NCBI GenBank assembly: GCA_002794785.1
Contig: NBBA01000004.1
Span: forward strand, 1,426,001-1,490,000
DNA length: 64,000 bases
Source: Coniferiporia sulphurascens
Lineage: Eukaryota; Basidiomycota; Agaricomycetes; Hymenochaetales; Hymenochaetaceae
Reading direction: 5' to 3'
Position 1 is the first letter of the stretch, and each line of letters opens with the position of its first letter. Position numbers and translations under genes: made by a program. Shown here piece after piece: positions 1 through 64,000 of this stretch. The notes below the pieces were generated by a model. That model was not told where the DNA came from and searched no databases. It saw only the letters and a program-made list of their open reading frames with translations.

Positions 1-963
1 GAACACCACGTGAATAGTGCACATAATATCTCGAAGCATGAGGTTCCGAGTTCACATGGACGCCCCGCGGCACCGACCACCGTCACTCACGGCGCGACAA
101 ATCGCCCCGTCAGTAGTGAGGCTCATGTTCACATTCCGGGCTTGCATGGCCTCGGAAATTCCCCCCTCTCCCGTGTAAAGCACGGTGTCGCTCACCTTGT
201 TGAAGATATTCTCAACGATAGCAGCGTTCCCGAGCAGCATTCCGGTAATCGACACGAGAGCCGTGATCCGGTTTGTATTTAATTCTTATCAATTTACTCG
301 ATTTGTTCTAGATATTGATAGTTCGCTGCAGGAATTTTCCCTAAACTTTAATCTGACGCAAGTGGTCCAGGAACCCGAGAGTCGGCCCAAGGCTCGTGGT
401 AATCCGTGAGCCCATATATTTAAACCTTATCAGCTTGGATCTGAAGGCCTCTGCATCCATGCAGTAAAGTGTCCGCGCTCGCTTCTGGTGAAGACGCCTC
501 AGAATATGAGCAGAATAGCCAGGCCGATAATGCAAACAACGGGGCGTGGGTATACTATGAAGGCGCTACGCAGGAAGGCGACCCCGACAATGAATCTTCT
601 GGAGGCGCCCCGGAAAACCAGGACAACAATGATGACGATAACACGTCAAGCAACGATTCGTCAAGGGATAATGCATCAAACGAGGGGGACAGCGGACCAG
701 ATGATAGCGTACAGAACGGAGGAGGATCCGACGATAATGCGCAAAGTGGGGGAGACAATGTGTCGAACGATGATGCGCAGAGCGGGGGAGACAATGTGTC
801 GAACGACGACCCGCAAGGTAGTGGAGACAATGTGTCGAGCGATGACCCGCAAGGTGATGGAGACAATGCGTCAGTAAACGGTAGCACACAGGGCGGTGGA
901 AGCGATAGTTCTGATGATGACACGGGCACACGGGGCGGAGGAAACGCTATGGACGACGACTAA
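1..963 (+). CDS. Acidic Ser/Asp/Gly/Asn-rich protein with tandem repeats, 5' partial
   Basis: The reading frame is already open at base 1, so the gene starts upstream of the window. Exons consistent in phase are <1..270, 332..405 and 465..963. The introns have donors GTTTGT and GTGAGC and end in CAG. The first part is His/Ser-rich. The last exon is strongly acidic and low in complexity, and contains 12-residue repeats of the type SGGDNVSNDDxQ. The protein ends in a run of Asp before TAA at 961-963. I recognise no domain, and the visible part shows no membrane segment. A Tc1 element sits two bases after the stop. An intracellular disordered acidic protein or a wall-associated repeat protein would both fit; the function is unknown. 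A GTG-initiated ORF at 469 is only the last exon. Confidence 0.55.
745..888 (+). repeat. 36-bp in-frame tandem repeat, about four units
   Basis: Units start at 745, 781, 817 and 853. Each encodes about 12 residues with the core GDNVSNDD. The first two are nearly identical, and the fourth is degenerate and one codon longer. The period is a multiple of three, so the frame is kept when the copy number changes. Confidence 0.85.
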
Positions 964-967
964 ACTA

Positions 968-2305
968 CTCGTGCCTCCCATAAGTGACCGGACACCGTGA
1001 GATATTGCCCTGAACCTCATTGTGCTTTGTTAAACAAAGTGGCTCGCGACACAAATAATCATAATGAAAATGGCACGAAAAAATTGTACAGAGCAGGGTA
1101 GAAGCATGGCTGTCTTTGCGTAAGAAAATTATGAAATTTAAAAATGTGTGTGACCTCCTTTTGCCACCAAAACAGCCTTAACCCGGTCAACCATCCGCCC
1201 GGCATGTTTATTAATGTCTTCGATTGTGATGGTGTCCCAAGCCTCAATTACAGCTGCCTTAAGCTCATGTAGGGTACTTGGGTGATTAGGACGACGTCTT
1301 ATCAACTCCTTGAGAATGTGCCAGATGGGCTCGATAGGATTCAGGTCAGGCGAGGATGCTGGATGAGGGAAGAGAGGAATGTCCGAATCTGAAAACCATT
1401 TCTTTACTATTTTTTCCCGATGGCAGGGCGCTCCATCCTGTTGAAAGAAGATATAACCCCTATCCACTAGTAGACCTTCAATATGCTCCTGGAGAACCCC
1501 ATCAAGCACCTGCTCTCGATAGCGGGCTGCAGTCATACCTCCACCCTTCCCACCTGGATAATCAAGTACAACTAATGGGCCTTTGTGATTTAGTGAGATG
1601 CACGCCCACACCATGACACGGACAGGGGACTGTGGGAATGAAGGAACTGTGCACTCATCCAAGTACACTTCTTTTGATGAACGTGAGACATATACAATGC
1701 CAGCATTGTCACCGAGAGAAATGTAGCACTCATCTGAAAACAATACTTGCCCAAATTCCCTTCTGTCCCAATCATCCAGCTCTCTTGCCCACTCCATCCG
1801 TGCATCCTTCAGTCTCTGTGTAAGGTACGGAACCTTCCTTGCCTTCCTACGGTGAATGCCTACAGCTGAAAGCTGCCTGCGGACCGTGTTCAAGCTGATA
1901 TGCAACCCCCCAACATTGCCAAGGGCCGCAAATGGCATACGCTGATTTTTTTTGCTGTGGGAGATGAGGGAACACTTACCTTGGGCTGAAAGCTTTGTTG
2001 GACGCCCAGGACGAGTTAAATTTGTGACTGAGCCCGTCTCCAGATACTTTCTGTTGAGGTCAGCACACGTTGATGATGCGGCACCGTGAAGAGCTGCTGC
2101 CGCACGGACAGATAAACGAGCCCGGATGGATCCAATGATGTGGTTTTTTCGTGCAACATCAAGCTCAGCTCTTGAAGTCTTCCTAGCCATAAAAAGTCCA
2201 GCCTAAGACACGAAAATCTTGAAGTAGGAGCACGCAGAAAAAATTCGACACAACACGGCACGACGTGACTTGTCACGGTGACCGGTCACTTATGGGAGGC
2301 ACAAG
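968..2305 (-). mobile_element. Tc1/mariner-type DNA transposon with intact DD34E transposase
   Basis: Terminal inverted repeats of 32 bp lie at 968-999 and 2274-2305 and match except at two positions. TA dinucleotides at 966-967 and 2306-2307 form the expected target-site duplication. The bases outside each TA are AAC on the left and GTT on the right, so the restored target would read AAC-TA-GTT, a palindrome. The element is 1338 bp and holds one uninterrupted transposase gene on the minus strand. The near-identical repeats and undamaged ORF suggest a young and possibly still active copy. Confidence 0.93.
1138..2190 (-). CDS. Tc1-family transposase
   Basis: This is a 350-residue protein with no intron or frameshift. 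The N-terminal 70 residues form the paired helix-turn-helix DNA-binding region and include a GRP motif near residue 62. The catalytic triad is D153 (LFSDECY), D252 (QQDGAPCH) and E287 (SSPDLNPIE). There are 34 residues between the second D and the E, so this is the DD34E signature of Tc1 rather than DD34D mariner. The length and motif order are those of a full-length Tc1 transposase that cuts and pastes at TA sites. It is transcribed against the upstream acidic gene. Confidence 0.95.
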   Translation of the reverse strand: MARKTSRAELDVARKNHIIGSIRARLSVRAAAALHGAASSTCADLNRKYLETGSVTNLTRPGRPTKLSAQGKCSLISHSKKNQRMPFAALGNVGGLHISLNTVRRQLSAVGIHRRKARKVPYLTQRLKDARMEWARELDDWDRREFGQVLFSDECYISLGDNAGIVYVSRSSKEVYLDECTVPSFPQSPVRVMVWACISLNHKGPLVVLDYPGGKGGGMTAARYREQVLDGVLQEHIEGLLVDRGYIFFQQDGAPCHREKIVKKWFSDSDIPLFPHPASSPDLNPIEPIWHILKELIRRRPNHPSTLHELKAAVIEAWDTITIEDINKHAGRMVDRVKAVLVAKGGHTHF

Positions 2306-2556
2306 TAGTTCTTACCTAAGTCTCCCCTGTCTATTTTTTTTTTTAAAAATCAGGATCTTCAACGGCCTTTACTTGGAGGCTTGAACAACTACTGTAGTGG
2401 TATTTCTACTCAGAGTCGCTTCGGGAATGTCCAAGTATGGAGAGGAATGACCGACGATCATTGATTTCGGCTGATTAATCCGACATCTGCATCTACCATT
2501 CCAGGAATCTACAGCAAACTTCAGGCTCTGCTATCCCGTCCGAAGGTCCGAGTTCG

Positions 2557-3922
2557 ATGGGCAGAACAAGAATAAGAAACAAGAAAGCAACGGCATCCTC
2601 AACTGCGGAGAAGGACCAGCCTTCATTGGACTCGCTTTTCGCAAAGGCTCAGCTGCTCGTGACGCAATGCGACTACGACCTCGCTCAGAAATTTGCACTA
2701 CGCATACTTGAGCGCGCACCTGAGCGAGCAGACGCGAGAGAGCTCTTGGGCGTTACGCAGCTCGAAAAGGGTGAGCTCGATGACGCAAGACGGGTGAGGA
2801 ATTGCTCCTACTTCGCCGCTGTAATGATTTTTGGCTGATTGCCTCCAGACATTTCAATCTTTACTTCCGCCCGCGCAAGACGCCCCGAACCCCCCTCCTC
2901 CTTCTGCACATTTGTACCTGGCGCAATTAAGCGAAGAGGATCCGCATCTAGCCTTGAAACACTATGAAGCTGCCGTCGGTATTCTGCATGGGCAGCTGAA
3001 GGGAAAGGAGAGGGCCGTGGGGGAAGACACTGGAGAGAGCGAAGTGGACATACGGAAGAATATCGTCAGGGTTTTGGTTGCAATGGTGGAGATCTGGATG
3101 GCCCCCACTTATGACCTGTGGTACGAGAGACAATTGATTCTCCTTAGAGAGCTACTGACGATCCTCGCAGCTTCGATCCAAAGGCCGAGGAGACCTGTGA
3201 AGCATTATTAAAAACCGCGTTTGATACGGATCCAGATAACGTTGAGGCGCTTATCAGCCTTTCGTCGTTCCGTCTATCTCAACAACGGCCAGAGGAAGCG
3301 AAGGAGGCAGCGATGAAGGCATGGACGGCGTGGAAGGATGCTGAAGAAGGTTTGTACCCCCCTTCTCATTTCTCTCTTTCGGAGTGCATCCTGCCTGCTT
3401 TTCTGATATATGATTGTTTCTCGCAGACGACTCCAAACTGCCTCCCATACAAACTCGGATAGAGCTCACGAAACGCTTTATCGAGCTTTCTGAATATCCT
3501 CCCGCATTGCTCGTGCTCCAGGGCATTATGGCCTCGGACGACCAGGAAGTTGAAGCCTGGTATCTCGAAGGGTGGTGTTTCTTCCTTATGGCCAAGCAGT
3601 CCAAGGAGACTGGTGCGAAGATCGAAGATCTGTCTTGGGAAGAGCTTGCAAGGGACGCCCGCGATTGTTTGGAAAACTGTAAAACGGTAAGCCCCATTTT
3701 TACGGAAGACCCCATGCAATTTAATCTATTCTAATGCAATGGTGCATACAGCTGCATACAGTCCAACAGCATCCGGATCAAAGACTACTTGAGCACACAG
3801 CCGAGCTAATCGGTCAACTGGATTCTATAGGTATCAAGCCTTCAGTGGATGAGGGTGGGGAGGACGCAGAGGAAGGTTGGGAGGACGCTGACGATTCCGA
3901 CGAAGATGTAGAGATGAGTTAG
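2557..3922 (+). CDS. ACL4: Assembly chaperone of ribosomal protein L4 (Acl4-like TPR protein)
   Basis: Five exons keep the frame: 2557-2793, 2849-3120, 3171-3349, 3427-3686 and 3752-3922. The product has a basic N-terminus (MGRTRIRNKK), a series of TPR helices and a strongly acidic tail ending SDEDVEMS. This layout and the DLCFDPKAEE-type segment made at the second splice match fungal YDR161W/Acl4 proteins. In yeast Acl4 binds newly made Rpl4 (uL4) and escorts it to the nucleus for 60S assembly. The start is the first in-frame ATG with a good context. It converges with the minus-strand gene ending at 4161. Homology is inferred by eye from family resemblance. Confidence 0.78.
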
Positions 3923-4160
3923 CCTTATCCCTCGAATTGTCCCTCGAATTATTGAACAAAAGTAGCTACATGATGTAACCTTGTTTTTTCCCTCCCGACA
4001 TAGCGTTGTTATATGTTGTCATTTGTATTAATCTCTGAAACAATTATTCAACACAGCAGATTCTATCTATAATTTTCTGAATATAGTAAATGAGAGTGGT
4101 GATATGCAAGTCAAATCCAAAAATAGTTGTAGATCGGGGCCGTTGCTCTAAAAATTCGCT

Positions 4161-5616
4161 TTAGTGTTGGTGCTTTGCGTCCTTCGTCGACTTTTCACTT
4201 CCGCGTAGCATGTCCCATAGTTCAGGTCCGTCACGAATAAGACACTGAAGAAGGACCTCGTTAGATGCACCCGGCAAAGTCACATCCAGCAACACATACG
4301 ATCACAACCTCCACCGAGATAAGGAGTATAATAATTAATTCCATACGATGAGCGGAGGACTGCATAAAGATGTCGACGGTCAGTGTCAATTATCATTCCC
4401 AAAAAAATCATATTTACCTCTGTAAGGAGCTCGCGAAGGACCGACTGCACCTACGAATTTTCGAGTTTAACAAGAGAAATGATATCAAAAGAAGCCTTCA
4501 TGCTTACTTCAGCGGCATAGGTGATTTTATCATTTAGGGAGTTTGTCCTTGCACTGATATCTAGGGCGTCAGCCACGGACTTGAAGTACGCTGAATAAAC
4601 GTGTAAGAGCTATGAAGAAATGTATCCTAAAAAAGAACTGTTACGTGCATTCCAGCTCTGGTTCAGCCCAGTAAAAGTCGGGAATATCGAGGAAGTTCTC
4701 ATGGTTGAGGATCAAGCCTTGTCTAAAGATCATGAGTTCTCCGAGTTTCATGATCACTTCCCGACGTCCTAATCCTACTTTTCCCGTCTCTGAAAGCGTT
4801 ACAGGTAAAGCGGACACGGAAGAAAGATATGTGTCAAGCTTCGTTTCGAGAACAGACAGAGCGGAAGACCGTGCAAGTGCTTGGGAGTAAGAGTAACGAG
4901 CTAGAAGGGTATCTTGAGGCAGGATCATGTCTGGTAAAGGCTGAGGAAGAGACGTGGGGTCTTCAGGGGGCGAACTACTCCCAAGTATGATAAGGTCTCC
5001 TTGAAGACGAGTTTTCCTAGAGAAGGGGGTAAGCAAGCATACGATACTTGAAGTATGTTTTCACCTACTCGTTGGGATCCGTCACGAACTCGACGTCTTC
5101 GGTTTCGGGCTCTTTTAATCGTCCCATCTCCGCAAACGAACCGGCTATGAAGTCCCTCGAGAACTTTTTCGCATCTGTTTCTTCTAACCCCCAGCAAACG
5201 AGACTACCGTTTCCAAAAATGAAAATTTCGCCCTCCCTGCCGTCTAGTCCGGCCCATTTCGGTATCCACCATGCACTGTGGAGCCTCACAGCGGACGCAG
5301 GTAGGCGAAAACGCAGCTGAGGTAGGAGATAGCGCTCCGCCCCGGCCAAAACAGAGACGGGTCGAATGTCGCTGCGTGTAGGGGTAGGATTCACGCGTAT
5401 AGGTAGAGACGCAGCCGCCGTCCGCCTCAATTGCGTTGCTGCCTTAGGCTTCGTTTTTCCGGACTGAGAAGCTGCGACTTCCTCCTGTACCGTTGTCGTG
5501 AGGCCACGAGCACGCAACAGTGAGAACGCTGTGGGCTTGAATCGATTGAAGTCGCATTTCGGTCTGAAGAAACTTGACCGGAGGCTCTGCCGTAAGGAGG
5601 CACCTGCAAAAGTCAT
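4161..5616 (-). CDS. Mitochondrial DUF155 protein (RMND1 / Mrx10-like)
   Basis: Six exons keep the frame on the minus strand: 5069-5616, 4649-5016, 4508-4590, 4418-4450, 4300-4359 and 4161-4244. The first 50 residues are rich in Arg, Ser and Phe with few acids, as expected of a mitochondrial targeting sequence. The DUF155 core is seen in EIFIFGNGSLVCWG and later in FYWAEPELE, SARTNSLNDKITYAAE and VEVVICLIRDGPELW. The family includes human RMND1, yeast Mrx10/YDR282C and Rmd1, which are inner-membrane proteins linked to mitochondrial translation. The C-terminal hydrophobic helix is present. One intron (4591-4648) works only with a GC donor. The gene shares the short upstream region with SNU66 on the other strand. 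Confidence 0.85.
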
Positions 5617-5974
5617 CTAAAAAGGTCAGACAATACGTGGACAGATTAAACACAGGAAGGGAAGGGGATAACTCGAACCTCAGTGCTCACAATAAAACCG
5701 GAATGAAAAAAGGCGACTTGAGTCTTGTCTAGGAGACAAAGGCTACATATATATACTGACGAAAAGACCCGGCCTTCGGGCAAGAGTTCTCCGCTTACTC
5801 ACGTACGGCGCGACCACGCGTCGGTTCCGCCGACGAGTCCGCTCATCCGACTTGGGCTTGGACTCACACCTGCTTCAACCGTAACCTCGTTCTGAGACGT
5901 ACCGTCTAATTAATTGTCAACGAAAAGTATCTGTCAACGGGTGGTACCTTGTAGACCGCGTACAGGCAAACGCA
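5617..5974. promoter_or_regulatory. Divergent promoter region between the DUF155 gene and SNU66
   Basis: About 360 bp separates two divergent start codons, so it must hold both promoters and leaders. I see no ORF. A TATATATA stretch lies near 5747-5754. No other known site is evident. Confidence 0.5.
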
Positions 5975-8822
5975 ATGGAGGAAAGCATTAGTTTGGAGGA
6001 GACGAACAAAATCCGTATTTCACTCGGTCTAAAGCCTTTGACGGACGACAATGCCCCGGCAGACAATCAAGACAAGCAAGCAGAGGACAACTATTCCAAG
6101 AGGAGAGAGGAAGAAGCTAAGGAGAAAGAGAAGAAGTAAGTTGTTTTGCCCTACTTGTGCTACTCCTGCTGAAGTCTGTTTTGTCTTGCTTCATAGGAGG
6201 ATCCAGGACAAAATTGCAAAGTGGGTACCTCTTTCGATTATCTTCTCCTATATCGTTACTTCCACCCTGCCTGGCCACAGACCGCGCGACTGAGTGCACT
6301 TCGACTGATATCTGTCACGCAGGGTAAAGAACAAGCGTGAACTCAATGCATCGCTGAAGGGTGCCACGTTGGGTGATGCAGACGCGGACACGGATGACAC
6401 TCTAAAATGGATCAAGAAGAGCAAGAAGCGGGAAAAGCTGCTTGCTAAGAAGAGGATGGAGGAGCTCGAGAGCATGGACAAACAGTTCCAGGGTGACGAG
6501 TATACCGAAAGTGAGCGATTCTGAATAAGGGGCGATGGCTTGTGCGTAGCTAACGTCGCTGCCTTTCTCATCAGAGGACCTCGAGGGGCTAAAAGTCGGT
6601 CATGACTTTGAGGAACTCGGGGAGGGTGAGGCGCGCATTCTTACGCTTAAAGATAGTCGCATTCTAGACAACGAAGGTCTGTGTTGTTATTTTCTATGTT
6701 GTCCTCAATTAATCTTTTCTCCAGAGGACGAGCTTCAAAATGTGGAGATGGCCGAACGTGAACACACGAAGAAGATCAACGAGCTGAAAGTTAAGAAAAA
6801 GGGCTATACAGGCTATGATGACGAAGAGTTCGTTGAAGGTCAAGCAGGCATGCGGAGGGCGATTCTGGCAAAGTACGATGAGGACCTCGAGGGCTCACGA
6901 GAAACAGTATGCTATCTACTTCACTTGCCGTAATGATGCTCACCTGGACTCCAGGGGTTCCGTCTGGGAGGCAGCATTCCTCGAACTTCGGAAACAGTCA
7001 GGGAAGAACAAGAGAGGGTTGCTGCTACAGTGAACAAATCGTTGTTATCTATTGACTACGCCAGTAAGTGGCTATGTTTGGGTCGACACAAAGCATTTCT
7101 AAAAGGCCAAATTTTACAGAAAACATGGAAATTGCGGATTATCTTCAGGAGGGAGATGTTGGCTTTAAGAAGCCCAAAACCAAGAAGAAGCGCCCCTCAC
7201 GCCGAGTAATCGAAGTCTCTGACATTGTGCCTATAGAGGATGCCGACAAAATGGATACCGACGAGAAGACGTCCGCTGCAGGGGCGAGAGATCTTGACAC
7301 GAATTTTGTGGATGACGACGAACTTCAGGCTTCACTTGCCCGGGCACGGCGTGCGAAAACAATGAAGAGAGTCAAGGTCTTGTCGCAAGAAGAAATAGCG
7401 AAAAAGCGTAAGTTTATTAAAATTTCTACTGATGTGTAGCAGGATTGAAATCTAAATTATAATTTTTAGTCACGGAGGAACGCGTCAGGGATGGCACTGG
7501 TCCCGACGACAGTGCGATCAAAGTTGAGGACGAGGACGATGATGACCCCGGGCTTGTATTTGATGACACTTCCGAATTCGTCCGCTCCGTTCAGTACAAT
7601 CCCGTTGTGGTGAAGGAGGAACCAAGGGAACAGCCCATCAAGAAAGAAGAAGCCCCTCAAATCGACGTGAAAATGCAAGACGTGGATGGGACTACCGAGG
7701 CTGAAGAGGAGTTAGAAGCGGGAGAGGTGACGATGAAGGAGGAGGAAGACGAAGAAGCGATGCTCAATGCTTTGGAGAATGCGATTCACATCGCAGAAAC
7801 TGCTGAAGCCGTCAAGCAAGAAGAGAATGGCGGTATTGAGGGCACGTCATCTGAGCAGTCATTCGGTGGAGGACTCGGCGCGACATTGAATATTCTCCGA
7901 CAGCAAGGTGTACTTGCTGCACCCTCTGCGGATCAGAGGGAGCGAGAACGGACACAACGGCAGCGCGACTTGTGGTTAGCTGAATATCGTACACGTCTAG
8001 CTCTCCGCGAACTAGATCGCCTGAAGGCCAAGGGCGAAAGGAAGGACCAGGCGCAACGCGAGTATGAGAATCGTCTGCGAGAGCAGCAAGAGGCTCGCGA
8101 GGGTTTGGAATTGTTTAGGGACTACAAGCCGGACGTCAATATTGTCTATCATGATGAATTCGGTCGGGAGCTGACACCGAAGGAAGCTTGGAAGGCCCTT
8201 TCGCATCGCTTCCACGGGAAGGGCTCAGGGAAGATGAAGACGGAGAAGAGGTTGAAGAAGATTGCAGAGGAAAAGAAGAAAGAGGCGATGGCGAGCGGGG
8301 ACACGCCATTGAGCATGAACAGGGCGTTCCAGATGCGTCAGGAGAAAACTGGACAGGCTCATTTCGTGCTATCCGTGGGTAACAGAGGGTAAGTTTTATA
8401 GTGGCAACCATATATCAGGGTGTTGTTAATGGCATCATTTTTATAGCGCCGTCCCACAAGCAACGGAATTCCTCGACCCGCCAACGCTCTCCAAGGGCAA
8501 GACGGAGAAGATAAAGAGCAAGAAGAAAAACGCGGCAAAGGAGAAGTCGCCAGCTGCCATCGACATGACCGGCTTCACAGCTCTTCCTGCTATGCACCCA
8601 CTTTCGACTGGCTCGAGTCCAGGGCCGGGTCAACTCAGGAGCACTGACTCGCCTGCACCGAGCATGATGAAACAGAGTTTCTCGCGAGTATCTGAGCCGG
8701 TGTCCGGTGCCGGTACGCCTGTGTCGGGGCCGTCCGAACGGACAAAGGTGGCGTTTGGTTTCGGTACCAAGCGGAAGGCGGGAGAGGATGGTAGTGGGAC
8801 ACCGCCGGTGAAGAGGCGGTAA
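5975..8822 (+). CDS. SNU66: U4/U6.U5 tri-snRNP protein Snu66 / SART1
   Basis: Nine exons keep the frame: 5975-6135, 6197-6220, 6323-6510, 6575-6676, 6725-6906, 6955-7063, 7120-7407, 7470-8388 and 8447-8822. The start MEESISLEETNKIR and the following segment ISLGLKPL are characteristic of SART1/Snu66. So are long charged helices, the GFRLGGSIPRTSE segment, KNMEIADYLQEGD, and the C-terminal block around HDEFGRELTPKEAWKALSHRFHGKG. The protein is a structural part of the tri-snRNP in the nucleus and is needed for its joining with the spliceosome. The tail is rich in Ser, Pro and Lys and ends in basic residues that could act as a nuclear localisation signal. The second exon is only 24 nt. Confidence 0.92.
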
Positions 8823-9212
8823 TATTATTTTTTGTCGGGTCTAATATTTTCTTCTCATTCTCCCGTACTTCGCAAATACCTGCAACACCCATATGGACTG
8901 TATTTGCGAAATTCGGTATAGGCAGTGACATCGTTATGTCGAGAACGCCTATAGTGACTGTCTGCGACAATATTACTGTCGTCCAATTACTTTTCTTGTC
9001 TATATGGTAGTAGCGGCGCTTTTTGTCATAGCTGTAGATTTTTTTTGCAGAACTTATTGGGTCTCTGTTTGTGACCGCACCTTGGGAGAGTGTCATGGAG
9101 TCTTGAGGCGTGTGTAACAGAAATCGGCGCAAATCTAGCTTTACTTACCACGTGATAGCCAGATGTAGTCAAGCTGTGGCCGTTAATTAGTACGAGACTG
9201 CTTCACCACGAA
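8823..9212. other. Intergenic region, 390 bp
   Basis: This holds the 3' region of SNU66 and the promoter of the poly-Q gene. I see no convincing ORF or repeat. Confidence 0.5.
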
Positions 9213-10033
9213 ATGGCACCCTGCAAGCCGGCGAAAGCAGTAAAAGTCCGCGTCCCGCGCCAAAACTCACAGCGGATAGGGCCATCGCTGACCAACCATA
9301 TACGCACCGTCGGCCGGCGGGACGGTATCGTCATACAGCTCCCGCCGCCTGTCCAGGAGCAGCCCAGCGCAGTCGGCGCATCGTCCGTATGTAATCTGCT
9401 CGCGGCCGCTGCCGGAGACTATGCTTACGAGAATTATCTAGGAGAACGCCTCGGAGTGGAACTCGCTTCTACTGTCTGCCCGCGCGCAGAGGGGTCCGTT
9501 TTGGGATGTGGGCACGCAGCAGTACGTGTTTTTGGACTCACTTGTTTCTTTAGAAGTCGGTTGCGAGCTCAGTGTGGTTTGAAAGGTTCCTCGTGGAGGA
9601 AGAGTCCGCGCTTTATTATGACCCGACGCCACTTGTTGAGGCAGTACGGTCCTTGACAGAGGGCCAGCGCGAGGGGGCGCAGAACCCCAACGTCGCGTCA
9701 ACTTCAAGCGCTTCTCAGCAACAACAACTGCAACAACAACAACAACAACAACAACAGCAGCAGCAGCAGCAGATCCAACAGCAGCGCGCTGCGTACGCCA
9801 ACCAGCAGTACGGGTACGCGAGCGGTGCAGGGACGCCGACAATGCGCCACGCCACGCCTGCGCGGAACATGGCTGCGTACCCGAACACGCCTGGCAGCGG
9901 GCCGCCAGGGCAGTTCTACGGGGACACGATGACGCCGACCCGCCCGATGGACGCCGTGGGTGCGTCGCCCGAGGTATATGGACGGCGAATCACACGCGGG
10001 ATGAGCGATGGCTACCCGGGATATGGGAATTAG
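9213..10033 (+). CDS. Uncharacterised protein with poly-glutamine tract
   Basis: Start at ATG 9213. The first intron is well supported (about 9388-9440, donor GTATGT, acceptor CTAG). It switches to a frame with strong protein character (ENASEWNSLL, then RGPFWDVGTQQ). A second intron must start at the GTACGT donor near 9523. The only acceptor that restores the downstream frame is near 9586, giving QQFLVEEESALYYDPTPLVEAV. The C-terminal half is a disordered Gln, Gly, Pro and Tyr-rich tail with about 20 consecutive Gln or near-Gln codons. Continuous reading of the first frame through the introns is misleading. I do not recognise the family. A Q-rich nuclear or mRNA-associated regulator is possible but not shown. 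Confidence 0.5.
9717..9783 (+). repeat. CAA/CAG poly-glutamine microsatellite
   Basis: A run of CAA then CAG codons lies in the last exon of the Q-rich gene. The mixture of two codons reduces slippage, but the tract is still a likely length polymorphism. Confidence 0.85.
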
Positions 10034-10202
10034 TTTTAGAGGCGAGCTCCTCTTTTTTACTGATTGTATTTTATTGCGTGTACTATTGCTTTCAAATCTG
10101 CTCTGTTTACTGTCACATTCGGGTGATCAAATAATTTGACTTGTAGTAAATCCGGACAAGTAATAATTTAGGTGAGTTGGACAAAAATACATGAATGATG
10201 AT

Positions 10203-11511
10203 CTACAGGTCTCCAACGCTCTTGATGCTGAGCTCCTTTGCTAATATACAACGTCCTTTGTCTCTCCCCTTTGAGCTCTCAAAGGCTTTTACTAACGAAG
10301 CCTGACCTTCATCGGTCCTACAAAGAAAAAGGAGTCGATTAGACACTTGTTCTACATCATGCTCGGCTCAACGCACCATTTCACCGCATGCGCGTGTTTC
10401 TCAAGGGCCACCTTGACCGTTGCCCAAGAAAATCTAACTAGAGACGGGAAGCCAAAGGTTGGCTCGATCGCATCTCGTAGCCATGCCTGCGTTTTCGGAT
10501 CTGAGAGTGACTTGTCAGAATCTCCTTGAAACGAATTATCTCATAGACCAAGATACCTGAAGGGTACCCGCTCCCCCGCTCCTCCGGCCAGGCATATTGC
10601 GGACTCGACTCGTGCTCGTCATAGACCCACCCAGCCATCCACGCGTCGCGCGTCACTTTGGCAGCCACACTTGCTGCGCCGACGATCTTGAACTTGGAGT
10701 CTGCTTTTGCAGTCACCGTAAACGCGATGCCCGGGAATATATTTGAGAGGTGTCGTTCGTACGTCGTCGTATTCCCGAGGGCGTCGACGTATATCTGTAA
10801 AATAAATTAAAAAGGGATAATGTTACTTGGTATATCCGAATAGACGATTAATCGGCGGTAATGACCTCGGTTAGCTGAATCCCCTTGTTGAGAACCTCTC
10901 GGATGAGGGTGATCGTGGCATCCTCCGATTGTTTGTTCAAATTAGTCGGGGGACGTCGGAGCATTCCACTTGATATCGCTTGTGGACTGGAAATACATTC
11001 TAGACAGTTTACAACAAAGAACTTGTAACGATTGAATTGCCCGCACCTGATGACCCGCACTGCCCAAGCGAGGTTTTCCGGTTCAGAGCTGAGTGTTTCC
11101 AGGAGAGAGGCCCTGTTATCGTGCGTAAGGGTTTTTGAGTCTGTTCATGCAATTTATTAATTTCCCTCAGGAACGTCTTTCGGAACTTGGGCGCTCACCT
11201 GCAAAGCCCAGCTCTTCAAGCTGGTCCTTGTACGCGACAGGGCAGTACGCGACGCCGTACACCATAGGCCCCAACGCAGGTCCTCTCCCGGCTTCGTCGA
11301 CACCGAGCATGTACGGGCCCTTAGCGACGGGCTTTGAGGAATGGTACGAGTACGTTGCGGTCAAAGGCTTGAGCGGGTGGGGCAACGACGGTATCTTGGG
11401 CGCGTCATCTGCACTAACAAGTAGCACACCTTCACCCTGCGACTCGACTAGATCTGGCTCCTGAGAATCGGCGGGTTCTGGCTGCAAAGCCACGGTTGAT
11501 GTGTCGACCAT
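10203..11511 (-). CDS. RNH201: Ribonuclease H2 catalytic subunit A
   Basis: Six exons keep the frame on the minus strand: 11199-11511, 11047-11140, 10866-10986, 10557-10794, 10377-10500 and 10203-10317. The catalytic motif GVDEAGRGP sits about 70 residues in. [11 protein letters not shown] follows at the first splice, with IYVDALG and later [19 protein letters not shown]. These give the acidic residues of a type 2 RNase H. The enzyme removes single ribonucleotides from DNA and RNA in RNA:DNA hybrids in the nucleus, with subunits B and C encoded elsewhere. The unconserved 40-residue N-terminal extension is normal for fungi. Only about 200 bp separates it from the first GNAT gene, so their promoters overlap. 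Confidence 0.95.
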
Positions 11512-11715
11512 GATAATGGTCGGAGTCGAGAGCGAGAATTAACGGAGTCGGACCCGGATGCGCGTCGCGACGCGCTTTGGTGAATTCGCGTGCGGGCACG
11601 TGCCCGAGCATTCGTAACAGCCGCGCTTGCCCAGGAATCTGACTCAATCCCCACTCATATATAAACCACCATCTTGTCCTCACCAGAATGTCTGCAATTC
11701 AGAGCCCACATCGCC

Positions 11716-12510
11716 ATGTCCTGGTGCAACTCCTACACTCCCCCCGCCGCTGCTGACCAGCTCACAGAGGCCGAGCTCCTCGGGCCTGCCCTCGACTCCG
11801 ACCAGGCGTACGACATCAACTTTTGCTTTCCAATTAATGCCGCCGCGCTCGAAAGCGCGCGTGTAAAGCTCACGCCTTTCCTCCCGCGCGTGCACGGCCC
11901 TACGTTCTTCGCCGGGCTCACTGTGCATCCAGAGCTGTACGAGTACATCCCATTCCCTCTCCCGAAGACCCTCGAGGAGATGCTCGTACCATGTGAGCTG
12001 ATCTTCCGACGCGACTCTGGCAACCTCCTCTTTGCCATCCTGGACAAGACGCGCGAGGGTCCATTTGATGGCGCCGCGTTCGCAGGCGTCATCGGCTTCT
12101 ACGAAACATCGCAGCGGACCCTCTCGACGGAGCTCGCCTACGTCCTCATATTGCCTCAGTTCCAGCGCACACATGTCATGACGAATGCAATTGGTATACT
12201 GCTAAACTACTGCCTCAACTTGCCGAGTGACCCCACGGCACCCGGGCTGGGCATGCGCAAAGTGCTATGGCAAGCGAATAGCAGGAACGCGAAATCGATT
12301 CGCGCTGCTGAGCGGATGGGCTTTCGTCACGAAGGGTTAATGCGCTGGACCTGGGCGCTGCCAGAAGGCAACGAAGGTTACACACCGAGGGAAGGCGATC
12401 CTTTACCTCATCGAAACGGGAGGGATAGTGTCTACCTTGGTTTATGCTGGGATGACTGGGAATCCGGAGAAAGGGAAAAGGTCAAAGCATCAATAGACAG
12501 ACAATCATGA
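11716..12510 (+). CDS. GNAT family N-acetyltransferase, copy 1 of 3
   Basis: Single exon, 264 residues. An upstream ATG at 11674 would add 14 residues, but it is absent from the other copies, so the shared MSWCNSY start is chosen. The C-terminal half carries the acetyl-CoA binding region of the RimJ/RimL-like (Acetyltransf_3) group: LAYVLILPQFQRTHVMTNA, then RKVLWQANSRNAKSIRAAERMGF, then HEGLMRW. The substrate is unknown; relatives acetylate N-termini or small molecules. Unlike almost all neighbours it has no introns. It is the copy closest to RNH201 and shares only about 70 bp of upstream sequence with copies 2 and 3. Confidence 0.85.
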   Translation: MSWCNSYTPPAAADQLTEAELLGPALDSDQAYDINFCFPINAAALESARVKLTPFLPRVHGPTFFAGLTVHPELYEYIPFPLPKTLEEMLVPCELIFRRDSGNLLFAILDKTREGPFDGAAFAGVIGFYETSQRTLSTELAYVLILPQFQRTHVMTNAIGILLNYCLNLPSDPTAPGLGMRKVLWQANSRNAKSIRAAERMGFRHEGLMRWTWALPEGNEGYTPREGDPLPHRNGRDSVYLGLCWDDWESGEREKVKASIDRQS

Positions 12511-14286
12511 GTAGCTTGGACCCGGGGCATGTATTGTTGTGAATATAAATAATCATATCTAATAGGAATTACTAGCTTTATAAGCGCAAGGGACGGGGTG
12601 AGGTGATGTAAATGGAATAAATACTAGAGCTCCGAAGCTTAGGGGAAAGAGCCGATTTCGCATTTCTTAGTTTGGCATTGAGAGCAAGCGCACAAGGGAT
12701 TCCCCTGTGAGACCCCGGGAAGTGCTCCATTACATATATAATGCATGCATATACCCAGAAAACCTTGATTAATCCGCTTAATTGTGTGGCTTTCTCGCTC
12801 GGTTGCGATATTTACATTTAGATTATTGAGGGCCCGTGGTGACGGGTGTATACATTGATAAAATGTGTGTAATTGCTATTTGATACCAACTTCAAAGAAT
12901 ACACGATTGAATACAAACGCAAACGGGAGAAATCGGAGTGTATAGGGCGCCGCCGATACAGTAGACAGCAGACTGGACTCAGGAACAATTTGATGTCGGT
13001 GTCGGCTCCAGCTATGATCGCGAAACGGGGAGCGAGGAGCGGACACTCGAGTGGCGGAGGCGGATGTGGGAGCAGGCAACGAATGGGAGCCTAGGATGAT
13101 GTTTGGATTTCGCTGTCGCATCACGGACTTGTTATCGCGGGGCGAATAAAACCGTCTCTCACGCAAAGCACATTTTTCAATAAGAATGTCTTTCTCGATT
13201 AATTTGCTATCGTCAGTAAGACAACTCGGAGCCTCCGCTGAGAAGGAACAAATAATCGAGTATTTCGATATGTATCCAGTCGATAAGGCAAAAGTACGTC
13301 CGATATTTTACACCCACGGTTTTCAACTTGAATCGTTTGTAAGGATTATCCGAAAGTAACTAAATCATGAGGTTGTAAGCATTCCAGTCAACTGAATACA
13401 TTGGTACTTGAATGTCATAATTACTTATCGCCTTCATGAGCCGTCTCACGTCTCTCTGTGGAAAGGGAAGAAATCAGAACGTCATCTCGTGAGCATAGCA
13501 GAGCCGCACGTCTTCGGCCATTAAGCTTTAGAACAAAACCATGAGTATGGTGGTGGGGGCTGGCAGGACTCGGGTACGGATTCCAAGTATGACTGTCAGT
13601 GGCGCAACCTGAACTCAGTCTGGAGTCCAGGCTCAATTTGAGCAGGTATCGGAACAGCAGTGGCCTTGTACTTATTTATAATATATGCGGTTGACAGACA
13701 GTCTGAGCAGTGCCTGGGATCTCTTGGTTCCTGTATCGGTGGTATATCACCAATAATTAATATCATCGATATGTTTTAGCCCATGCTGGGAGGAAAGAAG
13801 CAAGGGAGACCGGGTATATTAAAACCTGAAAGATGTTTACCTAAAACATCCCAGTCGATTTATAATCTAATTACATGCTTACATAACCAGCATACAATCG
13901 AGTTTGTCGCCTACGGGGAGATACAGCCCCGCCCATGACCAACCTCCTCTCCCTGTATCCTGTACGCCACGTTCAGACATCACATCGTACACAACCAGTT
14001 GGTCTCGCATTTTATCATTATTCTAGTCCCTTATTATTGCAATTTTGTACAGTAGGGTAGCAGCTTCATAGGCCATAAACGGCCTGAAAAGCTGCTCTAT
14101 GATCGGAACCAATTCCGAGTCATCAATCAATCAATTGCCACCGATACTACATAGTACACACAAGTACTACCGACATATCGGTGTATCGGCGGGTATATCC
14201 ATGATACGTCCCAATGTACACCCACTCATATGTAAACCACCATCTCGTCCTCACCAGAGCGTCTGCAATTCAGAGCCCACATCGCC
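12511..14286. other. Intergenic spacer between GNAT copies 1 and 2
   Basis: The first 120 bp matches the 3' flank of copy 3, including CTAGAGCTCC at about 12624, which in copy 3 is the last codons of the PDI gene. From about 13735 the sequence aligns with that upstream of copy 3. The middle (about 12700-13700) holds no convincing gene. A short ATG ORF of 58 codons at 13186-13362 (MSFSINLLSSVRQLG) is the only candidate and I recognise nothing in it. Confidence 0.5.
14070..14085. promoter_or_regulatory. Inverted repeat AGGCCATAAACGGCCT upstream of GNAT copy 2
   Basis: This is the imperfect form of a perfect inverted repeat found at the same place in copy 3. It lies about 215 bp upstream of the start codon. 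A dimeric transcription factor site is a possible meaning; no factor is assigned. Confidence 0.35.
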
Positions 14287-15081
14287 ATGTCCTGGTGCAA
14301 CTCCTACACTCCCCCCGTCGCTCCGGACCAGCCCACAGAGGCCGAGCTCCTCGGGCCCGCCCTCGACTCCGATCAGGTTTACGACATCAACTTTTGCTTT
14401 CCAATTAACGCCGCCGCGCTCGAAAGCGCGCGCGTCAAGCTCACGCCTTTCCTCCCGCGCGTACACGGCCCTACGTTCTTCGCCGGGCTCACCGCCCATC
14501 CAGAAGTGTACGAGTACATCCCAATCCCGCTCCCGAAGACCCTCGCGGAGGTGCTCACACCGATCGAGCTGCTCTTCCGGCGCAACTCTGGCAGCACCCT
14601 CTTCGCCATCTTGGACAAGACACGCGAGGGTCCGTTTGACGGCGCTGCATTCGCAGGCGTGATCGGCTTCTACCAGACGTCGCCTCAGACCCTCTCGACG
14701 GAGCTCGCATATGTCCTCGTATTACCTCAATTTCAACGCACACACGTCATGACGAACGCAGTTGGCATACTGCTAAACTTCTGCCTCAACTTACCAAGTG
14801 ACCCCACGGCACCCGGCCTGGGCATGCGCAAAGTGGTGTGGCAAGCGAACAACAGAAATGCGAAATCGATTCGCACCGCTGAGCGGATGGGCTTTCGTCA
14901 CGAAGGATTAATGCGCTGGACTTGGCCGCTACCTGAAGGCATCGAAGGCCTCGCGCCGAGGACAGGTGATCCTTTACCCCATCAGAACGGTAGGAGTAGT
15001 GTCCAGCTCGGCTTATGCTGGGATGACTGGGAGTCTGGGGAAAGGGAAAAGGTCAAAGCATCAATGGACAGACAATTATGA
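14287..15081 (+). CDS. GNAT family N-acetyltransferase, copy 2 of 3
   Basis: Single exon, 264 residues, collinear with copies 1 and 3 without gaps. The acetyl-CoA binding segment reads RKVVWQANNRNAKSIRTAERMGF, followed by HEGLMRWTWPLPEG. It differs from copy 1 mainly in the region around residues 95-110 (LAEVLTPIELLFRRNSGSTLF) and in the tail. No frameshift or premature stop is present, so all three copies appear functional. An upstream ORF in another frame (14099-14662) is a shadow of this gene. Confidence 0.85.
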   Translation: MSWCNSYTPPVAPDQPTEAELLGPALDSDQVYDINFCFPINAAALESARVKLTPFLPRVHGPTFFAGLTAHPEVYEYIPIPLPKTLAEVLTPIELLFRRNSGSTLFAILDKTREGPFDGAAFAGVIGFYQTSPQTLSTELAYVLVLPQFQRTHVMTNAVGILLNFCLNLPSDPTAPGLGMRKVVWQANNRNAKSIRTAERMGFRHEGLMRWTWPLPEGIEGLAPRTGDPLPHQNGRSSVQLGLCWDDWESGEREKVKASMDRQL

Positions 15082-15668
15082 GTAGCCTGGACCCTGAGAG
15101 TGTATTAATATTGTTGTGAATATAAATAATCATATCTATCAGGCGTTACTAGCATTTTGGGCACAGGGTAATAAGACAATACCAGCCACCGAGACACTTG
15201 CCTAGGACATGCTGTATTCACTCAGATTTCTTTTTTGTTTTTGCATTTTGCAGCTAGAAATACACCTCCGACTCAGAATAAATTAGTTCAAGCTTTTAAA
15301 GCAAGAATTCGACCAGAGAACTAGAAACTACCCATGAAAACTTCAAAATCAACGTTTGTCAATAAAGAGTCACAGAAAAGAGTACGTATAATGCTGCATA
15401 TAAGTGATAAATTTTTACTGTATATAAATCCAGTGAAAATGAGCCTCGTCTCGGAAAAACAATCATCGTTATTGATAAAAAATGGTGGAGAAAGAAGAAA
15501 AACAAAAGTCAGTGCAACCTCCCGTTTAGCATTGTAGATCTACTTTCCTCTTATGGCGGATTTCCCTTTGGTCATCATACCTTCCTTGTGTGGCCTTTTT
15601 CCATAGCCGAAATGATATAGTCATTGAAAACTCAGACTGATCGTTTCCTGAGCGCTGGTGGTATTGAA

Positions 15669-15695
15669 TATTGGTGATAGAGTATATCACCAATA
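15669..15695. repeat. Perfect 11-bp inverted repeat with 5-nt loop
   Basis: TATTGGTGATA, spacer GAGTA, TATCACCAATA. In unit A the same place near 13740 holds a shortened version of it. It could be a regulator site or a DNA hairpin. Confidence 0.7.
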
Positions 15696-15968
15696 ACATC
15701 ACCGATATGTTTTTAGCTCAGGCTAGACAAGGGAAAGCGGGCAGACAGAAAGAGTGCTTATCTAAAATCCCAATCAATTTATAATCCCATCCCATGTCAT
15801 ACACGACTCGTTCAGCATATCGAGTTTGTCGCCTGCGAGGAGATACAGCATCAACCGTCTCCTCTCCTCTCCCTTTCCCTTTCTTTCTTTCTCTCTTTCT
15901 GTCTCCGTCAATGGGATTCATCCCCTAATAATAATCCAATCGCGACACGCCGCTCACACAGGTTGCAC

Positions 15969-15984
15969 AGGCCGTAAACGGCCT
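15969..15984. promoter_or_regulatory. Perfect inverted repeat AGGCCGT-AA-ACGGCCT upstream of GNAT copy 3
   Basis: Arms of seven bases with a two-base spacer lie about 240 bp before the start codon and are conserved in copy 2 with one change. CGG half sites facing in opposite directions are typical of fungal Zn2Cys6 dimers, though the spacing here is an inference only. Confidence 0.4.
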
Positions 15985-16207
15985 GAAAAGCCCTTATAAA
16001 ATTGGAACCCATTGATCAATCAATCAATCTAGCAATCAAGCCTACCACCGATAACACATGAGTACCACCGACATATCTATGTATCGGCGGGTACTGTATA
16101 TCCATAATACACGTTCCAATATACATCATAGGGATTGACTCAATTCTCACTCACATATAAACCACTATCTCGTCCCCCTCACCAGAACGTCTGCAACTCA
16201 GAGCGAC

Positions 16208-17002
16208 ATGTCCTGGTGCAACTCATACACTCCTCCCGCCGATGCTGACCCGCTCATAGAGGCCGAGCTCCTCGGGCCCGCCCCCGACTCCGACCAGGCC
16301 TACGACATCAACTTTTGCTTCCCACTCAACCCCGCCGCGCTCGAAAGTGCGCGCGTAAAGCTTACACCGTTCCTTCCGCGCGTACACGGCTCCACGTTGT
16401 TCGCCGGGCTCACTGCGCACCCAGAGGTGTACGAGTACATTCCATTCCCACTCCCGAAGACCCTCGTGGAGACGCTCACACCGATTGAGCTGGTCTTCCG
16501 ACGCGGCTTCGGCAACCTCCTCTTGGCCATTTCGGACAAGACGCGCGAGGGTCCATTTGATGGCGCTGCGTTCGCAGGCGTGGTCGGCTTCTACGAGGCG
16601 TCGCCGCAGACCCTCTCGATGAAGCTCGCCTATGTCCTCGTATTGCCTCAGTTCCAGCGCACACACGTCATGACGAACGCAATTGGCATAGTACTAAACT
16701 ACTGCCTTAACTTACCGAGTGACCCCTTGGCACCTGGCTTAGGCATGCGCAAAGTGGTGTGGCAAGCAAACAACGGGAACGCGAAATCAATCCGCGCTGC
16801 TGAGCGGATGGGCTTTCGCCACGAAGGATTTATGCGCTGGACCTGGGTATTGCCTGAAGGCAACGAAGGCCACACGCCGAGGGCAGGTGACCCTTTACCT
16901 CATCGGAACGGGAGGGATAGCATCTTCCTTGGCTTATGCTGGGATGACTGGGAATATGGAGAAAAGGAAAAGGTTAAAGCATCAATGGACAGACAATCAT
17001 GA
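16208..17002 (+). CDS. GNAT family N-acetyltransferase, copy 3 of 3
   Basis: Single exon, 264 residues, same start (MSWCNSY) and same end (KASMDRQS) as the other copies. The acetyl-CoA motif reads RKVVWQANNGNAKSIRAAERMGF, then HEGFMRWTW. It faces the PDI gene tail to tail with about 110 bp between stops. This copy may be the ancestor of the array, because copy 1 still carries a trace of the PDI end behind it. Confidence 0.85.
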   Translation: MSWCNSYTPPADADPLIEAELLGPAPDSDQAYDINFCFPLNPAALESARVKLTPFLPRVHGSTLFAGLTAHPEVYEYIPFPLPKTLVETLTPIELVFRRGFGNLLLAISDKTREGPFDGAAFAGVVGFYEASPQTLSMKLAYVLVLPQFQRTHVMTNAIGIVLNYCLNLPSDPLAPGLGMRKVVWQANNGNAKSIRAAERMGFRHEGFMRWTWVLPEGNEGHTPRAGDPLPHRNGRDSIFLGLCWDDWEYGEKEKVKASMDRQS

Positions 17003-17115
17003 GTAGCTTGGACCCGGAGAGTGTATTGTCGTGAAAATAAATAGTCATATCCATTAGGTGTTACTAGCATCTTGAACACAAGGGACAAGGTAAGATGGTT
17101 TACATCGAAGAAATC

Positions 17116-18794
17116 CTAGAGCTCCTCCTTAGCCCTCTGTGTGGATGAATCTACATCCTCTTCAACCGGCTCCGCTACCTTCTCGTGTGTGAATGCTGCA
17201 AGCACGTTGGCCTTGATCTTGAGCTCGTCAAGCTTCTCCGTGCTCAACGTACGTTTTTTGAGAATAGAAGCCAACCTGCGTACAGATAAATCAGTCGAAG
17301 TCAATGCCATGTACTACAGGGAATCCTTACCGTGCGCTCTCCTTCTGAAGGTACTCCTCAGAGCCATTTACGACCTTCTTCATGACCTTCAAGTATTGCT
17401 GCGCGGCAGCCCCGACACTGCTTGCCGAAGCGATGGCCTCGTCAAGGATCGAGCTTTTCACGTCAGCCGCAGCGGAGAAGAACTTGGCAGCTAGCGCATC
17501 GAATTCGGGAACGCGACCGGCCTGTATGCACGATGTCAGCCAAGAAAACCATCAAATTTAACGGCATCGTTACCTCGGCGTTCAATCCACCACCGACAGC
17601 CCGCTGAGTACCGCATTTCTCGTTGAGGAAGCTAACGAAGTCCTCCTCCGAACGTCCCCCTTCGTATGCTTCGCCTTCCTTGTTGTCCTTCGAGAAAAAT
17701 ATGAGCGTGGGGAAGGAGCCAATTTCGTATTTCTTAGCCAGGGGAGCGTTGGGCTTAGCGTCCGCGTCTACGTTGGCAAGGACACACTGAAGATTTGTTA
17801 ATGTTACCATTACGGTTCCGGATTATAACGAATAGCTACCTTGCTCTCGGGAAGGAAGGTCTTTGCAACATCCTCGTAGATGGGCTTCAAGCGCTTGCAG
17901 TGTCCACACCAGGGAGCCTGAAGGACAATTACTTAGTAAGGAGGTCCGACAGCCTGTCACGACCGAATTTACCGTGAATGCGACGAGAACATCCTTAGAC
18001 TTATCCTGCGGAAAATATGTAAATGGATCTTTCGATAAATTCTTTTAAAAGAATTCTTACCATAACTACTTCATCGAAGCTGTGAGTATCCAAGACCAAG
18101 GTGGCACCAGGAGGGGGCGGCTTAATAAGAGACTTGACACCAGATTTCGCGGTAACACTGGCACAAGATGGTCAGTTGCTAAAGACAAGTGCCCAACCGC
18201 AGAAACTAACAAGACAGAAAGCGCATTAAGGTCGCGTCCACCATCATAGGTTTCAACCTCGCCGTTCGCGTCAAACCACTTCAAGGCTGCGACGCATAAG
18301 TTGAGCAGGAAAGCGGTTTGGAAGAATCACCACGTACTCGGGAAACCTGTTACACCGTATTTCTGGCCCAAAGGCTTGCCCACACCGTCGGCATCGACCT
18401 TCGCGATGACAACCTTGCCCTTCGCGTGCGCATAGGAATCGGCTAATTCCTCGTACACAGGTGCAAGGTTCTGCAAAAACACGTCAGCGGACCTCATAAA
18501 GCAACCATGACCCGGAATAAACATACCTTGCAGTGCCCACTGTAGTCAACACGTCATAGTTAGCGGACCGGACACAACTTGCGGAATTAATATACATACC
18601 ACCACGGGGCGAAGCTGTATGGCATAATTAGCATGCATAAGTGACACGTATGACCGGGTGCCTCACAATTCTACAAGGGCCGGTTTCCCTTGGCCGACGA
18701 TGCTGTCGAAATTGTCCGGGGTGAGCTCGAGTACGTTGGACGCCTTGACGGCGGCGAGGAAGAACGTCGCCAAGACGGTAAGGCGAGCGAACAT
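17116..18794 (-). CDS. Protein disulfide isomerase with two thioredoxin domains and ERp29-type C-terminus
   Basis: Multi-exon on the minus strand. The start MFARLTVLATFFLAAVKASN is a signal peptide. The first thioredoxin domain has WCGHCK, put together by splicing across a short exon at about 18531-18542. The second has PWCGHCKRLKPIYEDVA near 17900, and both active sites are intact. After the second domain comes a helical ERp29-like domain (about 95 residues). The protein ends RAKEEL, a KEEL variant of the ER-retrieval signal. This order defines the PDI-D / ERp38 group. The enzyme forms and rearranges disulfides in secretory proteins in the ER lumen. A TGACGTGG motif in the leader fits control by the unfolded protein response. 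Confidence 0.9.
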
Positions 18795-19573
18795 GGTGGA
18801 GGTCGGGGAACAAGGCTTATGGTGACGTGGAGGTGCGAGCGGCCTTGATTACTTGAACAACGCGCTCGAGGCCTGGGAATTCTCTCGCGACCGCAGGAAC
18901 GTGGGAACAAATCACACTGCCGTGACCTGCCTCTATTATTTTGAAAAAACTCGATGCAAGGCCGAAACACAGCAAACTCTTTATAAGAGTTCGTGCCTTG
19001 CTATAACCATTCACAACCTCCCGATTGCAAGTGATACTGTACCCGTGCGAATCCGAGGACAAGTACACATCGAAACCAAGTGCATTTGAATGATGGTCTT
19101 ATTTTCTCTCTCCCCGCCCCTCTTTCTCCCCTTTCGGCACGGAGGTGGGCTATGTGGGAGTTCATACGCAGAAATACTCTGGGATTCAATGTAAGTATGA
19201 AGTTTTCGCCAGGAGTCAGCCCGAGATCAAGATACATACACCATTCACACCCCTGAAATTTGCAATATTTTCGGCGTATGTATGAAGGTCAGCGGGTGTC
19301 CGTGCAGTCTGTAACATTTTTTTTCTTCCATAATCCGAGTCATTGGAGCCCACAGTCACCGACCGAGCCGCCTCTGTGAGTCCGAGGCCCACCGAACCCC
19401 GATGGACATCTGCGGACCAGCGGCTGACAAATACGGGGTGTGTGTCCGAAGGAGTATCCGGGGTCCCCCTCACCTAGCTTTACTCATCCGGTTCCAAAGA
19501 GTCAACTTTCGGCTGCGCGCATATAAGTCTGCCAACTCGCACCCAGTCTTGTTAGATGCAATAACCCGTCCCA
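18795..19573. other. Divergent promoter region, PDI and SQT1
   Basis: About 780 bp lies between two divergent starts. It includes a TGACGTGG element next to the PDI start, and CTTTATAAGAG at about 18978. I see no convincing ORF. Confidence 0.5.
18823..18830 (+). promoter_or_regulatory. UPRE-like element TGACGTGG in the PDI leader
   Basis: It sits 29 bp upstream of the PDI start codon. The octamer equals the core of the unfolded-protein-response element bound by XBP1/Hac1-type bZIP factors. PDI genes are classical targets, so the position makes sense. A single octamer may occur by chance, and it may lie downstream of the transcription start. Confidence 0.45.
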
Positions 19574-21044
19574 ATGGCAGACACAGACCACTCTGAGCTT
19601 GCGGACCACGTCGAAGATGATGCTGATCTGTACATAGACCAGGACGACGTACTCGCCGAGGTCGACGACGGCGATGATCACCCGATGGACGAGGACGAAG
19701 ATGAGGACGAGCGTGGCGCGGCAGAGGACGACATCGTGTACGAGGACAATTCCACCCAACACTTCCCAACACACGAGTCCTCCGTTTTTGCTGTCACCAT
19801 GCACCCCACCCAGCCCATCGCCGCCTCGGGGGGAGAGGACGACCTCGGCTACCTATGGAACGTACAGAATGGCGAGATCATTGTTAAGCTCACTGGCCAC
19901 ACGGACAGCGTCACAGGCACAGGATTTAGTGCGGATGGTGAAATGGTTGCGACGGGCGGTATGGACGGCAAAATCAGGATATGGAGGCGCGTCGGTAAGG
20001 AGAACTGGACCGTTTGGGAGTTTTTGACCGAGCTGCAAGGCCCCGATGAGGTTATGGTACGTATAGAAAAATGCTACGCGCTTCAGGACTAACCCGCGTA
20101 CAGTGGCTGCGATGGCATCCTAGAGGAGCAGTCCTTCTTGCGGGTTCAAACGACAGCACCGTTTGGCTCTGGCAGCGTAAGTCGACCCAAAACTCAAAAT
20201 ATTTACTCCCGCGGAAATCTTAAAACGTACAAAAAAAACAGTGCCCTCAGGGAACACAATGCAAGTCTTTGCGGGGCACTCCGGGCCAGTGCAGTGCGGA
20301 GAGTTTACACCGGACGGTATGCCTCTTACGCACATGCTATTAGCAGGCTGACTAAAAAAGTTGACTATATGCTATCTCCTTTTGTGCAGGCAAACGAATA
20401 GTTACAGCGGACGCGGAAGGGACGCTCATTTTCTGGGACCCACGCTCTCCGGCGCCCGTCTTCAAGCTATCCGCGACGGACGGCCGCTTTAGCTTGGAAG
20501 GCATCACCTCGCTTGCCGTGAATGCCGCGTCCACCCTGGCTGTGGTCGGCGGTGTCACTGGTGGCGTGCGCGTCGTGAGCCTTAACAAAGGCGATGTTGT
20601 CGGCGCCCTCGAGGGTCATAAAGAGGGCGACAGCGTTGAAGCTGTGCAGTTCATCGACCTCGCGGGTGCCGGTGCTGGCAGCGGCGTAGTCGTCACTGGC
20701 GGCACAGACGGCAAGGCGTGTATATGGGACCTCTCGACGATGCGCTTACGCACGACATTAGAGCACGCAGTAAGTTTCCTGCCGGACCCTACGCCAAGTC
20801 CCTTCTGAAAAAATTCCAGGACTCAATCACCTCCTTACTGGCGCACCCTTCGCCGAAGAACTACCTCGTCACGTCAGCATCAGCGGACAAGACGTTACGA
20901 ACATGGGACGCACGGACGGGTCAATTACTCAAGGAACACAAGGGTCATTCCGGCCCTATACTTGGTGCAGCTTTGGGTTTGGGGGGCACTGTTGTGGTCA
21001 GCGCGGGCGATGACGGAGTCTGTCTTGTATTTGAAACGGAGTAG
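19574..21044 (+). CDS. SQT1: WD40 ribosome-assembly chaperone Sqt1 / AAMP
   Basis: Five exons keep the frame: 19574-20056, 20104-20176, 20242-20316, 20390-20769 and 20820-21044. An acidic N-terminus (about 55 residues of mostly D and E) precedes seven or eight WD40 blades, for example HESSVFAVTMHP with YLWNVQNG, GHTDSVTG with IRIW, GHSGPVQCGEF with LIFWDPR, and TSASADKTLRTWD. The acidic head plus this propeller is the layout of yeast Sqt1 and human AAMP. Sqt1 is the dedicated chaperone that caps newly made Rpl10 (uL16) before it joins the 60S subunit. Other WD40 families remain possible but lack this N-terminus. Confidence 0.85.
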
Positions 21045-21639
21045 ATATCCGCTTGTTGTTTCTTGCTTTTTATTGGGCCGGAGGCTCTTATGTTTTTGTT
21101 AGACAAGAATAAAGTTCCGCTCTGTATTTGCTTTTTATCTCGCTAAAGAAGCAAAGAAGAAGAAGAAGAAAAATATCTTGGACATGAGGTCGATGCTTAC
21201 TACCCACCTGCTTTAGAGCTATGATTTATAAGTATCACAGTCAAGTACGATCATGAAAAAAAATGAAAGGCCAAATATATTGACATCCGAGTAGTCCTTG
21301 AGGGGTTGTCATATGATCAACGTCAGTCATAGACGCCGCGTTGTTATTATTTGTTTACAGTCAGACACGATCCCTCCCCCGGCTTTCTCCTTCTGGCCAC
21401 TACACATGACATGCTTCAGAATGCCGTCTGGCCGCACCTTATTGAACAATACTCCGCTTACAATTTCGCCGGTGACCTCACTGCGAGGTACCAGCACTGA
21501 GACTTCCATTACAGTATACAGTAACTAGAATACACAAAAATACAACATGGTGGCATTTATGAGCCATAAGCAATAATAATTACGTGACGCCGGAGACAAA
21601 CTGCAGTGAACGAGATGTCCCGGCTTAGGAACGCATTAT
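21045..21639. other. Convergent intergenic region
   Basis: 3' regions of SQT1 and of the RhoGEF gene. It has a short GAA repeat near 21150-21170 and no convincing ORF. Confidence 0.5.
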
Positions 21640-24600
21640 TCACATATCCCAGCCATTCCAGTACTCCTCGCTAGTATGCACACTTGTTATCGGCGACGTA
21701 ATCTCCGCCGTCTTGACAAGTTCAAACAGCTCGATGCTCTGTCCGTGCTTGTCGTTCCTCTTTCCCAGGCGGGACATGAGCAGAGGGACACTGTCCGGCT
21801 GTACGCTACCGTCTTGTGACGCTTCAGCACTAAGAAGGCCGACGTTCAGCAGCCGGGTGTCTGATCCTTCGATTACCTGTACGAGCCGGCCGGTCGCCTT
21901 GTGTCGTACCTCGATGAAGTCTGCGCTAATGAGGAGGACGTGCTCCCACCGCTCGGCGAAGCGCGTGGCCTTGGTCTCCCATCGCACAATGGCAGCACCG
22001 CGCGTCGGGTGACCGTGGCGGCTCACATAACAAGCGAATTCTATATGCGAGAGGATGGTTAGACAGTCGTATTCTCACCAAATTTCTTAACGAGAAACGC
22101 GAACCTTCATACAAGACCATATTCTCGTCCCTACTAACACGGGCGATACCCAGGGCATTCGCATCTTCACATCGCGCTTTCAGCGCCATAATTTTAGCGT
22201 CCGCAGGGGCGGTGCTGAAATCGGGGGCAACCAGAACTGCGGAGCTAGACAAGCTAATGCCCTATTTAGTGAACACAATTGTCGCTACTCATCATAAAGC
22301 CGCCTTACTTTGTTGGGTCGACAATTGACACATTTCTTTCGCCGGCAATTGCAATTGTTTTCGTCAAAGGAATAATGTCGGTTGCCTGGCGTGGGACATA
22401 GAAAGGCTACGAAGTAAGAGTTAGATACTTCGTTATACAATTATACAGCACGAGATCAAGGACCTACTTTCCCGAAAGATTTGTACGAGGAAGATTTCCC
22501 CGGATGCAAGCGAGATATGACTGGAGTTTTCACAGCTTCTAATGAATGAATCGTCGTCTGCCTGAAACTCTTCGACGCATAGACAACTAACGTAGTTCTT
22601 AGCAATCAGAGAAGAAACAGCGAAATTTAATAGCAGGACACATACCAATAGCGCGGTCTTTAATTATGCCTACTTTAACCATGCTCACACTATCTTGTCC
22701 GGAAACCTTTTCCATGGAAGCATCGAGAGCCTCGGGAGGCGAGCTCCCTTGACTGACACGTGCAATAAGATCCATGGAATACGAAAGGAGAATGTTGTCC
22801 GTATGGATCAGAACCTTATTGTGGTTTTGCAGAGCGGCGATGTGTATTACATTCTGGAAATTTAGTACCCGGCGGAATCCTGAACATAAATGAAATTATA
22901 TTTATCAGATCATATCTCGAAGAAGGCGGGAATGGACCCACTCGTTTCGCCTCGAATGCTAGCATAGATACCCCCTGCGCATCCGACTAATACGTAACCC
23001 CTGCCACCGCTTACTGCAAAGCAATGAATGACTTCTTCACAATTAACAATAAAGCAAGCACAAACCGAATGTTTCAGCTGCTGTGATTTCCCCAGTAGCA
23101 GCTTCGATCGGCGTGGATGTAACGCGCGTATTTCGTAGACGAAACACGCCATCGTCAATAGTGTTCGGCGCGAACCACTATAGTTTCCGTGAGTCCCAAA
23201 TTATCCGAGTTTACGGGACACAATAACACGTACTCTATTCCCATCCCGTCGCGCCTGGTGGATTGCGATGGTATTATTGAGAGCGTCCTGCCATTTACGC
23301 CGTGAAGCCTCTGTATTAGTGTACATCGTATAGCGGCGCGTTAGCTTTGCGGCAGCATGGTATATAGTAAACGGGTATTGTGGCCGGGTTTGGTAGCGCA
23401 GACTGTCGAGCAGCCCTCCTTCTTCCGACTTTTCTCTCCGTGACTCAGCCGGTTGATCAAATTGGCCGAGGCGGAGGAACTCGAGTGGTATTGGCTGTGG
23501 GTAATCTTTATTAACGGAAAAAACATAGAGGGAAGCTGAAGGGTACACACGCGCGAGGAGACCTCGTATTTCACCCCGTTTGCCCGCTTTTCCTCACGAG
23601 TAATTAAGACTAAACTAATGTTAGTACCGAGAAAACCTTAAAACGGAAATAAACGTACGATAATGATCAAGGAGGACTACGAAGTAATCATTCCAACCAT
23701 GCCAATCAATCTCGGAGCGTTGCCTCCTTGCCAGCGTTTGCGATTGTACTAAACTCCGACTGGCGTCTTGATCATCTAGATCCTGCGAAAATCATTACAT
23801 CGTAAATTAAGGTTCCAATCTATGGTTAGCAGAGTAAGCATGCACATACGATGATCTCTCCTTTCCTGAACACTAGGTTCTCCATCACGTTCCAAAATTT
23901 GACTTTGCTTTCCGCCGCCTCAATTCCCGGCTGCGTACTCTTGACGAAGTCACCCAATATACCGGTAATCAGAGGCATCGTCTCCTGGTCTGGATGATCT
24001 TCATCGGTGTGTTTCAGAAGATTTTCGAGTAAAAGAGCCAGGCGCGGTAGACGCGTGACCGGTCGGGAGATGAAAGTCACCAGATCGCGCTTGCGAATAT
24101 GTGGATCATGACCTGCATTTTGCAGGAAAGAACGGTAGGCGGAATTGCGCTTGAGTTCGGTACGGTGGCGTGCTTCAGATAGAGGGTAGTGTTTGATATA
24201 TGATTCATAAGCCGGCTGGAATTGCAATGTAGCTGTCGCAGAATGATTTTAAATAAGAGGGCACTCAGAATTGACTTTCAACCTACTTTCAAGAATGACA
24301 TCCGACACACTCTGTACGAGCGGATGCTGCTCACGCTGGCGGGAAAATAGGGACGCTAGCATGCGCTGGTGGAAGGAAAGCACTTCGTTGAGGTTCCAGA
24401 AGACATCCTGAATGAATTCGTCGATTTTAGCTTCAGCAATAGCGTTTGCAGTCCTAAGAGGCTCTATAAACACCTTCGCGACGTCAATATCACAAAGAAA
24501 TGGACAACAAAGGAACACACATCTATGACAGCCTCCAGATCGCTAACGTAGTCTCTCTCCGATTTGAATATTTCAAAGAGTATGGACTGGCGCTGGACTT

Positions 24601-25545
24601 CGCGTCCCCCAAGCGCTTCACGCGCGGTCTCGGGCACGAGTTTGTGCCATTCCTCATCCGCCGGCGTGAGCTCCCCAAGCTGGAATTTACGCAGCCCCTC
24701 ATCTGATTCAAGCCTGTAGAACATGGTTTTGGCGTGTTAGAAGATGTGAACCCAAATTGCACGTTGTGAATAATATAAGAGTAGAATGGAAATCGTGCGA
24801 AAGGATGATGCCTACGTCATATTTGAAAGCTCGTCGGTCAGCATCTCAGCAGATTCCTATACATAAAAATTATTATCCGAATTCCGTTTACAATATTGCT
24901 TTGAAAGGTCCGAGAAATAGCAGAGGATAAGCGAACTCCGCTCACCAGAGGATGATAATCCATTGATGCCGCATATGACGAGCTCGAGTTGTTCCGAGAG
25001 AGTTGCAGCATTGGTCCGTTCTCACTTAGCGTACCGCGGTGATGCGGCGGAGGAGCACGTACACGCTGTGACACGCTGCGCTGAATCTGTGGTTCGGGAA
25101 ACTGAAACGTACCCCCTTCGGGATTGAACGAGCTCGTCTCCGGCATTGTCAGGCCATCTTTAAGTCCACTCGAGTAAGTTTCGTGCCTCCGTCTACCGTT
25201 CGAAGTCGTATCATAACTATAGTCGTACGGGTCTTGTCCGTATGCGTGAGTACCATTAGCGTTGGCGCCTCCCTCCGGGCGATATTGGTTTTGTGGATAG
25301 GATGGAAAAGGCAAGTAGGGCTCGGCATCGAGGAATTGGTTATTTCCAGTGGCTACGATAGGCGTCGGGTTATTGTCACCATAACCATCGTATGCGTCGA
25401 GCTGTGCGTTAGCGGCTGCTGCATACGGGAGCCAACTGGTCGATGGCGATTGATGCCGGCGCACAATGGACGGTTCGGGAGACTGAGAGGGAATTGCGAC
25501 GTGTGGATGTGGGCGGGATGTGTGGTTGTAGTAAGAAGAAGACAT
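21640..25545 (-). CDS. Rho1 guanine nucleotide exchange factor, DH-PH-CNH (Rom1/Rom2-like)
   Basis: Large multi-exon gene on the minus strand. The N-terminal 210 residues are disordered and rich in Tyr, Pro, Ser and Asn. A linker (PADEEWHKLVPETAREALGG) leads into the DH domain (QRQSILFEIFKSERDYVSDL, then KRDLVTFISRPVTRLPRLALLLENLLKHT). The PH domain follows (KGEIID, then WNDYFVVLLDHYLLVL, ending near RKWQDALNNTIAIHQ). The rest, 21640 to about 23200, is a CNH domain spread over many exons. This order is that of fungal Rom-type GEFs, which activate Rho1 at the plasma membrane to drive glucan synthesis and the cell-wall integrity pathway. The ATG at 25545 (MSSSYYNH) is preferred; one at 25569 would add eight residues. 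Confidence 0.88.
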
Positions 25546-27204
25546 GAACAGCACCAACCGGCGCAGCAACTTTGGCGGTACAGTATGAGGTAGTAGTACA
25601 GCTTGAGAGCAGTGCAGATCATACCAGGACGAGTCAACTTATTTACGTAATAAACAGGGTCACGATATTTTGTGCTTGGTAAAGGACCACAGCAACAGTT
25701 TTAAACATGTAGCCTTTCAGACATAGGTGCGAGTAGGAATGGAAACAGATAAACGTCCATGTTCAGAACTATGGTCTGATTTGGGCGGGGCTATAATATT
25801 GATACCAATGGTTATAGCCTGTTCCGAATTTGGTCAAGTAGTTCAAGTATAGCACGCATATAGGCAGGATAAGCAACCAGTGGCGCCCCTCACTGAATGT
25901 GGGCACATTCAACTCGGTTCTACGTGACTACACCCTTGTTTCCGCTCTTCAACATGTATTCTACGAAACGTTGCGCGCAGCATCCGGACAAGATTCTGAA
26001 TACCTGCAAACCGTCCATTCCTTTACTATTCAGGTGCGAGTACCGCACTCGTACTTCTAAAACGGAGACAAGCCCCTATCGACTTCACGTCCGTCTGCTC
26101 CCTCTACTAGTGCAAGGCCAATAAGACGAAGACATTTGTCGCCTAAAAGGCCCACGTTAGACAGGTCTGGTATGCAGTCGCCTCCAATCGCCTATCATCA
26201 CCGGCGTCTTTGTTCGTAGCAAATCATCTGGAAGGATCGACGATTTTACCGAACCATGAGGCAGCAAGATGGAAGCATACCTTACGAAACATACTCCAAG
26301 AAACGAAGTTGGAATAAAGGTGAAGTCACTCCTTGGGCCCCACTCCGATTGCGCGTGTATTAATTACGCACGTATACATCCCCATCGTGTCCGCCGCAAG
26401 CCCACTAGGCTCCCGCAAGGCCGGATATTACGTTCGGCGTGCCGAAGACAGTAAACTCCTTTGAGCACATTAATAGTTGTGCCAAGCTTGAAGGTCCCCT
26501 TGAAACTTCTGCGTGGCGCCTACAACGGCGTTCCACGAGCATCGGAGGTTTTCGGCTGGTTAGCCTTGCGGGGATGCGAGTGCTATTTTTGGACCCGACG
26601 TACCAACTGGGATGAATCTTACGGCGGACCTTGGCCCGCGTCCCTCACCACCTGCCCTTTTTTTGACATATAGGAGGGCGGTTTAAGTGCCGTATGAGTG
26701 TGTCATGGACGCACTGTAAGTAAAACGGCGTGGGCTGCGAACTGCGATCACGGAGCGAGGGTGGCGGGTTCGTTCATGACGCATATATTCATATTGTACC
26801 CGATCTTCCCGCGCTAACAATAGTCCTAATATGTAAGCATGAACTTTTCTAGGTTTCAGTGCATCTTCCCACTGAATTGTTATTAGGATTTCAAGCAATC
26901 CATCCCACTTGCTTCGGACTGAGCTCAAGCAATCCTACGTGAGGATACTAGTCAGCTTATGTTGCGTCCTCGGTGCGAGATGCCGTCGTTCCACAACTTT
27001 AATATTTTCGGAAGCGAGAACTCCTTTATTTGGTCATGTTTGCATGCATTGATGGCTTCCCGAAGCGGGTTGGGAAGTATTCGGCAAGCGGCGCAATAGA
27101 AAAGCGACTGCGCGGCACGAGATTGATTTTCCCCAGGCAACGCTCTCCCCCTTCCATCCTCGCTTCTCCCCTCGTCCCACTCGTCCTCCCCCACTACATC
27201 AACA
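25546..27204. other. Gene-free region, about 1.65 kb
   Basis: Divergent upstream region of the RhoGEF gene and the GPI-protein gene. The open frames here are short and show no domain, intron pattern or codon bias that I trust. The last 60 bp before 27205 is a CT-rich leader typical of a strongly expressed fungal gene. Confidence 0.45.
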
Positions 27205-28269
27205 ATGAAGCTCACTCTTGGCTCTTTCCTCGCCCTCCTTGCGGCTGCTGGCGTCAATGCCCAGCTCTTGATCAACACGCCGTACGTAGTCAGCTTGTAA
27301 CAATGATAAGGCCAACATCAGCTGACGTAGCTGTTCCGGTTTTCTTCTGTCGTCCGCCTATCCAGCTCAAATGTCGTGGAGTGCCAGCCGATTCTCCTTA
27401 CCTGGTCGGGCGGATCTGGTATGTTCTTTTTCGACGTTTTCGTTCTCCGAGGATCCGTTCTAATTTTTCTCAGGCCCTTACTTCATCGTACGAGTCGTTC
27501 ACTTTTTTCACATACCTGTCTAATCGCAATATCTTCCGCTTTTTTTTCATACAATAGGGGTGAGTACATTGTTGTAGAATTGACCGGATAGACCTGTCGC
27601 TCGTTCTTACTGGTTCAAACTCCAAATAGTGTCGTTCCCGGCGGACAGCCTGGCGCATCGTCCCTTGAGACATTCAACAATGTGACCGGCACCTCGTTGA
27701 CCTGGTTGGTCAACCAGCCTGCTGGTTAGTTTTCGCCACGATGAGGTTTGCTTATACGCAGTATTGATTTGTTGGCACCAAGGAACTTCCCTTGGTCTTA
27801 CCATCCGTGACCAGACTGGTACCACTGAGGAGTCTGCATCTTTCTCAGTCCAAGATGGTATGTCGCACGCTTTGCGCTGAAATCGGCTGAGTATTTATGG
27901 GAGGCGGTGTGCTTTTCTAGGTACTACTGGCTGTATCTCGTCGTCTTTGTCCTTCTCTGCGGCTACCACGTCGGGCGCCGCGACGGGAAGTCCCGGAAGC
28001 ACCACTGCCGCTGGCACCGGCTCTTCCGCTTCGAGCACGGCCTCGACTGGCTCCTCATCCGGATCCACCGGCACAAGCGCGGCGACTTCTGGGTATGTGA
28101 CAGTTGCGTGACTAATGATGTCATCAATTTGACTTTTTATTTCCGCCTAAATAGCACGTCTACGGCGGCGGCTTCTTCGACGACATCGAACAGCGCGGCG
28201 ATGAAGCCCTTTGTGCAGATCGGCTCTGCAGGTGTCATTGGAGCGGCTCTTGTTGCGTTGTTTGCTTAG
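27205..28269 (+). CDS. Secreted Ser/Thr-rich GPI-anchored protein with Kre9/Knh1-like N-terminal domain
   Basis: Starts MKLTLGSFLALLAAAGVNAQ, a clear signal peptide. The small beta domain common in basidiomycete wall proteins follows (VVECQPILLTWSGGSGPYF, then VVPGGQPGASSLETF, then TSLTWLVNQPAGTSLGLTIRD). Then comes a Ser/Thr/Gly-rich stretch, likely O-glycosylated, and a C-terminal hydrophobic segment (GSAGVIGAALVALFA) fitting a GPI signal. At least six exons are seen. The join between PYFI and VVPGG (about 27485-27635) is not solved with simple GT-AG sites. The protein is expected at the cell surface or in the wall; related domains act in beta-1,6-glucan assembly in yeast, but a role here is inference. 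Confidence 0.8.
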
Positions 28270-29407
28270 AGCTCGACCAAGTACGACGAGGATGGGATGC
28301 CTCGAAGGAAAGGACAGAACAGACTATTTCGCTTGGTTGTCTCTCTTTTAGCGCTTGTGAACAGTGTATCCGACCACCCCTTGCGAACGAGTGGTTCTTC
28401 CTTTTTGGTTTTGGTTTGCCGGCTCTTTATCTTTGATAGTTACTCACCGGGATGTCTTCCCTCTTGTGCGCTGTTGTCGAGTCTATCCTGATTTTTACTA
28501 ATGGAGTTCTAAGCTCTCTTATAACCTTTTTTTCTTTCCTACTTTTTTCGAACGCTTCTTACGATCGTGAGGCTACGAGGTCACTAGACATAACGTTTTT
28601 ACGATGTGTTTATATGGCTTGGCTTAAGGGTCGCCCGTTGTTATTATAGACTCTCGTTTTCCGCGTGACTGGTGGCGAGTGAGCGTGAGTGGACCGGGAC
28701 TGCGCAGCAAGGTCACATGTCTTTCAACGTGACGTGTCATCCGGGACGCGTTAAAAGTGCCTGATCTTCGGCTGTCGCCGAGGGTTTTCCTCTGCTCTTT
28801 TGGGCGGTAGCGGGATAAATTTTGGGCTTGTTGCTATAAGCACGCCCATCTGTAGATGATCGGCCAGGCAGGAAAGATCGCGCATTTCACGTTATTGCAG
28901 AAGGGGTCATGCGACAAGCAGCCGAAGTAAAATCCGTTGACCCTGTGGGGGGCAGCCCTTGATAGTCTATATAGACGCTTCCGCCAGCCTATTACGTGCC
29001 GCCGTCCCGCAGATTCCCCGCGTCTCCAACCCCGCGTGAGCGCAGGCAGCGTCCGCCCCCGAAACACCAGCGCCCTCCTTCGGTGCCTTTTCCCCCAGAT
29101 TTACTGTCTCCCTCTGCCCCTGGCGCCGTCTTTCGCTTCATTGTACTACATACTCAACTTACGCTAGCCTCTTTCTACTACTTCAGCCGGATGTTCCTTC
29201 TCGCCCTTCCCCGGACTCGTCCCTTCTTGGATCTTTTAGCCGTGCTTTGGTTATATATAATATGCTGCTGCCTTTGGCGTCTGTTTCTGTCCTCTGTATC
29301 CCCCCGTGTTTTTCTGTTCCGCGTACTGGTTGTCCACTTCCGCATCGTCCGAGTCCGCACCCCCTTCCCCCTCTGCGTCGCACCACCAGGTCTATCCTGC
29401 GTAGCAC
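28270..29407. other. Intergenic region upstream of the sugar transporter
   Basis: The first 400 bp is the T-rich 3' region of the GPI-protein gene. 28960-29400 is C/T-rich, as in a fungal promoter and leader, which produces long but meaningless open frames. An in-frame stop just before 29408 limits the transporter start. Confidence 0.5.
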
Positions 29408-31994
29408 ATGCCAGTTAGAACGGGTTCAGAATGGTCGATCGTGGACTTCATTCATAGGGGGCCGTGGTGGCGGAACAGAGGTGAATACCCAGTGTCCACA
29501 ATTTTTTTTGTGTCAGAGCTCATGCGTACGTTCCAGGAATATTGATGCTTAACCTCTGCTTGATTATTCCCATGTTGACCTCTTGCATTAATGGCTATGA
29601 TTCGTCCCTCGTTAATGGTGGGTTCTTTATACCATGGACTATACCCAGTCCTCAGCAATCTGTGTATTAGGTCTGCAAATTCTCCCGGAATGGCAAGGCT
29701 ACTTTCACTCTCCAGATGGGGAAGCACTGGGTATGTTGGTCCCACTCTTTCTCCCCCGGCCCGACCCAGAATTCTTCCTATCCCCCTAACCTTCGCTAGC
29801 TCACCACCGACATTCTTTCAATGTAGGTCTAATTTCCGCCGCCCAAAATGTGGGCTCGTTGATCGTAAGTGCGGTGTTCAGCCCCCATGCGGCCATTTCT
29901 GTGACGCACGGGAATAATAAATCTTCGTTTGATTGGTGTTCTAGGCGATGCCATTAACGCCCCTCGCTTCCGACAACCTGGGCCGGCGCACTGCCCTTTT
30001 CATCGGCTCAGTGCTAATGGTTTCAGGGGTCGCACTTCAGTGCGCGGCCCAGACGGTAGCAATGTTCGTAGGATCGCGATTCATGAGTATGTCTCCCCTC
30101 TTCCCGTCCTTCCAGAATGGCAGCTCATTATTTGGTCCCCCCCCTCCCCTTTATCCCCGTTATTAAGTTGGTTTCGGACTTGCCTTTGCGCAGAACGCCT
30201 CGCCGCTCCTTATTACCGAGTTGGCATATCCCACACAGGTTTGTGCCGATTTAAATTCTATGTTCTTAGCAAACGAGCTAATTGTTGGCACATAGCGAGG
30301 CAAAGTTACTTCTATATACAATTCATCTTGGTATGTAGGGAGTATCATAGGTACGTTGTGCCCCTTTCCCCTTCGTTGTAGCTCGCAGCCACCTTTTTCA
30401 TCACCAGAATAAATGAATAGACGACTAAACATTAATCCATATAGCTGCATGGACATGCTTCGCGGCCTATAAGCGCAAAGATGGGTCTGCCTGGGGATGG
30501 AGGTGAAACCTCACGTCACTATCTATTACCCGTACTTACGCCTGCTTAATAATTCCAGAATCCCATCCATCATACAGGTATTTGGCTCGTTCCTCCAGGT
30601 ATTACTCGTTTGGTGTATCCCGGAGAGCCCCCGCTGGCTTGTCTCCCGTGAACGCGAGGGCGAAGCGGCGCGCATACTCGCAAAATATCATGTGTCCGGT
30701 GGGGATGAACGCTCTCCGCTCGTCGTGTTCGAGATGGCACAGATCCGGCACGCATTGAAAATCGAGCGAGAATACGCGCAAAGCACTAGTTGGCTTGGCC
30801 TGCTTGCCACACCAGGCAACCGACGCCGCGTACGCATCATTGTCGCCCTCGCATTGTTCTCTCAGTGGAGGTAAGTATTTTCACTCGTGTCAACTGCACG
30901 GTTATTTACATTCGTGCAGCGGCAACGGACTCGTGTCTTACTACATTGATCTCGTTCTTAACGGTGTGGGGATAACGGATCCCGGCAAAAAGGCTGAGAT
31001 CAATGGAGTATTGCAGATTTGGAACTTCTTTTGTGCATTTACTGCAGCACTTCTTGTCGACAAACTCGGACGGCGGACACTCTTTATAACTTCAAATGTG
31101 GGCATGCTGATCAGTACGTCTCGAACTGATTTCTTCGAGAAAATAGGTTGATCGAGTTATAATCTCTAGCATTTTCTATGTGGACACTCACTACCGCTTT
31201 GTATGAGACCATGAACAATGTTTCCGCCGCGAAAGGTACGTACCAATTCCTTGTAAGCGAGCTTCGCGAGATTTTGACAACCGCCTATCTAGCCACACTC
31301 CCTATGATCTTCTTGTTTTTCTTCTTTTACGACATCGCGTACACGCCCATGCTTATAGCATATACTCTGGAAATCCTGCCTTTTAATGTGCGCGCGAAGG
31401 GCTTCGCTGTAATGGTCAGTTTGTCTTTGTTCGCGAGCTTCGTCGATGGTCTGACTGAAGGGGGATGTAGAATATTACTGTTTGCCTTACATTGGCTTTT
31501 AATCAATTCGTCAACCCTTGGGCAATGGACGCTATAGGCTGGAAATATGTAGGTCTAACTTATTACTTACAGCCGGATTAATTGAAGTATTCATACTTAC
31601 CTTGCGACAGTACCTCGTGTATTGTGGATGGCTGGTCGTGGAGCTCTTGTTTGTCCTGCGCTATTTAACCGAAACAAAGGGTGGGCGTCGTATTTATAAC
31701 TTCATCTTTTTATGAGCGCTTAAAATTGATTCCCTGCCTGGTTTACTAGGGAGGACGCTCGAAGAGACTGCAGCGCTGTTCGATGGCGAATCCGTACCTC
31801 AGGAGATAGAGGCGACAGGAGGCGAAGCTGCAACCATGACCATGACACGCATGCCAACATACTTCCGGGAGATAACAGTTCAATACGAAAAAGCGGATGC
31901 GCGCGACTTTTTCGAGCAACGGGACGCAGATGCAAAATCAAGTTCTATCGAATCGCGAAGTGTGCGTTCGGATTTTCCCGTGTCTCCTGCATGA
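29408..31994 (+). CDS. MFS sugar transporter (hexose / lactose permease type)
   Basis: Fifteen exons keep the frame from 29408 to the TGA at 31992-31994, giving about 554 residues. The start exon (29408-29480) encodes MPVRTGSEWSIVDFIHRGPW and joins to the first membrane helix at 29537. Family motifs are NGYDSSLVNG, LQILPEWQ, DNLGRRTALFIG, PESPRWLVSRER in the central loop, QWSGNGLVSYYID, DKLGRRTLF, YTLEILPFNVRAKG and FVNPWA. Twelve helices are expected. It imports a mono- or disaccharide through the plasma membrane; the exact sugar cannot be read. It is convergent with the amylase gene 300 bp away. Small exons (38-81 nt) are common in it. Confidence 0.92.
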
Positions 31995-32297
31995 ATCGCC
32001 CCTTTCCCCATCTGTCCATCGCGCCCCCTCACTCTTTCTTCGGTTTTCTTTTTTTATGTCGTGTGCTCTCCGCTGTCATCTTGAATTGTTTTCGTATTGC
32101 CACCACCATCTCTATGCGTTCATTTTCCTTCATTTTCCACCATCTCCTACGACATCTGTAACCATATCTCATTTGGTGCGGTTGTGTTTCTGGGAAATCG
32201 AAAAAAGCCCTACTGAAAGGGCTGTACTAACAGCTTGTTTCTTGTAAAATTATATTCCGTGGAAAACCAGATAAAATTTAAAATGTCCCGTATGTTT
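31995..32297. other. Convergent intergenic region, 303 bp
   Basis: Shared 3' region of the transporter and amylase genes. It is T-rich in the first half. No ORF of interest. Confidence 0.5.
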
Positions 32298-35078
32298 TTA
32301 CTCCTCGTGCTGTGCGACCCAAACAGCAACAGCCCCTTCTGGGCATGGGAACGAACCCCATCCATCAAGGGTCACACTGATGGTTTGCGAGATGCCCCCC
32401 ATAAGGTCGCGGTATTGGATTGGCGTGCCTTGTTGCCTCTGAGATCGTGGTTAGCTCATCTCGGAGTGACCAAGAAAAAAGATGCGTGTCACAGCCTTTC
32501 CTCACCTGATGGCTTGGAATGGAGACCTTCATTCGAATTTCCTCGTGTTTTACTATGCTTTCATCTTGGTTGGCTCCATCGATAGGTGAATCACTGCGAA
32601 AAGGAAATATCGGATAAATTGAATTGAACGGAGCAAATATAATAATACGGCCGAAGGAAAAGAAAGAAAGAAAGACAAGGAAAATGACGAGCGTGATCCT
32701 TACCCATCCAACGCGGCGCCCGAACGGATGACGACTGCGCACCCTGGGTGTCGCGCATCCCCGGAACGCACAAAGCCGATGCAGTCTCGGAAGCAGAAGT
32801 AATCGGTCGTCTGGCCGTATGCGAAGTTTTTCCGAGCGCCAACGAGCAGCTCTAGTTTCTCACCAACGCGGGGGTCGTACCATTCTTGGTTAGGGTACAG
32901 GTCGCCGTAGAAGATGCATCTTAAGACAATGTGTGAGTGGAGAAATGGACAGGAACGCGGAGTGCAAACGCACGGGAATCCATTTGTCCGAAGCAATATC
33001 AATGCGTATGCTTGAAGTTTGAAGCCGGCGTATACCTGGTTAGTGCCTGGACTGAGAACGAAATCCCAATTCCGATCAGAATTTAAAATTTCTCGTACCC
33101 AGCTTTCCAAGGATTGGCCTATTTCCTGAAAACAAGTTAGTACAAAAAGAAAGAACCAGTTACGGCGAGTATTTACCGTACTGATCATTCCTCGTAAGCA
33201 TCTCAGACTGTATTGCGGAAAAGACAGCTACTCAACTCGTGGTTGTCGACGAAAGTCACGGCATCCCATGGCCGCCGCTCGACGAGCGTATTTTTTAGTA
33301 TGCGCCTGAGGTCATATTTTGGACCTTGTTTACTTGCATCGTGCAGGTTTTGGTGCAGCGGGACGTCAAAAAACGATGTCTTTTGAGAGGTGAGGAAAGC
33401 ATCAGCGACGCTATGCGAGGTGAGGACCCAATGGACGCACCTGTCCTCGGAGAACTCGTATATATTTTTCAATGAGGAAGACGCTGAGGCCGGGAGTTAG
33501 AAATCAGAATCAAGGAAGTCGAGTGTATTGAACGGAATGCTTACTCTGCGGACCAGAACTCGGAGACTACGAAGAGTTTGGGCATGTTAAGAGACAGCCT
33601 TGTGCGATCCAGCTTGGGAAGATCAGCTAATTGTATAAGCCCTAAGCAGGGTTAATGCTTACAAACTCGCGAAGAAACCGTCGGTCATAATGTTTCATGG
33701 CATCCATCCTAAATCCTGTTGCTCCAGTTACCTTCGAAGATTATCTAAGAGACTTCTTTGACAGCCTTGACTCGGGATTGAATATAGGACACACCTGTAG
33801 GATCCAGGAGCCCCAGTTACAAAGGTCCTCGCGGACATCCGGCTGTCTATGATCAATCTGCGGGGAAATGTGTTCGGTAATTTAAACGAAGCGTTAAAGG
33901 GGCTATCTTACATCGCATCCAAGTAAGTAGTCATAGTTTCCGAGCTCATCAGCTACATATTTCGACCAGCCATTTCTCCCTGGACCGTCGATGTAAAGTA
34001 TCTCAGACGTCTTTGTCCTGGCATCCCAATCGACCCCTATTGGAGCAGAAATTCAATATTACTTGACCCTGGTTTCCTCGAAGATACACAAACCGGAAAA
34101 ATGGCGATAGTTCCACTTCATAGTGCTGTACTAAATAGAACGAAAACGTGCGAATTTGAGTGAAGGTTAACTGTCATTGGTCATGTTCATACTTTTCCGC
34201 CTCTTCCGGGAAAGTCGAACGCAGTCCATGTCTGGAAGTCCGAGTGAGATTCCTATCAAACACCTATTACCGTGGTCATTACCTCTGCTTCTCTCGGTGA
34301 CCCTTTTTTGACCAGTCTGTTCTTCGGCTCTACCGGAGTCGCCGTAACTGTCTCGCTCCTATCACCGCCGCATCTATGCTATAAACCAGATCAAACCAAC
34401 GGGTACAAAAAGAAGTGAAGCATCTTACGTTTATGACAATGTCTATGATTATTTCTATACCGTTCGATTTTGCGGCTGAGCAGGCTTTGAGGAGTTCTTC
34501 TTTGGTTCCCCATCGAGTCGCAACAGTGTTTTTCTGTTCGAACTCGCCGAGGTCCCACTACTGGGGTCATAAGTTTGTATTACTATTAGACAGGAGTGAA
34601 GGCACACTAACAAGGTCGTAGACGTCGTAGCCGACACTTTCCTAGATAAGAAAAGCTCGCTCAGTTCGCCGGGTCATGAATTAACTTGGTGTGTTTACCT
34701 TTCCTGTAGCCGCTTTTTGGAGCGGGGGAAGCCACACATGGGTAACTCCGAGCTTCTTCAAATAGGGAATTTCTTGTTCGAAGTGCCTCCACCAGCTCAT
34801 CTTGTCGTCCCCTCTGCTTTCCCATGTGTAGAACTGAATCTAAAGTCGCGTCCCGTAAGAATCGTCCACATGTTTAAGAAGGCTTCTCAAACCATCAACG
34901 GATTCTCTTCGCGGTCATCGGGATGCAACGCCATGTTCTTCAAAGAAGAGGGAGCCCATGGCCAGAAAGTATCAGAGAGGAAGGTCATTAAGTTCCAGAA
35001 AATATCCATCTTGTCTACGTATATCCAATCCAATCCGGGTTTATTCGATGGAATCCTTGGCAGAAAGGCCGAATGCAC
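32298..35078 (-). CDS. GH13 alpha-amylase, probably intracellular (GH13_5-like)
   Basis: Minus strand, many exons. The ORF opens with ATG at 35078; a second ATG at 35009 (MDIFWNLM) is also possible. No clear signal peptide is present. The catalytic core begins IQFYTWESRGDDKMSWWRHF. Active-site regions are DIVINH (region I, about 34430), FRMDAMKHYDRRFL with the nucleophile Asp (about 33690), VSEFW with the acid/base Glu (about 33555), and FVDNHDT (region IV, 33177-33250). QIDHRQPDVREDL and GQSLESWV are typical of the GH13_5 subfamily that includes bacterial liquefying and fungal intracellular amylases. Region IV is completed by a 4-nt microexon. The C-terminal beta domain ends VTLDGWGSFPCPEGAVAVWV. 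It cleaves alpha-1,4 glucans such as glycogen or starch. Confidence 0.88.
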
Positions 35079-35922
35079 TGATTTGAAAGATTAAATGTGT
35101 ATAAATGTATGTTCCAAGGTTACACCGTGTGCCTCCGGATTTCGAAAGGGTTTTGTGGGCTCGAGGAGGTCAGAAGGTCCGCCAGCACAACTGGCTTTAC
35201 TGGTACTCCGAGAGATGATTGGAGGGTATTAATATTGCCGGCCCGAAAGTGGAAGGTATTCCAACTCCGACAATCGGTTTAAAATCGGCAAAAAATCGTC
35301 GTTCCGACTTTTCATGCGTCCACCACAGACACGCAGCAGCTCTTGTTTGCGTTCCGCGAGCCATGGAGTGCTGATGCAGTGTTATTCTTCAATCTTTTTG
35401 GTGGGCCGGAATGAAAAGCCTCCTTAATCGCTCTGATGGCGCTCATTCTACGTCGATACGGAGTTTCATGACGTGGCGATAGTTTTGTCGCATCTTGTAG
35501 ACATCATTATGTCAAGTAGTATATGCTCAATCATTGTTTGTCCTAAAAGACGTTCACTTTATCATACGCGGTGAATTCTGGAACTTTGGTGGTCTGGGCC
35601 TCGTGCAAGCGGCTTGAGAATGTGGTCGTCCTTGAAAACTTTTCAAGAATTTCGGGGATTTTGTCTGCTGATGGTTCCCCGTCTGTGCATTAATGAATAA
35701 AAATCCGCGATATTATGCTGAAACATCCACCGGTCGCGCTGCAGCCTGAGAGTGAAGTAGTGTACTTGCTGAACAAAAAAAATTCATTTTCATTTTTCTT
35801 TAGGCCTCAAACACGCATCCGTGCAGGTCACGGGGTCGGGTCACCACTACAAGCGCGTCGCGACTCTCCAGTGTTGCTCTTGTTCTTTCCGACTTGTGCT
35901 ACACACTGCGCTGGCGTCCACC
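35079..35922. other. Divergent promoter region, amylase and coiled-coil gene
   Basis: About 840 bp without a convincing ORF. A T-rich tract lies close to 35790, before the coiled-coil gene. Confidence 0.45.
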
Positions 35923-38175
35923 ATGGCTTTTGTAGGGCGGAGTCCGATCCGAATCACTGCTGCGCCGTCGACCGCACCGCAGGAGGCAATGGCCGCTTCT
36001 TTGCAGGCGCACATCGATGAACTCGTCCAGAAGAACCGAACATGCGAACACAACATCCGGCGACTCCAACAAGCCATTCAGGACGAGAAGGAAAGGGGCA
36101 TTGAGGCTGTGACCAAGCTCAAAGCCGCGTTTCTGCAGGAACGCGAAGAATGGCGGGAGGGCTGTGACTCGTTGCTCGCAAGCCACCGCATTGTACACCT
36201 CCGCACGCGGAACGAGCTTGATAAGGAACGGCTCAAAGTCCTGAAAGAAACGGAAGAAAATAGACGAGAGCGAATCGCTGTCCTCCATCGCGACTACAGG
36301 CTCACGCTCTTCCAGGCGAAGGAGGGTGAGCTCGAGGCGCGGATTGCCGATCTCGAGGATGCCCTGGAGGAGCTTGGAGAAGAGAAAGAAGAGCTCGCGT
36401 GGCTGAGAGAAGAGGACGCGAAGGAGTTCGAATCACAGTACAATGAAGCTGTTGCTACGTTGACGGCAAACCTTAGGAAGGCGCAATCTTCTCGGAAAGA
36501 GGCTGCAAGCAAGGTGAATGTTTTAGAGGTTGAAAATGCGTCTTTGCAGGTCCGTAATAATTGTACTCGGTTCATGTGTCCAACCAATATAGAGCGTTTG
36601 TTCTGTACCTGCAGTCTGAGCTGGCGAAGCTACAAGAAGAGGGTAACGCCCTAAAAGCGTCCTTCGATTCTACATCCACGAAGCTTGAGCGGGTAACGCT
36701 TCAGCTGGAAGGGGCGAAAACGAACGCGGCTGAGCTGGACACCACGAACAGAGAGCTTTTGCGTACTAACGCAGATCTCAAACGACAGTTGGACAAGTGG
36801 CAAACTCTGGAAACGAAGGGCGGTACAGAGATGGAGGAGATGCGCCGACGAAGAATTGAATTGGAGGTGCAAGTCAAGGAGTTGCAAGGGAGAGTAAAGG
36901 AGCTCGAGAAGGCAGGAAAGGAGCAAACGAAGGCATTCGAAAAAGAGCTGAAGAAGGTTGAGAAGCTACGTAGGGAGAATGACCGGATGGCTGTACGCAT
37001 TCGCCGCTACTTTACTGAATTGATCCCTCATTTCCTACCGCCTGTTTCAGGAAGTAACTGAAGAAGCGCAGAACATAGCAGCGAAGGCGCAGACCGAGTC
37101 TGATGAAGCTCAGGACAAGTTACTTAAGGCTCACAGACTAATCGAAAAGCTGCGGACAACAAGCTCGGCGAAGGAAAAGGGACGCAATGTGAGTCGAATC
37201 AAGTCGTATGATTGCAATCGTTAACATTTAAGGTGCAATAGCCAGCACAAGAGGCCGAGCCAGTCGCCAGCGAACTCGAGCTCGAGCCTCCCGTCGCTTC
37301 GGAACGAGAAGTCGAAGTCGCGGTAACGCCCGTTGCAAAACAACGAGTGCGGACTAGGACTACCCAGCCGAAGCAGAAGTCAGGGAGTGATGAAGAGCCT
37401 AGTCAGGAGTTGGACGAGGAAATCCCGCGCCATCGTGCCGAGTCACGAACACGTCCAAAGTCTGCTTATCAGAAACAGAAGGTCGAGAAGGAAGATGGAA
37501 TCACTGCTGAAGAGGGGGAACCACAGGCCGAGGGTAGTAAGAAAGCGAAAGCGCAGACAAGAACTATTCGCAAACGAAGTAAAAATTCGCCAGAGGAGTC
37601 AGAGCAAGAGGAACAGCCCGACGACAAACACGATGATCCGCCGAGGAAAGTGAAAGACAAGGGCAAAGGGAAGGCCACGGCGATTCCAAGCGATATTGAG
37701 GAGTCCAAGGCGAAGACGAAGGGCAGATCAAGAGGACGAGATAAAGCGGCTGCGACAGACGATGAGGAGGCGCCGAGAGCTCGTGGTGCAGGGGTTCGAC
37801 GGAAGGCAATAAACGCGAGCGAAGATAGTGCAAGCATAAGACCTTCGGACCAACCGAAAAGGCGCAAACCAAACTCCAGTCAAGGCGTGCGGAAAAATGA
37901 GGCTGAACATGACGAAGATGAAAACGCTCAGCAACCAAAGAAGAAAAAGAAAAGATTGTTCCCCCCGTCGCAACCTATGACTTTTCCCTGGGACGACTTG
38001 CCAAAGGTGACTAGAATACAAGACTTTCCTCCAAACTTGCTTTATTAATCAGCCTTTTTTGCAGGGCGATGGTGGTCTGAACATCCCAACGCAACTGTCA
38101 CCTGTAAGAGAAACGGAGGCGGTGCCAGTACGGTCTGTATTTGGAAAGGTGGGCTCTGCGCTGGGGTGGAGATGA
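35923..38175 (+). CDS. Long coiled-coil protein with basic/acidic tail, function unknown
   Basis: Five exons keep the frame: 35923-36549, 36615-36992, 37051-37188, 37242-38006 and 38065-38175 (672 residues). From about residue 20 to 390 it is almost continuous coiled coil with heptads of Leu, Glu, Lys and Arg. The second part is disordered, with many K/R and E/D clusters and several basic runs that could be nuclear signals (KPKRRK-like, PKKKKKR). The last 40 residues, with PWDDLPKGDGGLNIPT and LSPVRE, look conserved; SPVR is a minimal CDK site. A chromosome or spindle-associated scaffold is a reasonable guess, not a finding. I do not recognise the family. Confidence 0.7.
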
Positions 38176-38396
38176 CCTGCTGTAAGTAGTGTACTTTTAT
38201 ATGCTCAGGGTTTACTTCAAAACTAGCACTACGTTCTACGTGGGGATATTCAACACTAAAGCTGGCTAGTGGCTCAATGCGGATCGTGTTTCACGTGACC
38301 GTGGGAGGTCTCTGTATCCGCACCTCACCTGGACAGTGTGTTTTTTTAAGATGTGGTCCGTTCATCTTGAACTCGATCTCCAACATCAATGCATTC

Positions 38397-40461
38397 ATGA
38401 GCGATAACGACAGCGACGGCGATGGCGACTCGCTCTTCGGGTCTCCGCCCCCTTCGCCTCTGCTTCCCAGAGGTACGTCTCCGACGCTAGCTCTTCCGGG
38501 AAGCTCAGGCACGTCGAACGTAGTGCCAAAAAATGTGGGGACCATTGCACTTCCTGGTTCCCATAACAGTTCTGAACATGTAGTCAGCCTACCAGCTTCC
38601 CCTCCGCGCACACGCACCGCATACCTCGCACCTCAGCAGCCCCGCCCTGCATTTTCGCATTCGTATTCAGACCTTACTGGCGGACGGGCAGCCTCGGTTT
38701 CTGCTGGCGCCCGCCGGCAGGTGAAGACACCTAAGAAGAAGGCCAAGTCCTCTACTCCTACTCCTGTCGCAAGCGGACCTCCATTCAGCCTCCCCGAAGC
38801 CAATGAGCCTTTACCCCCTAACTTTTTGAGGAATCAACAGGCATTGCTCGGTCTGGCTGGTGTTGTGGGGGGTATCAACCCAGCGCACCTGTCCACACGG
38901 AGTAGCCGGGGTGCTACTGCCCAAAATCCCATTGTTGTCGAAGAGGAGACTCCTTCAATTAGTTCTTCCGCCTGGAAGGCCCGTCAACCTCGGCTCCCTG
39001 CACAATTACCCCTACCAGACGCCGACAGTGTGGCGGATACGCTTGTCTCACAAGGCAATATCTTTCCAGTCATTCGTTCCTTGCTACCCTATTTTGGGGC
39101 GAACGCCAACGTGGGATGTTGCTCGAATCATAGCAATTACTATGCGCCGGCGCACAGCACTTCTGCTGCGCACCTGGAGCTCGCTGCACCACCTCTGAAG
39201 CGCCGAAGACTTAACTCCGTACCGGCGGGTGCAGGGGATTGGGATGTTCCATACCCTTTTCCTGACGATGAAGGGCCGAGACATTATTATCAAGACTGGG
39301 AAAAGAACCGAGGGAAGAGGCTGGCGGCGCAGCTCGTGTCGTTGGTGCGTGATGCCGTTAAAAAAGCGGCAGCGAAATCTCATCTTCAGGAGATTGCGAA
39401 AGACGAAGGGAAAATGCCAAATTTTTCTTTAGCGATTGACAACACCGATTTGCTGAGACATGAAAACGACATGGCGGCCAGCCAACCCCAGTTCCTCCAG
39501 GGATGTTCGAATTTTGATTCGCTTTCTTCACAAAAGGGCGTTCCAGATCTACTTGCTTCGGGTCACGACATCGTCACGCAGAGTTTCGATCCCAGCCTCG
39601 GGGCCCTTCTAGGCGCGGTCAATGATGCTTTGATCGATTCAAACATGCGGCTGACAGACGACGAATTGACCGCCATGTCTTCGTTTGGATATGTCCCTGC
39701 CATGTCCAATTCCCCGACGTTGACTTCTTCAACGCGACTTCCTACCCCTTGCGATCTTTCTCGGCCTTCCACTGCTGAAAATAAGGAGAATGTCAAATTG
39801 GGATCGGCCTTTTCACAGACGCAAGGCTTCAACTTCAATATCGATAATGTTCCAATTGACCCAATGTTGCTCGATATTTCCTGGCCGTCGTCAGTAGACA
39901 CGGGTAACCCAGCATCTGCATCTCCGATCCCGGACAGGTTCCCCCATTCAGGGGCCGAACATTCTTACGCCCAACGCAATTCGGGTATTCCTGTATCTAG
40001 TTCGGGTTTGTAAATCCCCTTTACTGTCCATACCAGTCCTTACTTACCGTTTTTGATTTACAGAAAATATATCAACACATGACAACCAGACAATTTTTTT
40101 GCAAAATGCGATGGAGGGTGTCGTCTCGAATTCTCGGTTTCCAGTATCTTCCTCAGAAATCCTTGGATCATCTTCTACGTTTGGACGCTCTCCGGCTGCG
40201 ACATCTGCTGTGCCCTCGTCAAGCCAAGCGCATTCTCAAGGCGTACGGTTTCTTCCGCCAGTTATTGACGATATGGTTCGCACGCGGGGAGGCAGATCGG
40301 GTAGCAAGGGGCTGGACAGGGAGGACGTTCTGCGCCGTGCCCGAGTGCGGCGCGAGCAGTTGGCGGCGGAGATTGCACGTGCGAAAATTGAATTGTGGGA
40401 GACTACGATAGAACAAGGGGTATTAATCAATTTGTCGAAAGACAAGAGCTTGCTGTCCTAA
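38397..40461 (+). CDS. Large disordered protein of unknown function
   Basis: Two exons keep the frame: 38397-40005 and 40064-40461 (668 residues). The start MSDNDSDGDGDSLFGSPPPSP is chosen because the upstream in-frame extension (from 38277) has no typical start-region character. The N-terminal half is Ser/Pro-rich. A basic stretch (KTPKKKAK) and PPLKRRRLN look like nuclear signals. A short ordered-looking segment near residue 310 (YYQDWEKNRGKRLAAQLVSL) and a C-terminal helix (EDVLRRARVRREQLAAEIAR) are the most protein-like parts. LDREDVLRRARV resembles a regulatory helix. The product is probably nuclear; the function is unknown. Confidence 0.65.
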
Positions 40462-40825
40462 GTCTTACAAGTGTTTCCTAAATGTTTTTGTTCTGTTTCC
40501 CATTGGTTTTCCACCTGCTCATTAGTCTACTTGTTCTCGTGTCGTGTTCGCTCGATCAGTGACCCTAGCGCTTTTAATTGAGTTGGGGTGTTACGTTGAC
40601 CGAGTTCGGATTTCGGCGCGTGCTGGAAGTACTCTTGCTGACGCAATCGATTGCTCTCTCCTTCCTAATTCCTAAAGCTATCCATTAGACTACTGCGGCC
40701 TGAAATTCTGCCCTTTTAACAAATAATCCTGCAACCGACTCTCATTGACTAAATCACCTATTGGCCTGTCATCCTCTCACAGTGTCGAGGACAACGTCCG
40801 GCTGTTAATTGACTTTAACAGGAGT
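40462..40825. other. Intergenic region, 364 bp
   Basis: 3' region of the disordered-protein gene and promoter of the Fmp32-like gene. It is T/C-rich, with no convincing ORF. Confidence 0.45.
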
Positions 40826-41846
40826 ATGCTATCGTCTCACCTTGCTCGTCGGGTTGCGCAGGCCTCGCGTCCGGACGGATTGGCATCCCTAGGTTTCCGC
40901 TCTCGCCTACTGCAACTCACCGCTGGATCCAGCGCACCACCAGCAAGAAGGCGATGGCAACGTCCGCGTGCGTTCCATGCGACAAGCACTGCGCGAGACT
41001 TCCACTTTGACACGCACCATTTCGTGCAGCGGCTCGAGCGCGAGGGGCTCAACCGCGCGCAGGCGGAGGGCATCATGCGCGCGATGGCGGAGGTCATCGA
41101 CGAGAGTGTGCGCAATATGACGAGCAATATGGTCACGCGGGTGGACCAGGAGAAGGTGTGTGCGCTTGCTATTCATGCTATACTAGATTGTGGTGCATGT
41201 ACTAAAGAGGCGGTGAATCTGCACTGCAGCACCAATACACGCAGAAGGTTGACTTTGCGCAGCTCAAGTCGGAGCTGCAGCTGATGGAGAAGAACGACCT
41301 CGCGATGATGAAGGCAGAGAACGACCGGCTCGCGACGGACCTCGAGCGCCTCAAGCAGCGCCTCCGCGAGGAGATTACGCGCACGCAGGCCGGCGTGCGG
41401 CTCGACCTGAATCTCGAGAAAGGTGCGTGCGCGTGTCCGTCTATATTGGGAGCAATATGTTCAAAGCTTGTGTGCTTGTTTACTCCGGACCTCGTGAATT
41501 CTTCGCCTTGATCCAACGTATGGACACGATTCGACATGGACGAACGCAGGTCGGATGCGAGAATCTTCATCAGGGCAGGAACTCAAGATTAGAGAAGTCG
41601 ACACCCGCATCGAACGCGAGATTGCGGAGCTACGAACGGCGATACAAGCTTCAAAGGTGAGTTTTTCCATGACCCTTTCAAAATAGCATATTTACCAACT
41701 GACCCTGCGTGTAGGCTGTAACTCTCCAATACCTCGTTGGCTTTGGTTCGTCAAAGTTACTCTTCCTTCCACTGTGAATTCTGATGCCTCCTGCAGTTAC
41801 TGGTTGTTCCGCCCTTCTTATGGCGTACCTGCGCTTCCGCTTATAG
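40826..41846 (+). CDS. Mitochondrial inner-membrane coiled-coil protein (DUF1640; Fmp32 / CCDC90-MCUR1 family)
   Basis: Five exons keep the frame: 40826-41155, 41230-41422, 41550-41656, 41715-41745 and 41797-41846. The first 55 residues are rich in Arg, Ser and Ala with almost no acids and contain RAFHATSTARDFHFD, a mitochondrial presequence with a likely cleavage region. The DUF1640 signature follows: FDTHHFVQRLEREGLNRAQA, then IDESVRNMTSNMVTRVDQEK. A long coiled coil (FAQLKSELQLMEKNDLAMM) and a C-terminal membrane helix (TLQYLVGFVTGCSALLMAYL) complete the family pattern. Relatives are yeast Fmp32 and human CCDC90A/B, linked to respiratory complex assembly and to the calcium uniporter. The 31-nt fourth exon is short. 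Confidence 0.9.
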
Positions 41847-42098
41847 CGTCACCTTCAACCGATCTCTTTCATTACATTCACACTCTTTGTCCAGATGCAG
41901 CCTTTATTCCATACAGGCGACAAAGTAGGGATTGGGAGAATTAGAATTTACAGATTATACAGTGTAATACGATATGTGTAGATCGCGATATACCCATTGA
42001 GGCATACCAAAGCCGGAATCCGTAGAAGTAGGGTGTCATGTCGTAGCATCTGTCGCTATCCTAGTGAAGAAACCATAATCAAAAAGAAAAGTGAGCGC

Positions 42099-43184
42099 TC
42101 AGGACGATTTCTCCTTCACGCGTAGTCGTTTTTGCTCGAGGGTTTCGCGAGTCATTCGCGTGCCCAAAATGACATCCCAGTGGATAAAGAAGGGCTGCGC
42201 AAAGTTGCTCTTGATACCAATGATCTGCAAAAACCATCAGGATAGTTCGCGGTAAGGGGGTGACAAATGAACACATACCTGGTGGTGAATGTCATGGTAA
42301 TCTGCGTTGTTCCCGAAGAAGATTTGTAGTGGGTCGAGCGGAAGGCGGTATCCGCAGTGGTCGTCGATGGTCTTCATTGTTGAGAACGCAAAGAGGACGC
42401 ACGCCTGGCGCACGGACATGCGGGAAAGCCAGTGTGCGAGTGCGGCGCCAAGTGTATCGAGAAGGAAGCCTTCCAGGGGGTGGTTGTATAGGGCGCCGTA
42501 CGCATACGGGACGTACAGCCGGTGGTGCCATGAATGGAAATGTCTGTAGAGGAACTTGTTGACATGGAAAGCGCGGTGCAGAAAGTATTGCCAAGTGTCG
42601 ATGCAGAACCTGTTGATAATCTATCAACATCAGCGGACTTGGGGACAGGAGGAAAAACCTCACATTGCAAAAAGAAGCTGCGCAGACGGTATTCCCCACC
42701 AATATAATAATTTGACTGATGCGGGTCCATAGGCGCGCAAGAACCGCAGCGCAGCCGTTTCACCTAGCGCGAGCTGCGCACAGAAGGTGACAGCGTGCTT
42801 GATGCTCTGGAGGTCAGCCAGGCAGGTCAGGTTCTCCTCGCCAGACCCCATCCAGTAAAAACCCAGTGTAGTCTGTATGACCTGCTGCAAAAGAACAGCC
42901 CAGAGGACGGCCGACTTGGTGACAAGGTTGCGCGCCTTGACCTCGGCGGACTCGTGTATGCGGTATTTGTTCAGCCAGGGCGTGTCGATAGAGTCGAGAA
43001 TGCTGAAGAACAGCGAGTACACCCAGTAGGTGACGATGGGCATGACGAGCGAAAGTGTTTCATCCGACATCTGGGTGAAGACGCTTAGACGCGGAGTGTA
43101 GTAGAAGGGTGCGCCGGCGTAGACGTAGTGGCGCAGGCCCGCATTGTCTGAGAAGAGGGGAATGTCGGTTGCGTTCGCCACCAT
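42099..43184 (-). CDS. SUR2: Sphingolipid C4-hydroxylase Sur2
   Basis: Three exons keep the frame on the minus strand: 42664-43184, 42279-42609 and 42099-42224. The N-terminal part has FYYTPRLSVF and EKYRIHESAE-like sequence (NKYRIHESAEVKARNLV), typical of Sur2. The fatty-acid hydroxylase histidine boxes are complete: HRAFH, HSWHH and NNADYHDIHHQ. Several membrane helices precede them. The enzyme is a di-iron oxygenase of the ER that hydroxylates C4 of dihydrosphingosine or ceramide, making phytosphingosine. A related oxygenase, ERG25, lies head to tail just upstream. The C-terminal KEKSS tail is charged. Confidence 0.92.
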
Positions 43185-43617
43185 CGTCGTCGGCGTTGGC
43201 TGTCGTTAAAGTCGTCGTTTGCCTTGCCGTCCTATGCGTTTTCGTCAAGAGGAAGGAAGCGCGAAGTAACTTGTGGCGCGCGCCGCGCATAAAAACTGAA
43301 TCGGAGTCGTGTAATTCCGGATATCTCGTAATACGAATTAGGTCATCACATGATCGGCGAGAAAGCCCGGAGGTCTGGAGGTCGAACCATAATCAAAATA
43401 AATCGTGTAGCTTAAGCGAGTCTGCAATCAACAACATCGCAAACAAATGACTGCTCAGGGCTTCACAGATCGCCGCTGCCTTGCACGTATACATATTTTA
43501 TTGAATTGATGTAGGAAAAGAAAGTGCCCTCTAATCAATATATGTCAGACTCGCTTGGCACAGTCTAGCTAGTGAGGAAAAAAACGGATCACTAGAAAAA
43601 CCCAGTGCATCCAGCCC
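43185..43617. other. Intergenic region between ERG25 and SUR2
   Basis: 3' region of ERG25 and promoter of SUR2, 433 bp. No convincing ORF and no clear known site. Confidence 0.45.
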
Positions 43618-44761
43618 TCACCAAGGCCGCCTTTCCTGGGCGACAGCTTCCGCGGCAAGACCCACTCTCTCAGACTCCTCGTTGAGCTTCAGCTCTATAG
43701 CCTCCTGTTCTGCACGCGATGCACCCTTGCTCGCAGCAGCCGCTTTCATTTTGCGTACCCGCTCTTTGTGTGCGCGGAACCGTACGTCTGTTCCAAAGAA
43801 GAAGTCGAGGTAACGGAAGGACGACGCGAAATTGTCCATGAATGCCATATGATGGTAGTCGTGATGCTCGGCGCCTGCCCAGAATGGAAGGATATGCTGC
43901 AGCGACCAGGGGAAATCTGCGAATGTGCCATCATCAGTTTTTGTAGGTGATTCTTTTCTTCGAAGAGAATACGCACCGTAACCGCTATGCGAGTCAACGG
44001 CTTGGAAGAGCCGGAGTGCTATCCAAGCATAGACTGTGATGATGTGTAGGCTCGATGCAAAGTAGCAGTAAAGGAGCGGACCGCCAATAGTGCCCATACC
44101 CAGAACGAGAACTTCAACCGGGTGTGCGTACTCGGCGGCAAGTCCAAACGGTGCTGAGTACCGGTGGTGTACCTTATGGATGTGCTTGTAGAGAGGACCG
44201 TAGTGCATCGCTTGGTGAGCACAATAATGGAATGCGTCCTCGAAAACAAAAAAGAGCGCGACTTGGGCTAGCATGGGACGCCATCCGGGGAACGGGACCT
44301 GCCATGTCATAAGCCCGAAGTACTCCGCGAGGGGGTGAAAGAACCAGATCTGGTGGGGAAGAGTTCAGTAACTACCAATATAAAAATAGAACAGAGCGTA
44401 CCTGAGGCAGCTCGATTGTAAAGTGCGAGAACAGTACGAGTTTCGTGCACTCCCACTCGTCCAGTGCGGTAGGGACCTTAGTCGGCTGGAGCTTCCACCG
44501 ACGGAAGTATGGTATTGCGTCCACGATGATCCAGGGGACGCAGCGACCGAAGTAGACAAGCTCATGCAGGAGAAAGGACATTATACCCGTCGCGAGAGCT
44601 GGATCGTCGAACCAGAGATACCACTGAACCCACTTGAGTTCGAGCCAATTGAGCTTGGTGAAGTCGGTATTTGCATAAAGGAACTCGGCCCCATCGTGTA
44701 AGACGGCGGTCACGTTAGACATTGCCAAAGTTGTAGAGCCAAGCTTCAGATTGTCGAGCAA
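43618..44761 (-). CDS. ERG25: C4-methylsterol oxidase Erg25
   Basis: Three exons on the minus strand, with introns near 44351-44401 and 43927-43977. The protein starts at 44761 (MLDNLKLGS) or at 44722 (MSNVTAVL). It has the fatty-acid hydroxylase fold with all three histidine boxes: HYCAHQAMH, HKVHHRYSAPFGLAAEYAHP and HHDYHH. LNWLELKWVQWYLWF and PTKVPTALDEW in the N-terminal part are typical of Erg25. The C-terminal tail is a charged helix. It is a di-iron ER enzyme that oxidises the C4 methyl groups of 4,4-dimethylzymosterol in ergosterol synthesis. A TCACCCC motif resembling a sterol-response element lies about 95 bp upstream. Confidence 0.93.
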
Positions 44762-45506
44762 CGAGTAGAAGGGCGCGCGAGGACGGAGGCAAGGACATTT
44801 TGAAATCTAGATGCTCGCGCTTTTCTATTCATCTAGGCAATACAACCGGCTAGGGGTGACCTGAGGGCGCTTTCGGGCGTTGGAGGGATCTGGTAACTTT
44901 TTTAAAGTACAAGTCGTCAGATTCTTGTCGACGCCGGGCGCCTAGACTCCCGAGTTCTCCCGTCGCTGAGAAAGCCACGGCTCAACTACTCGGAGTCGGA
45001 GAACGGGGTAATTATCGCGGGTTTGCAAGCGCCGGCATGGTGTATATGCGCATGAGCATTAGCAGCTGAGTGAGTCTCAAGGAACGATCGACTCCGAGAT
45101 GTATGGTTATAACACCGCAACTTGAGATAATTAAACAGCCACAAAAACAGATCGTTCCAATCCAGTCATGGTCACGGTCAAAGTCAAAGTCGGGTTTCAT
45201 CCTACGGGACAGTGACCTGGAGGCTGTAGCAAAAGCGGTCCTGACCGAGAAAAGCCAGGAAGAGTCGTGTGTCCGAGGTCGAGGCCAATAAGCAAGCCGC
45301 GCTGGTAATCACAGTTCCGCAGCACAGGTTCCGCGTCGCACTTATACTGGAAGCCACCGTGTCTGTGTCTCCGCAAAGCCCTCCTTGCTGGTCCCTTTCT
45401 GTTTCTCCCATATTTGTAGACCGCCCTTTGCGTCTCATACCAGACTCCTCTTCTACGTATCCTTTATTTCCTAAGTCTACCCGACCAGATCGCAAGAGAT
45501 CCGGAA
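44762..45506. other. Divergent promoter region, ERG25 and Q-rich gene
   Basis: 745 bp between divergent starts. It contains an SRE-like motif near 44856. Short open frames here have no recognisable content. Confidence 0.45.
44852..44860 (-). promoter_or_regulatory. Possible sterol-response element (GTCACCCCT) upstream of ERG25
   Basis: Reads TCACCCC on the strand of ERG25, about 95 bp before its start. SREBP/Sre1 sites have the core TCACNCCAC, so this matches the first seven bases only. The location upstream of a classical Sre1 target makes it worth noting. Confidence 0.3.
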
Positions 45507-46344
45507 ATGTATAACTCGCACTATGGCTCCTCCTCGCCCGCGCAGTTCTCCAACAACCCTTTCGTTGACGACCCTTCAAACCCGAGTAATCGCTATCCGG
45601 ACATCAATGCGATAGACCGTTCAACCGGGTACGCCCCGTCTGCAGCTTCGTATGCGGCACAGTCGCAGATGGGCTTCAGTGCACCCGGTCCGGGCAATTA
45701 TGCCAATGGCTACGGAACTCCATCGGGTTTCGGGCAACAACAGCAGGGCGTCAGCTACCAGCAGCCGCAGTCCCCACAGTATACGCAACCGCAGGGTTTT
45801 GGTGGCGGATGGCAGCAGCAGCAGCAACAGGCCACAGGTGTCCCGTACGACGCGAGCGCATATGCAGGTGCGGGCACGGGGTATGGCGGGACGACGAGTC
45901 CGCAGCAAACGGGCATGTCCTACCAGAGCACATTTGGCACAGGACAGTACCCGCAACAGCAGGGCTTCGGGGGGTATCCCACGCCACAGTATGGATACCA
46001 GGGATATGCAGGCCAGCAGACCGGGTACAGTGCTCAGGCGCAACCCAGCGTATCCGAGTTCGACCCATTGGCTCGTCCACAGGTGAATGCCGCACGTTTA
46101 TGACACATAGCTCCGTGCTTACGGGAATTAAATGCGCCCGTCAGCAGCAAACTCCGTCAAATTCGTACACTGGCTCGAGCTCGTCTGGAAGCAACGTGGG
46201 GCCGAGCACACACCCACGCGATTACATCCGCTCGCACAAGCGTGGGCTCGAGACATGGGACAGTGTGAGCTGGAAGCAGGCCCTGAATGCGTTCGACGCT
46301 TTACGATCCGGGTGGGAGGCGCACCGTGGCCAGGTCCAACTTCG

Positions 46345-46347
<3 letters not shown>

Positions 46348-46382
<35 letters not shown>

Positions 46383-47369
46383 GCATTTATATACCGCTAC
46401 ATTACAGAGTAAAAGACGCGGATGTGAGGCCATATGAAGTGGAGTGTCAGAGGAGATTAACAAGGTATGAAGTTCCTGGTTTTCAGGCATTTAGGAGAAA
46501 GGTATGAGGTTGTGTTGTCGGAGGTTTTTTCTAAATGGTTTTGTCAGGGGGTATACATATCGGAAGAGCAAATTGTGAAGGGGGGGGTGGAGGTTTTATG
46601 GATTCTATGATGACTAATAGTGATTGTGAGAGATGAGAAAAACTACTGAATTTTTTATGTTGTGCATGTGGGCGTGATTTGAATTGTTTTATGTCCGATA
46701 TTTGTGATTCCGAGAGTTGTGTCGTAATAGCGTCTGGAGCGTCATGTGTGTGTGATTCACGAGGTGTGAAAGTGTCATCGTTTAAAACGGTAAGTGTACG
46801 TGAGGCTGGGGCGAGGTTGCCATGAGGTGTGGGGTGGAATGCGAATTGTATGAGAACTGATGTTAAGTCTGTGCTTGGGCCATAGTGGCTGAGGTGGTGT
46901 CGGTAGAGGAAGATGTGTCGTGAATTGTGTGGTTGATCAGTAATGCTGATGACCTGTAACTTGTACTGGCGTATAGCCCAGTCTAGTATGTGTTGGTTTT
47001 CTTTAACGAGGTTGAAAGGTTCATATGTGGTGTCGGATTCGAAGTTAGGCACAGGGAGGTGAAGGATTAGGAGGGGGCATGGGTAAATGGGTTGTGTTTT
47101 GGTCATCTCCCTAGGAGGAGGTTAAGTAGGTAGTGCGAGAGTGAGGTTTGATGTTTGAGGTTACGAGGCCCTATCGTCCTAAAAGCCCAACCGGTATCTG
47201 GGACGGCATATGTCTTTGTGACAACCACACCCTGTACTAAGTGGAGGAGGCGTGCTAGGCAAGCTGCTCTGCGTGTAATACAGCTGCGAGTTAACGCGTA
47301 GTGGGTCGACTAGGCAAGTGAACCGTGGGAAAACCCCGAGATGGTGGTGGTTCAAGGTCAAGGAGGGAT
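46348..47369 (-). mobile_element. Polyadenylated retroposon, about 1.02 kb, minus orientation
   Basis: GGTCCAACTTCGTCT occurs at 46333-46347 and again at 47370-47384, a perfect 15-bp target-site duplication. A run of 30 T at 46347-46376 is the poly(A) tail of an element lying on the minus strand. TATAAA lies about 10 nt before the tail on that strand. These are marks of LINE-type target-primed insertion. The sense strand is rich in C and A and poor in G, unlike its surroundings. It holds one ORF of 191 codons and about 260 nt of leader. No LTR and no reverse transcriptase are visible, so it used enzymes supplied in trans or is the end of a larger element. Confidence 0.88.
46531..47106 (-). 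CDS. Unrecognised 191-residue ORF inside the retroposon
   Basis: ATG at 47106, stop at 46531, no intron. The protein begins MTKTQPIYPCPLLILHLPVP, has a more ordered middle (about residues 30-95, with QHILDWAIRQYKLQVISI and RHIFLYRHHLSHYG), and a His/Ser/Pro-rich end. Codon use is heavily C-ending with few G, unlike host genes. It has no cysteine cluster, reverse transcriptase or RNase H motif. It could be an ORF of a non-autonomous element, the end of a LINE protein, a retroposed cellular mRNA or a piece of an RNA genome copied into DNA. I cannot assign it. Confidence 0.5.
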   Translation of the reverse strand: MTKTQPIYPCPLLILHLPVPNFESDTTYEPFNLVKENQHILDWAIRQYKLQVISITDQPHNSRHIFLYRHHLSHYGPSTDLTSVLIQFAFHPTPHGNLAPASRTLTVLNDDTFTPRESHTHDAPDAITTQLSESQISDIKQFKSRPHAQHKKFSSFSHLSQSLLVIIESIKPPPPPSQFALPICIPPDKTI

Positions 47370-47729
47370 GGTCCAACTTCGTCTGCAACAGGGTGCGTAC
47401 TATCTCGGTCCCGCCGAGGGCCAGCGACTTCAGGGCGTGAGTCCACCTTTTAATTTAACTTAATTTTCCTATTTAAAACTCACAATGACTTCGAATGTAG
47501 CTTCAAAGGGAAGCAGAACATAATATTGGTGAGCATTTATGACTGTTAACACCAACCCATTGTAGTACTAATTGCTCGTCTAGATTCTATAACGGCGTCG
47601 TCTGTCCAAATGCAGGAGGTCCTGCAAGGATACCGCCAATCCAGCGACCTTGCAAGTAAAAATCGCGTGCGGGAGTCTGTGAACGCCGCACTGCAGAGTC
47701 TGCCAGACTGGCCCCCCCAGAACTGGTAG

Positions 47730-48422
47730 CACGAAATGCTGTGACATTTCAACGGCTAATTTCCACATTTTTCTTTTCTTATATCACGGGTCATTAAATC
47801 CTCAACGAAGTCTCTTAATTTTATAACGTGTGGCCGCAGTTCGTTTTATCTGTATTTTCATATTGTATGAATGGGTTGCATTTCTCATTAATATTGGGTG
47901 TCCGACGTTCAGAGTCTGGCTTGTGAGGTAGGCTCGAGCGAAGTTGGTGCATAGACGGAAGTAAGCCAACTTACATGTAACTATCCCATTCGGCCGTCCA
48001 AAAAAGAGCTCGGCCGATAGATAGGTCGATCCGTCCTATTAGTGTAATACAGTAGTACGACCCTTGGCTGCATTGGAACAGCAACCCGGAGGCGGAATTT
48101 GGCGAATTGATGACTAATCCAGCCTGACTAGAGGTGGAAGGTGTTCCTTTCGGTCCCGATGCACACGTTGGAAGTTTCCTCGATTAAGCAAGGGTATGGC
48201 AGTATACAAACAGGAGACAGCGGGAGTTAAGAGAGGAGGAAGGGAAGAAAAAAGATCCAATGAGATCGTCAAGAGTTGCGTCGTGCAAAAAAACATAGTG
48301 GTATCTGGCTGCAGATATAAATAAAAAGAACAGTGCGTGCTGATGCGTACTAAAATGGGGAACCGATTAGAAACAGGTCGTACATAAACGAGCAGGCATT
48401 GCTATCCCCGAGCAAATGTGTC
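47730..48422. other. Convergent intergenic region
   Basis: 3' regions of the Q-rich gene and the membrane-protein gene, 693 bp. No convincing ORF or repeat. Confidence 0.45.
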
Positions 48423-49201
48423 TCACCGACGCTTTAGCATCGGTGCGGGGACGAGGCCGAGGAGTCCGAATATCAGCGCGTACAGTCCGGAGGCTGCGGT
48501 GGATCCAATTATCGTAAGTAAGCGCGTGCTCCAAGGAAGAGGAAGTGACTAGTGAAGATTGGCAGGGAACGTACAGGCTATTACGCCCCTCAGAAACCCC
48601 AGGTCCGTCCAGTGGCTGAGTGTGTAGGAAAGCAGAGGCCAGCCAAAGACCATCAACGCTGTCAGAACCTGTGAACGAGGGAAGGTGTAAATGAAACGGC
48701 ATGCAAGCGACTGGTGGTGGACTGACAGGGACAACAAACGACAATTCTCCCGATTGTCGCCACTGCGAATACTGGAGAATAAATGGATTATGGGCGATCC
48801 AAAACTAGCACGGATTAAATGGTAAAGCTCACGTTCGGCTTTGCACCTCGTAACCAGGGGACAAGCAGGATGTAGAGAAAGAGCACGACTGTTAACAGCC
48901 CACAGAGTAGCGACGTCCGAGCGTACAGTCTACAAGAAGAATCAGCCTATGCCAGCCACGGGCACGTCAGGGGGCGTGCGTGGGTCGTTGTTACGCACCG
49001 TGCCCAACCGGACCCCTCTTCGACGAGCTGCCAAAAGCGGGCCACGGTCCCCAGAAGGTATGTGACGAGCCCCCCGGGAAGCACGAACTTGAGCTGCTTA
49101 AGGGTGTGCCGGGAGAGACGAGCGAAGATGAGATGCTGTGAGGAGAAGCTCCCGGCTTGCGGACGCGATGGGGCCGCACGCGCTTCGCTGGAGACCGACA
49201 T
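48423..49201 (-). CDS. Small multi-pass membrane protein, function unknown
   Basis: Minus strand, about four or five exons. Starts MSVSSEARAAPSRPQAGSF at 49201. Hydrophobic segments are seen in FVLPGGLVTYLLGTVARF, in SLCGLLTVVLFLYILLVPWL (about 48870), in VLTALMVFGWPLLSYTL (about 48620) and in ASGLYALIFGLLGLVPAP near the end. This suggests four membrane helices. It ends MLKRR, where the dibasic end could be an ER-retrieval signal. I do not recognise the family. Confidence 0.6.
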
Positions 49202-49958
49202 TACAGGAAGTAAATGGAAAGTGCGCCAAAACAGGAGTTGATGCTCGGCGTCGAAAGAGGCAGGCAAGAGATGGTGCAAACGGCGGACGAGCTGGCAACA
49301 GCCCTACTTGCAATGGTTAACGCTGGTGAGACGTGTCAGTAATCACATGCCTATATTCTGCTTTCCCACGATTTCAATCGCGTTCTAATTGGGCTGCAAC
49401 AGTACACACTAATCACGGCTTTGTGTAATCGCCTTGTCTGATTCCTCCTGCGAAGATTTGACTGCACCGGCTCAGATGCGTTCTTGTATCTCCACGGTTC
49501 CAAAGCCTGCTTAGTGGGCAGGATGATGTGGGCTCATCAGTATTTGATGTTCTTACTTATCCAAGGGCTATTGCAGCTGAAATAGAAATTGCCAAAATCA
49601 CATGGCTTCATTCTGTGCTCCCACGAATACAAAATCACGAACAACAAATAGCACTGGTACTCGATGCTGCTGGACGCTGTTTATGAATTTAGTGTTGCGC
49701 TGGCATTGTGCATTCGAACCACAGCTGCTTTGCACACTCTATTAAATTAATATTAGGCGTGATCGACGCCTCGAAGGCGTACAGGACTCGCAGATCAAGT
49801 TTGTATTGTACTACCCATAACCGGGGCCGGGTTGTGCCACGGTAACCGCTGTTCCTGCTCGCCTACCCACCGACTTATTCAGCCCATTCCGCACCATCAA
49901 CTTCCGGTGCTATAAATCCTCGGTATCAGGTTCTCGTCTTCAGAACTACCCCCTCACC
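49202..49958. other. Divergent promoter region
   Basis: About 760 bp between the membrane-protein gene and the reductase gene. CTATAAATCC at about 49911, some 48 bp before the reductase start, is a likely TATA box. No convincing ORF. Confidence 0.5.
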
Positions 49959-51546
49959 ATGGCACCAACATCATACACACGCATCGTTCTCTCTGAGCGT
50001 CCTACCGGGCATATCGAGCCTACGACGTTCAAGAGCGAAACAGTCCCATATCCCACCCCGGGCGACAATCAGGCCATCGTCCAGGTGGACTACCTCTCCA
50101 TGGAGCCCGCAATGCGCGGATGGCTCATGGACAGGCGCAGCTACGTCCCTCCGGGTGTGTGCCATTTACGTGTTTGCATCTATTTGGGCTCTGGGCTGAT
50201 TGTTGCCATCGAGTGCAGTACAGATAGGAGAGGTCATGCGTGCATATGGCCTCGGTAAGGTCGTTGAAGCTGGGATAAGCTCAAAGTACAAAGTTGGCGA
50301 TGTCCTGCAGGGACCTCTCGGTAGGTCCCCCCCACCTGATAGCAGCCTTTCGCGCGCATCAATATTGACACGCATATAGGTTGGTCTGAGTACTCGGTCG
50401 TGAACGACGAGGACAATCTGATACGGAAAATCTTGTACGTCATGCCGGTGCCACTAGGGAAAGTATGCTCTTGTAATCTGCATCCTTCAGCGTGCCCCCG
50501 AAGGCGGACCTTTTGGACCTCCTTGGTGTCCTTGGTTCTTCAGGTTCGGACTCTTCATTTATTTGCGGTCTTGAATGCCACCTAATTTTTACCCCTAGGC
50601 TTGACCGCTTACTTTGTGCGCTCCTCTTTCTTCCGACTTCAATGTCAAACTTTTCAATTCTAATGACAGTTCACAGGGCCTCTTCGACATCGGTAAAATC
50701 AAAGCTGGCGAGACACTCGTTGTATCAGGAGCCGCAGGTGCAGTTGGCTCCGTCGCGTGTCAGCTCGGAAAAATCAAGGGAGCTCGCGTCGTCGCCATCG
50801 CGGGCACGGACGACAAGTGCCGCTGGCTCAAGGAGGAGGTCGGCGTCGATGAGACGCTCAACTACAAGAGCGAGAATTTCAAAGACGAGTTCCGCGAGAA
50901 AGTGGGCTACCTTGATGTATTTTTCGATAATGTGGGCGGTGAGATCCTCGATCTTGCACTCACACGGATGAACAAACGTGCCCGTGTCGTACTCTGCGGT
51001 GAGTGATTAGCTCGCGATACTTTTGTGTGCTATGGATCACTTACATATATAACGCAGGCGCTATCTCCGACTATAGTATGATTTGCCATATTACACTTGC
51101 ACGAGGACTCTCCTAAAACTAACCATTCCGTCCCACATAGATAACGCAAAACCCAAGGGTCTCTCGAATTACCTGACGCTAATCGCTATGAGCGCCCGAA
51201 TTGAAGGTTTCATTATGTGCGTCACCCCCCCCCTCCCCTGTCTTCAAGCACATTCTGACGCCCCTTTGTTGTAATATAGACTCGACTATAGGGAGCAGTG
51301 GGGTGCCGCTGCGGCTGAGATGGCCGGCTGGATCGCGGAGGACAAGATCAAGCGCAAATTCACTGTCGTGGAGGGCCTGGAGCACGCGACCGATGCTCTG
51401 AAAATGCTGTTCACAGGCGGGAACACCGGAAAAACGTGAGTTGCCCTGTCGTCTAAAGATCGCGATCGTGCCCTGTACTCGTCTTCTAATGAACATTGTT
51501 TTATAGAGTCGTGAAGGTATCGGGGACTGAAAAAGGCAGGCTGTAA
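49959..51546 (+). CDS. Zinc-free medium-chain reductase (alkenal / enone reductase, PTGR-like)
   Basis: Multi-exon. The N-terminal catalytic domain has SYTRIVLSERPTGHIEPTTF and QVDYLSMEPAMRGWLMDRRS, characteristic of the leukotriene B4 dehydrogenase / alkenal reductase group. The nucleotide-binding domain follows (LVVSGAAGAVGSVACQLGKI, then FDNVGGEILDLAL). The end has GNTGKTVVKVSGTEKGRL. No structural or catalytic zinc cysteines are present. Such enzymes use NADPH to reduce the double bond of alpha,beta-unsaturated aldehydes and ketones, helping to detoxify lipid-peroxidation or plant-derived carbonyls in the cytosol. The exact substrate is unknown. A TATA box lies upstream. Confidence 0.9.
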
Positions 51547-51818
51547 CTATCGTATCACCGGTGCTCACGAATCACCGGTCTTTACTGAGTGATGCTGATA
51601 ATCACTGATGCATTGGGCTCGCGTGCTTCTCATTAAGTGGATTTTAAGGGTGTATCACTACGTTGTACAAATCCATATACATTTCATTCAAAAAAAATAT
51701 TCAAATCACCTTAGTAAATATACATTGCCACCGCAAAAGGAGAGATCGACCGCAGAGACATGGTATACCCCATCAAGTGGTTTAGGCCTCCTGGTGCACT
51801 ATGTCAGCCTTCTCGTGC

Positions 51819-53271
51819 TCATGAGTGAAGGTGGATTCGGAGAAGTGAGCGCGTGTGGCTTTGCACATGTTCTCCTTGTGCTCTGCGTGTGCTTCGTGTC
51901 CTAGTAAGAAGTCCCTCTGCGCGGGCGGGAGCACTGTAAAAAATATACACAAGGGCTACAATCAGGGAGACACAAAAGGGAAGAAGAGGGGGGATCCGCG
52001 TACCGCGACTAGAGTCTGTGAAGAAGACCTCGTAGAACCCTGCTGCGACGAGCATGGAGAGGAAGTTCGTGAGTGCGGCGATCGCAGCGTAGCGTCCGCC
52101 GGTCGCGGGGCGTCCCCATATAGTCATCGCGGCGAAGCGGCCCCCAAGGTCACGCGCCGTGTTCGCGGCGAGCGCGTTCGGCGAGTACCCCCAGATCGCG
52201 ACGGCGTACGCGAAGCCGACAGTGTACGGCGCGGACGACGGTGGGCAGAAGAAGTTGGACGGGTCGGCACAGGCCCAGATCACGAGCCCGAGCATGATGT
52301 CCTATGAGGAGCACGCGGTGGCGAGTCAGCCGGAGCTCGGGGTTTTCGTAGTATGTGATTTGAGAGGCGAGAGGCTTACCACAAAGAACTCGTTGGCGAA
52401 GACATACCCGAGGTTCGCGCCTGGCAGGGTGTAAAGACCGAAGATACCTGCAGGCCCGTTAGGGGTAAAATTAATCGCGGCCAGCTTGCCGGCCTCTTCC
52501 AGCGCTGCCTCCACTGCCTGTAATGCAATTACTCTGAATGCCCATAAAGCTCCTAGAGAAGACGGGTGCGAGTCCTTACGAGGATGTTGCCCTTCCATTG
52601 CAAGTATGCAAGAAGGCACGCTACGTAAGCGCCAAAGATCTGCGAAACGATGAACCTATAAAGATGACGGTCGCGTGTTGTTTTTGAATGGAGGGAAGAT
52701 CAATATGGAGAAATTTCAAATAGTAAATCAAGGTACGTGCCCCGGAACCTTCCTCCAGGGGAAGCCTTTGAAGATTGCGAATGAAACGGTGACGCTGGGG
52801 CTGAAGTGTCCACCGGAAGTCGAGGAGCAGACGGTGAGCGCGAAGACGATGCCCATTGCGTATGCCGCTCCGACTTGCAAAACAGCTAACGGGCACGTAA
52901 ATATCGATTCGACATCCAAAGACTGTCTGTCTCGGGAAAACTTACATCCTAGCTGTGGCTGATCAGAGAGAGTGCCGATGACCATTGCCGCTGTTGCGCC
53001 GACTCCTGTTTGTTGCATATAAGACGGTGACACCCAAGGGAATGCGGGGGAAATTGCTAACCTGCGTAAGTGTAAAGAAATGCGCCCATCTAGACGATTT
53101 TAATACGGGCATTCCAAGTATATGAATAATTGGCGAGATACTCACAAACTCGGCTACACATTCGACGAGCCAGTGTGCGCGGGTGTGTCGCTTTCGCTCC
53201 CAGGCTCGTAGAAGCCCCGGTCGGGGCACGACGTCGGCAACATGAACGAATTTAGGAGCTTCCGCGTGCAT
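51819..53271 (-). CDS. Aquaporin / MIP channel with non-canonical NPA motifs
   Basis: Minus strand, several exons, start at 53271 (MHAEAPKFVHVADVV). The major intrinsic protein fold is seen in AAYAMGIVFALTVCSSTSGG, SGGHFSPSVTVSFAIF (loop B) and NALAANTARDLGGRFAA (loop E), and in six likely membrane helices. Loop B has SPS instead of NPA, and loop E has NTA instead of NPA. The selectivity-filter Arg after loop E is kept. The C-terminal cytoplasmic tail is about 40 residues and basic. The protein is in the plasma membrane or an internal membrane and conducts water or small neutral solutes; which one is uncertain given the altered pore. Confidence 0.85.
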
Positions 53272-56200
53272 TGTGAAGGCGGGAAGGCGGGAAGGGGAGA
53301 GGGGGGAGCTGGATAGCCGCACACAGACTTCTATACCCCGCAAAAGCGGGCTTTTATGATCTGCCGTCTGCTCCCGCATGCGGGGTATGGTACTGGTGTT
53401 GTCTCGATCGCAGAACCTTGCCACAGGTGCCGAGCCCCAGCAAGGCACCACATGGCCTACATTCCGGACAACATTGATCGATATATGAATGAGAAATCGG
53501 CTTGCTGAACTTGGCCAATGAATGGCTAACTTTGGCGCGATTGAACACAACTAGGGACGAGTGGTGGGCATGAGATGGGTGAGGGCTAGCCAAAGTGGGA
53601 ATCCCGTGTGTGCGGAGTAGACAATTCCGGGCACAGTTCTGAAGCAAAAAATAACGGACGAAGGCGGTAAAACTCAGTTTCTGATGTACCAGACAAACTG
53701 AAGGCTGTTTTAAGACTGTAGGTATTCCAGTTAATCGGAAGGTATCCGGCTGCTGAACGCAAAGACGAACTCGCCAATTGAAGCGGCGGCTACGCATGGA
53801 ATGATAATAGGAGTCGACCCTTGGCACTGAAGCTTGAAGGTACCCGCGTTCCGTCGGAACACTGGTCCATGTTGGCGGCGGAGTCGTGACCTCAGGGCGG
53901 GTGCCCTTGTGATTCCATGCTCAGTATACTTGAAGCGGGGAGCTGCAACATTCAACCTTCCCTCCTCCCTCTATCTCCCTTTCCCACTTGCTTCCCTCTG
54001 AAACCACTTGCACTAGTCCTGCCCATATCCAAGGCCGACATTAGCGAAGTTGCAGCGAAAACGTCCCTGGGTTGCTGAACGAAAAAAAAAAAAAATACTG
54101 GCTAACCAGCCTGAGGTCATAAGACTGGACAAGTGCGACGCGTCGCACTGACCATGTCCGGACTCGGACGTCCGCGGTTCGGCTGCAGTCCAAGGCTCTC
54201 GCCTCCATCCGAAGGTCTCAGAGTGTAGGCCAAGTGGGGGACTGAACATACGTGCCGGACACTGTCTCGGTCTCGCTGGTGAGCTGCCCTGGCGATCTCG
54301 TGCCATAGCCAAGTTCCAGGCCAGGGCGTCCGTCGAACGCGGTCTTGCAACGGTCCATTCCTCAAACTGAAGCTTAACGTGCTTGTACGAGCTGAGCAGG
54401 TCTGACTGTTTACTCTGCGTTGCGATGCCTTTTATTGGTGCCAGCCGCCTGATTTTCCCACTGGCTAATGGAATGGGCGCTTTGTTGCAGAGGATCACCT
54501 GGACTACTGTATCGGTGGCGAGTTTCTTCTTTCGCGTCATCTGAGGTGCTTTATTGCGCTGTAAGGCTACCTTCTCGGTTCTAGTACTGGTCGACTTTGA
54601 TCTGGACGTTGTTGCGGGACCCTTGATGTACAGTAAACGCTATTCCGCACTTACAATTTTTTAAATCAACATTCGGTCTGTAAATAAGTTACAAGGCGCG
54701 GCATACTGTTACGACCCAATGATGATGTATGAGCGCATATAACCGCGCCACCAAGCTTCTGAATCGCAATAACTCAGTAAGTGCTTTAAGTGCATCAGTT
54801 CAAGCTGTGAATAACGCGTGCTCAGCCCCCGAATATTTGTAGAGCCGCCCATGGATGCACTTGCGAGTTGCGACGATCCCGGTCAATCTGATTATTGGAC
54901 TTCTTTCCTCCCCTTTTCTCTCTTCCCGCAAAGTCAATCGTAAATGCTATCACAAAGTCTTTATGCTTCCTAGAGCCTTCGTGAGGCGCTAGCCTACGAA
55001 AGGCATCCGTCATTTGGGAAAACTGATACTGTCGCATGATATATCACCCTTTGAGGTATTTATCAGAACCATCGTGTATACCGCTGAAGTTTTAATTACA
55101 GGTTGAATTCGTCAGAACTGCAGTGCTAAGCAAACCAGTACCTCGTCACTTTCTTCAATAGGCAGACGCTCCTAGGAATGAAGATAAGTTACGCTTGTTG
55201 TCCTCCTACATTCTCAGAAATATGCGATCTCCGGGTCATCAGCTCCTTAAGTTCTTTAAATCAATTTTAAGTTAATGTGAGTTTATTGCCAAGTTTTTGT
55301 CGACATCTTGCTCTAATATATGCGCACAAGTTATGTGCTCAAACTGGTTACGTAGTGGAAATAGTTCCGAATCAGTTGACCTTTCCTTGGAAGGTTCAAG
55401 AAAGATTACGCAGAGCATGAAGCCAGCTGATGAACGCGTGGCTCCAGGTTACGGCACCATGTTAGGCCTGTACGTCTGTGGGCAGAGCTACTTTGTCTCC
55501 GTACTCATCCTTAGGGGCTCGCGGCTCCGCCAGCCCTGCGCCGTACCGGATCGCCGTGGTCTCCGTAGCGACGATCGGCGGTTCCCCTGATAAAAAGTGG
55601 AAGAACGGGCATATCAACTGACGGACTGCAACGGGGAAGGCAATAGGGCAGGTTCCTCGAGAGAATTTCATGCTGTACGGCTTCGATTACATGTAGTATA
55701 CACGTTCGCGACGGACCCAAATACAGGCAGGCCCCCGTGTACCGTGCGCTATCAGTTCGCCCTTGCGAAATGCACGACTTCGCCCCTGGAGAGCCCATGG
55801 GGAATTTATATCCTGCAGACTGCGTATTAAAACCGAAATGAAATTGCGCAGATAAGGGGGGTGAGGCGAGACGTTCAAACGGGGAAAGAACTAAAAGCAC
55901 GAGCTATGAATCAGCGGTATCCGAGGGCTGTTTACGTTTGTTTGTGGCTTCACCTGGACCGCACGAGAGAGAGCATCAAGCTCACCAGTTTCAGTGTACC
56001 CTCTTTCAACGCCGCCAACGTCGTCGCCATCGTCAACGTCGCCGTCGCCGCCTTCGCAGCCGCTGCTCACTGCGAGCATCGCCTAGCAAGGTCTCATACA
56101 CGTCTTCTCACGCTTCCACAAACGCTCGTCTCCGTCACGAACTTTGTTTTCGCGCAACCTGCCCGGCCAGACTATTTCCGTTCTCACTTCAGCTTTCCTA

Positions 56201-56376
56201 TCCATCTGACGCCCCGACCGAGTCCAGACGACTGCCTCGCCGGCGAGCCTTTGCACCGTTTTTGCGTCCTAGTCACGCGACCCGCTTCCAGCCTCGCGCC
56301 CAGTTGTCTCCTTCCTTCTCTTTCCATCTTACTTTCTCTTCTACCTTAGCACAGCTCTCGTCAAGTTGACTCGACG
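53272..56376. other. Gene-poor region, about 3.1 kb
   Basis: The first part is the aquaporin promoter, and the last 450 bp is the C/T-rich leader of the Pbp1 gene. In between, a minus-strand ORF of 175 codons (54013-54540, beginning MTRKKKLATDTVVQVILCNK) is the longest. It has no domain that I recognise and ends in what looks like random sequence. No transposon ends or tRNA are visible. The area may hold a decayed gene or a non-coding RNA. Confidence 0.4.
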
Positions 56377-59300
56377 ATGGCCACAGTTCGTCCTCCCAAA
56401 GGACCACCCCTCAAGAAGGGGCCCGAATCTAACCAAGGTAGTCCCGCCTCCGCACGGTTAGTCTGTCTACATTCATTCCGGGCGCGTGTTTCCTGACTGT
56501 ATCATCAACGCAGGCGGGCGCCTGCTCCTGCGTGGACCAACCGTGCTCCTCCGTCTCCCGCACCCACATTCAACGCAAATGCTGCAAATGCCAGGGGCCC
56601 AGCAAATGGGTTTCCGCCCCTTAGCGGTCAAGCCAACGGCAAGGCACCTCCAAATGCTTGGGGTTCAGCCGAGGATAAGCAGCAGCTGCTAGCGGGTTTG
56701 GCAGGAAGCATAGTCAGTCTTTTTTCTTTCCCGTAGCCCATTCCGCACCTCCCCAGTCATGCCTTCCCTTTCCCCTCCCTCCCTTAACTGTTTGGCTATT
56801 GAGGCTTATGCATTTCTGCTACTGCTTAAGAATCAAACTATTACCGTCTCATTGCGGACGAATACACGCTATGAAGGTATTCTCACATTTGTTTCCCCCA
56901 CTGCCTCTGATGATGCCAGTGCGTAATTCCTTTTCTGCGGAACGTAAGGGTTTCTGATTTTATTTATATGCACATTTACCACTTGCCTATTTTTTGCACC
57001 GCCTTCTGCATCGCAATGACTGCGCAAATTTACTAGGTCTCACGCTCAAAAATGCGAAGGACCTCTCTACGCCGAATGCGCCTCCTAAAGATAGCATCAA
57101 AATTCCCGCATCGAACGTGATATCCTTTTCCCCGGGTTACGCGGGTTCTGGTACGATGTCCAAAGTCAACGACTGTAAGCGTCTGCAGTTCTACTTTCTT
57201 TCTTGTGCGGAGCATGGATAGCTAGTCCCACGGAGGGATTGAGTTATGTTGTTTTGGAGTAAAAATTCTCTTCAATAGAGGCAGCCGGACCCTTTGAGGC
57301 GCTGTGGGAATTCTCGCCGCCGAGACGAGAAGTGGGGAATGACGAGTGAGGCGGATATCAATAAAGGCGTGGGACGTTATCTGCTTCATATTTTCCTTCT
57401 TCATTGAATGCGGTCCGAACTCAGTTTGACTTCTCAACTCCAATCCGGACAAATCTTGCTCTTAACTGACATGCATTTTGTGTCTTTTCAGCTTTCCGCA
57501 CCGATGCTGAAATTTCTCGCACTGCGGCTTTAAAGCGAGAACGTGAGCTGCAGGCATGGCAACCGGACGCGTCCGACTTGGCCCCTGGCACTGGGGGACC
57601 TGGGGCGTTTGAGCTCCCACGCGGCGATGACTTAACATTCGGACCTGGTTCAACGGGTGCCCCAGGTCAGTGGGACCAGTTTGCCGCGAACGAGCGTCTT
57701 TTCGGCGTGCGCACGCATTTCGACGAGGATGAATACACGACTCGTCTTGACCGCACTGCGAAGGATTTCAAAGAGCGGGAACGCCGTGCGGAGCAGATAG
57801 CCGCAGAAATTAACGGTGTAAGTTGCATGGCTTTTCGATCTATGCTGGCAATTGACATATGCCTTTCCCCCTTGCCCTTAACCTAGACTGCGACGAACAA
57901 TCCTCACATAGCCGAGGAACGTGGTTTAGCTGTGGACGATAGTGGCGTCAATGAGGAGGACAAGTATGCCCTTACTTTTTTCTTAGCTTTGATAATGCAT
58001 ACTTATATGCTGAGCAGATACGGAGCCGTGGTGCGTGGCGCAAATGCATATGTGCCCCCCGGCGCTCGTCGCCAGAATCCGAGCGGCATGGCTTCACCTC
58101 CGGCGACTTCTGGAGAAATCGGCAAGGAGAAGCAAGACAAACCCGACGCTCCAATACCTAAGGTTTCTGTGAATACTCCTGATGGGACAGAGAAACCTTT
58201 ACCACGTGCAACACCTAGCCCGGCAGGAAGCGGCACAGTTAAGGTTCGCACTTCTGGTGACGAAATCTTGGTTCGGCCTTAATATTTTTTATTGTCCAGC
58301 AGCAGCCTGCGGATGCTCTGCCCGCGTTCCGCGACTTCGTAACAAACGAGAAGCAGCGATTGACCCAGAAGAAACAGGCACTCGTGAAGAATGAGATGGA
58401 GAAACGTGTTGCGGAGCTAGTTAAGTTCAGCCAGAACTTCAAGGTTCGTCATATACGATTTGTGAGCTATGGCATCCCGAAATAACGGACGCACGCCACA
58501 GCTGAATAAGCCGATTCCTGAAGACCTCGTAACCATCCTCGCGAAGGACGAGGAGAAACAGCGTCAGATACGCGAAAAATCGACTCAAGATGCTCAGTCA
58601 ACAAAGGCACGCGCCATCGGTGTTTCTGGCTCCATCACTAGTACCGCGGGGCAGCAGAAGACCGCCTCAGGTGCACCTGCGGCCAAACTTGTCGATCCCT
58701 CGCGCAAGCCATCCGCACCTACTGCGTCAACAGCACTCAAGTCCACCGATCGTATCCCCACAAGCAAGAGCGCCAATGCCATTGCAAGTGGCGCCGCAGG
58801 TTCAAGCGCATCAGGCGCATCAACGAAGACTAATGGCTCCGGTAAAATGGAAGCATCAAAGACGGTACCGAGGATAAGCATGGTCATTCAGACCATCCCG
58901 CCGTTCCGTGGTAAGAAGCAGTCGTCAGGGTACGAGAAGGTACCGGCAGCTGGGACCTCGTCACAGCCATTGAGCCCGACGACTCAACAGCGATTGAACG
59001 TGAACGCGTCTTCGTTCCGACCGAATCCCAAGGCCGCAGCGTTCACACCTGTGAGTTACTGATACCTCTAGAGGCATAAAGAGCGGCAATGCTAATCAAT
59101 TCATTGGTATACAGAATGGTTCTACGAGTCCTCAAGCACCTTCTGCGTCCCCTAAACCCAAACCGGACAGCGTGACTACATTAACTACTCCGTGTTGATA
59201 TTGCTCCTTCTCTGACCATCTGTGTTACAGATCTCGAACTCACCGCCCACTCCTAACCCTTTCTTCGGCACGCAGATCATAAAAAAGGGCCCTCCTGTCA

Positions 59301-60250
59301 ACGTCAAGGATGACTTCAATCCCTTTAAACATGCGAAGGTCCATGAAGCCAAGTCAATTGGTACGATTGGGTTTTACATTGGGTGTTCACACTACTTATC
59401 AAATACAAAGGCACTAATTGGCCGTACAACGGCAAGCGCTACATGCTGATGTTCCCTCCGCCGCCCTCGGTAGCTGCTCCCCCTCCTCAGGCATCACCGC
59501 ACATGGCACCTCACGGCCCGCCGCCGCCGCCGCCTCCTTCCTACGACGAAGATGCGGCAGCACAAGCCCAGGCAGCGGCGGCGGCCACACGAGGATATGC
59601 CGTCTATACTTATGCACCGTTTTATCCTGGACAAGTACGGTGTTTCGCTGTTTCTCTCCTGCGTATTCTTGACCTTTAAACGATAGCACCCCCAGCCCAT
59701 GATGGCTGGAATGGCAGGCGTCCCGCCTGGTGCTTTTGTCCCTTCCCCATATATGCAACATATGCCGTATCCTCCGAATATGCCTCCTCCCAATGGCCAG
59801 CGTACGTCGAGATAGTTTAATGTTCAAGATGGATACTCATCCGTCCCTCAGCAATGTATGCTCCTCCACCTATGGGTCAAATGCCTCGTGCGTTATACGT
59901 GAATCATTAATTGGCTACGTCTAAAACTGACAGTACTTTGTGCAGCCCCGCAACAATATATGCCTGGTCCGCCGCCGCCGGGTGCTTATCCGCCTCCCCC
60001 CAACAGTGCTGGGCGCCCGTCGATGCCGCCCACCCCCATCCCCGCCCATGCACACCCATATTATCACCAAAGCCCACAACGTATGATGCCCTTTGATGCG
60101 TACGATGCGAAGATGTTCACAATAAGTACAGTGCAACACGCGATGCCCTACCCCATGATGATGCCTCCCCCAGGCCCAAATGGGCCTCCTCATCCTTATG
60201 AGACGGGCCCTCCCCCGCCGATCCCAATGGGAGGCGTTGGCCATGCGTAA
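56377..60250 (+). CDS. PBP1: Ataxin-2 homologue Pbp1
   Basis: Many exons, start MATVRPPKGPPLKKGPE at 56377; exon 1 ends at 56456 and exon 2 is 56514-56712. The Sm-like domain is NQTITVSLRTNTRYEGILTF, then LTLKNAKDL and IPASNVISF. The LsmAD domain (FRTDAEISR, then WDQFAANERLFGVRTHFDED, then YTTRLDR) follows at about 57490-57800. A PAM2 motif for binding poly(A)-binding protein, SSFRPNPKAAAFTP, lies at about 59010-59050. The last third is rich in Pro, Gln, Tyr and Met. This order is that of ataxin-2/Pbp1, which works in poly(A) tail control and stress granule assembly in the cytoplasm. A segment about 60060-60130 may be an intron. Confidence 0.93.
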
Positions 60251-60675
60251 TGAAGACGGAGGGCGCACCCCCGAGGTGCGCCCGTCTTCGTACGGGGCGG
60301 GGTAGGTGTACTTGCTTGTGTTTGTGTCCGACGGGGCTGTGGTCTGCTGACCCTTCGGAATGTTTTGATTTGCCCGCTGCAATCGAACCTCCCGTGTAGT
60401 TATGCTGTTAATAGCTTTTTGTTATGGAATGAAGCGGAGCACGCCTTGTTACAAACAAGAAAGTCGGGGGAGGTTGTGCGAGAGTGTGGCATGAAGACGC
60501 GTTGGGTAACATGTGTGACATATCGTGTTGTATTGAAGGCGCGTTCCGACGCGTCTGGTGTGTTCACGATGGGCTTACACCGGTAACTGGTTGTTGTCAT
60601 GGCTGGTGGCATCAAGCATAGTAATAAATATGTAACGGAGTACATTCAGCACGGAAGAGTAGGTGTAAGGAAACA
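60251..60675. other. Convergent intergenic region
   Basis: 425 bp with the 3' regions of PBP1 and BUB1. A GC-rich inverted repeat at about 60258-60289 (GGGCGCACC/GGTGCGCCC) could form a hairpin just after the PBP1 stop. No ORF of interest. Confidence 0.5.
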
Positions 60676-63600
60676 CTATCTCCCAGACAAGACAGATCGT
60701 TCTACTTTCTTCAAGAGGCCCTTTAGCGTATTACTGCTTCTGTTACAATTGCTTGATAACCAAGTCTCCATCTCCCCCCTCAGCGAAGCCAGCTCCGGGA
60801 CGAGGGGAAGTGAGCCGTCAGACCGCACGAAGGCGGGGTTGAGTAGGACGTCGAATAAGCGCGTCCACAGGTCAACCTGCCAATACCGCTTAAACTGCGG
60901 CGCTATTTTGTACCGCGCAGGCGTCGCAGACGGGACGGGTACAATAGTTGCAGCGTCGACATACTTGCCAAAGAGCATGCAGTAGATTATGCCCGCGAGG
61001 CCGAAGTAATCGGTTTCGTATGTCCACGGCCGGTTCTCGCGCATCTCAAGGCAGTCAGCGATCTCTGTCTTCCAGTCTGCGACGAACTGCTGCCCTGCGG
61101 GGTACATGCGCGTGTCGATCGTGCGCCCGAAGTCAATCATCTTGATGCCTTTGTACTTCCAGCCGCCTTCTCCCGTCGCTTGGTACATCCCCGACCACGC
61201 GTTTATCCCGCCCGGCACCTCTTCCAGCCGTAAGAGACAATTGTCAATCTTGAAGTCCCCGTGGATGAAGCCCGCCGCGTGCATGTTCTCAATGAACTTG
61301 ACGAGCTCAATGGCGAAGAACATGACGAGTAGTTCGTCGAGGCAAGCACCCTGCTGCGAGACTCCAGCCTCCGCGGCGTGATTTACCACGTCCAAGAGTG
61401 TACCCTGGCTGCACAGATCGAGGACGAGGAAGCTTTCGTCGCGATAAGCGTACAGGGCATGTGGACCCACTATAGATCTCCGACAGGATGCAGGAAGTTT
61501 ATTGTGCACCCTTCGAAGTATGTGGTATTCCCAGATATTGCGAGGTTTGACGACTTTCAAGGCAAACAGATTTTCGTCATCGTCGTCATCGTCATCATCT
61601 TCATCAGAGTCTGCATCTTCATCGTCGTTCCGTCCCCCTGACTTGGCAGCCTTCCCTTTGAACACGATGCCAAAACCTCCTTCGCCGAGCTTCTCCGAAA
61701 CGACGAATTTCCGGTCGTGCAGTTGTACACGGAAGGTCTCATCACCACTGGAGGCCCTTGAAGCCGACCGCCCGCTGCTACGCCGCGAAGCCTGCTTGTT
61801 CGCAAACTTCTGCAAGCTATCGTATCTGCCAGAGGGTTCGGTTCTCAAATCGTGAAATTCAGGCTCAGGCGGAATAAGGGAAAGAAGAGTGTTGACAATC
61901 TGAGGGTCTGAAGGATTGCATGGATTAGCAGGTTTGAATGACGAGGCCACCGCGATCGCGTCCGCAAGCGAGAGTGTACCAGTTCTCTCTACTATTTCCT
62001 CCCCTTCCAAGTCCGTGAGAACACTAACGTCGTCGTCGATGTCGACGACGTTCTCAGCTTCACGGGCTTTCTCCCGTTCCTCCTCTTCTCTCAGTTCCTT
62101 CGCCAGTTTTTCCGCTGCTGCCGCCGCATCCAAGTCATGATGCAAGATCCCCCTGTCGAGGATTGAGCCATTTCCGTCTGAGGGCGTCCCGAGTACACGA
62201 GTGCTCATCGTGCACTCAAATGTTCGTTCGGCGATAGGAGTCATAACATCAAATTGGCCCAATCTGCCGCCCATTGGTGCTGTATATGGCTCATCATCCT
62301 CGTAATACTCTTCCTGTTCACCTTCATCCTCGTCAACAAAGTCAAGCTGTTCATCGTCTTCCCCAGCAGCTTCTTCTTCCTCTTCGTCAAAGTCTGGTTC
62401 CACCTCTGCGGGCTCTTGAAGAGGTGGTCGCTGTGGGACGAATGCCATAGGTTGACGTTCACGGGGAACAGGGGTGAAAGCGAGGCGGTTTGGCGCAGAT
62501 GCACTACGACGGAACACCGGCTCGTTCTGGCTTTCGTTTTGAGGTTGTGAGCCTCCATTTGAATCCGGGACATCCATAGCTGACTTGGCTCCGAAAACAT
62601 CCCTCGACTTCGCTCCCAAGGCTGGCCTCGCCTCAGGCGGACGACTGAACACTTTCGAACCCAATAAACTAGATCCTGGCACGTTATTCTGTGGTTGTGG
62701 ATCGCGGAAAACGGATGCCTTATCCTGCGGACCCTTCGCCTGAAGTACTGGCCTCGACTTCTCTGTCTGGCTGACGGGCGTAAATACCCTGCTAAAAACG
62801 CTTCGGGGTTGTGCCTCTTGGGAGTCAGGTTTTTCAGAATCGTCGGCCACTTGTAAATTGTCATCATGATCGTCCTTGTATACTGAGACGGGAGTTACCG
62901 CAGGTTTTTCTCGCAAAGAAAGCCCTTTACGTGGCCCTGGAGTGACGCGAGGTGTCTTACTGTCGACATTTTCGTCCACAAACGGCTTAAACTGACGCAG
63001 ATTTGCCAAGTTAGCATGTAAATTATGTTATTCTTCAACCTCGCTCACCTTCGGTGGAGCTGGTGTAACGTTGCTGTCGATGTTTTCGTCCACAAACGGT
63101 TTAAACTATCACATTTTCGTTATTGTAGCGTGTCGGAAAGAAGATCTGTACCTACTTTGGCAGGGGCTGGGGTTGCGTTTTCCTTCTTGTCACCGTCGTC
63201 AACGAACGGACGAAAAGCTACAAGTCAGATAAGGTCAGGGTAGCTGATAACTAATACCTTATACAGAAAATGCCTACCTAAGCCCTTCGCGGGGCCCTGC
63301 GCACTCTCGTCATCATTTAGCTCAGTGATCTTTCGCAAAGTACTACGGGGCTGCATTGCCGTAAACGGTTCGAGTTTTCGGACTGGTGCATGCTTGCTCC
63401 CGAGTGCGACATTGTTCACTTTCACACTTTTCTCAGGTGAATTATACATCCCGAACACATCTTTCAGTGCCTCCTTCGTATTGATCGTAACAGTCGGCTC
63501 ATTCGCTAGTGATGCCGTCATATTCATGTTCATGCGTAAGTTGTTCGTCCGCGTCGGCGGTCTATTCCCGTCATCATTGAAATCGACTTGGGCTTGCCTG

Positions 63601-64000
63601 ACCATAGGCGGTTGATGCGGACCGGGTTCAGATGCAGGCAGTGGTCCCCATTTCTTTCCAAGCAATCCGAGTGACTTAGCGCGTGCCTCCTGGATACAAT
63701 ACTCCTTGTCATCCTTGAAGAGCAGCGACATATCGAAGCGGAACTTCTCTGGCCTCTTCCCCGGCGCCGCGGCCGCCTGACCCGCCGCTCTTACATATGC
63801 ATATGGGTCGGATTCTTGAGACGGAGGAGAGGCTTCCACTTTGGTTGCCGGTAGAGGTTTCGCCGCCGAGGAAGAAGCGGATGTGCGCTTCACGACTATG
63901 TTCCTGAGTGGGTTACGATAGAGCTTCGCACCTGGCGATGAACTCTTTTATTGCAAATGAGTAGAGCTCAGGGATCTGGACAGCGGGGGATACCGACCTC
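60676..64000 (-). CDS. BUB1: Spindle-checkpoint kinase Bub1, N-terminus outside the window
   Basis: Minus strand, 5' partial. Visible exons include about 63270-63893, 63156-63217, 63049-63105 and 60676-62991. A GLEBS-type Bub3-binding motif (TINTKEALKDVFGMYNSPEK) lies near 63430-63490. Three modules FRPFVDD, FKPFVDEN and FKPFVDEN open three consecutive exons; the first is followed by a KEN box. A long acidic disordered region follows. The kinase has the glycine loop (GEGGFGIVFKG), the ALK lysine, HGDFKIDN in place of HRD (usual for Bub1) and DFGR, so it looks active. An acidic run of about 20 D/E sits inside the N-lobe. The kinase acts at unattached kinetochores and phosphorylates histone H2A. 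Confidence 0.95.

Follow-up and report, generated by a model that had tools for sequence, protein, structure and literature searches.

A 1,022-bp insert at positions 46348-47369 of the window (the whole stretch of 64,000 nucleotides of Coniferiporia sulphurascens DNA that was analysed) is, in our judgement, probably a recent copy of a non-autonomous, LINE-dependent family of retroposons that carries an orphan protein and is built from modules. Three modules are proposed. The first is a 5' UTR that would act as a carried promoter; in one set of copies (type B) it is a relative of the LINE 5' UTR, and in the window's own type (type A) it is the head of another family (type C), which also brings the AUG. 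The second is the central orphan ORF of about 170-191 codons, and the third the LINE 3' UTR with a poly(A) tail. Transcription by RNA polymerase II would start from the 5' module; the shared 3' UTR would be recognised by the LINE ORF2 protein, which would insert the RNA by target-primed reverse transcription; co-packaged RNAs would exchange 5' modules by template switching. Translation of the ORF is probable, as is retention of its protein by purifying selection of weak to moderate strength.

The insert lies inside exon 2 of a fungal host gene and is antisense to it, its sense strand being the minus strand of the window (Table 1). It is flanked by a target site duplication (TSD) of 15 bp, GGTCCAACTTCGTCT, present in two perfect copies. 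An earlier note on this DNA had described such a duplication around an insert within an exon, and both copies were indeed identical. The insert and one TSD together measure 1,037 bp, no multiple of 3, and with the insert in place the host reading frame runs through nine phenylalanines (from the poly-T) and then a stop. When the flanks were joined with one TSD, the exon was uninterrupted. The host protein is 89% identical to M0805_002379 of Coniferiporia weirii (Hymenochaetales; 332 aa), and this homologue reads QVQLRLQQGAYYLG across the insertion site, without the insert. Given that the C. weirii protein is continuous through the site, the host gene has been broken here by an insertion that is absent from C. 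weirii. The joined flanks and the homologue thus bear out the earlier statement that removal of the insert restores the frame, and the empty site in C. weirii agrees with a young insertion. The further claim, that a LINE machinery inserted it by target priming, is supported by the TSD and the 3' A tail, the two marks expected of that process; the tail is on the sense strand as described, with 29 A rather than 30.

Table 1 Features of the insert and of the interrupted host gene (positions in the window)
Feature	Position	Strand	Basis or remark
Host gene exon 1	45507..46082	+	protein 89% to C. weirii M0805_002379
Host gene exon 2, before insertion	46145..46347	+	homologue comparison
TSD, left copy (GGTCCAACTTCGTCT)	46333..46347	.	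sequence comparison
Poly(A) tail, 29 A on the sense strand	46348..46376	-	sequence
3' UTR common to the autonomous LINE	46377..46522	-	90.3% to L048, 176 aligned columns including the A tail
Orphan ORF, 191 codons with ATG, and stop	46531..47106	-	in whole or in pieces at ~61 genomic places
Mosaic junction, ~5 codons into the ORF	47091..47094	-	upstream side matches type C, downstream side type B
5' head, 276 nt, common to type C (L044-L047, 89-91%)	47094..47369	-	supplies in-frame AUG
TSD, right copy	47370..47384	.	sequence comparison
Host gene exon 2, after insertion	47385..47436	+	splice end by eye against homologue P0121
Host gene exon 3 (LQREAEHNI in P0121)	47501..47528	+	by eye
Host gene last exon, to stop codon	47584..47729	+	by eye

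The organism's own genome (39.3 Mb, 31 contigs) was searched with the insert, which yielded 44 DNA matches. Type A comprises six near-complete copies at 96-100%, the window's own included. Given that the other five (96-99% identity) lie elsewhere with other TSDs, the insert is not a chance sequence, and further copies with different TSDs, which the earlier note had proposed to look for, do exist. Thirty matches were limited to the 3' 744 nt of the insert (type B), and at four places the match was mainly to its 5' 276 nt (type C). A search with the ORF protein (E ≤ 10) gave 72 rows that merged into 62 places, or 61 once one chance row (E 0.37) was removed; the ORF was spanned by 54 rows, and in 50 of them the matched stretch contained no stop. 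From these roughly 61 places, 35 ORF copies were fetched in addition to the window's; this choice of the best DNA matches leaves divergent and truncated copies under-represented.

Exact TSDs of 12-16 bp flanked 32 of the 35 fetched type A and B copies (L009-L043), or 33 of 36 with the window copy. The TSD of L038 measures 8 bp, and the flanks of L037 and L041 pair up crosswise, a pattern that an inversion between two copies would produce. In all 35 fetched copies, a set chosen by match length, the start lies no more than about ten bases from the 5' end of the type; one 5'-truncated copy was found at C13:1307153. Many type B copies carry a few extra bases adjoining the TSD. Mean divergence was 0.5-4.0% within the five subfamilies with more than one copy, and several copies contain stops or frameshifts. 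Type B outnumbers type A and includes the least diverged subfamilies. A processed pseudogene was considered and rejected, the ORF being found at about 61 places in subfamilies with no host relative found; the earlier suggestion of a one-off retroposed mRNA fails likewise on the number of places and the existence of several subfamilies.

An autonomous partner was recognised in the same genome. The LINE copy L048 contains ORF1, an ORF2 of 1,315 aa with EN, RT and RNase H (the RNase H match under the Pfam cut-off, 19.7 vs 25.8 bits), a 3' UTR and a TSD that was identified by eye. Its 3' end matched the last 175 nt of the element (S848-1022) at 90.3% using blastn, with the next best match at E 0.84; the shared LINE 3' UTR makes up about the last 145 nt. 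Candidates were scored for the tail (40 of 120), the type B head (40 of 104), the LINE 5' UTR (40 of 104), the LINE 3' UTR (40 of 124), RT (150 of 1,034) and ORF1 (130 of 595). Among the 40 scored tail matches, 30 lay beside the ORF, nine lay 1,663-1,758 bp downstream of a same-strand RT, and one lay beside neither. Open frames of 808-893 codons were present in 26 of 29 ORF1 rows at 86-100% (among the 130 of 595 candidates scored); given that most LINE ORF1 frames have this length and that of L048 has 342 codons, L048 is 5'-truncated. Relatives of the LINE ORF2 occur in C. weirii at 49%.

The start of another LINE copy was found within L012, with a 5' UTR of about 195 nt before a putative ORF1 ATG. 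The heads of all six type B copies tried aligned with this 5' UTR at 74-78% along 198-231 columns, and the alignment was firmest across the initial ~125 nt. Each of the 40 scored places (of 104) of the LINE 5' UTR lay upstream of a same-strand LINE ORF1 match, 36 of them at a distance of 1,439-1,475 bp and four at 2,017-3,153 bp. From the 5' and 3' matches it follows that type B consists of a LINE-type 5' UTR, the ORF and the LINE 3' UTR. The 3' end of the element thus comes from the partner LINE, as in RIME-like elements, and the 3' tail is shared with it as in SINEs; the 5' end comes from the LINE in type B (6 of 6 tried), whereas in type A only about 26 nt near the start of the head are similar to the LINE 5' end. 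The element was presumably moved by LINE proteins. A 5'-truncated LINE, one of the earlier suggestions, was rejected: only the last 175 nt of the element match L048, and sister copies have LINE 5' and 3' UTRs.

Signals of RNA polymerase III were also sought. No A or B box at one mismatch or fewer was found in the first 400 nt of one type A and one type B copy, where internal T runs reach up to 5. Rfam gave no match at the gathering score in the window, and no tRNA was found there. A classical Pol III SINE was rejected on these grounds. One sub-threshold snoRNA-like Rfam match (E 0.12) was recorded in the insert. A consensus fold of the shared tail had 22 pairs, two of them with change on both sides and a covariation term of +0.27, which leaves a conserved stem-loop unsupported.

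What the earlier note missed is that the insert is a mosaic: its 3' end comes from a LINE, its centre is an orphan ORF, and its 5' head belongs to a third family. All 16 candidates for the type A head were scored, comprising six type A, four type C and six partial rows. Type C (L044-L047) has the same head as type A, a different body and a short LINE-like tail at its end. In the junction alignment, type A agrees with type C up to and including the ATG, agrees with it less clearly for about four more codons, and from there on agrees with type B; after the ATG, type A reads MTKTQ and L046 reads MVKPR, with 7 of 12 bases shared by eye. Type A therefore looks like an in-frame joining of a type C start to a type B ORF. 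Template switching is the likely route to this mosaic; it has been described for LINE chimeras of Magnaporthe (PMC2104539).

The two types also differ at the start codon. In type A the C head provides an in-frame AUG, which is preceded by one out-of-frame AUG at S161. No in-frame AUG was present in the head and first 30 codons of any of the five type B subfamily consensuses; in subfamilies 2 and 3 one occurs near codon 74. The first AUG of type B is out of frame and opens a frame of 19 codons (length by eye). An in-frame AUU with A at -3 stands six codons before the conserved part in all five type B consensuses, and subfamily 4 has a 7-nt insertion just upstream of it that would shift earlier starts out of frame. 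Translation of the whole frame in type B would need a non-AUG start, for which the conserved AUU six codons upstream is a candidate. Type A would thus capture an ORF that acquires its AUG through a mosaic join to another element.

The 191-codon ORF that had been reported in the insert is present, on the minus strand. A frame as long occurred in 33 of 2,000 Markov-simulated strands. Given that the G-poor composition makes stops rare, the length of the ORF is weak evidence, and the coding claim is carried by codon-level tests. These were run on 36 copies in six subfamilies, whose 15 pairs are mutually dependent; the context in the null models was base and CpG only, and comparisons with subfamily 4 ended at codon 160 (a poly-C frameshift) in the dN/dS and composition-matched pair tests. 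Between subfamily consensuses, dN/dS (Nei-Gojobori) was 0.28-0.47 in 14 of 15 pairs and 0.85 in one. The 30 values from the other two frames were spread around 1; four of them were low (0.40-0.66) and three exceeded 1.4. Under the base/CpG-context null, omega was 0.41-0.65 in 14 subfamily pairs and 1.09 in one, with 11 of the 15 dependent pairs at p ≤.05; the pair 6-5 gave no selection signal. The selection is modest, omega being about 0.6-0.7 under the composition-matched null vs 0.3-0.4 by plain Nei-Gojobori.

Changes were also placed on branches by parsimony, each counted once, and set against expectations from the composition-matched null. Across all branches of types A and B, 200 of 327 changes were nonsynonymous vs 227.0 expected, and three stops arose vs 14.1. 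On internal branches of both types the corresponding figures were 116 of 194 vs 135.8, with one stop vs 6.9, and on those of type B 74 of 128 vs 88.3 (p.003), with one stop vs 5.1 (p.032). Nonsynonymous changes were not depleted in frames +1 and +2 (omega 0.98-1.43). The 327 changes fell on codon positions 1, 2 and 3 in 100, 84 and 143 cases, an uneven distribution (p.0002). When stop-making draws were excluded, the internal branches of type B still had 73 of 127 vs 87.0 expected (p.004), and both halves of the ORF leaned the same way (internal-branch p.0125-.052). Frame-specific constraint on the ORF is clear, and it is present even in the AUG-less type B. We therefore consider the ORF likely to be coding; that its amino-acid sequence has a function is less sure.

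Free drift is expected after insertion, and a contrast between source and dead copies is thus predicted, but it was not seen at significance. The nonsynonymous:synonymous ratio was 116:78 on internal vs 84:49 on terminal branches (Fisher p.57; type B alone, p.39). Terminal omega was 0.78 for both types and 0.84 for type B (p.09-.24), or 0.69 with stop-making draws excluded (p.02-.05). The 92 singleton changes gave an omega of 0.65 (56 nonsynonymous vs 64.9 expected), and within-subfamily omega was 0.74, 0.55, 0.74 and 1.26, reaching significance in the second alone. This points either to some bias in the null or to a share of source lineages among the terminal changes; the controls in frames +1 and +2 (terminal omega 0.98-1.04) speak against a general bias.

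The most economical guess at the role of the protein is one in cis, in which translation and its product would help the parasite RNA to enter LINE particles. A more complete account can be put forward tentatively: the element would be a LINE parasite with its own gene, with LINE ends as promoter and RT recognition site, a selected orphan protein, mostly from AUG-less translation, that aids competition for the LINE machinery, and 5' modules, start codon included, swapped between parasite families by template switching. Equally tentative is a rival in which the element is likewise non-autonomous and LINE-derived, but the ORF product is non-functional and selection only keeps the RNA translatable, with LINE proteins capturing RNAs at ribosomes or with untranslated RNAs being degraded. 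The stronger depletion of stops (3 vs 14.1 expected, types A and B) than of amino-acid changes (200 vs 227) would fit such a rival, as would the lack of an AUG start in type B and of any relatives or fold found for the ORF. Singletons are, in addition, as depleted as older changes, a pattern not expected if only source copies were constrained at the protein level. Against it, amino-acid changes remain depleted when stop-making draws are excluded, and five of the six subfamily consensuses, though they differ in length, read through to one common C-terminus; the sixth is shifted at the poly-C run.

Relatives of the ORF were sought in several collections. The ORF alignment had no match at E ≤ 10 among 7,996 scored candidates out of 5.8 billion proteins, a database that does contain fungal LINE proteins. 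Small ORFs in repeats often go unannotated in databases. No Pfam family matched at its cut-off (at E ≤ 10, one weak match, E 0.081, in one of eight members), and no relative was found in PDB or IMG/VR. The structure prediction had a pLDDT of 36 and no usable fold. The statement that the ORF belongs to no known family thus stands for Pfam, PDB and the protein database, and the proposed comparison with RNA-virus proteins returned no relative in IMG/VR. No paper recognised as describing the element family was found in a literature search.

An origin of the ORF from the LINE itself, as a fast-evolving relic of the LINE's own ORF1 in an internally deleted, HAL1-like LINE, would account for the relatedness of both type B UTRs to those of the LINE, and about 260-300 middle codons of LINE ORF1 lie outside the comparison. 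This origin was weakened by three results and is now improbable. None of the 72 ORF rows (E ≤ 10) fell on a recognisable LINE locus, even though 52 near-full-length ORF1 rows at 77-100% exist; hhalign of the ORF alignment vs 302 aa of ORF1, counted from its ATG, was not significant (best E 0.35, 16 columns); and blastn of the element vs L048 recovered the tail and nothing else better than E 0.84. The novelty of the ORF, which the earlier note would have given up for a match to a known LINE or host gene, therefore probably holds, with LINE ORF1 compared over 302 aa.

Slightly less credible still is a capture of the ORF from a host mRNA by template switching, after which it would be dead cargo. 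A precedent exists in Magnaporthe, where LINE template switching makes chimeric retrogenes (PMC2104539). The protein search of the own genome gave no host-gene relative (best row outside the copies, 29% over 52 aa, E 0.37), and frame-specific constraint across subfamilies is not what dead cargo would show. A DNA copy of an RNA virus or cytoplasmic RNA replicon, which the earlier note had suggested from a C/A-rich, G-poor sense strand unlike the host (base counts agree: A.31, C.33, G.13, T.24 in the insert, the window being even), is hardly credible, since the LINE shares this bias (A.30, C.29, G.13, T.28), IMG/VR and the protein database yielded no relative of the ORF, and the element carries LINE UTRs at about 61 genomic places. 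Among the four options that the note had listed, an undescribed non-autonomous element with a protein is the one that fits.

Judged on its sequence, the element uses LINE ends much as a SINE or RIME does, without being a Pol III SINE. RIME of Trypanosoma brucei has both ends of the autonomous ingi, TSDs and an A-rich end, and is probably moved by ingi proteins (PMC2323293); the likeness lies in a short partner that uses LINE ends, with TSDs and an A-rich end. RIME is, however, presented in that source as a centre-deleted ingi and called non-coding (PMC2323293). In type B of the present family the LINE's centre is replaced by an ORF that is unrelated to it and apparently selected, and the 5' end of type A is a different one. 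A plain, non-coding centre deletion was not what was found here; the centre is a constrained ORF, unmatched in the LINE parts compared.

Eg-R1 of Blumeria graminis, compared by description only, is likewise fungal and non-autonomous, lacks A and B boxes, is inferred to be transcribed by Pol II, encodes a peptide (ROPIP1) without a canonical start codon, and forms a family alike in its 5' region (PMC6022598). It differs in that its insertions are said to lack genomic poly(A) stretches, its peptide has 74 aa, and the description mentions no LINE that shares both UTRs (PMC6022598). HAL1 (half-L1) is also a non-autonomous LINE derivative that encodes one protein, but it is described as keeping the LINE's own ORF1 (PMC5753468), whereas the ORF of the element is unrelated to the 302 aa of ORF1 compared; on present evidence the element does not appear to be HAL1-like. 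Sadhu of Arabidopsis resembles it in size (about 0.9 kb), poly(A), TSDs of 7-16 bp and lack of Pol III motifs, but is described as non-coding, without conserved ORFs, and with an unclear enzyme source (PMC2848041). The chimeric retrogenes of Magnaporthe (WEIRD, MGL, Mg-SINE) are likewise mosaics made by template switching of a fungal LINE and flanked by direct repeats, but 33 are bipartite and one is tripartite, and no such ORF is mentioned in their description (PMC2104539).

The non-autonomous LINE partners compared thus either do not code, retain a protein of the LINE or encode a short peptide. If an orphan ORF under selection has indeed replaced the coding part of a LINE here, it would follow that retrotransposon parasites evolve their own genes, and given that many near-identical copies and LINE partners with long frames are present in the same 39-Mb genome, this question is directly testable.

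Among the 36 copies of types A and B (the window's retroposon type and its commoner sister), nonsynonymous changes were depleted about equally in singleton and in older substitutions. Such depletion among singletons would be unexpected if copies are dead once inserted. In subfamily 4 (L021 and L024), a 7-nt insertion lies immediately upstream of the conserved AUU, the putative start codon of the type B open reading frame (ORF), and poly-C slippage has caused a frameshift close to the end of the ORF. Three ORF copies elsewhere in the genome were matched as pieces about 300 to 700 bases apart, and further insertions may perhaps have split them (see table).

In many type B copies (L014-L043), several additional bases, such as CAAAAAC or CAGCAC, separate the target-site duplication (TSD) from the first conserved base; these bases may have been added without a template, or the true 5' end may be variable. 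Two type B copies, L037 and L041, lie in inverted orientation on one contig, separated by 8 kb. Their TSD flanks, compared by eye, match crosswise, a pattern that would be expected if recombination between both copies had left an inversion.

Locations in the C. sulphurascens genome (G000)
Feature	Contig	Position
Gapped ORF copy	C5	102855-104485
Gapped ORF copy	C7	865025-865790
Gapped ORF copy	C8	217999-219073
L037, type B	C22	264625
L041, type B	C22	256393

A third retroposon family, type C, is about 1.05 kb long and comprises four rather diverged copies (L044, L045, L046, and L047). Its 5' head is the same as that of type A, its 3' tail is LINE-like, and its shifting ORF starts with MVKP or MVKS.

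Among the 130 scored of 595 ORF1 candidates in the genome, ORF1 identities to L048, a 5'-truncated copy of the putative autonomous partner, defined at least two groups within the LINE family (86-92% and 71-85%), and remote groups were also present (27-48%). Type B copies L015, L016, and L022 adjoin more distant LINE families, with ORF2 pieces at 24-37% to that of L048.
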